Origin: Brachypterus glaber
Taxonomy: Eukaryota > Arthropoda > Insecta > Coleoptera > Kateretidae
DNA length: 64,000 bases
Reading direction: 5' to 3'
Assembly: GCA_958510825.1 (NCBI GenBank)
Contig: OY294049.1
Span: 6,944,001 to 7,008,000 of the forward strand
The notes under the pieces were generated by a model. That model saw only the letters and a program-made list of their open reading frames with translations. It had not been told where the DNA came from and ran no database searches. The translations under genes were made by a program, and so were the position numbers. Below are positions 1 through 64,000 of the stretch, piece by piece. Position 1 is the first letter of the stretch, and every line of letters begins with the position of its first letter.

Positions 1-298
1 TAAATTCAACCATGTATTATAAGTGATATCTTATTTTTTAAGGGGCTCCAAAGTACAACCCCATCAGATCACAAGCAATATTTTTCATTAATTTTTTTTA
101 CAAAAACATGTTAGATTATAATTATAATTATATCTAAAAGAGAACTGATTAATGTATCCAAAAACCACCCTTAATAACCCACTCTCCTGGAACCACCTGC
201 AACTTTGTTCTAAATACCACTCTATTATTAATAAATAATAATTGTTATTTGGAGCCCCTTAAATGATAAAATACCACTTATAATACATGGTTGAATTC
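1..298. mobile_element. MITE with ~50-bp inverted arms (left end may lie outside the window)
   Basis: Bases 1-50 and 249-298 are inverted copies of each other, sharing the core AACCATGTATTATAAGTG and an inner AAGGGGCTCCAAA. This gives a short element of about 300 bp with no coding capacity. The true left terminus may be cut by the window edge. A related single end sits near 3150-3170 (ATACATGGTTG followed by CTCAGAAT). The superfamily is not identified. Confidence 0.65.
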
Positions 299-409
299 AG
301 AATGAAATGTACTTTCATATGCTTTGATAAAAATGGGAGGATGCTATTTGAAAAACAAAATTGGGGGTGGTTTTAAAAAGGTGGGTAAGCAAGGGGTGGT
401 TTTGGATAC
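154..409. repeat. Inverted repeat with GTATCCAAAACCACC arms
   Basis: The left arm (154-~225) starts GTATCCAAAAACCACCC and the right arm (~337-409) is its diverged reverse complement, ending GGTTTTGGATAC. Both arms are rich in AACCACC motifs. The repeat interleaves with the inverted repeat at 1-298 rather than nesting in it, so one of the two has probably been rearranged. Confidence 0.5.
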
Positions 410-1376
410 GTGAATAAAAACTTCAACGGCTTCCATTTAACTCTGTTTTTTGCAAAAAAATCTATCTTTTCAAATAACGGAGATATAGCTTGTCAAGAAC
501 CTGGTAAGACACCCGGTATAGTTGCAGGGAAAATAAAATCTAATTATTATGTTAAAAAACTTTTTTTTCTGAATTTATTTTAATTTTTTTCTTTTTATGT
601 TAAAAATACAATTTTTATAGTTAGAAAAATTGTTACCTAGGTTTTAAAGCATGTTTTTTAGTTTTGAAAACATATGATCTTAAATATATATGTAAATTTA
701 TACAAATGGTTAGCAGACAGTTTGATTTTAAAAATTTTAAATTCTCCCTTTTCATATCAAATGATAAATATATTGACTGTTACTAAAAAGTAAATAAAAA
801 AAATATTAGTAATAAAAAAAAATTCGGTCCACGGGTTCGGCGCCACTGCTTACGCTAAAAAACGTAGCGCCATCACTGGAAGGTAAAAACTTTATGCATT
901 ACTAAACAGATAACTTTTTAGTTACAATTATAAGTAATCGCGTGGTTATGGCTACACTGTAAAAAAGGATTCTTTGCGATAACGGTATATGAAATTAGAC
1001 CAAATGCTTCGCACTCTTGAATACGTCTTAACATGAAAATATAATTCACTTGCCAAGACCATTCTGATTCTTTAACTTAAAATTCTTTAATCTTGTGTGA
1101 AATGCAAGTGGTCTTGTCTCAAAAGAAAAATTCTTGGGCCAAAGTATTTAAAATTATTTATCATAATTTTTAACAAACTTAAAACAAGATAAATGGGCCA
1201 GGTCCAAGAGAATTTTAAAAAATATTTAAAAAGCGACACTTTGGGACAAGATAAATACTTTCGTTTGAAGCGTTCCTGTAACTAGTCGCCGCTACTTAAT
1301 TTGTTTCAATTGGGTTAATGATCACGTAGCGGCAACCAAAAATGCTAGTTGGGTATACTCTACGATATATCGTATA
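410..1376. other. AT-rich stretch, no gene seen
   Basis: There is no ORF with coding character. A CACCCGGTATAG motif near 511 resembles one end of the GGGTG-ended repeat at 3201-3387, but no partner was found. Otherwise the sequence is low-complexity AT-rich. Confidence 0.5.
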
Positions 1377-1900
1377 GTCCGGTCAATTTAGACATTCGAA
1401 GTTACATAAAGTCCCAACAAGCTGAATTTCTGTGAAGTTGTTCAAAACATAATTATAAACAATGTCTAGAAGTTCCCCATCATTCCCCTGTAAGGAAAAA
1501 ATTTAATTCAAGGTCAAAGGTCGAAAAAATGAGTTTTTCGCGATTTTCAGCAAAACGGTAAGTTTTATCATAAAAGTACCTTAGACAAAAATTGTAGATC
1601 ATAAAATTATCTATAAAAAATGTATCAATACTTTTTTTCTTACGAGCCACTGTTTCTGAGATATAACGATTCAAAAAGTTATAAAAGTTGTTATCGTCAT
1701 AATATGCACACGTTTCCACGCCACCTATGAGGTAGTGTACTTAGCGCGTTTTTTTTAACGTGGTTTCCCCAGTAGGCCTACTCCACGGGTCAGTTGTGAT
1801 CCTGTTTAATGTAAAACTATTGCAAAATAACGGAAATTTTCAAAGATTGGGAAAGATAAAAGCGATGTAAATGAAAAAAAAGTGTTGAAGTTTATTCGTC

Positions 1901-2306
1901 TTATTCGTAAGTTTCAAATTCTTGTTCTTCTTCTTGATCTTCTTCTTGTTCTTCTTCTCCTGCTTCTTCTTCATCTTCATTTTGGATGCAAGTAAATTGC
2001 GTCAATAGCGATGTATCGCATGATACTTCGTCGGAGTCAAACGAATCCTCCATTGTTTGTGATTCAATATTAGAGCACGACCGGCCTTGACAATTTGTGC
2101 ATGCCAAAGAACAAGACAGTCCGACTTTTTTGCAACCACATTTAGCACTGCATCCCTTTTTGCAGTTGCAAAAAATAGTGTTCAGCAGTTTTTCCGGCGC
2201 AGGTGGAAGTAAAGTTTGAACTGGCTCTAATATATTGTTGACCAACTTCCAACCCCAGTCTGTAGGGTCTAGCTGATAACCAAGCCACACTTGAACTTTT
2301 TCATTT
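1901..2306 (-). pseudogene. C-terminal remnant of a Tesmin/TSO1-like CXC-domain protein
   Basis: The minus-strand frame from a stop at 2306-2308 down to the stop at 1901-1903 encodes about 134 residues with no ATG start: the first possible initiator is GTG at 2290. The N-terminal part reads WLGYQLDPTDWGWK, then a proline-rich linker. A cysteine-rich block follows with a CNC-x3-C-x3-CGC-x6-C-x3-C-x2-C arrangement, as in Tesmin/TSO1 CXC domains, and then a long acidic Glu/Asp tail. From memory of the family, WLG...DPTxWGW followed by a CXC block is the C-terminal end of large proteins found repeatedly in arthropod and cnidarian genomes and thought to be transposon-associated. Everything upstream of this tail is missing, replaced by a TA microsatellite and the right TIR. 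It lies wholly inside the long-TIR element, so I infer it is a leftover of that element's own gene. Capture of a host exon is the alternative. Confidence 0.7.
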
Positions 2307-2336
2307 TACCTGATATTCTTGTAGTTAAAACTTATG

Positions 2337-2340
<4 letters not shown>

Positions 2341-2379
<39 letters not shown>

Positions 2380-2440
2380 CATATATATATAATATATATA
2401 CATATATATATTATATAAAATATTATTATATAAAATATTA
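2341..2440. repeat. TA-rich microsatellite
   Basis: A run of alternating TA, interrupted by CATACA and AATAT blocks, lies between the CXC remnant and the right TIR of the long-TIR element. Confidence 0.9.
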
Positions 2441-2859
2441 CAACTCTAGATGTATATACGTGGCGTACTCATGCATATTATGACTTTTATAACTTTTTGA
2501 ATCGTTATATCTCAGAAACGGTGGATCGTAAGAAAAAAAGTTTTTATACATTTTTTATAGATAATTTTATGATCTACAATTTTTGTCTGAGGTACTTTTA
2601 TGATAAAACTTACCGTTTTGCTGAAAATCGCGAAAAACTCATTTTTTTGACATTTGACCTTGAATTAAATTTTTTCCTTACAGGGGAATGATGGGGAACT
2701 TCTAGACATTGTTTATAATTATATTTTGAACAATTTCACTGAAATTCAGCTTGTTGGGACTTTATGTAACTTCACTCTCATTTTTTGGTCTAAATTGACC
2801 GGACTAGTAGGTGACACTTAAAAAAAAATACGAGTTTGTTGTTTTTGTTTGTTGAAAGT

Positions 2860-2960
2860 GATTTTACAATTGAAATTTTGTGTTTTTAATTTATTTTAGT
2901 GGGTGAACAGATTAGTCAGTTGACATATATTTTAAGGTTATGTTATGGAATTTTTTTTAT
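2860..2960 (+). repeat. Dispersed repeat, second copy at 37255-37355
   Basis: About 100 bp, including TGATTTTACAATTGA, TTTATTTTAGT and GTTATGTTRTRGAA blocks, recurs in the same order near 37.3 kb. There is no coding potential. It is an unclassified interspersed repeat. Confidence 0.55.
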
Positions 2961-3200
2961 TTTATTGAGAAAAAAATGATTTGCTCAGTTTTAAAAAGCT
3001 CCAAATTGGTTAAGAATTAAATAAAACCTTGTTTCATATTTTTCCTAAGGAAACTACTAAGCCAAGGATAATTTTGCATATTTCAAATCTAACTAGATTT
3101 TAAATAAAAATGAGATTAAAAAATGACATATTTTGTCAAAAGTTGACAAATTATACATGGTTGTACTCAGAATTCAATTTTGAATCAAAATATGTAAAAA
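2961..3200. other. AT-rich spacer
   Basis: There is no gene. A palindromic TTGTCAAAAGTTGACAA lies near 3137, next to an ATACATGGTTG motif shared with the repeat at the window start. Confidence 0.4.
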
Positions 3201-3387
3201 TATATAGGGTGTTTGGTTAAAAATCAAAAGTGGAGGTCATTTTCGGCTAAACCTGAAGTGATAAAAACTTTTTTTAAATGTCAAACAATGCAGTTTATTT
3301 AATTATTTAGATCCTTCAAATTTCATTTTGATATCTTAATAAACAAAAAAGTTATAGTAGTACCACTATTTTGTGGCACCCGGTATA
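3201..3387. mobile_element. Short MITE with GGGTG-type ends
   Basis: The left end is TATATAGGGTGTTTGG and the right end is GGCACCCGGTATA, giving an imperfect terminal inverted repeat over about 187 bp. Ends of the ACAGGGTG kind recur in this window at 26.1, 43.6, 44.6, 47.1 and 56.5 kb, so they belong to a common class of non-autonomous elements. Confidence 0.5.
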
Positions 3388-4911
3388 TTTCAAAAAAATT
3401 ATTATACAGTTGCAAATTAAACCAGGCTATAAAAAAGATTCTAAACCATTTGTTTTAAATTAAAATTTTTAAATTAGATATTTTTACTGATCAAGTATGC
3501 TAATATCGTGTTCTATTATGCATAATCTAAGGTAATGAATATTTAATCTGGAAATTTATTTTTCATGAAAATTCAAGCTGTGTTCTGTTTCCACTATAAT
3601 CAAAGCATCTTTCTTGTCGAATTAACTCACAACCGCCAATTATATGTCAAGTTATTTATTCTACAACAAGCAAATAGCCATCTATGTGGCATCACAATTT
3701 TAGAATTTCTTGATACAGTTAATCTACACCTTCAAGTTTAAGTACCGTCAAACTTAAGTTTATGTTTTACTGATGCTTAGGAAAAAAAATAATATTTAAC
3801 TATTTATTTATTTTTAAGTTAAAGAGGACAGGCAACTTGGTATACATTTTAAAGTAATTTAGGAGTCATTATTTGAAAAATTCGGCCATTACAGCTCGCT
3901 ATAATTCTTTTCTTATTGTCTGAATGTTTATAAATAAATAAATAACAATGCTAAACGGCTTTGTACTTCTAACGCTAATTATAAAGAAGTATAATCCCAG
4001 ATATATAAAGCAAAAACATTAAGGAGCTAAAGACCTTGGTTGTTAAATAAATCATGTTTTTTCCTTGTAGATAGGCCTAAATTCTTTTGGCCATTAGCCC
4101 CTTCAAGAATAGTCACGCCCAGCTTTTTTGCCGGTTCTTTTTCTTTACAAAATATGTTTCAATACCAAAATAAAATATTTCTGCGTTCATTTATCAAATT
4201 TAGAACGGTTTTATTAGTTGTTTTCGATAGATACTTTTTTTGTAAGGAGATAAATTTAGAAATATGATTTCTATAATAAAAAAAGTGTAGCGAACATTTA
4301 CCCTGCAGGGTTTTTTTAACGTGCAGTTTGACAAAAAATATGCAGTGGGAAATTTAGATTTGTGCAGTATAAAACATTATATGTATCCTTGTATGGATAT
4401 TTGTAGGTATAGTAAGATTTACCACAATGTACACAGTTGGACATTTGTTTACGGAATTTTTCATATACATTTTAATGTGGTATAGCTTGAAAAACCGACT
4501 GGAGCGGAAGGGGATAATATTTAAAAAATGAAAAAAATTATATTTGTTCAAAAATGAAGTGACCTATTATTGACTAATTTTTGCAATTAAAAAAATATGT
4601 TATTTTAAGGAATAGGGAAAAATAAATACGATTTTTTTTTCAGCTATACCTAAAGTAAAATCTACTGTAGACTTTTATGTCGTAGTTGTTTTTATAAAAA
4701 ATCTATAAGTAATTTCACTATTTTTTTTAAATATACCTTTTTTTTAAGGTGACGTCGCTTTTAGCCGGACCCCCCTCCCCCCTTCAACACTTTTCATCAC
4801 CTTTTGACCAACCACCCCCACCCCCTATGAAGGTAACGTCATTCTTGAATAGCCCCTTATTAAAACAAATTAGGAGCACGAGATCAAGTAATTATATTTT
4901 GGGAAGTATAT
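3388..4911. other. AT-rich stretch, no gene seen
   Basis: Reading frames here are short and of biased composition. Poly-A/T runs and a C-rich tract (4765-4830) are present. No domain or repeat family could be assigned. Confidence 0.45.
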
Positions 4912-5200
4912 GGGAGGATTGGTGTAGTGGTCTACCGCGTCTGTACATGACAAGTCTACTAGCCAATAGCGTGAGTTCGATTCTCACTGGCGCCGATTTG
5001 TCTTTTTCAGTTAATTAATAATTGAAATTTGGCGAAGGTGTAAGTGAAGCGGACACTCCCTATAAAAACTGGTTCGAAAGTCAGTATAAGCCGGTGGTTC
5101 CCTCTACTACTAGCCCACACAAGTCCTGGACTTAGGGCATGCTTAATTAAGTAGAATAGTAGGAGATTAAACAAACATGTAATGTGTAATATAATGTAAT
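4912..5200 (+). mobile_element. tRNA-derived SINE, copy 1
   Basis: The head is tRNA-like: GGGAGGATTGGTGTAGTGG corresponds to an A box and GAGTTCGATTCTC to a B box, the pol III internal promoter elements. A conserved body follows (TTTTTCAGTTAATTAATAATTG, GGTTCGAAAGTCAGTATAAG, CCACACAAGTCCTGGACTTA), and the tail is short and ATGT-rich. Two further copies occur at 50614-50867 (minus) and 60736-61006 (plus), colinear over the full length. The partner LINE is not evident. Confidence 0.85.
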
Positions 5201-5553
5201 ATCGAGAGAAAACGCAATATTCTATTCACTGTGAAAAGCATACTATGGAATGCAAAGCATTAAATATCTTCACGGATTCTTTTATTTATAAAATGACAAA
5301 ATACTATTGCAAAGCTGTATTGTTCATTATAGAACTTCTTGACTTTAGAAACTACACGTATCACTGAATCCGTTATTGATGTTTCTATTAAAGTTCCTCT
5401 AAAGTTTCAAAGGACAAGTAAATTTTCGAGTAAAATTTTACTTAAATAATTACAGCAACTTTGCTAATGGCTATTATCGAGAACACTAATAGTTAATAAT
5501 AGTAACACCGGCCCACAAAAAACAATAAGTTCATACTAAGGGGGTGAGCCAAT
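5201..5553. other. AT-rich spacer, no gene seen
   Basis: Only short reading frames and no recognised repeat. Confidence 0.4.
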
Positions 5554-5967
5554 AATGGACCTCTACAACTAGAATTATTAAACAAAAGACGTCCACCCTA
5601 TCTCTATCTCATTTGTGCTACACTTTCCAGCCAACCAAATAAATACTGTATTTGTTTGTCATACAACAAATACAGTATTTATTTGGTTGGCCGGAAAGTG
5701 TAGCACTGAGCGGCACGAATGAACGTAGCTAACTTGAATCTGTAGAATAAGATAATTCTACTAAAATTTAGATGGCGCCAGTAATTTCTTTAATATAGTA
5801 ATAATATAGTTACACTTTTCGCCCGGCCAAGTAAATATTGTATTTGTTCAACAAAGAACAAATACAGAATTTGTTTGGTTGGGTGGAAGTGGGAGTGTAT
5901 GTATGTCTTCTATCCTTTTTGGGTAGAACTTTTGTCCCTGTCTAATCTAACGGGAGAAATCGCCATT
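5554..5967 (+). mobile_element. Double-hairpin repeat family, copy 1
   Basis: About 414 bp bounded by AATGGA at the left and TCGCCATT at the right, a very short imperfect TIR. It contains two consecutive long hairpins. The first pairs CACTTTCCAGCCAACCAAAT with its complement around a loop near 5660. The second pairs TTTTCGCCCGGCCAAG with TTGGTTGGGTGGAAG. Copies lie at 28419-28787 (plus) and 40598-41006 (minus). It is non-coding. Confidence 0.75.
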
Positions 5968-6284
5968 GCCATGTTAAGATATTTAATTTTTTACTGCATT
6001 CAAATTTTTAATCACCTAAAACTTTTCTACATTACCAATAAACATATCTTTATTTTAAAGGGTAAAAAATAAACAATGTGCAGAAGTTTAAAAAAAAAGT
6101 ATATTGATTTACTAAGAGGAAAAGTGAAGTTTTTTTTTACTAGTCTGTACAATTTACGGAAGACGCGAAGTGGAGTCCGGAAACTAAAGACGAGTAAAAA
6201 AAAGCACTTTTTCTCTGAGTGAAACATATTTATTCAGTAATAAAGTACAAGGGCGTAGATGAGGGGGGGGTAATGGGGGTAATG
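5968..6284. other. AT-rich spacer, no gene seen
   Basis: Short compositional reading frames only. Confidence 0.4.
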
Positions 6285-6425
6285 GCGTGGGCGCCAATTT
6301 TGTTTGCAGGACGCCAAGTTTGGTAGAAACCGTCAGGGACAAAGCTATTTTTTTGGGCGCCGTCATTTTTTTTGTAGGGGCGCCACGTTTGGTAGAAACC
6401 GTCAGGGACAAAGCTTTTTTTCTTG
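6285..6425 (+). repeat. Two-copy direct repeat (~75 bp unit)
   Basis: The block GGCGCC...TTTGGTAGAAACCGTCAGG followed by GACAAAGCT and a T run occurs twice in tandem (about 6289-6352 and 6356-6420). G runs flank it on the left. The overlapping minus-strand frames are by-products of the repeat. Confidence 0.8.
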
Positions 6426-8060
6426 ATGGCATTTTTTGGGGGGCAATTTTTTTGTAGGCGCACAAAGCTTTATTTTAGCGTGCGCGTGCATAAAAAAGGT
6501 GTGAGTCATCTAATGCAGGGAACGGCGCTGGATGAAACCAAGCGTTGCCTGTCTCGTACAGTTGCGATCTTTAAAAAGTACCATTTAAATCTAACTTGCC
6601 ACTAAAGTCAATTCAGGACATAACTAAGTCAGAGATATATAAAACTAAATGTAATAGTCATCTTTTTCGACACATAGTTGTGTCAAATGAGTCAACATGC
6701 AACACTTAAGCCAGCAACAAAAATAAATTTTAACAATATATTTTGGGGCTAATAAGGAAAATGGTCGAGAAATTAGACATTCAGAGCTAAAATATATAGG
6801 AATGAAGATTTGTGGTCCTTTAATTATATATTTTTATTTCTGTTATTATTTTTTAGTTCTATATATTTCTATAACTTGTACAAATAGGAATATATTTTAC
6901 GAGAAATGAATGTGTTTTATACCGTTTTTAAATCCACTGACAATGTACCTACATAACCCTAAAAATTTCATGGTCAGTAAAGCACTTGAAAAACCTAAAA
7001 TTTTAAAAATTTTGTCAACCTGTAGTACTTTTTTTTAATTCCAAGTGTACCTGTAATTTGATACCAAAATTAAGTAAATTTTCGATAATCTGAATTATGC
7101 GGTAAACCGAACAGTGAAACATACATGCATGTACTTTGAAGTCCGAATTTCATTGTCCGGATTACTCATTACCTCATTCGGTGTATCGAACATTCGGGTT
7201 ATCGTGACATTAACTGTATAATAAACCAGTAGGCCCAAATATATAAAAAAAAAATTATTTGGTTGAAAAGTCCAAAAGTATAAGTATATTGGGTTTATGA
7301 CGTTAGATAAACGTTGTTTTAGTAATAGATCCCTAACGATACAGACAAAACATTCTCCTAACGTTAGGTAAAGTGGTTTTAATGTAAATTTCTATAAGGG
7401 AAGTCCCTTGCTTAAGAAAAATAATCACTTTATTTAATTTGCAATAGGTTTTTCGGACTATATGGTGAGTCAATATAATCAACTATTGCATTTCAGAAAG
7501 TTCAATATCATAAAATGAAATGTTTATTTCCTCTAGAGAAAAGCTTAATCATAAATGGTATTATGCAGGAGAGTTTCAATCATGGCGTTTTCCCGGTAAA
7601 ATGCATTGCCAATCCTAAAAATTTTGATGTTTAATTTGAAAATGGACTCTATGGTGATATAATGATGTTTAATTTTCTTATTAGGTTGGAAATATACTAT
7701 TATTTATAAAGAACTTCAATCCGCTTAGCGAAATAATTTTTGAAAACCGATATTACATTCAAAAGTTAACTTATTGTTGTGTGACGTCGAAAGGTCCCAT
7801 TCGGTGATATGGGATTGCCTCCGTAACATCGCCTTTATGATATTAATTAAGTGGACTGCGAATAGGTATTATTGATTGAAAAGAATATTAAAGACAAAAC
7901 GACAGTTCCAATAATATATATGGTAATCTTACCTTAGTTTCAGCATTCAAAACGACAGGTCATGACCGCCATTTCTTCACAGGAGACACCACATAATTGG
8001 AAACTGATGTACTACTAATTATTTAAATACATATGTGTATATGGAACTTATTTCTATAGT
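6426..8060. other. AT-rich stretch, no gene seen
   Basis: No coding frame or repeat family is recognised in about 1.6 kb. There are minor short palindromes only. Confidence 0.4.
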
Positions 8061-8240
8061 TTGCAGCCGTAAATATGGTAAATTCCAACGAATGCCCGCG
8101 GCGTGGTATATTCGTCAGCTGATTTGAGTATATTTTTATTGACACGCATCGATCGTTCTCGAGCGTCAAATTGCGACTGCTCGGAAGGCTGGTCCCGAAC
8201 TCGCGCAGAAAAGCTAGGAGGTTTTCAGCGCGTTACTTAC
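8061..8240. other. CpG-rich island in AT-rich DNA
   Basis: A cluster of CpG dinucleotides (CCCGCGGCG, GCATCGATCGTTCTCGAGCG, ACTCGCGCAG, AGCGCG) stands out from the surrounding AT-rich sequence. It could be a promoter or first-exon region of a host gene, or the GC-rich end of a mobile element. There is no clear TATA box, start codon or long ORF. Function is not assigned. Confidence 0.4.
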
Positions 8241-8449
8241 AAAAATACAATTAATTTAAAACAAAATATTATTTTTGAATTATAACTAAGTAAAGAAATT
8301 AAAATGAAATTATGTATAATAAAACCCAAATTAAAAATAAATACAAACACAGAAATGTGGTTGTAACACTTATAATTATAAGGTTTGCATACCATAAGAC
8401 AAAAAGATGGACAGACAGATAGACATTTTTTTCCTCTTTACACTTACCA

Positions 8450-8625
8450 CCTCTAACTAGAATAGTTGTGCTCTTTTCCACACCACCCAGGAGGTAAAGC
8501 ACTAGGTGCGTTACGGTTAACGTGCCGTTCCCCAGTGAGAAAACCTCAGTTCCCCTCTGAGGATCCCTCAGTAGGCCTATACACGTGGAGTATAATCTCG
8601 TCAGGCGACAATTTAACATACACTA
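8450..8625 (-). mobile_element. Transposon fragment related to the flank of the CXC remnant
   Basis: On the minus strand, blocks GGCCTACTG, GGGGAA, CACGTTAA, AACGC and TACCTC...GGTGKYGTGGAAA follow the same order as at about 1735-1800, between the CXC remnant and the left TIR of the element at 1377-2804. This is therefore probably another, diverged piece of that transposon family. Confidence 0.45.
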
Positions 8626-8795
8626 TATATACCTAACCCTTGTATGACAACTGCCCACTTTGTAAGTTCGGTCTCACCGATGTCAGGGTTGGTACTACTC
8701 TCTCTTTCGAGATACCTGGCGTGTATGGGAAAAAGTCGACCATCCAGAGAGAACACCTCAAATGTCCGTCTGTTCCTTTGTCTTTTGTTCGCGGT

Positions 8796-8957
8796 TATCC
8801 TTTCCCCCTTGAGGGATATTTTGCGGATATTGACAACCTGTGCGTGTAACCCTACCTATCCATTCCCCCTTGAGGGAATTTTTGCTGATATTGACTACCT
8901 GTTCGTGTAACCCTGCCTATCCATTCCCCCTTAAGGGAATTGGTGCGGATTTTGGCT
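8796..8957 (+). repeat. 61-bp tandem repeat, about 2.6 units
   Basis: Units start at about 8796, 8857 and 8918 with TATCCWTTCCCCCTTGAGGG and contain GATATTGACWACCTGT and CGTGTAACCCT. The last unit is partial and diverged. The overlapping plus-strand ORFs are products of the repeat. Confidence 0.85.
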
Positions 8958-9440
8958 ATTTAACTATATACTAAATTAAACCTAGGGGAAACTATGCCAA
9001 CAACCCGGGTTCGTTTCCCGGGTGGGGGAAATTGGCTTGGCTTGAATGGAAAGAAAAAACCTTAACCTTAAAAAAACTTACTGATACTAGCTGTCAATTT
9101 TACCTTAAGGAACCTTACAAGTTCTGATTACAGTGTCTGTAAAAGTTGTCCTTCAGAGATCTAAAAAATAAAATAACACATTATACATAAAAATTAAAAC
9201 TTTTCTGATATATCTGAAATAAATAATATTTATATATTAGTATTAGTCTACCCCAGGTTATTCTACACGCCCCATTCTACCTTAAAAAACATACTATGTT
9301 ATTATATTAAGGATATTATCCTTAATGTTTATGTTTATAGGCCTATAAACTTCCAAAAACCTACAGTTAATATACCTAGCGTATTTTTGCATAAAACAAT
9401 ATGTAACTATCCTATAATTTTAATCTAATTGTAGATTAAA
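8958..9440. other. Spacer with a tRNA T-arm-like hairpin
   Basis: There is no gene. At about 9003-9022 the motif CCCGGGTTCGTTTCCCGGG resembles a T arm and B box but has no convincing A box upstream, so it is at most a relic of a tRNA-derived sequence. Confidence 0.3.
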
Positions 9441-10230
9441 GTTGTATTTGTACCTGTAAAAAAAATAAATACCTGAAAAAAATATAACCAACGAAAATAT
9501 CCTTTAAAACATATCAAAAAAATACATAAAATAGTTTTAACATTATAAATAAAAAACACTTATATCCTGAAAAAAATAAACATAAATATAACCAAAATTA
9601 TTATAAACAATATCCTTAACAATTAAAAAATATTAATATACCTAGTAAACTTTCAAATAAAAACTAATATTACATTATAATGTAATTAATACCTGAAAAA
9701 AAAAATAAATGTTTAGAATATTTAACATAAGAACACTTTTTTTTTTCAAAAAATACCTAATGCACAATATAGGCTATATATTATATAGCATTATCTGAAA
9801 AAAAGAAAATAATAAAACCAACATTGTATAATATAGTTCTTCATTATGGGATTTCTATAGAACATAGGACCTTATCATTTTAACCCAGTGATATAATGCC
9901 TAAAGGAAAATAATAGTACCTAAAACAAATAAAATACCCGAAATAAAAAATAATACCTGAAAAAAAATATACATAAAAAAAATATATGTGTGTAAAATAA
10001 GAACACAAACAACACAATAGAGTATATAATAAATATAGTTCTTCATTATGGGGTTTCTATAGAACATAGAACCTTATCATCTTAACCCAGTGATATAATG
10101 CATAAAAGAAAATAATAGTACCTGAACGAAATAAAATACCTGAAATAAAAAATATAACCTGAATCAAAAATATATAAAAAAATATTTGTGTGTAAAATAA
10201 GAACACAAACAACACATTAATAAGAACAAT
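9441..10230 (+). repeat. A-rich array with ACCTGAAAAAA motifs and a 202-bp tandem duplication
   Basis: The motif ACCTGAAAWAAAW recurs about a dozen times, in places every 17-18 bp. Within it, a 202-bp unit starting ATATAGTTCTTCATTATGGG at 9831 repeats in tandem from 10033 to about 10230. It is non-coding. Confidence 0.75.
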
Positions 10231-10271
10231 GTTATTTTTTGATTAAACTGTAAAAAAATATTTATAACACC

Positions 10272-10487
10272 GAGGTGACTTTTGACGGGGTAGGATGATA
10301 TCGGACACTTTTTCTCAAAATCTTCTGAACCAAAGCACGTGTGAAAGTTGTGGGGTTGTGTGCTCAAGTTGTGGGGTTCATTTCCACAACTTTTACACAC
10401 AAACGCACAACTTTTACACACGTGCTTTGGTTCAGAAGATTTTGCGAAAAAATGTCCGAAGTCACCTACTCCGTCCGAAGTCACCTC
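10272..10487. mobile_element. Foldback element, ~100-bp arms
   Basis: The left arm begins GAGGTGACTTTTGACGG and the right arm ends with its diverged complement. The inner arms are nearly exact around AATCTTCTGAACCAAAGCAC and GTGTGAAAGTTGTGG. The predicted transcript would fold into one long hairpin. The overlapping ORFs on both strands are artefacts of the palindrome. Confidence 0.8.
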
Positions 10488-10707
10488 AGTTGATGGTACC
10501 TGTAAAAAATATTATTATATTAGGCTCTATACTCTTGGCGGTTTTAGATTCCAAACTATTTGGCTTTTGTGCCTTATATTAACTGTGCCTTTGGGCACAA
10601 CTCTTCTATTAGCACTACTTCCACTTCCGTTGTTTTCATTGCAGTTAAAAACAAACTCACATAGATCTTGCCTATATCCTATAACATATTAATGTTAATT
10701 ACCTATA

Positions 10708-11577
10708 GACTAGTCAAATAATAAATTTAAATTGCAATAAATGTACACGGGCTGATATTTTAAAGGCTAGTAGTGGATGGTAACAGAACACATCTGTTAG
10801 TTTTTTACTGGATGATTTGAGTAAGGGGTGTCCGATATCTTGAATTTTAGGGGTGAGTTGCTCAATATGCATCTAGCGATAAAAATGCATATAACCAATT
10901 TTGTTAAGGAGGAAATTTCCAACATTTTTTATTGGAATCATTTTTTTAATATATTAATAACAATGGTTAATTTAAAAATAGTCATGTTGGAGGTGGAATT
11001 GGTTTTTTCCATTTTTCAGCCAAATTATTTATCGGACGATATGAGCAAACTTGTAGCTCTCGAAATTCTCTTTAAGTTTCATATATTATTAATTTTCATA
11101 GGTACTTTGGTACGGTTACAGAGGGCGCAACCACCCACTGTAACCGTAACAAAATACTTATAAAAAAGCATAACATATAATACTTCAAGAGCTACAAGTT
11201 TGCTCATAACCACTTTAATCCTTCGATGAATAATTTGGCTGAAAAATCGAAAAAAACAATTTCACCTCCAACATGGCCATTTTTAAATATTTATAACTCG
11301 ATTGTTATTAATATAATAAAAAAATTGTCTAAACAAAAATTGTTGAAAATTTTCTACTTAACAAAATTAGTTATATGCATTTTTATCGTAAGATGCATAT
11401 TTAGCGAGATAACCGCACACACCCCTAAAATTTAAGATAGCGGACATCCCTTACGCAAATCACCCGGTGAAAAACTAACAGGAGTGTTCTGCTACTATGC
11501 ACTACTACCCATTAAAGTATCAGCTCATGTACATTTATTGCAATTTAACATAGGAATTTTTCGTTATTTGACTGAAC
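10708..11577. mobile_element. TA-flanked long-TIR element, copy 1
   Basis: Its ends read GACTAGTCAAATAATAAA and the complement TTATTTGACTGAAC, with TA on both sides. Subterminal inverted blocks include AATTGCAATAAATGTACA, GATATTTTAAAGG and AAAAATGCATATAACCAATTTTG. Copies lie at 19981-20813 and, interrupted, at 61611-63679. Long frames inside (for example 10828-11163) are not conserved between copies, so the element is treated as non-coding. Termini resemble those of the element at 1377. Confidence 0.8.
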
Positions 11578-11781
11578 TACTAGGTTTACTTACCTGTACT
11601 GTCTCTGTTTATATGACTGACTTCTCCAGCTTATGTAGTTCTGTAACAAAAAGATTTAGTTTAAAAAAATTACCTCAAAATAACCGAGATCAAAGTTAAA
11701 TAACAGTTTAAATAAAATAACTTAATAAGTTATTAATAATATTAATTTAAAAATAAACTTTTAAATATAGCCGCCGTTAAA

Positions 11782-11926
11782 GGCTTAGTTTACACCATGG
11801 GTACTATATTTTAGGTCCAGGTACTTTTTATCTACCTATCTCTGTTTACAAAATTCTATAAACAGAGATAGGTAGACAAAAAGTAACCTGGACTTAAAAT
11901 ATAGAACCCATGGTGTAAACTAAGCC
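11782..11926. repeat. 145-bp near-perfect hairpin, copy 1
   Basis: Arms of about 65 bp, from GGCTTAGTTTACACCATGGG to its complement, surround a loop of roughly 10 nt (CAAAATTCTA). It would transcribe into a stable stem. An almost identical copy is at 13707-13850. Confidence 0.85.
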
Positions 11927-11950
11927 AAAGTACACATAATAGTGCACTTT

Positions 11951-12073
11951 GGGAACGTTTAAGTATTACGTAACGCCAAAATATGAAATATATAACGAAT
12001 AATAACGCGAGAACCGGGGTATAAAGTGTATGAATTTCGTTACAATTTGCGTTACGTAATACTTGAACGTTCC
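11951..12073. mobile_element. PIF/Harbinger-like MITE (GGGAACGTT ends), copy a
   Basis: The left end is GGGAACGTTTAAGTATTACG and the right end is CGTAATACTTGAACGTTCC. The family is non-coding. The target duplication is not clean here but is TWA in copies b, d and f. Confidence 0.7.
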
Positions 12074-12315
12074 TTTTATAATAAATACTATATTCAAAAA
12101 TATTTCAAAAAGTAACTGTTTTATTTATTAAACCCCAAAAAAAAATAAAATTTAATAATAATGAAAATTCTAATCCAAAATAACACAGCCACACAAAAAA
12201 AAGGTCCGGATTTTTTTTTGGAGACCATTTTATTCCGATGTATTTTGAGGCACCTCATCCAATTAGTTTTGGAGATAACCTCAAAAAACCTTATTTTCGA
12301 GTAAAACGAGCATAA

Positions 12316-12464
12316 GGGAATGTTCAAGCATTACGTACGCTCCTAGGGGGGGGGGTTATTTTGGAGTATTACGCCCATGTTAATGGTATATGAAAATAGC
12401 GTTACAGGAGGGGGGGGTGTCCAAAATGATCAAAATTTGCGTTACGTAATACTTGAATGTTCCC
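12316..12464. mobile_element. PIF/Harbinger-like MITE, copy b
   Basis: GGGAATGTTCAAGCATTACG ends are flanked on each side by TAA (12313-12315 and 12465-12467), the TWA target duplication characteristic of PIF/Harbinger. G-rich tracts flank the middle. Confidence 0.8.
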
Positions 12465-12901
12465 TAACATTTTTTGAGTTTATCTCCAAAATTAATCGGA
12501 TTATTTTGACCTCAAATTTGGGTTCAGCTCCATAAAATTATAAAAAAAACACACAAAACATACATTAATACTGTTTAGAACAAAAAACAAACAAAAACGA
12601 TCCACTTTATTCGGCAGACTGTAATGAAATGACTAAAATATTTAGTTTACAATGGAACTTGTTAAAAAATTACATAACATTATCATATGAGTCAGGAATA
12701 TCGTTGCCGATTTTATTATAGTAAACTTTAGAAAGTTTAGTGCAATGATACCGCTCAAAATGGGGGCCCACTTGGGCATGCTCAGCTGCAGCTTAATTTC
12801 GATATTTCAGCTGTCGTAAATTGCCCCTCCCCATTTAAAAATTTTCCGTTCCCCAAAGTTACTCATAATTGCTCAAAGTTAAAAAATATTTATCTTAATA
12901 A

Positions 12902-13155
12902 CACTGGTCTACAAAAAAAGAAAAAAAAATCTTCTCCAAAGACCAAAACCTATCAAGTATTTTTGTGTGCTGATGAATCCGAAAAAGTTTACTTTTTTAG
13001 GCACGTATAACCAATGTCTAATAAAAACCGGGATTTACTCGAAATCTACGCGGTAGAAATTTTTTTAAATTGAAAATTCGGTTTCAGCACACAAAAATAC
13101 TTAAGGCATGATAGGTTTAGTCCTTGGAGAAGATTTTTTTTTTGTAGCCAGTGTA
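12902..13155. mobile_element. Foldback element with CACTGGTCTAC ends, copy 1
   Basis: The left end is CACTGGTCTACAAAAAAAG and the right end is its complement ...GTAGCCAGTG, with further pairing of TTCTCCAARGAC and CCTATCA blocks. A related sequence without the full arms occurs near 14588-14640 (AGTGGTCTCCAAAAAAA). The second copy is at 15051-15312. Confidence 0.75.
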
Positions 13156-13390
13156 ATCAAAATTACTTACACGCGCGGTTGAAAAATTATTCCTAAGTAG
13201 TCCGACAAGCCATATGTAGTTAGTGTAAAAACACAAAACATACACTAATAACGTTCAGAACTAAAAACACAAGAAAAACACACGGAACGATCCACTTCAT
13301 TCGGCAGACTGTAATGAAATGAACAAGATTAAATTTAGAATGCCTTTTATTAAAAAATTACATAACATTATCATATGAGTCAGAAATATC

Positions 13391-13665
13391 TTTTTTTTTA
13401 TAAAAATCGGGCTTAATATTGGTCGCATAACAAAAATTTCGTTTTTATAGGTTTTTATTTTTTTAAGTACTTTTTCGAAAAAGAGTAATATGAAACTAAT
13501 CCGTATTTAATATAAGAGTTTAACAGCGGCCATATTTAAGACTTTACAAAAAATGTATGAGGTGGACTCCGTGAGCTATATAAATCTATTATTTGCCGCA
13601 ACTATACATGAGACTGATAGAATTCTATAGTGCACGGTCCGCCAGTAGTATCATCTCGTAAAAAA
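13391..13665. other. Spacer between the duplication units
   Basis: Unique AT-rich sequence with no gene or recognised repeat. Confidence 0.4.
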
Positions 13666-13706
13666 ATTAATTTAAAAATAAACTTTTAAATAAAGCCGCC
13701 GTTAAA

Positions 13707-13850
13707 GGCTTAGTTTACACCATGGGTACTATATTTTAGGTCCAGGTACTTTTTATCTACCTATCTCTGTTTACAAAATTCTATAAACAGAGATAGGTAG
13801 ACAAAAAGTACCTGGACTTAAAATATAGAACCCATGGTGTAAACTAAGCC
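13707..13850. repeat. 144-bp near-perfect hairpin, copy 2
   Basis: Same stem and loop as 11782-11926, with one base fewer in the right arm, and carried in duplication unit 2. Confidence 0.85.
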
Positions 13851-13874
13851 AAAGTACACATAATAGTGCACTTT

Positions 13875-14111
13875 CGGAACGTTTAAGTATTACGTAACGC
13901 AAATTGTACCAAAATTCATACACTTCATACCCCGGTTCTCGCGTTATGTAAGGCAGTAGAGATTTCATATTTTGGCTACCCCCTTAACACACCCCCTATT
14001 TGGGGGGGGGTAGCCAAAATATGAAATCTATAACGTATAATAACGCGAGAACCGGGGTATGAAGTGTATGAATTTCGTTACAATTTGCGTTACGTAATAC
14101 TTGAACGTTCC
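13875..14111. mobile_element. PIF/Harbinger-like MITE, copy c
   Basis: Ends CGGAACGTTTAAGTATTACG and ...CTTGAACGTTCC. It is longer than copy a because the interior forms a second inverted repeat around AACGCGAGAACCGGGGTATG and GTAGCCAAAATATGAAAT. Copy f at 46642 has the same long form, so copy a is probably an internally deleted version. Confidence 0.75.
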
Positions 14112-14357
14112 TTTTATAATAATTACTATATTCAAAAATATTTCAAAAAGTAACTGTTTTATTTATTAAACACCAAAAAAAAACAAATAAAATTTAATAA
14201 TAATGAAAATTCTGATCCAAAATAACACAGCCACACAAAAAAAAGGTCCGGATTTTTTTTTGGAGACCATTTTATTCCGATGTATTTTGAGGCACCTCAT
14301 CCAATTAGTTTTGGAGATAACCTCAAAAAACCTTATTTTCGAGTAAAACGAGCATAA

Positions 14358-14504
14358 GGGAACGTTCAAGCATTACGTACGCTCCTAGGGGGAGGGTCAT
14401 TTTGGAGTGTTACGCCCATGTTAATGGTATATGAAAATAGCGTTACAGGGGGGGGAGTGTCCAAAATGATCAAAATTTGCGTTACGTAATACTTGAACGT
14501 TCCC
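14358..14504. mobile_element. PIF/Harbinger-like MITE, copy d
   Basis: GGGAACGTTCAAGCATTACG to ...ACTTGAACGTTCCC with TAA on both flanks (14355-14357 and 14505-14507). It is the partner of copy b within unit 2. Confidence 0.8.
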
Positions 14505-15050
14505 TAACATTTTTTGAGTTTATCTCCAAAATTAATCGGATTATTTTGACCTCAAATTCGGGTTCAGCTCCATAAAATACACGGTAATACAGTGGTCTCC
14601 AAAAAAACACTTGACATTTTTTTTTGTGAGGCTGTGTAATTAAAAATTGTTCAAAATTGTTTTAAAATTACTTACATTTACTCGCGGTTTAAAAATTATT
14701 CCTAAATATACTATAGTATCATAAAAAAACACACAAAACATACATTAATACTGTTTAGAACAAAAAACAAACAAAAACGATCCACTTTATTCGGCAGACT
14801 GTAATGAAATGACTAAAATATTTAGTTTACAATGTAACTTGTTAACAAATTACATAACATTATCATATGAGTCAGGAATATCGTTGCCGATTTTATTATA
14901 ATAAACTTTAGAAAGGCCCACTTGGGCATGCTCAGCTGCAGCTTAATTTCGATATTTCAGCTGTCGTAAATTGCCCCTCCCATTTAAAAATTTTCCGTTC
15001 CCCAAAGTTACTCATAATTGCTCAAAGTTAAAAAATATTTATCTTAATAA

Positions 15051-15312
15051 CACTGGTCTACAAAAAAAGAAAAAAAAAATTTTCTCCAAAGACCAAAACC
15101 TATCATGCGTTAAGTATTTTTGTGTGCTGATGAATCCGAAAAAGTTTACTTTTTTAGGCACGTATAACCAATGTCTAATAAAAACCGGGATTTACTCAAA
15201 ATCTACGCGGTAGAAAGTCTTTTAAATTGAAAATTGGGTTTCAGCACACAAAAATACTTAAGGCATGATAGGTTTAGTCCTTGAAGAAGATTTTTTTTTT
15301 GTAGACCAGTGT
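15051..15312. mobile_element. Foldback element with CACTGGTCTAC ends, copy 2
   Basis: Copy of 12902-13155 in the second duplication unit. Here the right end, GTAGACCAGTG, is closer to a perfect complement of the left end. Confidence 0.75.
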
Positions 15313-15548
15313 AATCAAAATTACTTACACTCGCGGTTGAAAAATTATTCCTAAGTAGTCCGACAAGCCATATGTAGTTAGTGTAAAAACACAAAACATA
15401 CACTAATAACGTTCAGAACTAAAAACACAAGAAAAAACACGGAACGATCCACTTCATTCGGCAGACTGTAATGAAATGAACAAGATTAAATTTAGAATGC
15501 CTTTTATTAAAAAATTACATAACATTATCATATGAGTCAGAAATATCT

Positions 15549-16417
15549 TTGTTGATTTTATTATAATAAATGTTAGGAAGTTTTGTGCAGTGTTATCGCT
15601 CAAAATGGGGGCTCACTTGGGCAGATTAATTTTGAGATTTCAGCTGTCGTAACCCCCCGTACCCCATTTAAAAATTACCCGCGCCCCAAAGACTTATACA
15701 GCATTTTTACCACTATATCACCAAGCTAAATTTTCTATTTATTATAAAAATGAAATGAAAAATAAATATCTTAATATCATAGAAGAAAAAAGATCTACGC
15801 CCTTGATAAAGTATGTTTTTTTTTTAATAAAATAGGCCAATAAAACCCTTTCGAAATAAACTTAAACCTTCCTTAGCTCATTTTAAATTTTTTTCGTAGG
15901 CTAAATCTTACAATTTTCGCGATTTCGATGGTAACTTGTCTAATGTAGCATTTGCAATTTCGGAGAGACTTGTAGGTGTATAAACCATATATTCTTCTTC
16001 AATCATTTTTAATCAATTTCACACAAGGTTTTTGCACAGAATCTCGAGTCAACCACCTGTTTACATAATAAATAAACAAGTTTGAAGTATGGCTGTCATC
16101 AAAGTCAAAGAGTGCTGCCACCAGTCGTGGTTTTGCTAACTAACTTTTTTCCGCGGCGTACAACAATGGAGTCATTTTTTTACTGTAAAAAAATAGATCA
16201 CTTCTAACTAGTGTGTTCAGTTATAAAATATGAACATTTTAGTATGCTTGAAGAAAAAATATATTATTGCTTTCTAAAAAAGATTGCATACTGACAATAT
16301 TAGGAACCCATGTCCCAAATATTGCCAGAGTACTTACAGTAATAGTAAAGAAAAAACTTACAACCTAATAAGAAAATATTGTGGCACAATAACAATTTTA
16401 GCTGTTTTTAGGTACAA
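15549..16417. other. AT-rich stretch left of the piggyBac relic
   Basis: No gene was recognised. Part of it may be the 3' flank of the piggyBac element, but no matching left TIR with TTAA was found. Confidence 0.4.
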
Positions 16418-16844
16418 TTTGGGCACATAACACGTTCAGTGCGAATGGCACACATTATGTGTGATCGGTCGTTTTGTAGGTAGATAGAAATTATTATTTT
16501 TACATTTTAGTCATTTTACTTTTCTGTCCACTTTTGAGGGGCATTAATAGAATATTTTCCTATTGGACCGTCCCGGTTGTTTGTCAGATGGAATTTCTAT
16601 AAACTTACCCATGTTGTCAAAAACGTACCGTGGCAAACATCTTTAACATATGAGGTATTGTGAACTCTTTTGGTAAATTCTTTAAAAGTATTCACCTATG
16701 GGTTAGTTTCAGATCGTAAAAATTTGAATGTTTCATTGTAAAAACAATAAATGCATTTGAAGCTGCTACATCAATAATATTTAGGAAGAACGCCATTGTC
16801 CAACGTTTAGTTTATCTTTTACAAGTATAAGTAGATAACATATG
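16418..16844 (-). pseudogene. Decayed piggyBac-type transposase, C-terminal part
   Basis: Read on the minus strand from 16844, the translation gives HMLSTYTCKR, a stop, then TKRWTMAFFLNIIDVAASNAF. This matches the conserved piggyBac segment in which DQM..Y...R.T.RWP leads into a hydrophobic FFN.LD...NAF helix. Further on come LKNLPKEFTIPHMLK, then a CPSKVDRKVK-type block, and after a frameshift VMCPNC before a stop, which resembles the cysteine-rich zinc-binding tail of these transposases. At least four in-frame stops and one frameshift make it non-functional. The N-terminal half and catalytic aspartates are not visible here. A possible right terminus, CCTAGGG followed by TTAA, lies at 17133-17143, and TTAACCCTAG-type ends are usual for piggyBac. 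The sequence between 16845 and 17132 does not read as transposase. Confidence 0.75.
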
Positions 16845-17717
16845 TTACCTTAAATGGGTTTGGACTTTTTCAGCGTTTTTAATTTGTTTTATAGTAAAAA
16901 ATAAATATTTACGTTTACGGGCCTGAAAGGCCGGGGGTATGTGAATATGGGGTATGGATGGAAAAGTACTTTTTATACCACATGATATAAAATAAATATA
17001 ACAATTTTGCAAAAATCTTATTCCAAACTCTTGAATTGAAGTATTCCTAAAGGATTTTTTAATAAATTTATTTTTCTGCAAGATAGAGCTAACTACTTAA
17101 CCTGCCGTGCCTCCGAGACCCGAGGTATGCATCCTAGGGTTAAATCTATTATAAGACCCTTGTATGTATTAACTTTTATCTAAAGAAACTCAAAAAACCT
17201 TGGAATAAACATTGAGAAAATCTATATTGCAAACAAACTTGATCTTGATATGTAATTTGGTAGTTAAACTCAGTTTTCAATTATGAGGAAAATCACGTAG
17301 TACGTGCCACGTACCAAAAGTAATATCATATACCTAAAGGTATAGAATCCTTAACAAGATCCTTACAAGGATATTAAATGGAAGATTATACATGTGAATT
17401 GTAAATACACCTGTACAATACAAAACAGGAGAGATTCTAAATGCAAATAAAAATTCAGGATTCGATCCTATCTACCCACCCAAAAATATAAGAATGAATA
17501 TGGACACGATTTTTACGGGTAAATCGACCGAAATTTCTTTTTCCTAAAACCTAGTTAGTGCTTATTTTTCATCTGTTGCAACGTTTGCCATGACAGCGGT
17601 CGGAAAGTGACAGTCAGCTGATTTTAAATATCTGCTGTCAGAAAACAAGTGAAAGTCAAACACAAATTAACAAAATTAATTTTAAGACAATTTTTGCGTT
17701 TTTTTTTTAACACCTAC
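16845..17717. other. AT-rich stretch; possible piggyBac right terminus
   Basis: TTAA at 17140-17143 preceded by CCTAGGG is the only notable motif. The 78-codon minus-strand frame (16845-17081) has no recognised similarity. Confidence 0.4.
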
Positions 17718-17966
17718 ACACAGAAAAATATTATCTTAAGTCAAGAATGTGTGATTTGGACATAAAGTAGAGAATATAATCTTCTTTTAAGAAAATATAT
17801 TTCTTTTAAGCATATCCTTTCAAATTTGTGAATAGATTCTTATTTTAAGCATACCATATTCTTATCCTTTCATATTTAAAGTAAAATTTTACTTTAAATG
17901 AGAATATATACTCTTCGTTATATCCAAATCACATATTCTTGATTTAAGATAATATTTTTCTGTGTG
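17718..17966. mobile_element. TA-flanked MITE with CACACAGAAAAAT ends
   Basis: Left CACACAGAAAAATATTATC and the right complement ...GATAATATTTTTCTGTGTG pair for about 45 bp, including GTGTGATTTGGA. TA sits at both flanks (17716-17717 and 17967-17968). At 249 bp without an ORF it is a Tc1/mariner-type or similar MITE by target preference. Confidence 0.8.
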
Positions 17967-18164
17967 TAATTAGGCCTTAGGAAAAATAGTACCTATACGC
18001 ACCTCGACGCAAACCTATTTCAGTGCACTTCGAGTGCTTTTTTTACTCAGCTCCGCCTTGCAAAAATATAAGCACTCTCGTGCACTGAAAACTAGGTTCG
18101 CCTACTCGGTCCGTATTATACTATTTAAAACTTTTTAAAAATTAATAAATTGTTTATTTTTACT

Positions 18165-18325
18165 CATATCGTCGCTTTGCATACAAAGGGGCTATCTCAA
18201 AAATCTGTATTTTACAGGAAAAATGTTTTAAAATTGTTATTATAAAATTTCATTTAAGTTTCCCAGTTTTTCAAAAATCTAAAAATATCTGAGATACGCC
18301 CCTTTGTATGCAAGGCGACGATATG
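18165..18325. mobile_element. 161-bp MITE with CATATCGTCG ends
   Basis: CATATCGTCGCTTTGCATAC and its complement at the right pair for about 40 bp, including ACAAAGGGGC and a TATCTCA block. No ORF. Confidence 0.8.
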
Positions 18326-18369
18326 GTCATATTGAAGTTTATTTAAATAAACCGAACGGGCGCCCTCTT

Positions 18370-19165
18370 TTACAGCGCCAAATTTACCACACCGACCATT
18401 ACCGCGCCGTAAATTATCGCGCATAGGACATTACCGCGCCTAGGACATTACTGCGCCATGGTCACTACCGCGCCGTTCTTCACCGCGATGTCCTCTACCG
18501 CGCCATGGCCAATATTACATTTAAATTTTTATGAATACATCAAAATCTGCCGATCTTATTTTGTTAGTTCGACTTAAAAAAGGATGTAGGTTTGGAATTC
18601 TTCAAATAATAAAATACCCAGTTTTAATTTATTGTTGTATGATTTTTTCATGTTTTTTTTTGTGTGATTTTGTTTGACTTATACACAAGTTTTTTTTGTG
18701 CTATTTTTTATTGAGTTTTAGTATATGTACTACCTAGTATATCTTTAATCGAATTCGAATTCGCGAAATATTTATTTAGTAAACAAAAGAAAGAGTATCA
18801 GTTAAGTTACTATGTCGATAGAAATTATCAAAAGCGTTAGAAATAAAGATTTGGCTATTTGGTTTGGTTGTTGGTTGGATGGTTGGTTGGTTGGTTGGTT
18901 GAAAGGTATTGTTCAAAATTTATATAAATTATTATATCTATTGTTAAATTAAAAAACTTTTTTTTTGTTAAATAAATAAACACTATCGAAATTACATTAC
19001 TAAAATAAACTGAAACCAAAAAGTTAACATAAGCGTAGAAATTTCATAGGTGTGGTCACGGTCGGCGCGGTAAAGAAAGGTCAGGCGCGGAAAAGGGTGG
19101 CACGGTAAAGGGAGGCGCGGTAAAGGGAGGCGCGGTAAACCAGGCGCCGTTTTGTCCGGCGTTCT
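18370..19165. mobile_element. Element with opposed arrays of a GGCGCGGTAA motif
   Basis: The left side (18370-18510) carries about seven TACCGCGCC-type motifs spaced 15-17 bp apart. The right side (19070-19155) carries about five GGCGCGGTAAA motifs at similar spacing in the opposite orientation. The roughly 560 bp between is AT-rich. Such subterminal arrays resemble transposase-binding arrays of foldback-type or other DNA elements. The exact termini and target duplication are unclear. Confidence 0.65.
18861..18901 (+). repeat. GGTT microsatellite
   Basis: About ten GGTT units with one GGAT interruption, inside the element at 18370-19165. Confidence 0.9.
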
Positions 19166-19978
19166 AAAAGACCCTACCCAAACCAAACTAAAAAAAAATC
19201 TCTCCAAATACTGAATTTTAAACTGATATGTTTAATAATGCGTTTATTTTGTTTATATTTTTTTATTTTTAAGAACTTGAAAATGACTTATTGTTAAAAA
19301 AAGTCAAAACAGTTCTAGCTGTATGTATGTATGTAATAAAATAAATTCAATTTTTGGAGATATATATTTTTATTTGATTTAATTATTTTTTTATTCGAAT
19401 ATATAAAAATAAAACTTTTTCGATAAAATATTTGGAAAAAAATCTTGATCTAGGGCGAAATATAAAATAAATGTAGGTTGATTAAATCAACATCAACTTA
19501 TTGTAATTTTTTCTATAAAATCCATTTAGTTGATTCGAATAAAAATTATTATTATTTTAACGAATAAAAATATGAACATTATTTTAGCCCCTAAAAAATA
19601 CTGTTGAATAGTGTATTTCCCCATAAATATCAAAAAATATTTTATCTACAGTATCAATAGGTCTCAAAAGGGCAGTAATATAGCGACCTTCCACTTTTCG
19701 TATTGTAGAGTTATGATCATTTATATAAAAATGAAACCCTCCCAGAAAAGAAAATGGTAAAAAGCCATTCTCTACTTATTCTTTAATGTCATATTATGTC
19801 AGGAAAATAATATCTGTTTTTCTTGTTTTTTTTTTCAGAGACGTTTAATTCTTGGATATAAGGATTAGGTAAGTCTAATGATAATACCTTACTCAGTTAA
19901 TAAAAATAATTATTTTTCATTAATTATAATTAATAAAAAATAAACTAGAGTGCCACATTTTAAAGAATAAAATACATA
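19166..19978. other. AT-rich stretch, no gene seen
   Basis: Only low-complexity AT sequence and a short TATG run near 19322. Confidence 0.45.
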
Positions 19979-19980
19979 TA

Positions 19981-20813
19981 GTCCAGTCAAATAATAAATG
20001 TAAATTGCAATAAATGCACGCGAGCTGATATTTTAAAGGATGGTAACACAACACTCCTGTTAGGAGGGTGATTTGCCTAAGGGGTGTCCGCTATCTTGAG
20101 TTTTAGGGGTGAGTGCGGTTATCTAGGTAAAAATGCATCTTACGATAAAATTCATATTACCAATTTTGCAATTTTTTTGTAAAAATCGTTTTTTATTATA
20201 ATATAAACAATCGAGTTATATTCAAAAATAGCTCTGTTGGAGGTAAAATAGTTTTTTGATTTTTTAGCCAAATTATGAATCGCAGGATAAAAGTTCTTAG
20301 GAGTAAACTTGTAGCTCTTGAAATTCTTTGTAAGTTTTATATATTATAAATTTTCATAGGTATTTTGGTACTGTTACAGAGGGTGCAACTAGCATTCTGT
20401 AACCTTACCAAAATAAAAATACTAATATACTAAACTTTAAATTTCAAGAGCTATAAGTTTGCTTATAACCACTTTTATCGTCCGATAAATAATGGCTGAA
20501 AAATCGAAAAAAATAATTTTACCCCCAACATGGCCATTTTGAATTTTTATAACTCGATTGTTATTAGTATACTAAAAAAAAATATTTAAACAATGGAATT
20601 TTTCTCCTTAAAAAAAAATGGTATAATGCATTTTTATCGTAAGATGCATATTTGATAACAGCACTCACCCCTAAAATTGAAGACAGCGGACACCCCTTAC
20701 GCAAATCACCCGGTGAAAAATTAACAGGAGTGTTCTATTACCATCCACTACGACCCATTAAAATATCAGCCTATGTGCATTTATTGCAATTTTTATTTAT
20801 TATTTGATTGGAC
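19981..20813. mobile_element. TA-flanked long-TIR element, copy 2
   Basis: GTCCAGTCAAATAATAAATG at the left and ...TTATTTGATTGGAC at the right, with TA at 19979-19980 and 20814-20815. It shares subterminal blocks with 10708-11577 (GATATTTTAAAGG, GGGGTGTCCGCTATCTTGA, AAAAATGCATCTTACG). It contains no long ORF, which supports the non-coding reading of the family. Confidence 0.85.
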
Positions 20814-21369
20814 TAAATAGCTATAGGCCAAATACCATAATTTGAAACAAAACGATTTGATTTATTCAGGATACCTACTCAAATTTGTATGTTTTTTCTA
20901 AATCAGATCCCGAATGCCCAGTTACGCCATGTTAAAAATCTTAAAAGCACTCGATAGGTACTGTTTGGTTTTTTGAGATATACAAGGTTAAACGTAACGT
21001 TTTAAACGTTTTGAATTTTTGGTGAAGGCACACTATAAATAATAACTGGTCACCCGAAAAGAGACCTGAAGAGAACAAATTTAATTCTTGGAATAATTTA
21101 CTTACATATATACACTCCACTCAGCGGCAGCTTTGCTGCGGCCGGCTGTCTACAATGGCGCTTGTCAAAAAAACAGGGGCGGATCCCCCAGTATAAAATA
21201 ATTTTAAAATTTGTAGGAAAAGATTTTTTTCAAATACGCATTTTCATGATATAATCAGGGAGGTTGAAGCCTCCTTGCCAGAAAAAGCAGTAAGGGGCGC
21301 CAAAACCATAGACCTTTAAATTCGTAAAAATTTTGAGGTCTCTTATATTTTTGTGAAATTTGGAATTGT
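20814..21369. other. Spacer, no gene seen
   Basis: A short GC-richer patch (CAGCTTTGCTGCGGCCGGC near 21127) is the only notable feature. Confidence 0.4.
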
Positions 21370-21965
21370 AAATACCTGCGGCACTAGGAAAACTGTTTAA
21401 AAATTAAAATAGATCATAAAGTTCGTAAAAATTTTTCCTGTTACACTAGGGCTTTTTAACGTTTTTTTTTAATTAAGATTGTAAAACTAATGTGTGAAAT
21501 TTGTAAAAGTTTTCGCCTGCGGTGCTAGAGCTTTCTTGAATTTTTGTGAAATTTAGAATATTTAAAACTGTTTAAAAATTAAAATAAACAATCAAGTTTG
21601 TAAAATTTTTCGCCTGTGGCACTGGGGCATTCTACTTTTTTTTTGTATTTTTATTTGAGACTGTATAACTTAAGTGTAAAAATTTTCGCTTGCCTGCATT
21701 TTTCAGTAATAATACTGTTTAAAAATAAAAAAAATCGCCTGTGGCACTAGGGGCTTTTTACGTTTTTGTAGAACTTAAGAGTGAAATTCGTAAAAAATTT
21801 CAACTGCGGCGTAAGAGTTTCTTGTTTTTTTGTGAAATTTTTAATTTAAATTTAAAGACTGGTTTAAAATTAAAATAGACCATCGAATTTGTAAAAGACT
21901 TCACCTGCGGTGCTAGGGCCTTCTTACGTTATTTCTTAATTTAAGAATATAAAAGTAAAGTTTTT
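21370..21965 (+). repeat. Degenerate tandem array around CGCCTGCGGCACTAGGGC
   Basis: The motif YRCCTGYGGYRCTAGGGC, followed by a T-rich segment, recurs near 21374, 21437, 21515, 21611, 21736, 21800 and 21901. Spacing is irregular (roughly 50-125 bp), and AAAACTGTTTAAAAATTAAA blocks lie between. It is non-coding. Confidence 0.65.
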
Positions 21966-22499
21966 GGATTTTACCCCTCCCCCACCAAGAAAACTTCCTG
22001 GATCCGCCTGCAAAAAATCTAACCTATATGCCTAAAAATATCTAATGAATCTATAAACGCGAAAACTCAAATAGATATTTTTTACCTTTAGATCCCTCTT
22101 GGAGTAATTTATTGAGATTTATTTGACTGGCAGTATAAAATGACCCGATTTGGATAAAACAAAAGCTTAAAAGCTGTCACGATAAACACATTTTTTGATA
22201 AAAGCTCAAAAATATTTGACAAATATAAATCTTAATGAAAAAAACCTAGTAGCGGTTGAAAACAAAAGGCGTAATACCTCTAAAGACAAAAGACTGTGTT
22301 CCTTTCGGATCAAAGAGCACAAAAGAAGGCCGACCATTAAGCGTCGTCTTGAAAACGTCTCGGTCTGAGAATTTTCATTCGAAAGTCAAGCTCTTTTTTA
22401 AGAGGCAAGAGTGCAAAGAAGAATAAGGGGTTACCAAGCTTTATTACTAAAGAACCCCTTATTCTCAATTACAGAAAAAAAAAACGCAGAATATTATAA
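21966..22499. other. Spacer, no gene seen
   Basis: No coding frame. A short inverted pair around AATAAGGGGT and ACCCCTTATT lies near 22424-22463. Confidence 0.4.
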
Positions 22500-23777
22500 C
22501 AAACACTGTAAAAAGTAAACTGAATTATCAGTTACAAATGGATAGGAAATCGGAAGTTATTATCCTATACAATTGTACTTTAATTTTTGTTAAATACACG
22601 CAAAATTTCATGTCCGTCCTTAAATATTAAAGTACGTGACTTTAGAATTGTAATGTTTATGTTTTTAACAAAAATTAAAGTAAATTTGTATATGATCATA
22701 ACGTCCTATACATTTGTAACTAAATATTTAGTTACAAATGGATATGAAGTTATGATTCTATACAAATGTACTTTAATTTTTGTTAAAAACATAATATTTA
22801 GTTCTATAGTATATTACATAACTAGTGTGGAAGGTGACATATTTCAAGCGAGTGGGAAGGTTTACGAGCGAGCCGCTAGGCGAGTGATGAAATCCCACGA
22901 GTGTATGAAATACACTTTCCAATGAGTTACGTAATCTATTTTTCCTACGATCCCGAAAAAATATAAAGTTTCTTATTTTAAAATTTTCTAATTTTGATTA
23001 ATTTTTAAGAAAAGCAAAGCACAAAATAATTATAAAGAGCATACAAATTTATATATGTAGGTATGTCGAACAGGAAATATGATTTTCATTTAGCTTTAGT
23101 TTTCTTGGTTTTATATTTAATACAATACATAGCTGTTTAATGGGTTGCCTATTCCTTAATAAATGCAAACTTTGCTTACTTATTTAATTAGATTTTTGTG
23201 GTTATGCTGCCATATAAGACAGTAAAATTGTACTGTTTTACATTTGATAAGAAAAATACTGTGTATTTTAATATTTTTTATGTAAAGTAAGGTAAATAAA
23301 TAAAAAATTAAGTAATTTTTATAAGATCTATACTAGACAGTAATGGTCAAAATAGTAACGTTATAACTATAGTTTCTATTCTTGACATTAAAAACAGAAA
23401 TATTTGGATTAAAACACTTAAAAGATATAAAAGGCTGTGGTCAAATGTGGAAAATGGTTTATAAAACAAGGTGAATAAAATTTGTAGAATCTACGAGGTA
23501 AATATCTAAATAAAATTAGGTAAACATCCATACATAAATATCACACGAGTGTGAAGTAAAAATATCAAACTAGTGATATATGAGGCGTTTTCTAAAAAAC
23601 AAAAGAGTGTGCTAAATGTCATTTTTATAGGTGATCGTAGGAAAAAGAATTTTAATATTTAAGGAAGGACATGAAATGTTGCATGTTTTTAACTTTAAAG
23701 TACAATTGAAAAAGGATAATAAGTTCAGATTTCCTATCCTTTGTAATTGAATATTCAGTTTACTTTTTACAATGTTT
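22500..23777. mobile_element. TIR element of about 1.28 kb
   Basis: CACTGTAAAAAGTAAACTG at the left pairs with its complement at the right. The inverted arms run for about 130 bp, including TGGATAGGAAATC and TTCATGTCCKTCCTTAAATA. The interior has a smaller palindrome (22705-22745, TACATTTGTAACTAAATATT) and a block near 22810-22925 with GCGAGTGATGAAA and CACGAGTGTATGAAA. Frames inside are arm artefacts. A piece similar to 23520-23650 recurs at 36725-36850. Confidence 0.7.
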
Positions 23778-24897
23778 TGTCTGGTTGCTGCAATCATGAT
23801 TTGGTTAGGGCAACAACACAACTTATTGTGGTTGCCAGAAATAAAACATAGATTTTAAGATTCTGGTAAGCATAACAATTAGTCTTGTTGCCCCTACCGA
23901 ATATCTGGTTGAAGCAACCAGAATAGTATATTCTATAACTAGTATGGAATAGACAATATTCGGAGTGACTATTCCATACGTGTTGTAGACTATACTTTTT
24001 CTTTGACTGCAAATATATGAAACACTGTATGGCTTTAAAATGCGGACAAGGTTAAAAACAATATTTTTTGTGATTCGACATTGAAAATTCAACAAAACAC
24101 ATATTTTTAAATAAAGCAATTAATGTTATTTAATAATTTTACTAAATCAGTACTTAAAAAAGATTTTTATTTAATTTTAGCACATATTTACAAATTATAA
24201 TGCAAAAATTGAAGGTTATGTCAGATTGTTGTGACAGATATCAGGTTTAAATATTTCACAATAGATGGAGCTGTTTTAATTTTTTGAACTAAATTGATAA
24301 AAAACTGGTCAAATATTAATAAAAACTAATAAACTTTATGTAATTTTGAACAAAACTTTAAATTGCATTAAATTATTTAATATTTCATGATAAAATAAAT
24401 ATATTTTTGCTAATTTTGCTACAGTTTTCTTTACTTTTATAAACAAGAGATGGCATTTATTCTAACACTTGATACGGAATATTCATACCGTATCTAGAGC
24501 TAGAACTAATTCATTCTGTGTTTAAAAGGTGTGTGTATTTGCTTACATTCTAAAGCAGTCGTAGAAAAAAATTGTTTTTCCGTATTTTACTATTTATCTG
24601 TTCGGCCCAACCAAGTCTTTTTTTCAGTTTGGATAAAATGTTAATTTTGCCTATGTAACCCTTAAGATACGTGGGTTTCCGACAGAGTGCAGTCTAATAA
24701 ATTCAAGTGAATAAATTGGCTTTTTAATTGTTTACCGTTTTGGATATCTAGAAAACTCCGGTGATAAAATTTTAATTAATGCTTTAAGTTTAACTTTTAA
24801 TTAATATTTATGACACTGATTTCTAAGGAGACAGGATTTTTTGCATTAAATTATACGTACTTAGTCCAAAATAGTCCCAAGTTGTTGATATAAGGCA
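23778..24897. other. AT-rich stretch with CAACCAGAT motifs
   Basis: No gene. GCAACCAGA and related motifs (23880-23930), and CCAACCAAGTC with a T run near 24607, resemble the ends of the element at 24898-25505, so decayed relatives are likely. Confidence 0.4.
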
Positions 24898-25505
24898 CAC
24901 TGAAAAAAAAATATTTGTTTGATGCAACCAGATTAATAGATAAATACGGAACAACTATTTTGCTTTCCCATTTTGAAAATTTTCAAAATTTATGAAAAGC
25001 CTGTTATTCGGGCAAAATTTTTTATTTTTTTGCGTATTTTTACGTTTTATGACGTTTTATATCGATAAATACGGAACAACTATTTTGCTTTCCGATTTTG
25101 AAAATTTTTATAATTTTTGAAAAGGCTCGTATTCGGGAAAAAATTTTAGTTTGGACTTTTTTTTGCGTATTTTTACGTTTTATGACGTTTTATGTCGATA
25201 TAAATCCATTTCGAGCAAAAAAAAAATCACTCGGTTGGTCGATCGATCTATCTTTCCGGGACATCTTGTGTGCACGATAACTTAAGAGCGCTTTAAGCTA
25301 GAGACTTGAAATTTGGCATACAGGTATGTTACCTCGCTTGGGATTTTCCTGGGCAGTATATTTTTAATTGCCACAACCAGATATCTGGTAAGGACAAAAA
25401 TTCAAATTTTTGTGAATACCTAATTCCTTAAATAGAAGTTTCTTTTTGGTAACAACAAGTCTATTTTACTGATTCCGTTGCCCCAACCAGATCATTTTTT
25501 CAGTG
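24898..25505. mobile_element. TIR element (CACTGAAAAAA ends) holding a 125-bp tandem repeat
   Basis: The left end CACTGAAAAAAAAATATTTG leads to CAACCAGAT. The right end CAACCAGATCATTTTTTCAGTG is its rough complement. Inside, a 125-bp unit starting GATAAATACGGAACAACTAT occurs at 24939 and 25064. It is followed by a module (AAGCGCTCTTAAGTTATCG on the minus strand, with a GATCGAT tract) shared in inverted orientation with 33110-33390. Confidence 0.65.
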
Positions 25506-26140
25506 CAGTATTTTTGCAGTTCAGCTTTACAAAAAAAAATAAATTAACAAAAAAAAAAAATGTAAAATTTAATTTAAAAAAAAATCCTAAAAATAATAAA
25601 ACAAAAAAAAATTTTTTTCATAAAAAAAGAATTAATGTATGGCCAATAGTGTGATTCCTTTTATGATTTAAGCACACCAAACTACAAAATTGCTTGAACG
25701 GTTAAAATTATCTATAATACTTAAGCTCTTTTTAATTTAGTTCGCATATATGTCATCTAAAACCATCAAATGGTGGGTAGTAATTCGCAATAAAACTAAA
25801 TTAAAATTAATGATAGTTATTAATGATATTAATTTTTATTATTTGTAATCAACAAGATGGTACCCTTTCTATTAGCTACACTTTTTTCTATAAGTAACTA
25901 AAAATGAGCGATTTGATTGTCAAAATGATTGTTTTTTTCAGTTTTAATTAGTTTGTACAAGATAAATCTAAAATCTTCAGTTAAAGAATGTTAAAACAGA
26001 TTTTTTATTACCGCCCTTTTTTGTTTGTAAGTTTACTTGTACGTGACTTTTTAATGATCTGAACTTAATTTTGCAAGTATCTGGAAAGCATATTAAGCGG
26101 GGAGTACTATATCGAGGGCGTTATAACATAGGGCGTATCT
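25506..26140. other. AT-rich stretch, no gene seen
   Basis: Poly-A blocks near 25528-25640 and no recognisable feature beyond that. Confidence 0.45.
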
Positions 26141-27270
26141 TATATACAGGGTGTTACAAAAAAGATGGGCTGGTTATACATAGCCATATTGTACTCACCG
26201 AAATAATTAGAAAAGTTTAGATACACAAATGTCTAAAAGTACGACGTAAGGGAGATACGCTCCTTGAAAGTGGCTAAAAAATTTGGTTTTTATTTAATAA
26301 CTCAGAAACACTTATTATATAGCAACGAGGTTTTACATGTGAACTAACCTTAATAAGGCCTATTATCGTGTATAATTTTCATGTACTTATTTTAACCAGG
26401 TGCATGCAAAACAGGGGGGCCTTATTAGTTTTTAGTTCCAAACTATTTTGTAATTTTATTACTGGAAAATGATTCGCAAAATGCATAAAAAAGGTACTCT
26501 TGTTATAATACTTTTCCAGAAAAAATCATTTGAAGGTGCAATTTTACGTTTCGAGGACTAAAAATTTAATACTAAAATGTTGAAAACCAAAACTTCCTTT
26601 ATTCCGGGTAAATGCAAATCAAAAACTAAAAAAAAACCTCATATACAGTTACTTCCAAAAATCACCCCAAGGGAGCTCTATTTCTAGAGGGGGTGGATGT
26701 CATTTTGGAGTGTTACGCTCATGTTAATGGTATAGATAAATAGTGTTACAGGGGGGGAGTGGGGGTCCAAAATGATCAAAATTTGCGTTACGTAATACTT
26801 GAACGTTCCCTAAGAGCGATTTTTCTTACTTTTTGATTTAAAATCACCCCGCATCAGTAAAATTTCAGTTTTAAACATTTTAGTGTTTATTTTTAGGTCC
26901 TCGAAACGTGAAATTGCACCTTCAAATGAATTTTTCTTAAACACGGTTAATCCCACAGTATTACAACAAGAGTACCTTCTTAAGTATTTTAACCTGAGAA
27001 ATCATTTTAAAATAATAAAATTAGAAAAATGTTACAAAGAAAAAAGTTTGGGAAAAAAAACCTGATAAGCCCCCCCCCCGTTTTGCACGCCCCTAGTTAA
27101 AATAAGTAGATGAAAATAATATACGAAGATGGGTCTTATTAAGATTGGTTCACATGCAAAACCTCGTTGCTGTATCTCAAAGGGTTTCCAAGTTATTAAA
27201 TTAAAACCTAATTTTTAAGTCACTTGCAAAGAGGATTATCTCCCTTACGACGTATATTTAGACATACGCG
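26141..27270. mobile_element. Foldback element, copy 2 (invaded by a MITE)
   Basis: Diverged copy of the foldback at 35338-36507. Arms at about 26225-26600 and 26866-27265 pair through AACGAGGTTTTRCA, CATGTACTTATTT and AGGTACTCTTGTTRTAATAC blocks. The left end is ATACAGGGTG. The centre is disrupted by a PIF/Harbinger-like MITE half (to 26810). Confidence 0.75.
26690..26810. mobile_element. PIF/Harbinger-like MITE, copy e (left end lost)
   Basis: The right end GCGTTACGTAATACTTGAAC...GTTCCC is followed by TAA as in copies b and d. The inner part (TTTTGGAGTGTTACGC, G-rich tracts, CCAAAATGATCAAAATTTGC) matches copies b and d. The left terminal repeat is missing. Confidence 0.7.
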
Positions 27271-28418
27271 TATCAGGGTGATGCAAAAAAAATCAAAATT
27301 ATATTTTTAGGGGGGCCCAAAGCTCAAATTATTCAAATTCATATCATAGTTAGTACTACTCTATAGTACCACATTACCATATTTTAATTTAAAAATATAC
27401 ATTGGTAAAAGTTCAAGATTTTTTTCTTCGTGTATCTTTAACTACTTGAATTTTTCATTAACTGTTTTTTTAATTTATTTTCATATCGTTGAATGTTCTT
27501 ATTGAATATGAATATTTATTTTATTCACTTTACTTACAATTTTGTAACGTTTGCAACGTTTTTAAATAGAATTAAGTATTCGAAAAATTATTGATGTTTT
27601 TTTGACATTATACAAAACTTACCTATTCATTTAATACGCTAAAATTTTTAACCTCTTAACTAGATGTCTAAAACAATCAATGCAAAAATAATAAAAAATT
27701 GTCAAATATATTTTAACGTCTACCGTTTTCATTGATACCCACTGTACTTATTTGTTTTATGACGTTTTATGTTGATATGAATAAATTTCGAGCATAAAAA
27801 AAAACTGTCGGTCGGTGAATCGGTTTGTCGATTGTTTGGTCGTTCCTTCAGTCAATCGCTCGGTCGATTTACTTTTATCGGTCGTTCTGCCCGAGAAATA
27901 TTGTGGGCGCGATAACTTATGAAAGCCTTAAGCTAGCTTATAATAAACTGTATTTTATTTAAAGCCAGCCATGTCACTATTTGCTGGAATGACCCAATAG
28001 TTTATGTGCTAAAGAACTTTGAATTGAATATCTCTAGCTAGCTCGTCCAATTTTCTTTTTGGTTTTTATTTTTTAATTTGGGGTCAGCGAGTTTTTTCTC
28101 TGTCAAATTCATTTTCAGTGTATCAAAAAACTTAGGAAAAATAAAGTCTGCTTCAGAGTATTTGACTTTTTTTTAAGTTGTTTGTATTATTTTCTGTATT
28201 AATATATCAATACCTAAGTTCTAAACTATTGAATCTCGAATCTAGCTTAATTCAGCAGGTGAACTTGCTTAACCATGGTCAACCATTGTTCGTATTTTCT
28301 AAAGGTTCAGGTGACTCGACTCGTTATTGAATTTAGAGTTTATAACGGAGGTATCGATATATGTGGTTTAATGAATACCCTGTTCTTATATATATATATT
28401 CTTATTAAAAACTGCCTT
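27271..28418. other. Spacer with a dispersed module at 27765-27940
   Basis: Near 27765-27940, TATGACGTTTTATGTTGATA, repeated CGGTCG motifs and GCGATAACTTATGA form the same module as at 25170-25300 and (inverted) 33180-33290. Otherwise AT-rich and non-coding. Confidence 0.5.
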
Positions 28419-28787
28419 AATGGAGCTCTCTACAACTAGAATTATGAAACAAAAGACGTCTACCCTATCTCTATCTCATTTGTGCTACACTTTCCAGCCA
28501 ACCAAATAAATTCTGTATTTGTTTTTCATACAACAAATACAGTATTTATTCGGTTAGCCGGAAAGTGTCGCACTGATAATTCTACTAAAATTTAGATGGC
28601 GCCAGTAATTTCTTTAATAAAAATAATAGTTACACTTTTCGCCCGGCCAAGTAAATATTGTATTTGTTCAACAAAGAACAAATACAGAATTTGTTTGGTT
28701 GGGTGGAAGTGGGAGTGTATGTATGTCTTCTATCCTTTTTGGGTAGAACTTTTGTCCCTGTCTAATCTAACGGGAGAAATCGCCATT
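28419..28787 (+). mobile_element. Double-hairpin repeat family, copy 2
   Basis: Colinear with 5554-5967 but lacking about 45 bp between the two hairpins. Bounded by AATGGAG and TCGCCATT. Confidence 0.75.
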
Positions 28788-29195
28788 GTGTTTGATAATA
28801 AATATTTTAGCATGTCTAAGCGAAATTTATTATTAAATTAGGTCAAGTTATAAAGTTTTGAGAGCCATTTCAGAAAGTTTAACATTTGTTTTTTTGTCTC
28901 GTCCTGATTAATGGTGTTTGTGTTTCATTAGCTTTAACTAATTTCAGTTATAACTTTAAATTTATAGTGTCTTACAAAAATACTTTTGCTAATATTAAAT
29001 AATATCCCATTTTAGAGAGTAAATAATGTGAAAAATTAATTATTTATCCAAATCTTTAAAATTTTTAACTAGGTTTGCAGAATACGTGGATATAATCGAA
29101 CCGTGAATAAAGGGAGAAGTAATATAGTAAAAATCATTTTACTAATAAAGCTCTATTCTTATTTGGTTTTGAAATTATGGCGAAGGCGCTGTTAT
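28788..29195. other. AT-rich spacer, no gene seen
   Basis: No feature recognised. Confidence 0.4.
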
Positions 29196-29197
29196 TA

Positions 29198-30070
29198 GGG
29201 ACACTAGATCTAGGTCTTAAGTTAGCAAGGCGAAACACAGTGGTCAGTTTATGTGATCTAGCTCGGAAAAAATACAAAAAAAAAATATTAAACAATTTGT
29301 AAAAAGTAAGCCTACTAACTACTTTTTTAAATAAAAAAAATATCGTTGGATCCGCAAGCGAGTAGTTCCCCGCGACTCGCGGGCCGCGAGCAGATACAAA
29401 ACCGATTTTTTTGTAAGTTTGTAAATCGAGTGTTCTATGGCATGGTAAGTGCAAGTTGTATCGATTTATCTGGTGTTTTCTTTTTCAAATTCTGACATTA
29501 GTAAGTAACATTTATTTTTATTTTAAAATTTAATGCGACTTATACATTAGGTTGTAATTTTTTTTTTCAGTTATAGCTATTTGATGGACTATATATTTTT
29601 TCATTTTAGCTCATTCCTCATAATAAAGACTGCACTATTTCAATTATATATATATACCTATATAGCTGTATAACATCGATTTATCTTAGAAGTCCAAGGT
29701 TTTCTTTTTTTTTTTTTGAAGCTGGTATCACGCGTCGCTCCATATTCGACGTATGGAAGAAAGAGCGATTGCCAGGTCTAAAATTTCAAAAGGTTTTAAG
29801 TTATGTACGTGAGTCAAGTGACTTTGCCTACTATTCCGACCCTATTAGATGTGAAGTAAATAAGTTGTTGGAGAATTTCTAAAGAATAAAAAAATAAATA
29901 AATATTAAATACTGTCCTTACTCAAAATGCTTTAAATTGTTAATAAATATCTATATAAGAATAGAGTTGACATAAAGCCTTTAAAAGGATAAAATAATTT
30001 TTCCTTGACAGATTATTAAAACTGACCACTGTGCGATAGTCGCATTGTTAAGACCTAGATCTAGTGTCCC
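29198..30070. mobile_element. TA-flanked TIR element carrying an exon-like ORF
   Basis: Left GGGACACTAGATCTAGGTCT and the complement at the right form a TIR that continues into ...ACAGTGGTCAGTTT. TA is present at 29196-29197 and 30071-30072, which fits Tc1/mariner-type integration. At 873 bp it is too short for an intact transposase. Its interior contains the reading frame at 29722-29882. A single diverged end of the same family lies at 52086-52131. Confidence 0.8.
29722..29882 (+). CDS. Exon-like C-terminal reading frame of unknown protein
   Basis: A pyrimidine tract (29700-29717) ends in GAAG, a plausible 3' splice site. It is followed by an open frame of about 53 codons to TAA at 29880-29882, then AATAAA-type signals near 29884-29900. 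The peptide has mixed, protein-like composition, unlike neighbouring AT-driven frames. It contains RSIFDVWKKERLPGLKF, then SYVRESSDFAYYSDPIRC, and ends CEVNKLLENF. I do not recognise the family. It lies inside a TA-flanked TIR element, so it may be the last exon of that element's protein, or a captured host exon. No upstream exon could be identified, and the frame is also open into the tract. It may be a relic. Confidence 0.4.
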
Positions 30071-30758
30071 TAGCTATCATTAATATAGAGATTTTCTCAA
30101 ATTCTTGGTATTTTTTAAGATTGTTTTTATTGAACATTAATAAACTGAATAAAAAAAAATGATGTTCGAGGTCATTTAAAAAAAATAAAAAAAAAAACAT
30201 AAATTAGTATACAATAAAATAGCTACAAAATTAAATTTTTCGTCCAAATAAAGAAAATGCGTAAAATCGTCATGGTCAGTTCTGGACTTTTTAGGTAACC
30301 CTGTTGAGTTATGACTTTAACATTAAAATAATTCTATTGGTTCTGACAAATTCTGACAAAAAATCAAAATCACAGTAAAATCTTCCCAGTACTTTACAAT
30401 ATATTAAAATCTATCTTTAGGTATATAAGGTTTTATAAAAGTATATAAATTTTATCCCTCCGCATATTTCGATGATCCCTTACAAAATTGACTGTTACGA
30501 CATGTCACATAGTATATTCCCCCTTATTTTCATTTTGTTTATGAAGTTAATTCTCTTATGATTGATTATATCAAAAATTTATATTTTTTCCAAACTTTGT
30601 AAATGGGTTCGTGTTACTCTTATTTATTAAAAGTATATTACTCACCAATTTTTATTGGTTATATAAAAAGAAAGACAAAACGTCCAAACTTTAAATATTT
30701 TAAAATTCAATAAACAAATGACCATTTTTGCATTTTCCTTTTTTATACTTTCAGGGGT

Positions 30759-30945
30759 AATATCATAAGTGATACTAGGTTAGGTATCGGTGGTTTTTTA
30801 CATAAATGTTACGAATATTAATCCCAATGACGAAAATGCAACGACTGCTTTAGCAGGAGTTGCATTTTCCAAAAATTGGGATTAATATGAGTAAAATTTG
30901 AAAAAAAAAGCACCGGTACCTAACTTAGTATCACGAATTGATATT
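30759..30945. mobile_element. 187-bp palindromic MITE
   Basis: AATATCATAAGTGATACTAG at the left and its diverged complement at the right pair across GGTTAGGTAYCGGTG, ATATTAATCCCAAT and GAAAATGCAAC. The pairing continues to a central CTGCTTTAGCAG palindrome, so almost the whole element folds into one hairpin. Confidence 0.8.
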
Positions 30946-32453
30946 TAGGAGAGAATATAATTTATATTTAATACACATACCTATTACTTGATTTTCGGGG
31001 AGTAGCCGACTGATGTTGAAACCAACCGAGTACAATTACAGCCTCAGACTCGTTCTATCAGTCTTTCTAAATATCTCAAATATATTTAAGTCTTTCTACT
31101 CTCCAAAAATCAAGAATACGTCTCCACATTTTCATCCCTTGGTCGGAAACTATCTTATGACTAACTTCGCATAGATATCTCAAAAACTTAAATGTATTAA
31201 GATGTAATGAACAAAATAGTTTTAAGTACATATTTTTATAAAATAACGTTAGATACATATTTAAATTACAATATTTTCGTATTTCTAAAATATTTTATAT
31301 TAAATTAAAACCAATTTAGCGGTCATTTCTGAAATATCAAGTGCTGCTTCTGCTAGTAATTTGACAAAGTAAATATGTAACGTTATTTTATACTTTTTTT
31401 AGACAAATATTTATTATTTATTTTGAATGAATATTCAATATATTTAACATTATTATATGTTTTAAAATTGTGATTATAAAATAAAAGTTATTTTTTTGTT
31501 TCGTGGAAATCACCATCTTATACCATCTCCATCGCCATCGCCATCGCCCTCTTATACATGCATTGATAAAGCAAAAATGTGTAACTAACTTCACCAGTTT
31601 TGCTGTGGACAATTAAAGACAAAATGACAAAAGATCTAAACCTCGGCGGAACATTTGATTTTTCCTTCGGGAGGTAGCAGACCGCGGGGCTACGCCCCTT
31701 GGTTTTGCTAACTTTCCCTCAGTGAATGAAATATTTACTACTGTTTGGTCTATTTATTGAAAGATGTGTTTTTGAATCACATTGTACACTGCAAAGCTGT
31801 GTATCCTTTTGTAAAAAGTATTTAAGTAAATGGGAAAATCTAAATAATGAATATTGCCCTTTCTATCTGATTAGTATTCTATTCGAGACAGACTGAAATG
31901 TTTTCAAACGCATGAAAATTAAAAAAAATCGACTCGACTTCTTTGCATTTTACATTTGTATGTTAATTAGAAAACACTTTTAACTTACTTTCGCTTTTAA
32001 AGTAGACAAAAAGTTCCCTGTGACTTTTACGAAGTCAGTAATGCGTCTAAAATATATACTAAACTTTATTCGAATTTAAAATTTTAATAAAGGGCTCATT
32101 TTCACCTAAACAGGAACTGTTTTTGTCATAAACATTAGCCAATAAATAAGTTCTTGAGATTTTTTGATGAAAGAAAAGTTTTTATTAAGATATCGGAGAT
32201 TAAAATTAAAAAAGCCCCATAAAATGTTTGGGATATTTATAAATGGGATCTCACAAGCAGCAGAGGAGATGAAAAACTAAAAGCAAACCCAATAGCGTAT
32301 AAAAACTGAATACCGAGTTTTGAATTCCTCGTAAAACTTAAAGTCCGAGGGTCAGAGGAAAAAATCTCCGTAAAACTGATAGATGCCTATTTGCGAGATA
32401 TAAACTACCCATCTTTATCAAGTAAGGTCTCTTATTTTATTGTTGGCTATTAA
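30946..32453. other. AT-rich stretch, no gene seen
   Basis: A short CATCGC repeat lies at 31527-31548. A minus-strand frame at 31076-31258 with WRRILDFWRVERL has some protein-like character, but no family was recognised and it is not called. Confidence 0.4.
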
Positions 32454-33390
32454 AATACACTGCCCAGTATAAAAGCTCTGACATTTTCAACCTCCGCGCT
32501 TGAAATGGATTTTTTATTATCAGATTCACTTTCAGCAACCTTAATAACCCCAATATACCATTTTTTAAGAAAACTAGCCCCCGTCCCTCAGGAGGTGGAT
32601 TTAGAAAAAAAACATTTTAAGATTCAGTTTTAGCGACCTCAAAAAGCCCAAGATATCAATTTTCAAAAAACTATCCCCCGCTTCTCAGAGCCACTCTTTT
32701 AGATTTTTTATTATGAGATTTACTTCCAGCAACCACAAAAACCCCTATATACGAATAGGAAGAAGTGGAATTGGATTTTTGATTTTTTTTATTATCATAT
32801 TTACTTTCAGCAATCACAAAAAAGCCAAAATACCGATTTTCACGAAAACTACCCCCCGCCAATCAGGGAGTAGAGAACATTTTTAAATCAGATTCAGTTT
32901 TGTTAACCCCAAAAACCCCTATATACCAATTTTGACGAAAATATTGCAAACATTTACAAATATTTACCCCTCATCCCCGCGGGGGTGGAGTTAGACAAAT
33001 TTTAATATTAGATCCAATTTCAGCAACCTTAAAAACCCCTATATAGCGATTTTTAAATGTTTGTAAAATGTATTTTTCCCCATTTGTCTCCTTTGCCGCA
33101 CCCCAATGTTCACCAATTTTGAGCAAGAACTTATGTTAACATACCTGTATGTCAAATTTTAAGTCTCTAACTTAAAGCGTTCTTAAGTTATCGTTCACAA
33201 AATATTTCCCGGACAGACCGATCGACCGAGCGACCTAGCGAAAAAAATTTCTTTTGCACGAAATTGATTTAACGACATAAAACGTTATAAAACTTAAAAA
33301 TACACAAAAAATTATTTTGAAAATTTTTGCACGAAAACAAAGCTTTCCCGAAATTTGAAAATTTTCAGAATGGGAGAGCAAAATAGGTTA
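32454..33390 (+). mobile_element. CTGCCCAGT-ended element with a ~100-bp tandem array
   Basis: The left end AATACACTGCCCAGTA leads into CCTCCGCGC, as in the complete element at 40021-40549. From about 32506 to 33060 there are about six diverged units of 70-115 bp, each with TTCAGCAACCTCAAAAACCC, then an ATATACCGATTTT block and ACTACCCCCC. A module with GCGTTCTTAAGTTATCG and a GACCGATCGACCGAGCGACC tract follows (33170-33245). No right terminus was found before the 208-codon ORF. Confidence 0.65.
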
Positions 33391-33433
33391 TTAAAAACTT
33401 CAATGTCAAATTCTAAAAATTTTTGTTTTTAAA

Positions 33434-34060
33434 ATGCAAAATAACTTATATTTCGTTAGTAAAACCAGTTGGGACATAATACATCACTCAAAAATTAAAA
33501 TTTTTAACACATACATCCCCGATTTAGAGGAATTATACAATAATATTTACGATATATTTCCAAAACTAGAAAGAGAAAAATATATAATTTACTGGAGATA
33601 CAATAAAGATATCTTTCTAGAAATAAATGATTTTTCAACATACGGCACTTGTTTAAACTTATCCTATCAGCCGATAATCATGGCCATATTAATATTGGAT
33701 CAAGAACATTATAACGAAAGTGAGTGTAGAAACACTAAACAATTTTTACGAGAGTTGGACTATTACAAATACAAAGTGGAAAAGGAGAGCAAAAAAAGTT
33801 TATACGATGTTTGGTTGCCTGAACAGGACAGAATTAGCCCAAGTGAACATAAGTTACATGAAGAGGAATTACCATATTCTGAGTGTAACGATAATGAAAT
33901 TTTAAGATACGCCTTGAGGTTCATTTACAATCGTGGTAATTGTTTTACTGGGGATGTGAGGATTTTGTGTGAAATGATAAGGAGTTTTAAACAAGGTAGG
34001 TACAGTTATTATATCAAAAAGGGGCACAACCTCAAAATTATTTTTATCACTACCAACTAG
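33434..34060 (+). CDS. Unrecognised 208-residue protein
   Basis: An uninterrupted ATG-to-TAG frame of 208 codons. In DNA this AT-rich, a frame of that length is very unlikely by chance, so coding selection in the recent past is a fair inference. The protein is rich in Tyr, Lys, Glu and Ile. It has five cysteines, no signal peptide and no clear transmembrane segment. Residues about 20-90 look like a compact mixed alpha/beta fold (KIKIFNTYIPDLEELYNNIY and WRYNKDIFLEIN). The middle is charged (YYKYKVEKESKKSLYDVW), and the C-terminal part reads like a helix-rich domain. A superficial likeness of the N-terminal third to PB1-type domains is too weak to name. An in-frame stop precedes the ATG by about 40 bases. 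The TAG is followed at once by GGTAAGT, a consensus 5' splice site. The left neighbour is a decayed repeat array. It could be a host single-exon gene, a TE-associated gene or a captured gene. Confidence 0.6.
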   Translation: MQNNLYFVSKTSWDIIHHSKIKIFNTYIPDLEELYNNIYDIFPKLEREKYIIYWRYNKDIFLEINDFSTYGTCLNLSYQPIIMAILILDQEHYNESECRNTKQFLRELDYYKYKVEKESKKSLYDVWLPEQDRISPSEHKLHEEELPYSECNDNEILRYALRFIYNRGNCFTGDVRILCEMIRSFKQGRYSYYIKKGHNLKIIFITTN

Positions 34061-35337
34061 GTAAGTTTACATTAGTTAATCAAAAAGCCGACAGTAATTG
34101 AAAGTACTATATCGAGTACACTTAGTAAAAGATAAAATCAATACAAACAAAACCGTAACTAGACAGAAAAAACGATTTACCGCACAAGGACACTAAGTGT
34201 CCGACACTTACCGCAGGAGGTTATCGAGACTACTTAATAATTAATTTTACAGAGTGATTCCATAAAAAAATGATTTGTTGAATTGTCACATCGTCATCTA
34301 AAGGCTCTAACGGTCTAACTCCAAAACGTCATATTTTTCAGGAGACGTAAAAAACGATTTAAAACTTAATTATAGCAATTTAGAACTTTTAAACTAGCTT
34401 GTTCACAGGTAAAAATGTTTGAAATGTGTTAATGTATTTAAAACTTTTCATTGTTATCTATTTTATATAAATTATTTGAAAATTAAATTTTAACCACAGA
34501 ATCTAAATTCACTAATGATCTAACTCCAAGGGAAGATAAAAGAGGATACCTATCGTAAGATATCGCGTAATATTATTACAAAAAAATTATATTTTTATAT
34601 TTAATATATAATATTACTACTAGGTAGGCATAATATATATACATTATTAATGGCAATAATTATAATTATCATCAAACAGTAAATTAACAAATATTTGAAA
34701 CGGGATCCCCTGTTGTCGAGAAATAGTTTGACATTAGTGACAGTTCTCATTTAATTGTTTTCTCACAATCATATGATGGAGTTAGACACTTAGCGACTTA
34801 AAATATTTACATTCTTGCATTTTTTGAGGCTGATATTGGTTTAATGCAACTTTTTTTTTTTTTTGAAGTATGTTGGTAATCAGATAATGAAGCAAATTTG
34901 ATAAAAATCTCATTTTTGAAAAATTTGGAGTTAGACAACTAGAGCCTTTAGTGGACGACATATGTAAATATAAAAAATATTAGTAATAAAATAAGATTTT
35001 AACACTTTTGTAGTGAAAAAAATGTAATGCGCTACCCGTATGTAAGTTTTTTTCTGTCTTCTGTTTATGGACCTCAGCTCCGCTTCCGTCTACAAAATTC
35101 GACTTCACACAGAAAAAATCACTTACCTCTACTAGGAGCGCAAATAACTATTTTCACATCAATGTAATTTGTACTGAGAGGTCAAACAGCTATTTGTCAA
35201 ACTAATTTGACAATTTTACTAGAATTGTTGCTTATGTCAAACATTTTTTTTATATAAAGGGTGAATTTTTTTAGGTAATTCAGAATATTCTCCTTTTTTA
35301 TTTTAAAGTTATTCTAATTATTTAGTCTTTTCTTAAT
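34061..35337. other. AT-rich stretch, no gene seen
   Basis: No second exon for the preceding frame could be recognised and no repeat family was identified. Confidence 0.4.
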
Positions 35338-36507
35338 TATACACGGTGTATTTGAAATAGGGTCGGAAATTTTAATTGATGATTCTACATCATAAAATAT
35401 GACAAAAAGTTCCTATAAACATATGTCTAAAAATGCGTCATAAGGGAGCTACGCCCCTATGAAAGTGGCTTAAAAAATCGGTTTTTATTTAATAACTCAG
35501 GAACCCTTTTAGATATATCAACGAGGTTTTGCACGTCAACTAATCCTACCAAGGCCCGTTTTTATGTGTTATTTTCATGTACTTATTTCAACCAGGGGTG
35601 TGCGAAACGGGGAGGGCTTATCAGTTTTTTGTCCCAAACTTTTTTCTGTGTAACTTTTTTGCAATTTTATTTTTGAAATATGATTCCTCAGGTCAAAATA
35701 CATAAAAAAGGTACTCTTGTTGTAATACTGTAGGATTAACCGTTTTCGAGAAAAATTCATTTGAAGGTGAAATTCCACGGTTCGAGAACGAAAAATTAAA
35801 TACTAATATGTTGAAAACCAAAATTTTAATGATGCAATTCTACATCAAAAACTAAGAAAAAAAGTTTCCATACATGTAGGTCGAAAAAACGATTTTAAAG
35901 CTACCATAGCGCTTTAAAAATGGTGCATATTTAGGAGACCATAGCTCCATTAGGATTGATTTTTGGAAGTACCTGTATATGAGGTTTTTTTCTTAGTTTT
36001 TAATGTACATTCGCCCTGTATCATTAAAATTTTGGTTTTCAACATTTTAGTATTTAATTTTTCGTCCTCGAACCGTAGAATTTCACCTTCAAATGAAGTT
36101 TTCTCGAAAACGGTTAATCCTACAGTATTACAACAAGAGTACCTTTTTTATGTATTTTGACCTGAGGAATCATATTTTAAAAATAAAAAAGTTACACAGA
36201 AAAAAGTTTGGGACAAAAAACTGATAAGCCCTCCCCGTTTCGCACACCCCTGGTTGAAATAAGTACATGAAAATAAAACATAAAAACGGGCCTTGGTAGG
36301 ATTATTTGACGTGCAAAATCTCGTTGATATATCTCAAAGGGTTCCTGAGTTATTAAATAAAAACCGATTTTTTTAGCCACTTTCAAAGGGGCGTAGCTCC
36401 CTTATGACGCATTTTTAGACATATGTTTATAGGAACTTTTTGTCATATTTTATGATGTAGAATCATCAGTTAAAATTTTCGACCCTATTTCAAATACACC
36501 GTGTATA
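35338..36507. mobile_element. 1.17-kb foldback element, copy 1
   Basis: Arms of about 490 bp (35338-35834 and 36017-36507) are nearly perfect inverted copies, beginning TATACACGGTGTATTTGAAA. They surround a middle of about 180 bp. TA could be the target duplication. The element has diverged copies at 26141-27270 and, as a half, at 44582-44960. Frames on both strands are products of the palindrome. Confidence 0.85.
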
Positions 36508-36665
36508 TAGTTTGACGCACCGATCTGCGCCTACGGCCGTACGGGAAATATGTTTGGAATGTGTGTGCAAGTGGGAGGCCCGATGTAGGCACGCACGCCT
36601 TATAACGCTATTGACGGAAAGAAGAGAGAGCGAATGATTTCTCCCCCATACGTCGGAGACTTTCT
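36508..36665 (-). repeat. Conserved ~150-bp module, copy 1
   Basis: The stretch with GTAGGCACGCACGCCTTATA, GACGGAAAGAAGAGAG and CGGAGACTTTSTTTCATGCG recurs at 55855-56015 with high similarity, although its flanks differ. In minus-strand translation both copies give MKxSLR...FRQ...RYKACVPT, but copy 1 has a stop. It may be a relic of coding sequence from an unidentified element. Confidence 0.55.
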
Positions 36666-36724
36666 TTCATGCGGAGAACTTTATTTTTATTCTATTTTAA
36701 ATAGTAATATGATTTTGAGTATTA

Positions 36725-36850
36725 CCTACATACATAAATATCAAACTAGGGTGATATAAAAATATCAAACTAGTGTGATATAAGGCATTTTCTGAAGAAC
36801 AAAAGAGTCTGCTAAATGTCATTTTCATGAGGGATCGTAGGAAAAGATTC
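36725..36850 (+). repeat. Fragment related to the element at 22500-23777
   Basis: Matches 23520-23650 over ACATACATAAATATCA, AAATATCAAACTAGTG, AACAAAAGAGT and GATCGTAGGAAAA. Confidence 0.6.
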
Positions 36851-39800
36851 TACTAGATCCAACTTTCGGGAATGGAATTAACAATAGTTATATAATACAA
36901 GGGCGAAAAATTATGTTTTTCGATTAAGTAGGATTTTAGAAGCCTAGGGCAGAACGATGGGGCAGGCCCGAGGGTAATAAACCTAGGAAATCAAAATTTA
37001 ACTTTTTTCCCGTGTATTATACAATATTTTTTATTCGATTGTTTCTAATTATAATAAATTTTTAAAATATACTTAATTTTAATTTGCTATCCAATCAAAT
37101 CGCTAAAAAAACAACTGAATCATTTCTTTTGCGTGTAGTTTAATTTTCAAATTAAAAAATCTATAGCTTGGTGATTAATTTCTGTTAAAATGTGTCTGTT
37201 ATGAAAATAATATTACCTACTTCTGAAACCGTTCTGTGAATATTATAAATATTGAAATTGATTTTACAATTGATATTTTGTTTTTAGTTTATTTTAGTAG
37301 ATGAATACAGATTAATCAGTTAACATATATTTTGAGGTTATGTTGTAGAAGAAATTTTTTTGTATGAAATGATTATAATAACTGGTCAAAAAGAACAGTT
37401 AGTTCAAGATCAGAAGTCACCAAAAGGTCATATTTCTTAAAAATATTACAGTAAAGGTAAAGCATCTTTTTTTAAAAAGGTTAAAAATTACAAGTTTTAG
37501 TTAGAGAGCGAAGTAGATATTTTTGTAAAATCACGCGAAAACAGAAATCACATTTTGCGCTCGTAATACAAACAACATTTTTTCTACGATCTAAAATAAA
37601 TAAATAAATTTCAGATAGTAAGTTACCTTACAAGGTCGCAGCATTTAAGTACAATTTTCTGCAAATCTGTTGGTGTAAAAGTAAAATCCTAATCATAGTA
37701 ACTCTCCATAATGCCTTCGTAATAACAAATATATAGCACACAAATATTTAGCACACGAAATTGAGATTTGATTCAAAATAAATAATAATTTCATATTAAA
37801 AACTGGAGGACTGCAGCTGTTTTACGATTGCCACACATGCCAGTTCCATACAATGTGCTCGCGAAAAAAATCACTTTTCTGCCTGCTGTCACGGTAACGA
37901 AAAGAAAAGTAAAATACTAAGAAATAGGTTATTTTGAAGTCTCAAAACTTCATTCGTTTTTGTAGAAATGTAAACTTCTCTATTAGATCGTAGAAAAAAG
38001 TCCAAAATGTACAAATTTGCGTTACGTAACGTTAACTTTCCCTAAGTTTCATTCACCCAGTAGATCATTCTTACTAAGAAGAAAGGGTAAAATTTGTTGC
38101 GAAAAACAATGTTGACTTATTTTAACAACCTATTATTTTAACACCGAAGTAATAAAATAAAAATAACAAAAAAAATCAGACAAAAGGTTTTTGTTTTAAA
38201 AAAATCTGGCTATATTTTCTCAGAATCATTATTAATTTTTATCAATTGAATTTCACGAACCGTTTCTTTGTCCCGAAATTCAATAATAAATTTTCCATTA
38301 TTGGAATGCTGGAAAAAAGCACTTATTAGGAATGAATAAATAAAATGAACGATAAAATTTATATTTAATTTGATTTGGTTCTTAACCTGAATTAATGTTT
38401 AGACTTTCGCAGAAAACAGAGAATTATACTGGCTTTTTTTCACGGTAGAAAAATCACTCAATTTTTGAAGTTGTTAACAAAGATATCAAAATAAAAGTTT
38501 TACTAGTCAATATATACCTAATTATTTTCAATAATTATAATTCGCCCCAAACAAAAGTTATCTACCCTTTTTTTTTGAGCTAGTGATTCACACATACATT
38601 TTTTTTATCATAACAACATTTTCAAATACCAAATTAAAAAAAAAAACACTTTTTCGTGTCGTGTCTTGTCGTTTATTAGTAATTTCTACTAAAACTTAAA
38701 ATTTTTAATTTTAAAAATTGTAAAGTAACATTATAAGAATAAGCACAAAAGCAATATTGTTTCACTCTCGTCTGGATTCCCGAGTCTCGCTGAAACAGTA
38801 CAAATCACAGTATTTTCCTCATTCGTCAGCTTCTGCTGAATCCAAATAGTTTTCGACCTTTTTTATCAAATAAAAATCATCTAGAAAGTATCCATGTTTG
38901 GACTTTTTGTTTTATTTACCTGATATTTTTTAGTATAAATTATTTCATTACATTTAATACAAATCTTGCTATGTTAAATTTCTGTAATCTCTTTTTCTGA
39001 GTGTCATTTTTGATATTTTTAATTTCACGGTTGTCTACTTTTTTTAGTGGTGCTGTTCCATAATGAAATTCCCAATTTTTAAGGTTTTTTTAAATTAAAA
39101 ATTTAAATGGAAAAATAATATTTTAATTTTAATAATTAATAATAATTATTAAACAATAAAGAAAAATTGATTTTTTTTTAATTATGCCATGGGAAAATAT
39201 TTTTATGTTATTTCATTTTATGGTCTGTTTCATCAAGCAACAGAGTAAATTAAAAATCGCAGAGTAAATATTTTTACAGCAGGTTTGAATAGTATATGTT
39301 TGTGTATAGAATATAGTTATGTTTTATAAAATAAACTACGCAGTATATTCGCACATCCAATATTCGAATCTGTTTTGAAAATATTCACTGTGCCATTTTA
39401 AATGTACTCTCTTGCTTGATGAAACATACCATAGTATCTTTGTTAATACGCCAAAAATTGCATGGATTTTCTACCCTGAAACACCCAGTATATAACGCAT
39501 TATTATTGAAGTTTTTCATCTTGAAGTTATACCATTTATCCATTAATATCAACGTAAGGATCGTATAATAAGTTAAAATTGAAACTTCAAAGATTATCAA
39601 AGCTTTTTTCCTTTAATTTTTTTTGCGTACTTTAAAAAAGTATAATGCCACGAGAAAGGTCGTTAAATTAGTTTTCTTTTATTGACTGCTTCAACTATTT
39701 CATTTTACAGCTACATTCTGTAAAAGATTCATCCAATTGTAATCAAGCATTTTCAAACTAATGTAATAAAACGTAGGTAGAAAATTTAATGCTCTACTGT

Positions 39801-40020
39801 TAAATTATTTAACAATTTAATTTACTTAATGCGAATTGTCTCTTTGAAACATTGTATTCTTACATTTTAGAGAATTTTTATGCTTATCGGCAACTCCGTC
39901 CATGAGCAGCTTGGCAACTGCGGAAAAAGCAACTGACTTTTTAAAATTAGATAATTTTATTTTTCAGTGTCAGTACTTGGTGTTAAAGTAATTTTTGATA
40001 AGTTAACGGTTTTATAGCAA
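36851..40020. other. AT-rich stretch of about 3.2 kb, no gene seen
   Basis: It contains the second copy of the 2860-2960 repeat (37255-37355) and a lone half of the PIF/Harbinger MITE end (GCGTTACGTAACGTTAACTTTCCC near 38021-38042). No coding frame was recognised. Confidence 0.45.
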
Positions 40021-40549
40021 AATACTCTGCCCAGTAAAATTGCTTTCCCATTTTTCACCTCCGCGCGTTAAATGGATGTTTTATTTTCAGATTCACTTTC
40101 AGCAACCTCAAAAACCCCAAAATACAAATTTTCACTAAAACTACCCTGAAGGGTTTATTATCAGATTCACTTTTAGCTTTTGGTAACATATCTGTATGCG
40201 AAATTTCAAGTGTATAGCTTAAATCGCTCTTAATTTATCGTGGATACAAGGTTTCTCGGACAAATGACCAATCGACCGATCGTTTTTTTTTTTGCTTGAA
40301 ATTAATTAATATCGACACCCCTGAGGGCTGGAGGGTAGTTTTCACGAAAATTGGTATAAAGGGGTTTTTGAGATAGCCAAAAGTGAATCCGATAATAAAA
40401 AAATCTAACTCAATCCCTTGGGGGGGTAGTTTTAGTAAAAATTAGTATATTGGGGTTTTTGAGGTTGCTGAAAGTGAATCTAATAATAAAAAATCCATTT
40501 AAAGCGCGGAGGTGAAAATAGAAAAGCGATTTTACTAGGCAGTGTATTT
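40021..40549. mobile_element. CTGCCCAGT-ended TIR element, complete copy
   Basis: AATACTCTGCCCAGTAAAAT at the left and ...TTTACTAGGCAGTGTATT at the right. The arms pair for about 125 bp through CACCTCCGCGC and TTTCAGCAACCTCAAAAACC. The centre carries the inverted GATCG module seen at 33180 and 25240. This short copy defines both ends of the family. Confidence 0.75.
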
Positions 40550-40597
40550 TTCATACATGATAGGTTTTTGTTTAGGTTAATTTTTGGGTAAACCTAC

Positions 40598-41006
40598 AAT
40601 GGAGATTTCTCCCGTTAGATTAGACAGGGACAAAAGTTCTACCCAAAAAGGATAGAATACATACATACATACACTCCCACTTCCACCCAACCAAACAAAT
40701 TCTGTATTTGTTCTTTGTTGAACAAATACAATATTTACTTGGCCGGGCGAAAAGTGTAACTATATTAAAGAAATTACTGGCGCCATCTAAATTTTAGTAG
40801 AATTATCTTATTCTACAGATTCACATTAGCTATGCTCGTTCGTGCCGTTCACTGCTACACTTTCCGGCCAACCAAATAAATACAGTATTTGTTGTATGAA
40901 AAACAAATACAGTATTTATTTGGTTGGCTGGAAAGTGTAGCACAAATGAGATAGAGATAGGGTAGACGTCTTTTGTTTCAGTTAGCTAGTTGTAGAGAGC
41001 TCCATT
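40598..41006 (-). mobile_element. Double-hairpin repeat family, copy 3
   Basis: Reverse orientation, bounded by AATGGAGATTTCTCCC at the left and GAGAGCTCCATT at the right. In this copy the short terminal inverted repeat AATGGAG is clearest. Both internal hairpins are present. Confidence 0.8.
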
Positions 41007-42190
41007 AGTTAATGACCCTTATGATAAATGAATAAAAATCTATAGGTACAATTCTTCTTATGGCGTTTTTCGGTTCACTGTAAGACTTTAATAAACTATT
41101 TTAATTTGATATCCAGAAAATATTTTCTACTACCTAAAGTATAAACACAACAAATCTAATAGAAAAATAACACTTTCTAAGTTAACCAAAATATTTAATA
41201 TAGTAATACTCAGTTTTCTCTGTAGCGAGTAATTTTCCACGGGAAATTGAAACACGTTGTAATTTTCCTTTTTCCTGCTTACAGTAAATGCACACGACAC
41301 AATTTTACTAACAGGTGTCACATTAACTTTTCAAACCGTTGACATTCTAATTTCACCAGGACAATTATTTAAATAGTTTTCATGACAATTTAATCAAAAA
41401 TGCATTTAAAATTTAATATTTCTAAAATTGTTTTTATCAGAGCTCTACTCACGAAAAATATGTGTGTTCAAACCAACATTACTGTTATATAAATGGTTAA
41501 TTAACCATATGGTATAGTAAATCCAACATTTAATTTGATTTAACAATACTGTATATGTTTAATGTAATTTAATAACACCATGGTTTGGACTTTTTAAATT
41601 GACCATAGCATGTATTTATATATTCGCAACCAAGCCATTGAAAATGTTTAAAAAAAGATTATTTTTATAATTTCTATGGTAGAAAGACCCCTTAAATTAA
41701 ACATTATATGGTTAAATAATTTTATAAAAATAAAGGTCTAATAAAACAAATTCCGTTGCATTTAAAATAATCGTACATTTTGTAAAAACATATTTTATTT
41801 TATTTAAATACTTTTAAGGTTAAGATGCTTAACGCTAACAAGATTCAAATAAAACTTCTTGAACATTTTCATTATAGTAATTCTACTATCAATTAAGTAA
41901 GTTTTCTTCATTAGAAGTACACAAAAGATTTAGCAAACTTTCATCTGCCTAATTATCTTTACAATTAAATAACCTAAAAGTTAAGGAATTTATGTTAATA
42001 GTCACTTAGCTTAGTCCTGTATATTTTCATTTTAAATGGGTCGTCTGATTTTTTGCTTTAAACGATAACAACTTCTAATTTACAAGTTGTGAAAATTTGT
42101 CTCCTAATTACAAATTTCAGGTCTTGTTAGAGCACTAAAAAGGGAAAGGACAGAAATTTTTAATTTTAAACAAAATTATAAAAATATTAA
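41007..42190. other. AT-rich stretch, no gene seen
   Basis: No feature recognised. Confidence 0.4.
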
Positions 42191-42236
42191 TTTATTATTC
42201 CATCAATCTATTTTCTAATCATCGTACAGAGTGATA

Positions 42237-42281
42237 TTGGTAGACTGACAGTTTCGGGCTGCTGGCCCTCTTCAGTACCAA
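42237..42281 (-). ncRNA. Hammerhead ribozyme, minus strand
   Basis: This is the exact reverse complement of 42464-42508. Read on the minus strand it has the same six-pair stem I, CUGAAGA box, GGGC/GCCC stem II, GAAA box and C cleavage site. It would be active only in transcripts of the minus strand. A transcript spanning both arms would instead pair one arm with the other. Confidence 0.85.
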
Positions 42282-42463
42282 GAGTCACAAGACACACAAG
42301 TCTTCAACTTGCTACCATTCAAAGTCTCCAGATAAGGAGAGGTATGAGTAGTTGTCTACATCTAGAAATAGATGGCGCACAAGTCTACATCAATCTAATG
42401 GCTATATTCCTTTTGCGAGTAAAGTCTAAAAACGTTTTCTTAATCAGCGTGCAGAGTTGACTC

Positions 42464-42508
42464 TTGGTACTGAAGAGGGCCAGCAGCCCGAAACTGTCAG
42501 TCTACCAA
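42464..42508 (+). ncRNA. Hammerhead ribozyme, plus strand
   Basis: All consensus parts are present. Stem I is UUGGUA (42464-42469) with UACCAA (42503-42508). The core CUGAAGA (42470-42476) fits CUGANGA. Stem II is GGGC/GCCC with loop CAGCA (42477-42489). GAA (42490-42492) is followed by stem III, ACU/AGU, around a three-base loop (42493-42501). The cleavage position is after C42502 (U16.1, C17). Stem I is open-ended, so this is type I. The short stem III suggests weak monomer activity and better action as a dimer, as reported for hammerheads of Penelope-like elements. Confidence 0.9.
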
Positions 42509-42554
42509 TATCACTCTGTACGATGATTAGAAAATAGATTGATGGAATAATAAA

Positions 42555-42737
42555 CTAAAAAGGGGAGTGTGAGGCTCTGGGCAGGCTCAGACAAGACATC
42601 TTCGGAGTGGTAACACTAGCGAAGGAAGAGTTGAGCCTCCTACTACCACTACTACTAGGGTAGATGGGTAGTTTGAGTGTCTTGGCAGTAAACTACCTAC
42701 ATACCCTAACAAACCTGCCTATCCAGTGCTAGTAAAG
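42555..42737. other. Spacer between the ribozyme element and the Transib-like element
   Basis: GC-richer than its surroundings, with CCTACTACCACTACTACTAG and GAGGCTCTGGGCAGGCTCAG. It may be part of the ribozyme-bearing retroelement, but no family is assigned. Confidence 0.35.
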
Positions 42738-43380
42738 CACAGTGGGCCCAGGACCCGTTCCTAGCCGGACAAAATTATCGGACAAAAAAATTATATTTAT
42801 GAAATATTTTGATTTATCTGTATTTTAGACATTTCAGTGCGCCATAAAGCACTATTTGTTTATTATAATATTACTATTAAGTAATTTAAACTTTGCTGCA
42901 AATGATATTTTATTTTCGAGGTATGTCATAAAAATGTAATTTATGTCATAAAAATTACATTTTGTTAAAATTTTAAGGTATTTAAAAAGAAAATTTCAAG
43001 CACTTTACGTCTGTATATGATAAAATAGGGACACACTGGGACCAGTATACAAAAAATTGCATGAAAGTAAGCGATAAAATAACACTTTCATGGAATCTTT
43101 GAATTTAAATTTAATAAAAATATGTTTTGTTTATTCAAGTTAATTATTATGTAAATGCATTACGATTTCAATAGTAAATTCGTATTTAACACAATAAAGA
43201 ATTATTTTAACGAATTAAAAAAAAAACTTCACCTCTGAAAAAAATCAAAGTTCCGCCAATGACATTATAAAGCTCAGTACCACTTTAAAATGACATTGAA
43301 GTAAATAGATTGATCATAATTTATTAAAAACATCACAACATATTTTTGTCCAGCTAGAAACAGGTCCTAGGCCCACTGTG
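42738..43380. mobile_element. Transib-like non-autonomous element with CACAGTG ends
   Basis: The left end CACAGTGGGCCCAGGACC and the right complement ...GGTCCTAGGCCCACTGTG form a TIR of about 35-40 bp. TAAAG flanks both ends (42733-42737 and 43381-43385), a 5-bp target duplication. CACAGTG termini with a 5-bp duplication fit the Transib superfamily, whose ends resemble the RAG recombination heptamer. The 643-bp interior is AT-rich with no transposase. Transib targets are often GC-rich, so the AT-rich duplication is atypical. Confidence 0.7.
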
Positions 43381-43634
43381 TAAAGGTGGGAAGCAAAACA
43401 TTTAAATGTTTACTATATTTTCATGAAAACGTATACAAAAGTCACTAAAACCGAATCTGATAATAAACATTATCCAATTGCACCCCTGGGAGGCTGAAGC
43501 GGGGGCAATCATTTTTTAATGCTTTAATTGGTATATAAATGTTTTTGTGGTCATTGAAACTGAATATGATGATAAACAATTTGAAACACCACCTCCGGAG
43601 AGCAGGGGTAGAAATTTTGACAAAAATCCATATA
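43381..43634 (-). repeat. Fragment of the CTGCCCAGT-family tandem array
   Basis: Two reversed, diverged units (GAATCTGATAATAAACAT, GGTATATAAATGTTTTTGTGG, GGGGTAGAAATTTTGACAAA) match the units at 32506-33060 in opposite orientation. Confidence 0.5.
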
Positions 43635-44200
43635 AAGGGTGTCCAGTTACTCTACAGACAAATGGAAACCCCATATACTAGATGTGATTTTATATGTAAT
43701 GTTATTTAACCTAAATAACCTTAATCCAGATATGCTTTCTAAAGGAGCTAGAGCCCTTTGAAGTAGACGTCACTTTAATTTTTTTCAAATATCTCAAAAA
43801 ATTGTACGAAAAAATTATAAAATTTAAATCAAGTAACATCTTATAAGATGTAAGCTTACATCTACAAATTTCTAATTTTATTTGTCAAATAATTTAGTGA
43901 TTAAGCCGGATTAGTAAAAAAAAAATGAAAATTTTAAATAACGACTTTTTCAGAGAGTTGAAAATAATTGACCTGAAGGCGCCATCTTCAAAGAGGAAGC
44001 TAGGAAGCATTTTTGGATGTTGGACTTGAAAATAATTGACGTGAAGAGGCGCTTTCACGTCAATTAAGATGGCGATCTTCAAAGATCTCTAGCTCCTTTA
44101 GAAAGCTAGGAAGCATTTTTGGATCAAGGTAATTTAGGTTTAATTACGTCTTGTATCTAGAGTTTCCATATCGCAGGACAGTTTCTGGACACCCAGTATA
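43635..44200. mobile_element. TIR element with GGGTGTCCAG ends
   Basis: Left AAAGGGTGTCCAGTTAC and right GTTTCTGGACACCCAGTATA are complementary. Pairing resumes at AACCTAAATWACCTT and CTTTCTAAAGGAGCTAGAG. The interior also has two direct copies of GCTAGGAAGCATTTTTGGAT plus an inverted pair around AATTGACGTGAA. No ORF. Confidence 0.75.
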
Positions 44201-44581
44201 CAAATATTTAAATAACGTTAGCCAACTTCAATTTTCTCAAAACGTTAAATAAAAATAAAACACTGATTTATCTGTAATTTACGAAACACACTGTAGTTTA
44301 TTGTTAAAGGTGGTTATTATTACTATAACACCTTTAGATGTTATATTTAACGGTTTAAAGGGTTCATTATGACGTTATAATGTTCATTAAGCTACATTAT
44401 CTCTTCCACAATTTCTCTTAAGTGAAATACTAAAGAAATTTATATGGAATCTATCCTAAAAGCTTCTTTTTCACTTCACAAGTTTCAGTTGTATGCAGAA
44501 TGAGATTTAAAACATTTTAGTTTCGGAAGAATGTTTATTAACAAGTCGTAATGCTACGCATTCCATTCTTCACAGTGAATG
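44201..44581. other. Spacer, no gene seen
   Basis: AT-rich sequence without recognised features. Confidence 0.4.
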
Positions 44582-44960
44582 GTACCTACAGGGTGTTTTA
44601 GAACTCTCGTAGGTAAATTTTAGAGGTTCTACATACAAAAATATGAAAATAGTTCCTATAAAGGTTGGTCCGGAAACGAGCCCTAAGGGAGGTACGGCCC
44701 TTCTAAGAGTGTCCCTAAAAAAGAGTTTTTATTTAATATGTCTTTTACCCTATTAACCACAGTAACGAATTTTTTGCACCTGCCTTAGCATTTTATGTAA
44801 TTTTTATTCGGTAATGTTAACCAGGGACGTGCAAAATGGGGGGCTATGTCACTTTTTTGTCCTAAACTTATTTAACTGTATTTTTTTGATATTTTTTCAA
44901 TAAAATATAATTCTTTAAAAATAAATAAAAAAGGTACTCCTAGTGTAATACCATAAAACC
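44582..44960 (+). mobile_element. Half copy of the foldback family (copy 3)
   Basis: ACAGGGTGTTTTAGAAC at the left, then diverged blocks matching 35391-35740: AGTTCCTATAAA, CCTAAGGGAGSTACGSCCC, GTTTTTATTTAATA, GTGCAAAATGGGGGGC and AAAAAAGGTACTCCTAGTGTAATAC. No second arm, so it is truncated. Confidence 0.6.
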
Positions 44961-45878
44961 AACCGTTTTCTTTGTGGTTATTGTGGTTATGTGGTTTCAC
45001 GAAGGCGGGAATCTCGATGCTTGACGAAGTGACTCTCCTCTTGTTTTGATTTTTTTAATTATACTCTTGTCTTGATTTTTTCTCGCAATCAAGACAAAAA
45101 GAGAAATCTCGATTATTCGATTCTAGTGAAACCCTAGAAGTAATATTACTAAGGTAATCAAATTAAGTTTCATCTCTTTAAATGGAAAATTACTAAAATT
45201 TTACAATCAAATATATGCTTTCTAGGTGAAGCTTTATCCAAATTATAATTAAATAAATCCAGTACTAGTAAAATTTTATTGTGTGTTGTGAATTTCTCAT
45301 TCCGATTACTATGGATAGAAATGTGATTTTGTATAGAACCAGATAGAACCAATAACTCTAATCTTGTCAATTGTCAATACAGATACAGGAACTGTAGACT
45401 GCAAGAAAAATCAAATAAGAAATTTACGTATACGTAAAATAAATAAACTAAAAACTTTATATTATAAAGCAAATATGAACTAATTAGGATTTTTCGGTTC
45501 CCTGTTGACTTATTAGATGATCATCTTGGGTACCATTTATTTTTTTAAATCATGTCAATTATTAAAATATATGGGCGCCAGTGGGATAACCCAACAGTGA
45601 ACTAATACCCTGGAAAAATGTATGCGTGGAAAAACTTTTTATGTTCTTTTCATGTTTGGACAATTGGAAATATAAATTCATATGAAGTTAATGACAAATT
45701 TTTATTTTTTCTTTTTTAATTATAAAGCCATGGGTTAATTTTACTTCTGATACACACATAAAAATAATAACTTAATGCGACAAAAAAAAGCATTTGGACA
45801 TATTTTTTTGTATTTAATACGTTAAAACTGCCTAAAAGAAAATATGTTTTTCTTACAAATAAGATAGTTTGTTTTGTG
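44961..45878. other. Spacer, no gene seen
   Basis: An imperfect palindrome lies at 44995-45135 (TCTTGTCTTGATT paired with AATCAAGACAAA). No gene. Confidence 0.4.
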
Positions 45879-46529
45879 ATTTTTATTTATGCCCACCCCC
45901 AAAATTAAGATTAATCTTCATTCGATAAAACAAAACTTTGGTGATTTATATCATTTTATAATGGCTATAAAATGTCGGATTTTATTTTTTTGTTTCACTT
46001 CCGGTTTCGCTGACAGTGGCATACATATTTTATTTTTTTAATGAAACACCCTATAATTTTTTACATTTTTGAATTCAACCGAAAATCCTATGTATAAAAA
46101 CTAATTGTTTCTTTTTAACTTTTTTTTCGTTTCCGGTTTTATTGTATAAAAACGAGATTTACATAATCATTGATTAAAGAAGAGAGAGAACTCCTTTATA
46201 ATCACATAACAATGACATAATTTATCTTGTTTTTACTTACTTAAGCTTAGAAAAATATAAAACTAATATTAAAATAAAAACAGACAGGCACGTTTCTTAT
46301 GGAAACTAAAATACTAAAATTATAATTTTTTTGTGTAAAATAAAGGTAAAACTTTAAAAAATCTTTTAAAATATGGCGAAGGCGTCACTACAAGATGAAA
46401 ACAAAATAGAAATAACGGTCAGATTTTCTTAATAATATATAAAATGAAAGAATGTACATTAAAATGACGTATAAAAATCTAAATTTCAAAATAATGGTGT
46501 TTTTTTGAAAAAAAAACTAAGCTTATATG

Positions 46530-46605
46530 CTGCTAGCGGGATTCAAACCCGGAATAATTTATTAAGAGTATTACTGTGTATCCACTGCTCCATAACAGCC
46601 ACTTA
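46530..46605 (-). other. tRNA-derived relic
   Basis: On the minus strand, GGAGCAGTGGATA resembles an A box. CCGGGTTTGAATCCCG forms a T-arm hairpin with a B box (one mismatch to GGTTCGAATCC). Cloverleaf pairing elsewhere is poor, so it is not a functional tRNA gene but a SINE head or tRNA pseudogene. Confidence 0.5.
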
Positions 46606-46641
46606 TTATTCAGTGAAATATAGTTTTTAATAAACTAATTA

Positions 46642-46867
46642 GGGAACGCTAAAGTATTACGTAACGCAAATTGTACCAAAATTCATATATACCCCGGTTC
46701 TCGCGTTACGTAGGGATTTCATATTTTGGCTACCCGCCCTAACAAACCCCCTATTTGGAGGTGTAGCCAAAATATGAAATATCTATAACGTATAATAACG
46801 CGAGAACCGGTGTATGAAGTGTATAAATTTTGGTACAATTTGCGTTACGTAATACTTGAACGTTCCC
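46642..46867. mobile_element. PIF/Harbinger-like MITE, copy f (long form)
   Basis: AGGGAACGCTAAAGTATTACG to ...AATACTTGAACGTTCCC, with TTA at 46639-46641 and 46868-46870. The interior carries the inner inverted repeat (AACGCGAGAACCGG, TAGCCAAAATATGAAAT) seen in copy c. Confidence 0.85.
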
Positions 46868-47275
46868 TTATAATTTAATTTAAAAAAAAAACACCATTAT
46901 TTGGAAAGTTAGATGTTTATGCCAAACTTATGATGTACTTTAAAGATTAAGTAAGTAAATGAAGGTAAATTATGTGTATCCCGTTTTTATACTATAAAGA
47001 CGAAAACGAAAAAAAAAAGTGAAAAAAGTCAGTTTTTTATACACATAATTTTTGGCTGAGTTCAAAAATGTATAAAATTACAGGGTGTTCCATTAAAATA
47101 AAAACATATATATGCCACTTCCGGCAAAACCAGAAGTAAAACAAAAAAAAATGAATCTGCCATTTTATAGCCAATGCAAAATTATATAAATCACCAAAGT
47201 TTCGTTTTTAACAAATAAAGATTAATATTAATTTTAAGGCTTGAAATAAATAAAACTCACCCAGTATACCAAAAA

Positions 47276-47320
47276 TAATACAAAATAAAACTGAGTTTCT
47301 TGAAAACAAGTAGTTACTAA

Positions 47321-47351
<31 letters not shown>

Positions 47352-47832
47352 TTATTTAGTTAAATGTGTTTATATCCAGTATTTTTATACTTAACAATTA
47401 TAATTATTCAACACAAGTATCACAAATACTTCAAATTAGAATATTTTTCTCTGTGTATACATGGCTTGTTTTTCATTTAAATCGTTTGAAATTATGCAAA
47501 GCATGTCTCTGGATAGCCATTTGTCTGGCAGTGAAAAACTTTTTATCAATATTTAACCAGCAAACTTTTATTCAGCTTTGAACTTTTCATCGAAATTTGC
47601 GATATATCGAAAATTAAACTTTTCCTTTTATCTAAAAATGAGTTCATTATTGAAATATCATGTTTTTATCTTTTTACGTGAAAAATTGACATATTGACAT
47701 ATAGTTAAAAAAAAAAATTCACACAGGTCTAGAATCCCACAGGTAATAAAAGTTAAAAAAAAAATCTATTCTCTGAACGAACATCTAATTATAATTACAA
47801 ACAATAATTATTAATAATTATTGTTTGTACGG
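47276..47832. other. Spacer with an ATT microsatellite
   Basis: About eleven TTA units at 47319-47352. No gene. Confidence 0.6.
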
Positions 47833-48267
47833 TACCTAAAGTTTATTTTTTTAAGGTATAGTTATTTTAAACCTTTCCGCTTGTAAACAATCTCGAAATT
47901 ACCATAGCAACGTAAGGTACCCATGCGTCGTAAGCAAAATGGCTAGGCCCAATTTACACAACCGTAAAACGTGGACTTGCCATTAACGAGAACAAAACAA
48001 TGGTTTATTCCTCTAAATTATTGGAATAAAAGCGATTTTATAAGCAAATTTTGTTTCTACAGGAATACAAGTGTTCTTAGCAACAGCTTTATCAATTCTC
48101 TTTTTTTACATCAAAACATCATAAAAACAAAGTAAGTAAACAAAAATTATAAATTTTGGTTATGTTGACATTCAAAACAAGTCACATGCTTCAGTGTAAA
48201 TCGGACTTTGTGGAGTATTTAGCGGCAAATTTAAAATAACTATACCTTAAAAAAATAAACTTTAGTA
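47833..48267. mobile_element. TIR element with TACCTAAAGTTTATTTTTTT ends
   Basis: Left and right ends pair for about 40 bp, including AAGGTATAGTTATTTTAAA. 435 bp and non-coding. Confidence 0.75.
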
Positions 48268-50613
48268 TCTTTACTTTCTCATCAAATATTGTAATAGAAG
48301 AAAAAATCAAATCCTTCAAAAATGACACTGACATTTCTAGCATTGCTCTTGAGCGATCTAAAGAGCGTTCGGGTTGGACAATCTTTTGACTCTTTTTACT
48401 CCACTGATGACTTCATGTCAACTGTCATTGAACTACATTTGATGATAATTGACATTATGTTACCAATGGGACAAAAAGATCGTTAAACCCGAACGCCTCT
48501 ATAATAAAAGGGCAGTTAAATTATTAAGACATATACTCGAAGAAAAAGTAGAGTATGGAACATGTTTGGAATGCATTTTCTGTACTTGTGGAACCGTCAT
48601 GATGCGCCTGGGATTTGTGGGTCAAAATTTCCAATTGTGTAGATTATTCTAAACTTGTTACAGAATATACGTGATTCTAAATACTTTAACTTTTGTAGGG
48701 CTTATGATATCCAAATGAAATTAAAAAAAAACTTAAATAACATAACCCAAATAATTTTTTAGTATATATTTGATATGCTTAGAGGGCATAATGGAGACAG
48801 GGTGCAGGGGGAGGTCATTTTTTTAAGGTATCGTGTGATACCTTATTTTAAAGGTTATAAAATTTTCGACCATATAATTTTTAATTTTTTATACATTTTT
48901 TTAAGGTTTTTATTTTTCAATTTTTTTTTTGCTAAAAAATGCGATGTTTTAAGATTATTTTGTAAAATTTTATTTATATCATTCAAAACTAGTTTAAAAG
49001 TATTTGTATCATTAAATAAACCATTTTTCAAAAATTGATTTTTTTAAAGAAATTTTGACAAAACTCCCATTTTTAAACCTGTTTTAAACCCTCGTTTAAA
49101 CCCCCAAAAATTGCTTCGGAAAATTAAAAAAAATATGTGGGCAAATAGAGAATGTTATAAGCTTTAAGATGAAGTATCACACTGCCTCCCTTTCCATTTA
49201 AAAATTTTTCCCTCCTTGCCCCCCTGTTTCCTTTGTGCCTCCTAAGCAAACCAAATTTATACCAAAAAATAATTTTCTTATGTTATTTATGTGTTCCAAA
49301 TTTTAAGGGATCATTCTGGTTTATATGCTCCAAAAAAAGGGCTATTTTTGTTAATTTTTTAAGAATGTATTATCATAGATATTGATATAAAATTTATTGA
49401 GCTTAATAAATCCACTCTCGAAATACATAAAAAAAATATTTTATACTTTTTATACACAAAAATAACAGGCAAACGTAACTCCTTGAAAAGTAAATATGTA
49501 GCTGGCGGCTCATCTAAATCGAAAAAATCAAAAATATTTAGATTCAGTATGACTGTGGCTCTCGCGTATTCTATGGATATTATTAAATTATATTTATTGA
49601 TAAATTTAAAGAAAAAACATTTAAATACGGTTATAGAATGCGCTGAAGCTATTCATGTGCCTGAATTAGAATGCAGTGACTCATACCTAAAACGTATTAT
49701 GCTGCTTTCATATAAGGGATTCCCCTCAGACGGAGTTACGCGAACCACACCCGAACTAGTATGATACTAGCTTTTTGCACACTTTCGCAAATGAGTCACT
49801 GCAGTATAATTCAGACACCGATGTTATCTACACATTGTTTAGAATATGTGGTTAAAATTTCATAAGGATCGGTCCAGTGGTTCCGGAGAAATCACCACCG
49901 CAGACTGAAAAAACGTTGTTTTGAGAAAATAAAGTGTTTTTTTTAATGAAAAATTATGAAAAAGTCTACATATATATATATATTTGAGAAAAACGCGTTT
50001 AAAGTTTTTTTTAATGAAATTTTATGAAAAACTCTAAATATAAAAAACGATTTTTTGAAAATTATAAACCAGTTTATATCTTAAGCCGTCCAAAAGTTAA
50101 AGGGGGGAACGTACTTTTTCAAGCTCTGTATACTATTCTCTGTGTGTATCAGTACTTTTTATTCCATATTATCACTAATAATAGCTTAAGAATTCATCCT
50201 GCGTATCACTAATTTATTTAAAAATAGGCTTCGAATGTATACCATCTGAATGTTAAAAAGTGTGGTTGAAACTTTGATGTCTGATATATTATTTTTGATC
50301 TAAAGGACTAAAAAATAGTCACGAATACATTTTCCATCATTTTTCATAGTATACACTTCGCCTTTACTGAAAGTATTAAAATTTTCTGACCATTTAATAT
50401 AACATTGCATATTTAATAATATGCAATTTATATTGTACAAGGTGATATGTGTAACAAAGTCTAGTGTCTTTTTTCTCCGGACAGGTATTTAACACCCCTT
50501 GGCTTTTTGTGGGTTATACGTTTTGTTTAAGTGTTAATTTTCAGAATGTCATTTATCTCACCATGAAATACGCGTTTTTTCTTCCCTTCTAATGTTTAGA
50601 AAAAAGGGGAATT
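48268..50613. other. AT-rich stretch, no confident gene
   Basis: An inverted pair around GAGCGTTCGGGTTGGACAAT and CCCGAACGCCTC lies at 48364-48497. A frame at 49462-49764 without ATG encodes about 100 residues, ending GFPSDGVTRTTPELV. It is followed by AAGGATCGGTCCAGTGGTTC, a motif typical of insect transposon 3' ends. It is probably mobile-element debris and is not called as a gene. Confidence 0.4.
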
Positions 50614-50867
50614 ATATGTTTGTTTAACCTCGTACTATTCTACTTAATTAAGCATCCCCTAAGTCCAGGACTTGTGTGGGATAGTAGTAGAGGGAACCAC
50701 CGGCTTATACTGACTTTCGAACCAGTTTATAGTATCCGTTTCACTTATCGCCTTCGCCAAATTTCAATTAATAAATAACTGAAAAAGCCAAATTAGCGGC
50801 AGTGAGAATCGAACTCACGCTAGTAGGCTTGCTATCTACACTCGCTAGCCACTACGCTATGCCTCCC
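50614..50867 (-). mobile_element. tRNA-derived SINE, copy 2
   Basis: Reverse orientation. The head at the right has GGGAGGCATAGCGTAGTGG (A box) and GTGAGTTCGATTCTCACTG (B box). The tail at the left is ACAAACATATAA. The body is colinear with copies 1 and 3. Confidence 0.85.
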
Positions 50868-51920
50868 ATAAATAAAATAAATACTCATTAATCCTCTGCC
50901 ACAGACACCTTATTTATGGAACATTACTACAGACATGGCGTAAAAATTACGCCTCCCTTTAAACAATTTAAAAGTACAAACCAAAATTTTTAAAAACGTG
51001 TCCTTTATAGCTTTAATAATTTAATTAAAAATGCAATAGAACATAATATTTTGTCCAATACATCAATATAAAGACCTACTAGAGGGTTAAATAATATATT
51101 AAGGTCTACTGGGTGAACACGGAAAGAATGGGAATGGATAAATCAACAAAATGCATCAAATAATAAAAAAATTGTTGTTTTTGACCAATCGCGTAACAGA
51201 CAATAAAAATAAACATAAAAGAATATTTGATTTTACAATCATTTTTGTTGATGCCCAATTATAGTAGTTTAGTAGTTGATTTTGCTTATAATGAGGGCCA
51301 CTAGCTTTAACTACATATTTTTGTTTTCAGTGAAAAATCGATTGACTTTAACTAACAAGCAATTATAGTAACAACTAAATAAAAGCGTAAAGGGAAATTT
51401 AAAATTTTAAAGTAAACTGATGTAAAACAATTTTGCTCTAGTGTTACGGAGAGTATTAAAAAAAAAAACGAGAATATCGACAAAAATCGCAAAATTGGTC
51501 AGCGTAGCGTTAATATAGATGGATAAATCCACCAGATAAGGGCCTTATTTGCCAGTTAACGGGCATAAGGAATTTTATAAATTCGGCTCAAAAACAATGT
51601 TAAAAATAGGCCGTTTTTGGCACCGTTTCTGTTACTTTTGAGAACGGAGTTAGCGGAGTTCAGCGTGCCCAAATCTATAAAAAAATATATTTGGCATCGT
51701 TTTCTCAGAATCGACCTAATTTTACCTTTTTACGAAAAAAAAGTCTTTCGCACCGTTTCTGTAACTTTAAAGGCCGGCATCTTATTCAAAATGTCCAAAT
51801 CTATAGGAATTGATTTTTAACATTGTTCTTTGCGTATTAAATTTAGGTAATAATTCAGAGCAATAAAAAGTTTTGGAGTTCTTTATTATTATAATGCCCG
51901 ACTAATATCCCTTCTCTCAA
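50868..51920. other. AT-rich stretch, no gene seen
   Basis: No feature recognised. Confidence 0.4.
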
Positions 51921-52033
51921 TTTCCCCACTCTCTAAAATCCCCACTCCCTAACATCCCCACTCTCTAATATCTCTAATTTGTAACATCCCTAATCTCTAT
52001 CATCCCTACTCGATATCATCTCTACTCTACAAC
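51921..52033 (+). repeat. 16-bp minisatellite, about seven units
   Basis: Units of the form ATCCCYACTCTCTAAY repeat with a 16-bp period and several substitutions. Confidence 0.8.
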
Positions 52034-52085
52034 AGCCTTATCCCGTAAAATTTGACAACGTGAGACAATAACCAATCAAGTAACC

Positions 52086-52131
52086 TTAGGAAGACTAAAT
52101 CTAGGTCCTAGGTTAGTAAGGCGAGACACAA
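52086..52131. mobile_element. Solo end related to the element at 29198-30070
   Basis: TAAATCTAGGTCCTAGGTTAG, then TAAGGCGAGACACA, matches the left TIR of 29198-30070 with substitutions. No partner end was seen. Confidence 0.5.
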
Positions 52132-53023
52132 TGGGAATGAAAACCAAGCATTTGCGCGTGGGTTGTAATAAAAACGTTTCTTCCCTATTTTGATTGCTTA
52201 TTAATGATTTACAAATTGTGCCATACCAAAATTAGGTTATCCATTATTTACGACGATTCAGTCAAAAAAAAATATTTTTCATTTCCGACGTCATTTCATA
52301 CTTGTTATTTTAGATTCTTATTTATAACAAATACGAATATAAAATGAGAAGTATGACAGTCAAGTAATTATTCTGATAGACAGAGTTGCCAAAAGTCCAA
52401 ACGATATTGATAACTGTTTGACAACTTTAAAATCAATATCAAGTTTATGATGCATCATGAGCAGTAAAAACTATGAAGAAACTTGCCATAGCAACCGATC
52501 CTCAAATGTTTAGTGTCGTATACTGGCAAAAAGGAACGTTTCTGATGGACATGTAGAATTTGACAAACCCCTAATCCTAATTTTAACGGTCACATAAAAA
52601 GGGTAATTGGCGGTACGTGAGAAAAAAAAACAAAAAAAAAATGGCCATTGCCAAGTTCGTTTTTTCTCCTTTCGCACGTTTTTCATTCAGTCCATTTTAT
52701 TACACGGTTTACGCTCCAGGGAGTTTTTTATGTCTTTATTTTGTAATTTAATTAATGGAAATAAGGATTCCTGACCTAAATATAAACTAGTGATTCTGGA
52801 AACATGTCATAATACAAATTACTATATTATTAACTGCTTTTGGGTTTCTGCACAAATCGCCACTTGGCGACGCCTTTGTTTCTTACAAGTGACCTAATCA
52901 TTTTATTTATTTATAAATTATAATTATTTTGTTTTGCTTTATTTTTATTTTTAATCATTTTATTATTTTGTAGTATATGGCCATTGTGCTGTAATAAAAA
53001 ATTATTATTATATTATTAATTAT
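52132..53023. other. Spacer, no gene seen
   Basis: AT-rich with no recognised feature. Confidence 0.4.
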
Positions 53024-53356
53024 TAAAATTTACGAATTTCTACAATAAGTGTGAGTCAAACGGTAAACAAGCATTTTAAAATGTATTAGATAATACTGAA
53101 TTTATTTCTAGTTAATGCATTCTAATCTTTATTCATAATATTGAAATGATTTAACTAAAGCAAAACGAGCTAAGCGCGAAATAAGAGCTCCTAAATATTT
53201 GGTGCTTAGCTCGTTTTGTTTTAGTTAGATCGTTTTAATATTATAAATAGTTATTAGAATGCATTAAATAAAAATAAATTCAGTCCAGTTTGATACATTT
53301 TTAAAATGTTTGTTTAACGTTTGACTCACATTTATGGTAGAAATTTGTAAATTTTA
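53024..53356. mobile_element. 333-bp near-palindromic foldback
   Basis: Arms of about 155 bp from TAAAATTTACGAATTTCTAC to the diverged complement at the right. Inner arms are nearly exact around AAAACGAGCTAAGC and TTAGTTAACTAAAGC-type blocks. A central GAGCTC-containing loop remains. The whole element can fold into a single hairpin. Confidence 0.85.
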
Positions 53357-55008
53357 GTGTTGAGGTGAACTTTGGCGGATTTTCGGCATAGGTTAGAATC
53401 TTTTGATTATTTTGAAAATTGGGATATCACTTAAATTAAAATTTTAAGATAAGTAATAAAAAATATAAGGTCCATGCTTAATTAATCCAAAAGAAGTATT
53501 TCCCTTCAGATCCCTTTTCGTGTAAACACTCCCATGCAGGACCAGCCTTTGCATTTCGGCTCCTTGAAGTCTCGGAAAAAAATTTAGCACTGAAAAAAAG
53601 AAAAAGTCCTCGCCTCTGAAAAAAAAAACAATTTACCCCCTGAAAATTTTGATGACTGAAAAACAAAAAAAAGGTCCTGACTTCTAAAAAAAGAAATTTG
53701 CTGATAATTTTTTTTTACGACTCGGAGGACAGAAAAAAAACGCCCCTCGGGTTGTAATAGCACATTGGTCCCAATTAAAGCCAAACAATATTAATTATCT
53801 AAGACATTAATTTAGAACCACACACTATTATTTGGAGAAGTAAAAAATACAAATAGCAGTATGTTCGCTATTTGGGTAGCGAGCCACCAAACATATGCGT
53901 ACATATGTTAATATAAAAATCTAATTACTACTTAATACTTATCTGACTTTCTTATTCCAGCGAAGACTACTTCTTATAACACAAAGGTAATGAACTCAAA
54001 ATATATTTTAAATTAATTAAAATATATCTTGCCAATAAAATAAAAGATTAAAAAACAAAATATTTTAATTTGAAATGAAAAAATTATGAATAAATAGCAT
54101 TTTTGCCCTTCAGATATATCTATACTCGCAACTTTAAATTTTCATATATTACGTTAATTGTGAAATTCCCCTAAGACCCAACTTTACTAGACGACTACAT
54201 ATTTCCGAATCCCCTTTTTTGACCATAACTCAAAACATGCATCTAGAGATGCCGATATATCAGTCATAAAACTATTAACGTAAATATATCTGAAGATCTT
54301 ACTAACAAAGTGAACTGACAAATTACTTTAAATTGCTGAAAATTAATTTAATTTTAATTAAGAGAAATGATTAAAAAAACTACTTCTACTTAAATTGATT
54401 TTCATGACATTGCTTCGAAGTAGAAAAAACCATTTGTACAAAAAGTCCCTAATAATTGCCAGTATCTAAAACAACATCATTAAGGATATTCCCATATTTA
54501 TTAATTAAGAAAACCGAATTAATCAATTAGTCTGATAAAAATATACACCCTTTTAATGTAAACGCCTCAATGACGTAAAATCTAAGAGTACAAAATAAAA
54601 GATAAACATCTGCAAAAGCAAACTTCCTGTTTAGAACAATAAGTTTCTCACTTAAAATAATAATAAAATAAAAATACAATAGATACAGGGTGACCGCTCT
54701 GTTACAGAGTTCACTTAATTCATACAAAGGCTGGCTCTGCTCTTATGTATTTATTTTAAAGCTCAATTTGCAAAACTGCTAACTATATGATCTGTTTAAT
54801 ACCATACGATTATCGATAGCTAATTTTGCTAAAAGCCTCCAAATCGTTATATCCAATAGGTACATCCATTTAATTAGACTCATTAATATAATCTGCCTTC
54901 GGCCCGATTATTATTTAGAATGGGGGCATTATGGCCAGGCATTTTATCATAAATGGTCAGCGTACATTTAGATTAGATAAAGAGGGAATTCAACAGTGAG
55001 GGACAAGT
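53357..55008. other. AT-rich stretch, no gene seen
   Basis: No feature recognised beyond short reading frames. ATACAGGGTGACC at 54683 is an isolated GGGTG-type end. Confidence 0.4.
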
Positions 55009-56365
55009 ATAATTGAATCGGTCAGTTGAAGAACAGTACTAGTTCAAAAATAGCCATTTTAAGATAAGATAGCAAATGTTCGCAAAATTTGTAGCTTTAT
55101 TCATTCTGCTTAAGAATATTATCATTTGAAAGCTACGACTGCGCGATCGATACATTTACAGCAGTCAGTTAAAGAACAGTACTTGTCCAGGACAAGTTAT
55201 CCTAGACTAGTATCATTCTTGAATGACTGTCGCAATTTACAAGATAATTTTGAAAATCAGGAAAGCCGATCTTATATAAAATAATTGATTTTAAGAATCG
55301 ATTTAAAATCAAAACTAAACAATCGATTTTTTAAAAAAATTTAATAATTGTATAAAACAAAACAATAATCATCAAGAAATAGACATAGCTTAGCATTGAA
55401 GACGTCAGATATCGGCAGTGCACGTAGTGTTTGATATGCTTTGTCCGATCGGACAAAAAGCGTGGTCGGTTCTATAAGAACGATTCAAAGGAAAAAGAAT
55501 CGATTATAATAAAATAACGAAAGTGAAAAATCAATTAAAAAAAAAACGATTAATTGTATTAAATGTACCGATAGTCAAAAGAATCGATTAAAAATCGGCA
55601 TCCCTGTTACAAATAAGGAAAACGGCAAATGCTGAAGAAGATTTGTAAAATATTTGTCTTTATTGCTGTATGTATCTAAGAGAATATAATACAACGTGTC
55701 ATTTGCAATGTTTCTTATTATTAACTATCGTGTAAATTAAACTAAAACAAATTTTCTAAAAAAAAAGTATTTTGAACAGCACATGTCCGCGGTTTTATTT
55801 TTTCTATAATTCATTCTTCTATTGTTTTTTCCCGGAAAATTGCACTTCGTATACTTTGACGCAAGGATCTGTGGCTACGGTAAATATGTTAGGAATGTGT
55901 GTATCAGTGAGAGGCTCGTTGTAGGCACGCACGCCTTATAACGCTTTTGACGGAAAGAAGAGAGCACGAATGATTCCTCCCCCTTTTGTCGGAGACTTTG
56001 TTTCATGCGGAGAACTACACGGAAAAAAAATATAGCTAGGAGCGCTATAACACACATACCAAGCAAATTATAATCGCTTATTATATAAATACAAGGCTTT
56101 CTCTTACAATTATGACAGTCAGTGTAAAAATTTATATGAAATACTTTAATTGTTTAGTGAATAATAAAATATAACAAATAGTATGGCATTTATAGCTTAA
56201 ATAGATTTAATTATTGTCCGTGCTAATAATTTTTATAATATAATAAAATGTCTGTAAATTTATTAATCGTGTCTGTAATATAAGTAAATAAAAGGTTTTT
56301 TGTGTTTATCTCAAAACAATAATTTTAGACTAGTACTGTTCTTCAACTGACCGATTCATTATAAT
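55009..56365. mobile_element. TIR element of about 1.36 kb with internal repeat of its end
   Basis: The left end has TGAATCGGTCAGTTGAAGAA then CAGTACTAGT. The right end is its complement. A third diverged copy of the end lies at about 55158-55187 (CAGTCAGTTAAAGAACAGTA). It contains copy 2 of the 150-bp module (55855-56015). No intact ORF. Confidence 0.7.
55855..56015 (-). repeat. Conserved ~150-bp module, copy 2
   Basis: Matches 36508-36665 as described there. In this copy the minus-strand frame is open across the module. Confidence 0.55.
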
Positions 56366-57239
56366 TAATTATAATTATTATTTGTAGAGTAGCTCATGTG
56401 TTCCTTAGGAAACTTATGACCTACTCTTAAATTTGACAACCAGTGATAATAGTCCATTGTGTGTGAAGATTTTGTACTTGTTTCTGTGTTTAGTGAGCTC
56501 TTTTATGTATTCTTTAATAATTTTGTATACAGGGTGATCAGTAACTGGCATGCCAAAATTAAAGAGGTAATTCTACATTCAAAAAAATAAAAAAAAAATC
56601 CCATGAAAGTTGGCCCTTTAAAATTGCAATAAAAATAAGGTTTTTAATTAATAACTCTGATACTCTTTAAGCTTTTTTTGTACCACCGATTGTCTAATAT
56701 CATAAGGATCAACTTAATATCGACAATCTCGATTTATTTCGATTTTAAATTTTTAACTTCGGATTCGGGTTCAGCTACCTCAGGTTAACAGGTAACTAAT
56801 TTTCGGCATAAAATTTGGAAATTTTTAAAATTTCAAAGCCATATTGGATCCGCCATTTTGAAACTTAAATTTTTCACATCAGTTTCTGTTTCAGCAACCT
56901 CAGACACCCTAAGATACCAATTTTAAAGCATATTATGTAATCTGTAAAAATTATAATTAATTTGTCTATTTTAAAAAGTTTTAAACAATTATCTCGAAAA
57001 CGGTGTGGAGTAGAAAAATTAGTTTTGAGGCTTTTAGTAACTAGGCATTAGGTAGATTCATAATCCGTTGACAAAACCCAGGTACCTGTGTTTTATTTTG
57101 TAGAGCTGTAAGTGACTGAACTATTGAGAGAACCGTAATTTGCAATTTAAAAATAGATAAAAAAGGTTTTAGTTTAGCAATTGAGAATGGAATTAAATTA
57201 ACCAAATTAAAAAAAATGCATGTAAAAATAATAAGATAA
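56366..57239. other. Transposon debris 5' of the non-LTR element
   Basis: TACAGGGTGATCAGTAACTG at 56529 is a GGGTG-type end. Two units related to the CTGCCCAGT-family array (TTTCAGCAACCTCAGACACC) lie at 56765-56935. The last 150 bases before the ORF include two short open stretches separated by stops, possibly a decayed ORF1 end, but this is not certain. Confidence 0.45.
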
Positions 57240-60158
57240 GTAATAATTGTGGAGGATATAGCGGATGCTGTAAAGGTGGTAGTTAGTGATAGATTATTAA
57301 ATGTTTTACATATTAACATTAGATCAATAAATCATAATTTTGATCAATTAATAGCGTACCTAAATATTATACCAATCAAAAATATTGATGTAATAATTTT
57401 ATCGGAGACATGGGGAGTGAATGATGTAAGTAATTTTAATATTCTTAATTTTAATATTTTTTATAGTAACTCTAGGTTCAATCAAAACGACGGATGTATT
57501 GTTTATATACGAGAATCAATTAATGCTAATGTCGAAATAGTAAAAACAAGACAAATGAATTTTCTGAGATGTGTTTTTGAAATAAATAATTATACTTATG
57601 GAATAACATCCTGCTATAGACCTCATGGTTCTAATGTTACAATTTTCAACGCGGATTTAGATAATTTTTACCAGAAAATAGAAAAAAGTGACATTGAAAT
57701 CTTTTCAGGTGATATAAACATCAATTTGCTAGATAGAAACAATAGCGACGTCAATGATTATTTAGACATATTTTATCAACATCAAATGTTTTCTTATGTA
57801 ACTGTGCCAACAAGAAATCAAAGATCTCTAATAGATCATTTCTTATTAGGATTAAAAAACAGTAATATACGCAAAAAAACTATTATTTCTTCCTATTTAT
57901 TCCAAACGGGTCTAACTGATCACGATTTTATATTTTTAAGAATAGGTGACTTAACATTAAAAAATAATTTAGTAAATAATTGCAATAATAAAATTAAGGA
58001 ATTTAATAAAATTGATTATGTAGCTTTAAAAGATAAGTTAAAAAACGAGGATTGGTTCAGTACACTCCAAGACACAAATGTTGAAAATTGTTACAATGAA
58101 TTTTTAAGTAAGATACTAAATTATATCAACATTTGTAAAAAAACTGTTAAAATTTCAAACAATAAAAACACAAAAATAAAACCATGGGTAACCATCGGAC
58201 TTGTTAACGCAATTAGACATAGAGATCAATTAAAAAAACAGTTAACTAAAACTTATACTGAAAACCTAAATGAACAGTACAAAGCCTATAGAAACAAATT
58301 AAACAAACTACTAAAAATAACAAAAAGTGAATATTATGAGAACGAATTAAATAGTGCAAAAAATAACATTAAAAAAACTTGGAAGGTTATTAATGAGGCC
58401 TCTAATACTAATAAGAAAAGAAAAACTGAAAATTATGACATAACTAACACAGGAGGTAGTAAAATAGTTGGGGATAAGAATAAAGCTAACCATTTTATTA
58501 GTTTTTTTGCTAATGTTGGTGAGAATATGGTAAAGAACATTGACAGCGTTAATGTGCAAACAGAAAATGAACATTCCAGTTTAAATTCACTATTTCTTAG
58601 ACCTATCTCGGAAAATGATTTGATTAAACATATCTCAAATTTAAACAATAAATCGGCTCCTGGTCCTGATGGGATATCAGCTAATACTATTATAACTATT
58701 CAGAAATACATAATACCACCTAGGATATACATTTTTAATCTTATTTTAGAGAAAGGTGTGATTCCCAAGGCAATGAAGGAATCTGTAATTACTCCAGTGT
58801 TTAAATCTGGTACAAAAAATCTAGCAACCAACTATCGTCCAATCTCTGTAATAAGTATATTAGCTAAAATTTTTGAACAATGCTTAAAAAGTCGTCTCAT
58901 GGATTTTCTAGAAAATAACAACCTACTCAGTAAGAAACAATTTGGCTTTAGGAAGGGAATTAGCACGGAAAATGCTGTTTTAGATTTTTACAAAGTTATT
59001 ATCAATAACTTAAATACTAAAAAAAAATGCTTATCTGTTTTCTTAGATCTAGCTAAGGCTTTTGACACGGTGGACCACAAAATACTTTTGAGAAGACTAC
59101 AAAAAATTGGCATAAGAGGTTTAGCTTTATCAATTTTTAAAAGTTATTTAGTTGAACGGGTCCAACGTGTCAAAATAAACGGTTCTTTAAGCGATCCACT
59201 TTTTGTTATCAGGGGCGTGCCTCAGGGAACAGTTATGGGCCCAATTCTATTTTTAATTTATATAAATAGCATTTATAATATAATTAACTTTCCCGGTGAA
59301 ATCTTTTCCTACGCAGATGATACAGCCTTGGTATTTCTAGGAGATTCATGGGATATTGTCTACAAAAAAGCAGAACACGGACTTACGCTGATAAAACTCT
59401 GGCTAGATACAAGCCTCCTCAGTCTTAATGTTGACAAAACTAAATTCTTAACTTTTTCTGCGACTTCCACTGATCAACCTGTATGTGACTTTTTAAAAAT
59501 TCATACATTTAATTGTAACAGAGATCAATGTAACTGCTCCGATGTTAAACGTACAACTTATATTAAATACCTTGGAGTCATTGTGGATCAACACTTGAAA
59601 TGGAATGAACATATTAATTATTTAAACACTAGACTGAGGAGGCTCATTTACAAGTTTTATCAGCTTCGAGATATACTTTCTAATAAACTTATACTTATTG
59701 TGTACAGAGCTTTGGTCGAATCGTTGCTTAGATATTGCATTTGTATCTGGGATGGATTACTGGATAATACCCTTCATGGCTTGGCAGTTACCCAAAATAC
59801 GTTATTAAAAATTATTCTTAATAAATCAAGAAGGTTTTCCACTGATATTTTATATAAAGAAAATAATATATTTACAATTAGACAACTTTATGTATATCAA
59901 ATTATACTGTGGACTCATAATAACAGAGAAAACTTGCCAGTAGTAGTTCATAATCAAAAAACAAGATCGATTAGTAATGATAGTATATCTGTACCCCGAT
60001 TTATTAAAGCTCACACTCAAAGGTCAATTCTTTTTTACGGACCAAAATTTTATAACCTAATTCCAAATGAAATTAGGTGTTTAAATAAAAATAGGTTTAA
60101 ACGAGAACTTAAAACGTTTGTAATAAATAATAATTCACTCATTCACTCCATGTTGTAG
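57240..60158 (+). CDS. Non-LTR retrotransposon pol: AP endonuclease plus reverse transcriptase
   Basis: About 970 codons, uninterrupted, ending at TAG 60156-60158. Numbering from the GTG at 57249, an AP-like endonuclease occupies about 15-230. It shows HIN (21-23), SETW with Glu53, GDININ (154-159), IDH (195-197) and TDH (223-225), all expected catalytic positions. The reverse transcriptase occupies about 440-740. It shows APGPDG (470-475), LDLAKAFDTVDH with Asp600 and Asp606, GVPQG (656-660) and the catalytic YADD (688-691). A CNRDQCNCSD stretch lies after it. The protein nicks target DNA and copies its own RNA at the nick. Motif style (HINIRS, SETWG, YADDTAL) points to the CR1/L2-like group. 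The clade call is tentative. There is no ATG between the upstream stop (57237-57239) and the endonuclease motifs. So the copy either lost its start, is 5'-truncated, or is translated by non-AUG initiation or from a splice. Confidence 0.9.
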   Translation, partial: VIIVEDIADAVKVVVSDRLLNVLHINIRSINHNFDQLIAYLNIIPIKNIDVIILSETWGVNDVSNFNILNFNIFYSNSRFNQNDGCIVYIRESINANVEIVKTRQMNFLRCVFEINNYTYGITSCYRPHGSNVTIFNADLDNFYQKIEKSDIEIFSGDININLLDRNNSDVNDYLDIFYQHQMFSYVTVPTRNQRSLIDHFLLGLKNSNIRKKTIISSYLFQTGLTDHDFIFLRIGDLTLKNNLVNNCNNKIKEFNKIDYVALKDKLKNEDWFSTLQDTNVENCYNEFLSKILNYINICKKTVKISNNKNTKIKPWVTIGLVNAIRHRDQLKKQLTKTYTENLNEQYKAYRNKLNKLLKITKSEYYENELNSAKNNIKKTWKVINEASNTNKKRKTENYDITNTGGSKIVGDKNKANHFISFFANVGENMVKNIDSVNVQTENEHSSLNSLFLRPISENDLIKHISNLNNKSAPGPDGISANTIITIQKYIIPPRIYIFNLILEKGVIPKAMKESVITPVFKSGTKNLATNYRPISVISILAKIFEQCLKSRLMDFLENNNLLSKKQFGFRKGISTENAVLDFYKVIINNLNTKKKCLSVFLDLAKAFDTVDHKILLRRLQKIGIRGLALSIFKSYLVERVQRVKINGSLSDPLFVIRGVPQGTVMGPILFLIYINSIYNIINFPGEIFSYADDTALVFLGDSWDIVYKKAEHGLTLIKLWLDTSLLSLNVDKTKFLTFSATSTDQPVCDFLKIHTFNCNRDQCNCSDVKRTTYIKYLGVIVDQHLKWNEHINYLNTRLRRLIYKFYQLRDILSNKLILIVYRALVESLLRYCICIWDGLLDNTLHGLAVTQNTLLKIILNKSRRFSTDILYKENNIFTIRQLYVYQIILWTHNNRENLPVVVHNQKTRSISNDSISVPRFIKAHTQRSILFYGPKFYNLIPNEIRCLNKNRFKRELKTFVINNNSLIHSML

Positions 60159-60398
60159 TACAGAATAATAACTTTACATCGACTAATCCACTCTCTAATA
60201 TCCTTGTCGTTTTTGCTTTCCATCTCTTTCGCTTGCGCCGCATCCTCATTTTTATGTTTTTTGTTAGTGTATCTTATGTATATCTTATTTAGTTTACTTA
60301 ACTTAATTAAAATAGATTATTTAGTAAATGATCTGCACACAAATGCAAATTTAGGCAGATTATATTATATCAAAATTTTGTAAAGGCAAGTTATTAAA
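60159..60398 (+). other. 3' UTR of the non-LTR element
   Basis: AT-rich, with a GC-richer patch CTCTTTCGCTTGCGCCGCAT at 60223-60242, which could be the recognition segment for its reverse transcriptase. Ends at an AATAAA signal. Confidence 0.6.
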
Positions 60399-60443
60399 TA
60401 AATTGAATTGAAATTGAAATTGAAATTGAAATTGAAAATTGAA
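60399..60443 (+). repeat. AAATTG-type tail repeat of the non-LTR element
   Basis: AATTGAATTG followed by about five AAATTG units, then AAAATTG. Confidence 0.85.
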
Positions 60444-60735
60444 TAATACAATTTATATCATTTTGCGATGAAAAAAATATAAAAGTTGTTTTGACATGTT
60501 GTATTATTATAAATAGTTAAAAATTAATCTTCCGAATTACACACGATTCTTAGAATTATCGAAAAAATTCACAGTTTTAATTCAAATTTTCTTTCAAAGA
60601 AAATAATTACTCCAAGGGCATCGCCCTGCATGCCTCGGTAGTAATTAGTTCCAGACAGGAATTTTTCATGGAAACAGTGATTTTTTGCCGCATAATTCTC
60701 AGCCTCTTGTATATGATAAATTATCGAAAACATTT
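60444..60735. other. Short AT-rich spacer
   Basis: No feature recognised. Confidence 0.4.
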
Positions 60736-61006
60736 GGGAGGCATAGCGTAGTGGCTAGCGCGTATGCATAGCAAGTCTACTATCGTGAGTTCGATTCTCA
60801 CTGGCGCCGATTGGCCTTTTTCAGTTAATTAATAATTGAAATTTGTCGAAGGCGATAACGGACACTCCCTAGAAACTGGTTCGAAAGTCAGTATAAGCCG
60901 GTGGTTCCCTCTACTACTAGCCCACACAAGTCCTGGACTTAGGGGATGCTTAATTAAGTAGAATAGTACGAGGTTAAACAAACATGTATGTATGTATGTA
61001 TGTATT
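60736..61006 (+). mobile_element. tRNA-derived SINE, copy 3
   Basis: GGGAGGCATAGCGTAGTGGC head, GTGAGTTCGATTCTCACTGG B box, full body and a clean ATGT tandem tail (60984-61004). It is the cleanest copy and lies about 300 bp downstream of the non-LTR tail. The SINE tail differs from the AAATTG tail, so that element is unlikely to be its partner. Confidence 0.9.
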
Positions 61007-61608
61007 TTATTCTCGTTTCAAACTATAAAAGGCTTATCTAACTAATACTCGTTTTAATTTTATCACTCTTTTCTGAGACCTCTTAAGATGCTAGTGGCAG
61101 CTGCGGCCGACTATTAAGATCTAAATGTCACTTAAGAAGAAATAAATTTGTTTCATTAATCGTAATTATATACGTATAGCGTTCTAACTAAAGGACAAAG
61201 AAATGAAAAGAAAATTCAAAGTGAAAATAGTGGCCCTGAAAAACTTATAACAAAAGTCATAAAGAGTCATAAAGTACAAATTGTCATAATTTAGAGAATC
61301 CGATGAAATTGAAAAACTTTTTAAATATATTAATCATTGTTGATATTCATAAAGAAAAGCCGGTTTAAAACATTTCAACTTATCAGATTGCTTCACAATA
61401 TATGGTATATTTTTTATATATAGAGCATACTACTTCTAGAATTATATATTTACTCTTTTAGAGATAGGGCCCCAGGGCCCTAGCTAGTCCTAGGCTTATC
61501 TAGGGCATGCTTTCGTAAGTAAAAATCTTTAAATATACTCAATATATTTTAGTAGTGTTAGATAGAGAAAACAAAACTGATGGGTTCTAAAAATTAGTTC
61601 ATCATTTA
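61007..61608. other. AT-rich spacer, no gene seen
   Basis: A short GC-rich patch (GGCAGCTGCGGCC, 61096-61108) only. Confidence 0.4.
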
Positions 61609-62001
61609 TAGTCCAGTCAAATAACGAGAAATTTCTTTGTTAAATTGCAATAAAGTTTATTGCATTTAACGTACACGGACTGATATTTTAAAGGGTAGTA
61701 GTCATAGACAAGGAAAGACCTCCAAAGCCGTTGCGGAATACTGTGATAAATGTGCCTAGCGCATCTAGGATAAACTTGCACATGCGCACTACTATTGTTG
61801 TTTTTGACGAGTATTTTTAACCTTAGTTTTGTGTGTCAAATAAAAATTGTAAAAAATTCAACAAAACACAATAAATATCTACGAAGAAACGTCGAAATAG
61901 TTTTTTAAAATTATTTTATAAGAATTTTTCGAGGTGTTTTTGAGTTTCGGGATTTTGTACATCTACTTTGAGTACACCAGGGATTGACCCTTTGCTCTTC
62001 A

Positions 62002-62830
62002 CCCAGACAGCACAAAGATGATTTAAAGAGATCTTAAAGATATCGTAGCTCGTCATTCAAGACGTCTTAAGAACGTCGGTTTTCGCCGTATGTGCACCTT
62101 AAAGACGTCTTAAGGACGTCGTATGTTACAAAAGGTAACGTCTTTAAGACATCTTTTTTAAGACGCCTTAAGGCCTATCCAGAAGCTTGCATGAGAACAT
62201 AAAACATAAGAATTAGGTGCCGTGATTGGCTTACAAGATACATGGCGGCACATCAAGCCAATCACGGCATTGCATTGTTATGTATTACGTTCTTATGCGA
62301 ACCTGTGGATATGTATTTACTGACGCGTTGCACAGGTGACTTTACAACATAATACCCCCTCCCAATAGGTCATATTGATATAAAAATAATAAGAATTAGA
62401 ATGATGAATGAATGTCAAAAAAAAATCTTAAAAAATGTGTTTTTTTAATTTTTTTTTCAGTTTTTTTTTGAAAATTACTTTTTTGAATTTTTTTTTTGAA
62501 TTTTTTTTTTAATTTTTTCGTTTTTCGTAAAAAGAAAATTTAAAAAAAAATAATTTTTTTTTTAATTTTTTTGTTTTTTTGAAAAAGATTTAAAAAAAAT
62601 GGTTTGGACTTTTTTAATAGTTGATTATGGTTAATTTATTTTAAACGGTGAGTATTAAAGCTAAGACGTCTTGTACCGACACATAAAAGATATCTTATAG
62701 ACATCATAATCAGATATCCTTTAAACATCCTTAAAAAGAAGCCCATAAGATATCCTTTTTATGTCTTTAGGCGTCCAGACTTAATTAAGATCTAAAAAAG
62801 ACGTCTTTAAGATATCGTGTGCTGTCTGGG
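62002..62830. mobile_element. Element with CCCAGACAGCACA ends and AAGACGTCTT arrays
   Basis: CCCAGACAGCACAAAGATG at the left and ...GTGCTGTCTGGG at the right. Both sides carry many palindromic AAGACGTCTTAAG-type motifs (62020-62170 and 62655-62815), and the centre is a T/A-rich low-complexity tract. A CA dinucleotide flanks both ends. It is inserted in the hAT-like element. Superfamily unknown. Confidence 0.75.
62176..62311. mobile_element. 136-bp TA MITE inside the CCCAGACAGCACA element
   Basis: TATCCAGAAGCTTGCATGAG at the left and the complement ...GCGAACCTGTGGATA at the right. Arms pair through TGCCGTGATTGGCTT. TA lies at each tip, consistent with a TA target duplication. Confidence 0.75.
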
Positions 62831-63679
62831 CATAAAGCAACAACACAGGTTAGGTTTAAAGTTATAAACAAATGCAGCAGTAACAAACGACGATCTGACA
62901 GTATAAACAAACTACTAATAATTCGTCACCCCAGTATTGGTTTGCCATATCTCTATTTTTGGACATTTTAAGATTTTTACTGGGGGATTTTTGGAGATAA
63001 GACAAATGAATACTGGGGTGATGAATGTTTTTACGACCGACAGCATTTCACAGCTGATAGAGATGCGTACTGCGCAAGGTCAGATATATTGCGTTACGTC
63101 ATTTCGCTGCTCCGTTCTGTCACAAAATAAGCTTGCGCAGGCTGGACTAATGGTTCTCTTTCCATCTCTATGGTAGTAGTGGATAGTAACAGAATTTTAA
63201 GGGTGAGTGCGGTTATGTCGCTAAATATGCATCTTACGATAAAAATGCATATAACCAATTTTGATAAGAGGGAGATCTCCAACAATTTTTGTAATAAATT
63301 AAGAAATTCAAGAGCTACAAAGTTGCTTATAACTGTTATAACTTTTAACGTCCGATGAATAATTCGGCTGAAAAATGGAAAAAACCAATTTCACCTCCAA
63401 CGACTATTTTTAAATTAACTCGATTTTTATTAATATATTAAAAAAATGATTCAAACAAAAATGGTTGTAAATTTTCTTCTTAACAAAAGTGGTTATATGC
63501 GTTTTTATCGTAAGATGCATATTAGGCAACTCACCCCTAAAATTCAAGATAGAGAACACCCTTTACGCAAATCACCCAGTGAAAAACTACCAGGAGTGTT
63601 CTGTTACCATCCACTACTACCCTTTAAAATATCAGCCCGTGTACATTTATTGCAATTTACATTTATTATTTGACTGGGC

Positions 63680-64000
63680 GTTTAGTACACATAGGTATTA
63701 TATGTAAGTACAAATTGATGAACTTATGAATGTCGCGAATCATTTTCGTTTTCTCTATCTAACAGTAGTAAAATATACAAGGTATAAAAAATAAAATTGT
63801 GATTATGTTAGAAATAATTATACTAATAGCAATGTATCTACTTCGTCCAAGATACCAGAAATAATTCCTTATGAATAATAATATTATTTTTTTTATTAGA
63901 GAAAATGTTTGGACTTTTTTTTTGTAGATCAGTACATATAATGTGAGGTTCACAGCCGTTTTTCCCATGTATTTACGAGGAGTTTATTATCCGTTGTGGA
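63680..64000. other. AT-rich right edge, no gene seen
   Basis: No feature recognised. Confidence 0.4.

Follow-up and report, generated by a model that had tools for sequence, protein, structure and literature searches.

Metazoan retrozymes are tandem repeats of 150–450 bp with one hammerhead in each unit and no protein-coding region, and they are expressed as linear and circular monomer RNA; their G+C content is below 50% and their target-site duplications are longer than 4 bp (PMC7229834). According to PMC7761336, their repeats carry no conserved motif that would betray a helper. Both reviews propose Penelope-like elements (PLEs) as retrozyme helpers on the grounds that retrozymes and PLEs are found together and have hammerheads in common; PMC7229834 ranks them a strong candidate, adding tandem copies to the argument, and the proposal returns in one sentence of PMC8969392. 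PLEs with an endonuclease have an integration pattern of their own. In rotifers the pseudo-LTRs (pLTRs) are inverted, one of them optionally bears a 31-bp tail, and duplications measure 8–10 bp (PMC3846280). In Anolis the tail is the stretch between two start sites of reverse transcription, the ribozyme cuts 26 bp into the frame and the stem-loop of the start follows at 111–118 bp (85–92 nt past the cut), and no difference in start site between the strands was seen in vitro (PMC11167929).

The locus described here combines traits of both systems. It resembles the non-LTR retrozymes of coral, mussel and axolotl (PMC7229834, PMC7761336) in its type I hammerhead, in the small size of its tandem repeats, here 354 bp, in a low G+C content (0.36) and in duplications of more than 4 bp. 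It differs in that most well-preserved dispersed insertions are head-to-head and have a long 3′ end on one side and a short one on the other; we found no description of such ends in the available portions of either source, and the main text of PMC7229834 nowhere uses the word “inverted”. Head-to-head inverted copies, an optional tail at one end, target-site duplications and a hammerhead at a similar distance upstream of the start of reverse transcription are shared with the endonuclease-bearing PLEs of rotifers (PMC3846280) and Anolis (PMC11167929). The repeat differs from PLEs in carrying no reverse transcriptase (RT) or endonuclease, and its three-pair stem III differs from the palindromic ACGU found in the PLE hammerheads of the same genome. 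Judged by its sequence, then, the retrozyme shows a PLE insertion geometry without the protein.

Within the window, the whole 64-kb stretch of DNA that was analysed, an initial annotation had reported a complete type I hammerhead with a six-pair stem I, a GGGC/GCCC stem II and a stem III of three pairs closed by a three-base loop. Reading the 45 nt base by base and scanning with a descriptor bears this out in every part (Table 1): the conserved core of a type I hammerhead (CUGANGA, GAAA and U-H17 within three stems, open at stem I) is present at each position. A strict descriptor (stem I of at least six pairs, stem II of at least four, G10.1-C11.1 and C17) gave one match per strand in the window and none in 2000 first-order Markov sequences of equal length, of which 35 were matched by a permissive one (stems of 4/3/3). 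Covariance models count against it. No hammerhead family was called for the motif by Rfam at gathering score, an 801-nt stretch around it returned no hammerhead up to an E-value of 10, and the minus-strand copy had no Rfam hammerhead match; with an 86-nt stretch the sole family reported was RF03152 (RAGATH-1-hammerhead, 42464–42507, E 0.5), in which core, stem I and the GUC site align but the 17.3 bits scored fall short of the 56.3 bits required for gathering. Taken literally, this is the sub-threshold covariance score that the initial annotation had named as grounds for refutation. We nevertheless overrule it, because the ribozyme core pattern has 4,067 matches in the 648-Mb host genome (2075 and 1992 on the two strands) and the reversed pattern, run as a control on the same genome, has none, and because the family is mobile.

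Table 1. Features of the retrozyme insertion and its hammerheads (positions within the window)
Feature	Position	Strand	Remarks
Left target-site duplication, ACTAAAAAGGG	42134..42144	.	
Whole element	42145..42553		two head-to-head pieces
Inverted partial retrozyme unit	42145..42287	-	long 3′ end on the outside
46-nt tail	42145..42190	-	at left end only; continues the unit sequence
Second type I hammerhead	42237..42281	-	identical 45 nt; predicted cut after C at 42243
Junction of inverted and direct pieces	~42287/42290		
Direct partial retrozyme unit	42288..42553	+	short 3′ end on the outside
Stem I outer continuation, 5′ strand	42432..42460	+	pairs with ~42509–42537 beyond internal loop
Hammerhead 1	42464..42508	+	predicted cut after C17 at 42502
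Parts of hammerhead 1, 5′ to 3′			UUGGUA (stem I), CUGAAGA, GGGC-CAGCA-GCCC (stem II), GAA, ACU-GUC-AGU (stem III), C17, UACCAA (stem I)
Stem I outer continuation, 3′ strand	42509..42537	+	
Right target-site duplication, ACTAAAAAGGG	42554..42564	.	

The right-hand ribozyme is one of a pair. Both hammerheads lie inside a perfect 97-bp inverted repeat (42191–42287 and 42458–42554) whose arms are 170 nt apart; outside the repeat the left side has 46 nt more than the right, the tail. The two head-to-head pieces are flanked by 11-bp target-site duplications of ACTAAAAAGGG, a string that the window contains no third time; when placements were drawn at random, 8 of 3000 had 11 or more letters in common at comparable spacing. 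The initial annotation, correct about the plus-strand hammerhead, had overlooked the minus-strand copy, the inverted repeat, the continuation of stem I and where the element ends. Its longest open frame, of 89 aa, has no Pfam match, and the element holds no frame with a telomerase-like RT and GIY-YIG endonuclease such as defines a PLE.

Other repeats lie in the window as well. At 42738–43380 lies a likely non-autonomous DNA transposon with 41-nt terminal inverted repeats that begin CACAGTGGGCC (88%) and with TAAAG on both flanks; the heptamer CACAGTGGGCC is, we presume, reminiscent of Transib elements. A repeat that starts with a tRNA-like head, probably a SINE, is present three times (4908–5181, 50613–50868 and 60735–60988), and ARAGORN and Rfam call two of these copies tRNAs. 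An open 972-aa frame with an RT domain at 57240–60158 belongs to a LINE, and its best named relative, at 54% identity, comes from a beetle, Brassicogethes aeneus; a large palindrome of ~1.17 kb at 35338–36507 matches its own reverse complement at 90%, with related pieces at 26.2–27.3 kb.

A DNA search of the genome with the element gave at least 255 matches, from the listed ones of which 38 loci were fetched; as best matches, they are biased towards young copies. At many of these loci a 354-bp unit, each time with a single hammerhead, is repeated in tandem, up to 14 times in one direction at locus L011. Among 100 core sites listed, 19 of the 25 same-strand neighbours within 1 kb are spaced by exactly 354 bp, and the opposite-strand neighbours comprise 14 head-to-head and no tail-to-tail pairs. 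The unit length falls within the 150–450 bp of known retrozymes, as its G+C content and duplications do within their limits, and the arrays with one ribozyme in each unit therefore fit a metazoan retrozyme and not a PLE itself. Of the two kinds of element that the initial annotation thought the locus might mark, the retrozyme thus stands and the PLE does not, and its placement of the motif within a repeat of an insect-like genome holds; its interpretation as a whole is partly supported. Searches of viral contigs and phage records returned no match, and those of prokaryote contigs two, neither of them a hammerhead by eye.

The retrozyme family is young. Of the 118 hammerheads in the window and the fetched loci, 104 have one and the same sequence, and among 99 units of the 38 loci non-majority bases amount to 0.49% within the 45-nt ribozyme versus 0.58% elsewhere, a figure inflated by flank bases aligned at unit ends; ribozyme-specific conservation was not seen among these units. 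It is important to note that the identity of copies is by itself no proof of function, because a young repeat preserves even meaningless sequence. Within arrays, variants recur in a rhythm of two to three units in L011, while in L015 two variants take turns; this hints that dimer or trimer templates, or exchange at a later time, have a part in shaping the arrays.

The ends of dispersed copies follow a pattern. When the outer 3′ ends are placed on the unit, they fall into two clusters ~46 nt apart, the long end 94–100 nt and the short end 46–54 nt past the ribozyme cut in 21 resolved insertions (the short-end position in two of the 21 not being assignable by exact match), and inner 5′ junctions differ between copies. 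These 21, with duplications of 11–15 bp (82% A+T), are the head-to-head insertions with one long and one short end among the 23 of 37 that have a duplication of at least 10 bp, a length reached by 6 of 3000 mismatched flanks; the exceptions are L039, with its second end elsewhere, and L043, without a second 3′ end. Irrespective of duplication, the long/short pair is present in 28 of 31 head-to-head insertions of the selected set (L023, the second element of L030 and L039 break the rule) and in nine of ten of an unselected set made of the first 20 core sites listed, where L054 is the exception, L060 contributes two of the ten, and all six loci with a duplication of at least 10 bp conform. These counts leave out L025, L026 and L047, where the element reaches the fetched edge, and L062, which is under the size filter; one-orientation elements (six selected, nine unselected) and the tail-to-tail remnant L064 have no bearing on the rule. 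Head-to-head order, a tail on one of two 3′ ends and a target-site duplication, the marks of Penelope-type integration, are thus found together in the retrozyme insertions. In a literature coverage that was incomplete we found no report of paired long and short retrozyme ends, and we claim no priority.

The PLEs of the same genome end in the same way. A search for GIY-YIG domains gave 31 matches among the 150 of 419 candidates that were scored; RT and GIY-YIG occur together in a 716-aa frame at L081 and likewise at L086, GIY-YIG with a sub-threshold RT at L082, and GIY-YIG at L085 and L087. The best named relative of the L081 frame among 120 listed of 400 proteins is from Coccinella septempunctata (37% identity), and by the best named matches of one LINE and one PLE protein the host appears beetle-like. 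Several PLE loci carry minimal hammerheads of their own (found with a loose pattern, stem II being inspected by eye), mostly with a CUGAAGA core and with the palindromic ACGU replacing stem III; no hammerhead was found by these scans at L081, the longest PLE frame. The A at the variable core position (N7), which the initial annotation had singled out, is indeed present at our locus and is common to most of these PLE hammerheads. One PLE hammerhead has 233 matches in the genome and its reversed control none, and among the places listed its neighbours within 3 kb, read by eye, form 16 head-to-head, no tail-to-tail and one tandem arrangement. Again, one long and one short end are paired in 15 of the 16; the lone exception, L096, ends short on either side, between matching flanks. 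A duplication of 12–19 bp adjoins both ends in 11 of the 16 (a simple repeat at L092), with long ends at +88 to +102 and short ends at +62 to +68 after the cut, and the other five (L094, L099, L101, L103 and L096), in which no clean duplication was found, were judged by eye. Mismatched PLE flank pairs share at least 13 bp in 6 of 400 cases and 12 bp in 96 of 400, and because the latter is so common the 12-bp duplication of L093 is weak by itself. The distance of the long end from the cut is therefore nearly equal in the two kinds of element (88–102 nt in PLEs versus 94–100 nt in the retrozyme), while a comparison of retrozyme and PLE ends showed no clear shared sequence. Compared with 21 loci around GIY-YIG matches, the 354-bp unit has a good match in L085 only, a two-orientation fragment at 245–353 that lies ~2.6 kb from the GIY-YIG frame and is apparently a separate insertion.

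Folding predictions bear on which transcripts may be active. In a fold of 42440–42530 (z −6.0), a long helix prolongs stem I of the right-hand ribozyme on the far side of an internal loop, and a transcript spanning both arms is predicted to form a single long hairpin; because the ribozyme is buried in it, at the window copy probably only transcripts starting between the arms could form the hammerhead. The standard energy model, which leaves out the tertiary contacts of hammerheads, favours a rival hairpin over the hammerhead, by 6.4 kcal/mol for the 45-mer and by 6.3 kcal/mol for the unit. For a double hammerhead of two strands paired through the near-palindrome ACUG-U-CAGU the energy (−28.9 kcal/mol) hardly differs from that of two misfolded monomers (−29.2 kcal/mol), and by this modelling tandem units could form such a double hammerhead within one molecule, as the inverted window copy could not.

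Several other readings of these data have to be weighed. One is that the 354-bp unit is the pLTR belonging to an autonomous PLE, with the window copy as a solo pLTR remnant. The head-to-head order, the tail and the hammerhead near the 3′ end speak for it, all of them being PLE pLTR features (PMC3846280, PMC11167929). The unit stands alone in arrays of up to 14, however; only the separate fragment at L085 matches it well among the 21 GIY-YIG loci, and the PLE hammerheads at those loci differ in stems II and III. This reading, with which the locus was at first explained and which was abandoned once the 354-bp arrays emerged, is in our estimate highly improbable. A retrozyme mobilised by a LINE fares little differently: LINEs are present, such as the 972-aa RT frame in the window, and PMC7229834 lists LINEs or PLEs as possible helpers. 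Yet the combination of head-to-head order, a tail at one end and duplications of 11–15 bp is the signature of this genome's PLEs (retrozyme and PLE insertions being those compared), which makes a LINE mover very unlikely.

The exact 354-bp spacing and the higher-order variant patterns would also suit a satellite DNA spread by unequal exchange, with the hammerhead as a passenger, but this is contradicted for the dispersed copies, which are inserted between target-site duplications and stop at two fixed 3′ ends; we give it very little credence, although exchange may lengthen arrays after insertion. The perfect 97-bp inverted repeat of the window copy is what a fold-back or MITE-type DNA element with terminal inverted repeats would show, were its two ends not unequal, one side being 46 nt longer; since unequal ends are the rule among copies and other copies hold arrays between their ends, such an element was ruled out and has scarcely any probability left. 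That the hammerhead arose by chance is suggested by its score under the Rfam gathering level and by the yield of the permissive descriptor in random windows. This too we rejected as exceedingly improbable, in view of the strict descriptor's failure in all 2000 of them, the core matches set against none for the reversed pattern, and the identity of most copies. An AC-rich stem-loop acting as the start of reverse transcription in the Anolis fashion was also considered and found unsupported, the retrozyme ends sitting in AT-rich sequence.

In light of these results, we propose that the window element is a short insertion of an animal retrozyme moved by the protein of a Penelope-like element through twin priming, an explanation that we regard as likely. 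Array transcripts would be cut by the hammerhead into 354-nt monomers, and these, ligated circles or multimers would serve as templates for the RT-plus-endonuclease protein of a PLE, which we infer to act in trans. This protein would nick both strands of an AT-rich target ~11–15 bp apart and prime from both nicks, with cDNA synthesis starting at either of two RNA sites, ~46–54 and 94–100 nt downstream of the cut; a typical insertion would use one start of each kind, one per target strand. Joining of the two cDNAs at a variable point would then yield head-to-head units, and synthesis that continues around a circular template or through successive units of a multimer would yield tandem ones. Some observations count against this retrozyme and PLE-helper model: the two sets of ends share no clear sequence, L081 has no detected hammerhead, Rfam scores stay below gathering, the rival hairpin is favoured by 6.3–6.4 kcal/mol, and the long/short rule is broken by 3 of 31 and 1 of 10 retrozyme and 1 of 16 PLE insertions. 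The variant rhythm of L011 and L015 belongs here as well, because it is not expected from one monomer circle alone.

The paired ends seen in both kinds of element within one genome provide positional evidence on what moves animal retrozymes. They also constrain Penelope insertion, because almost all head-to-head insertions examined used each of the two start sites a single time. More generally, we lean slightly towards the view that animal retrozymes ride the Penelope machine by way of circular or multimeric RNA, that this machine works by asymmetric twin priming with a near and a far start (~50–65 and ~97 nt after the cut) in nearly every insertion, and that the hammerhead may set or mark the start-site distance in the autonomous and the parasitic element alike. 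The pairing of one long and one short end thus offers a fingerprint to seek in other genomes.
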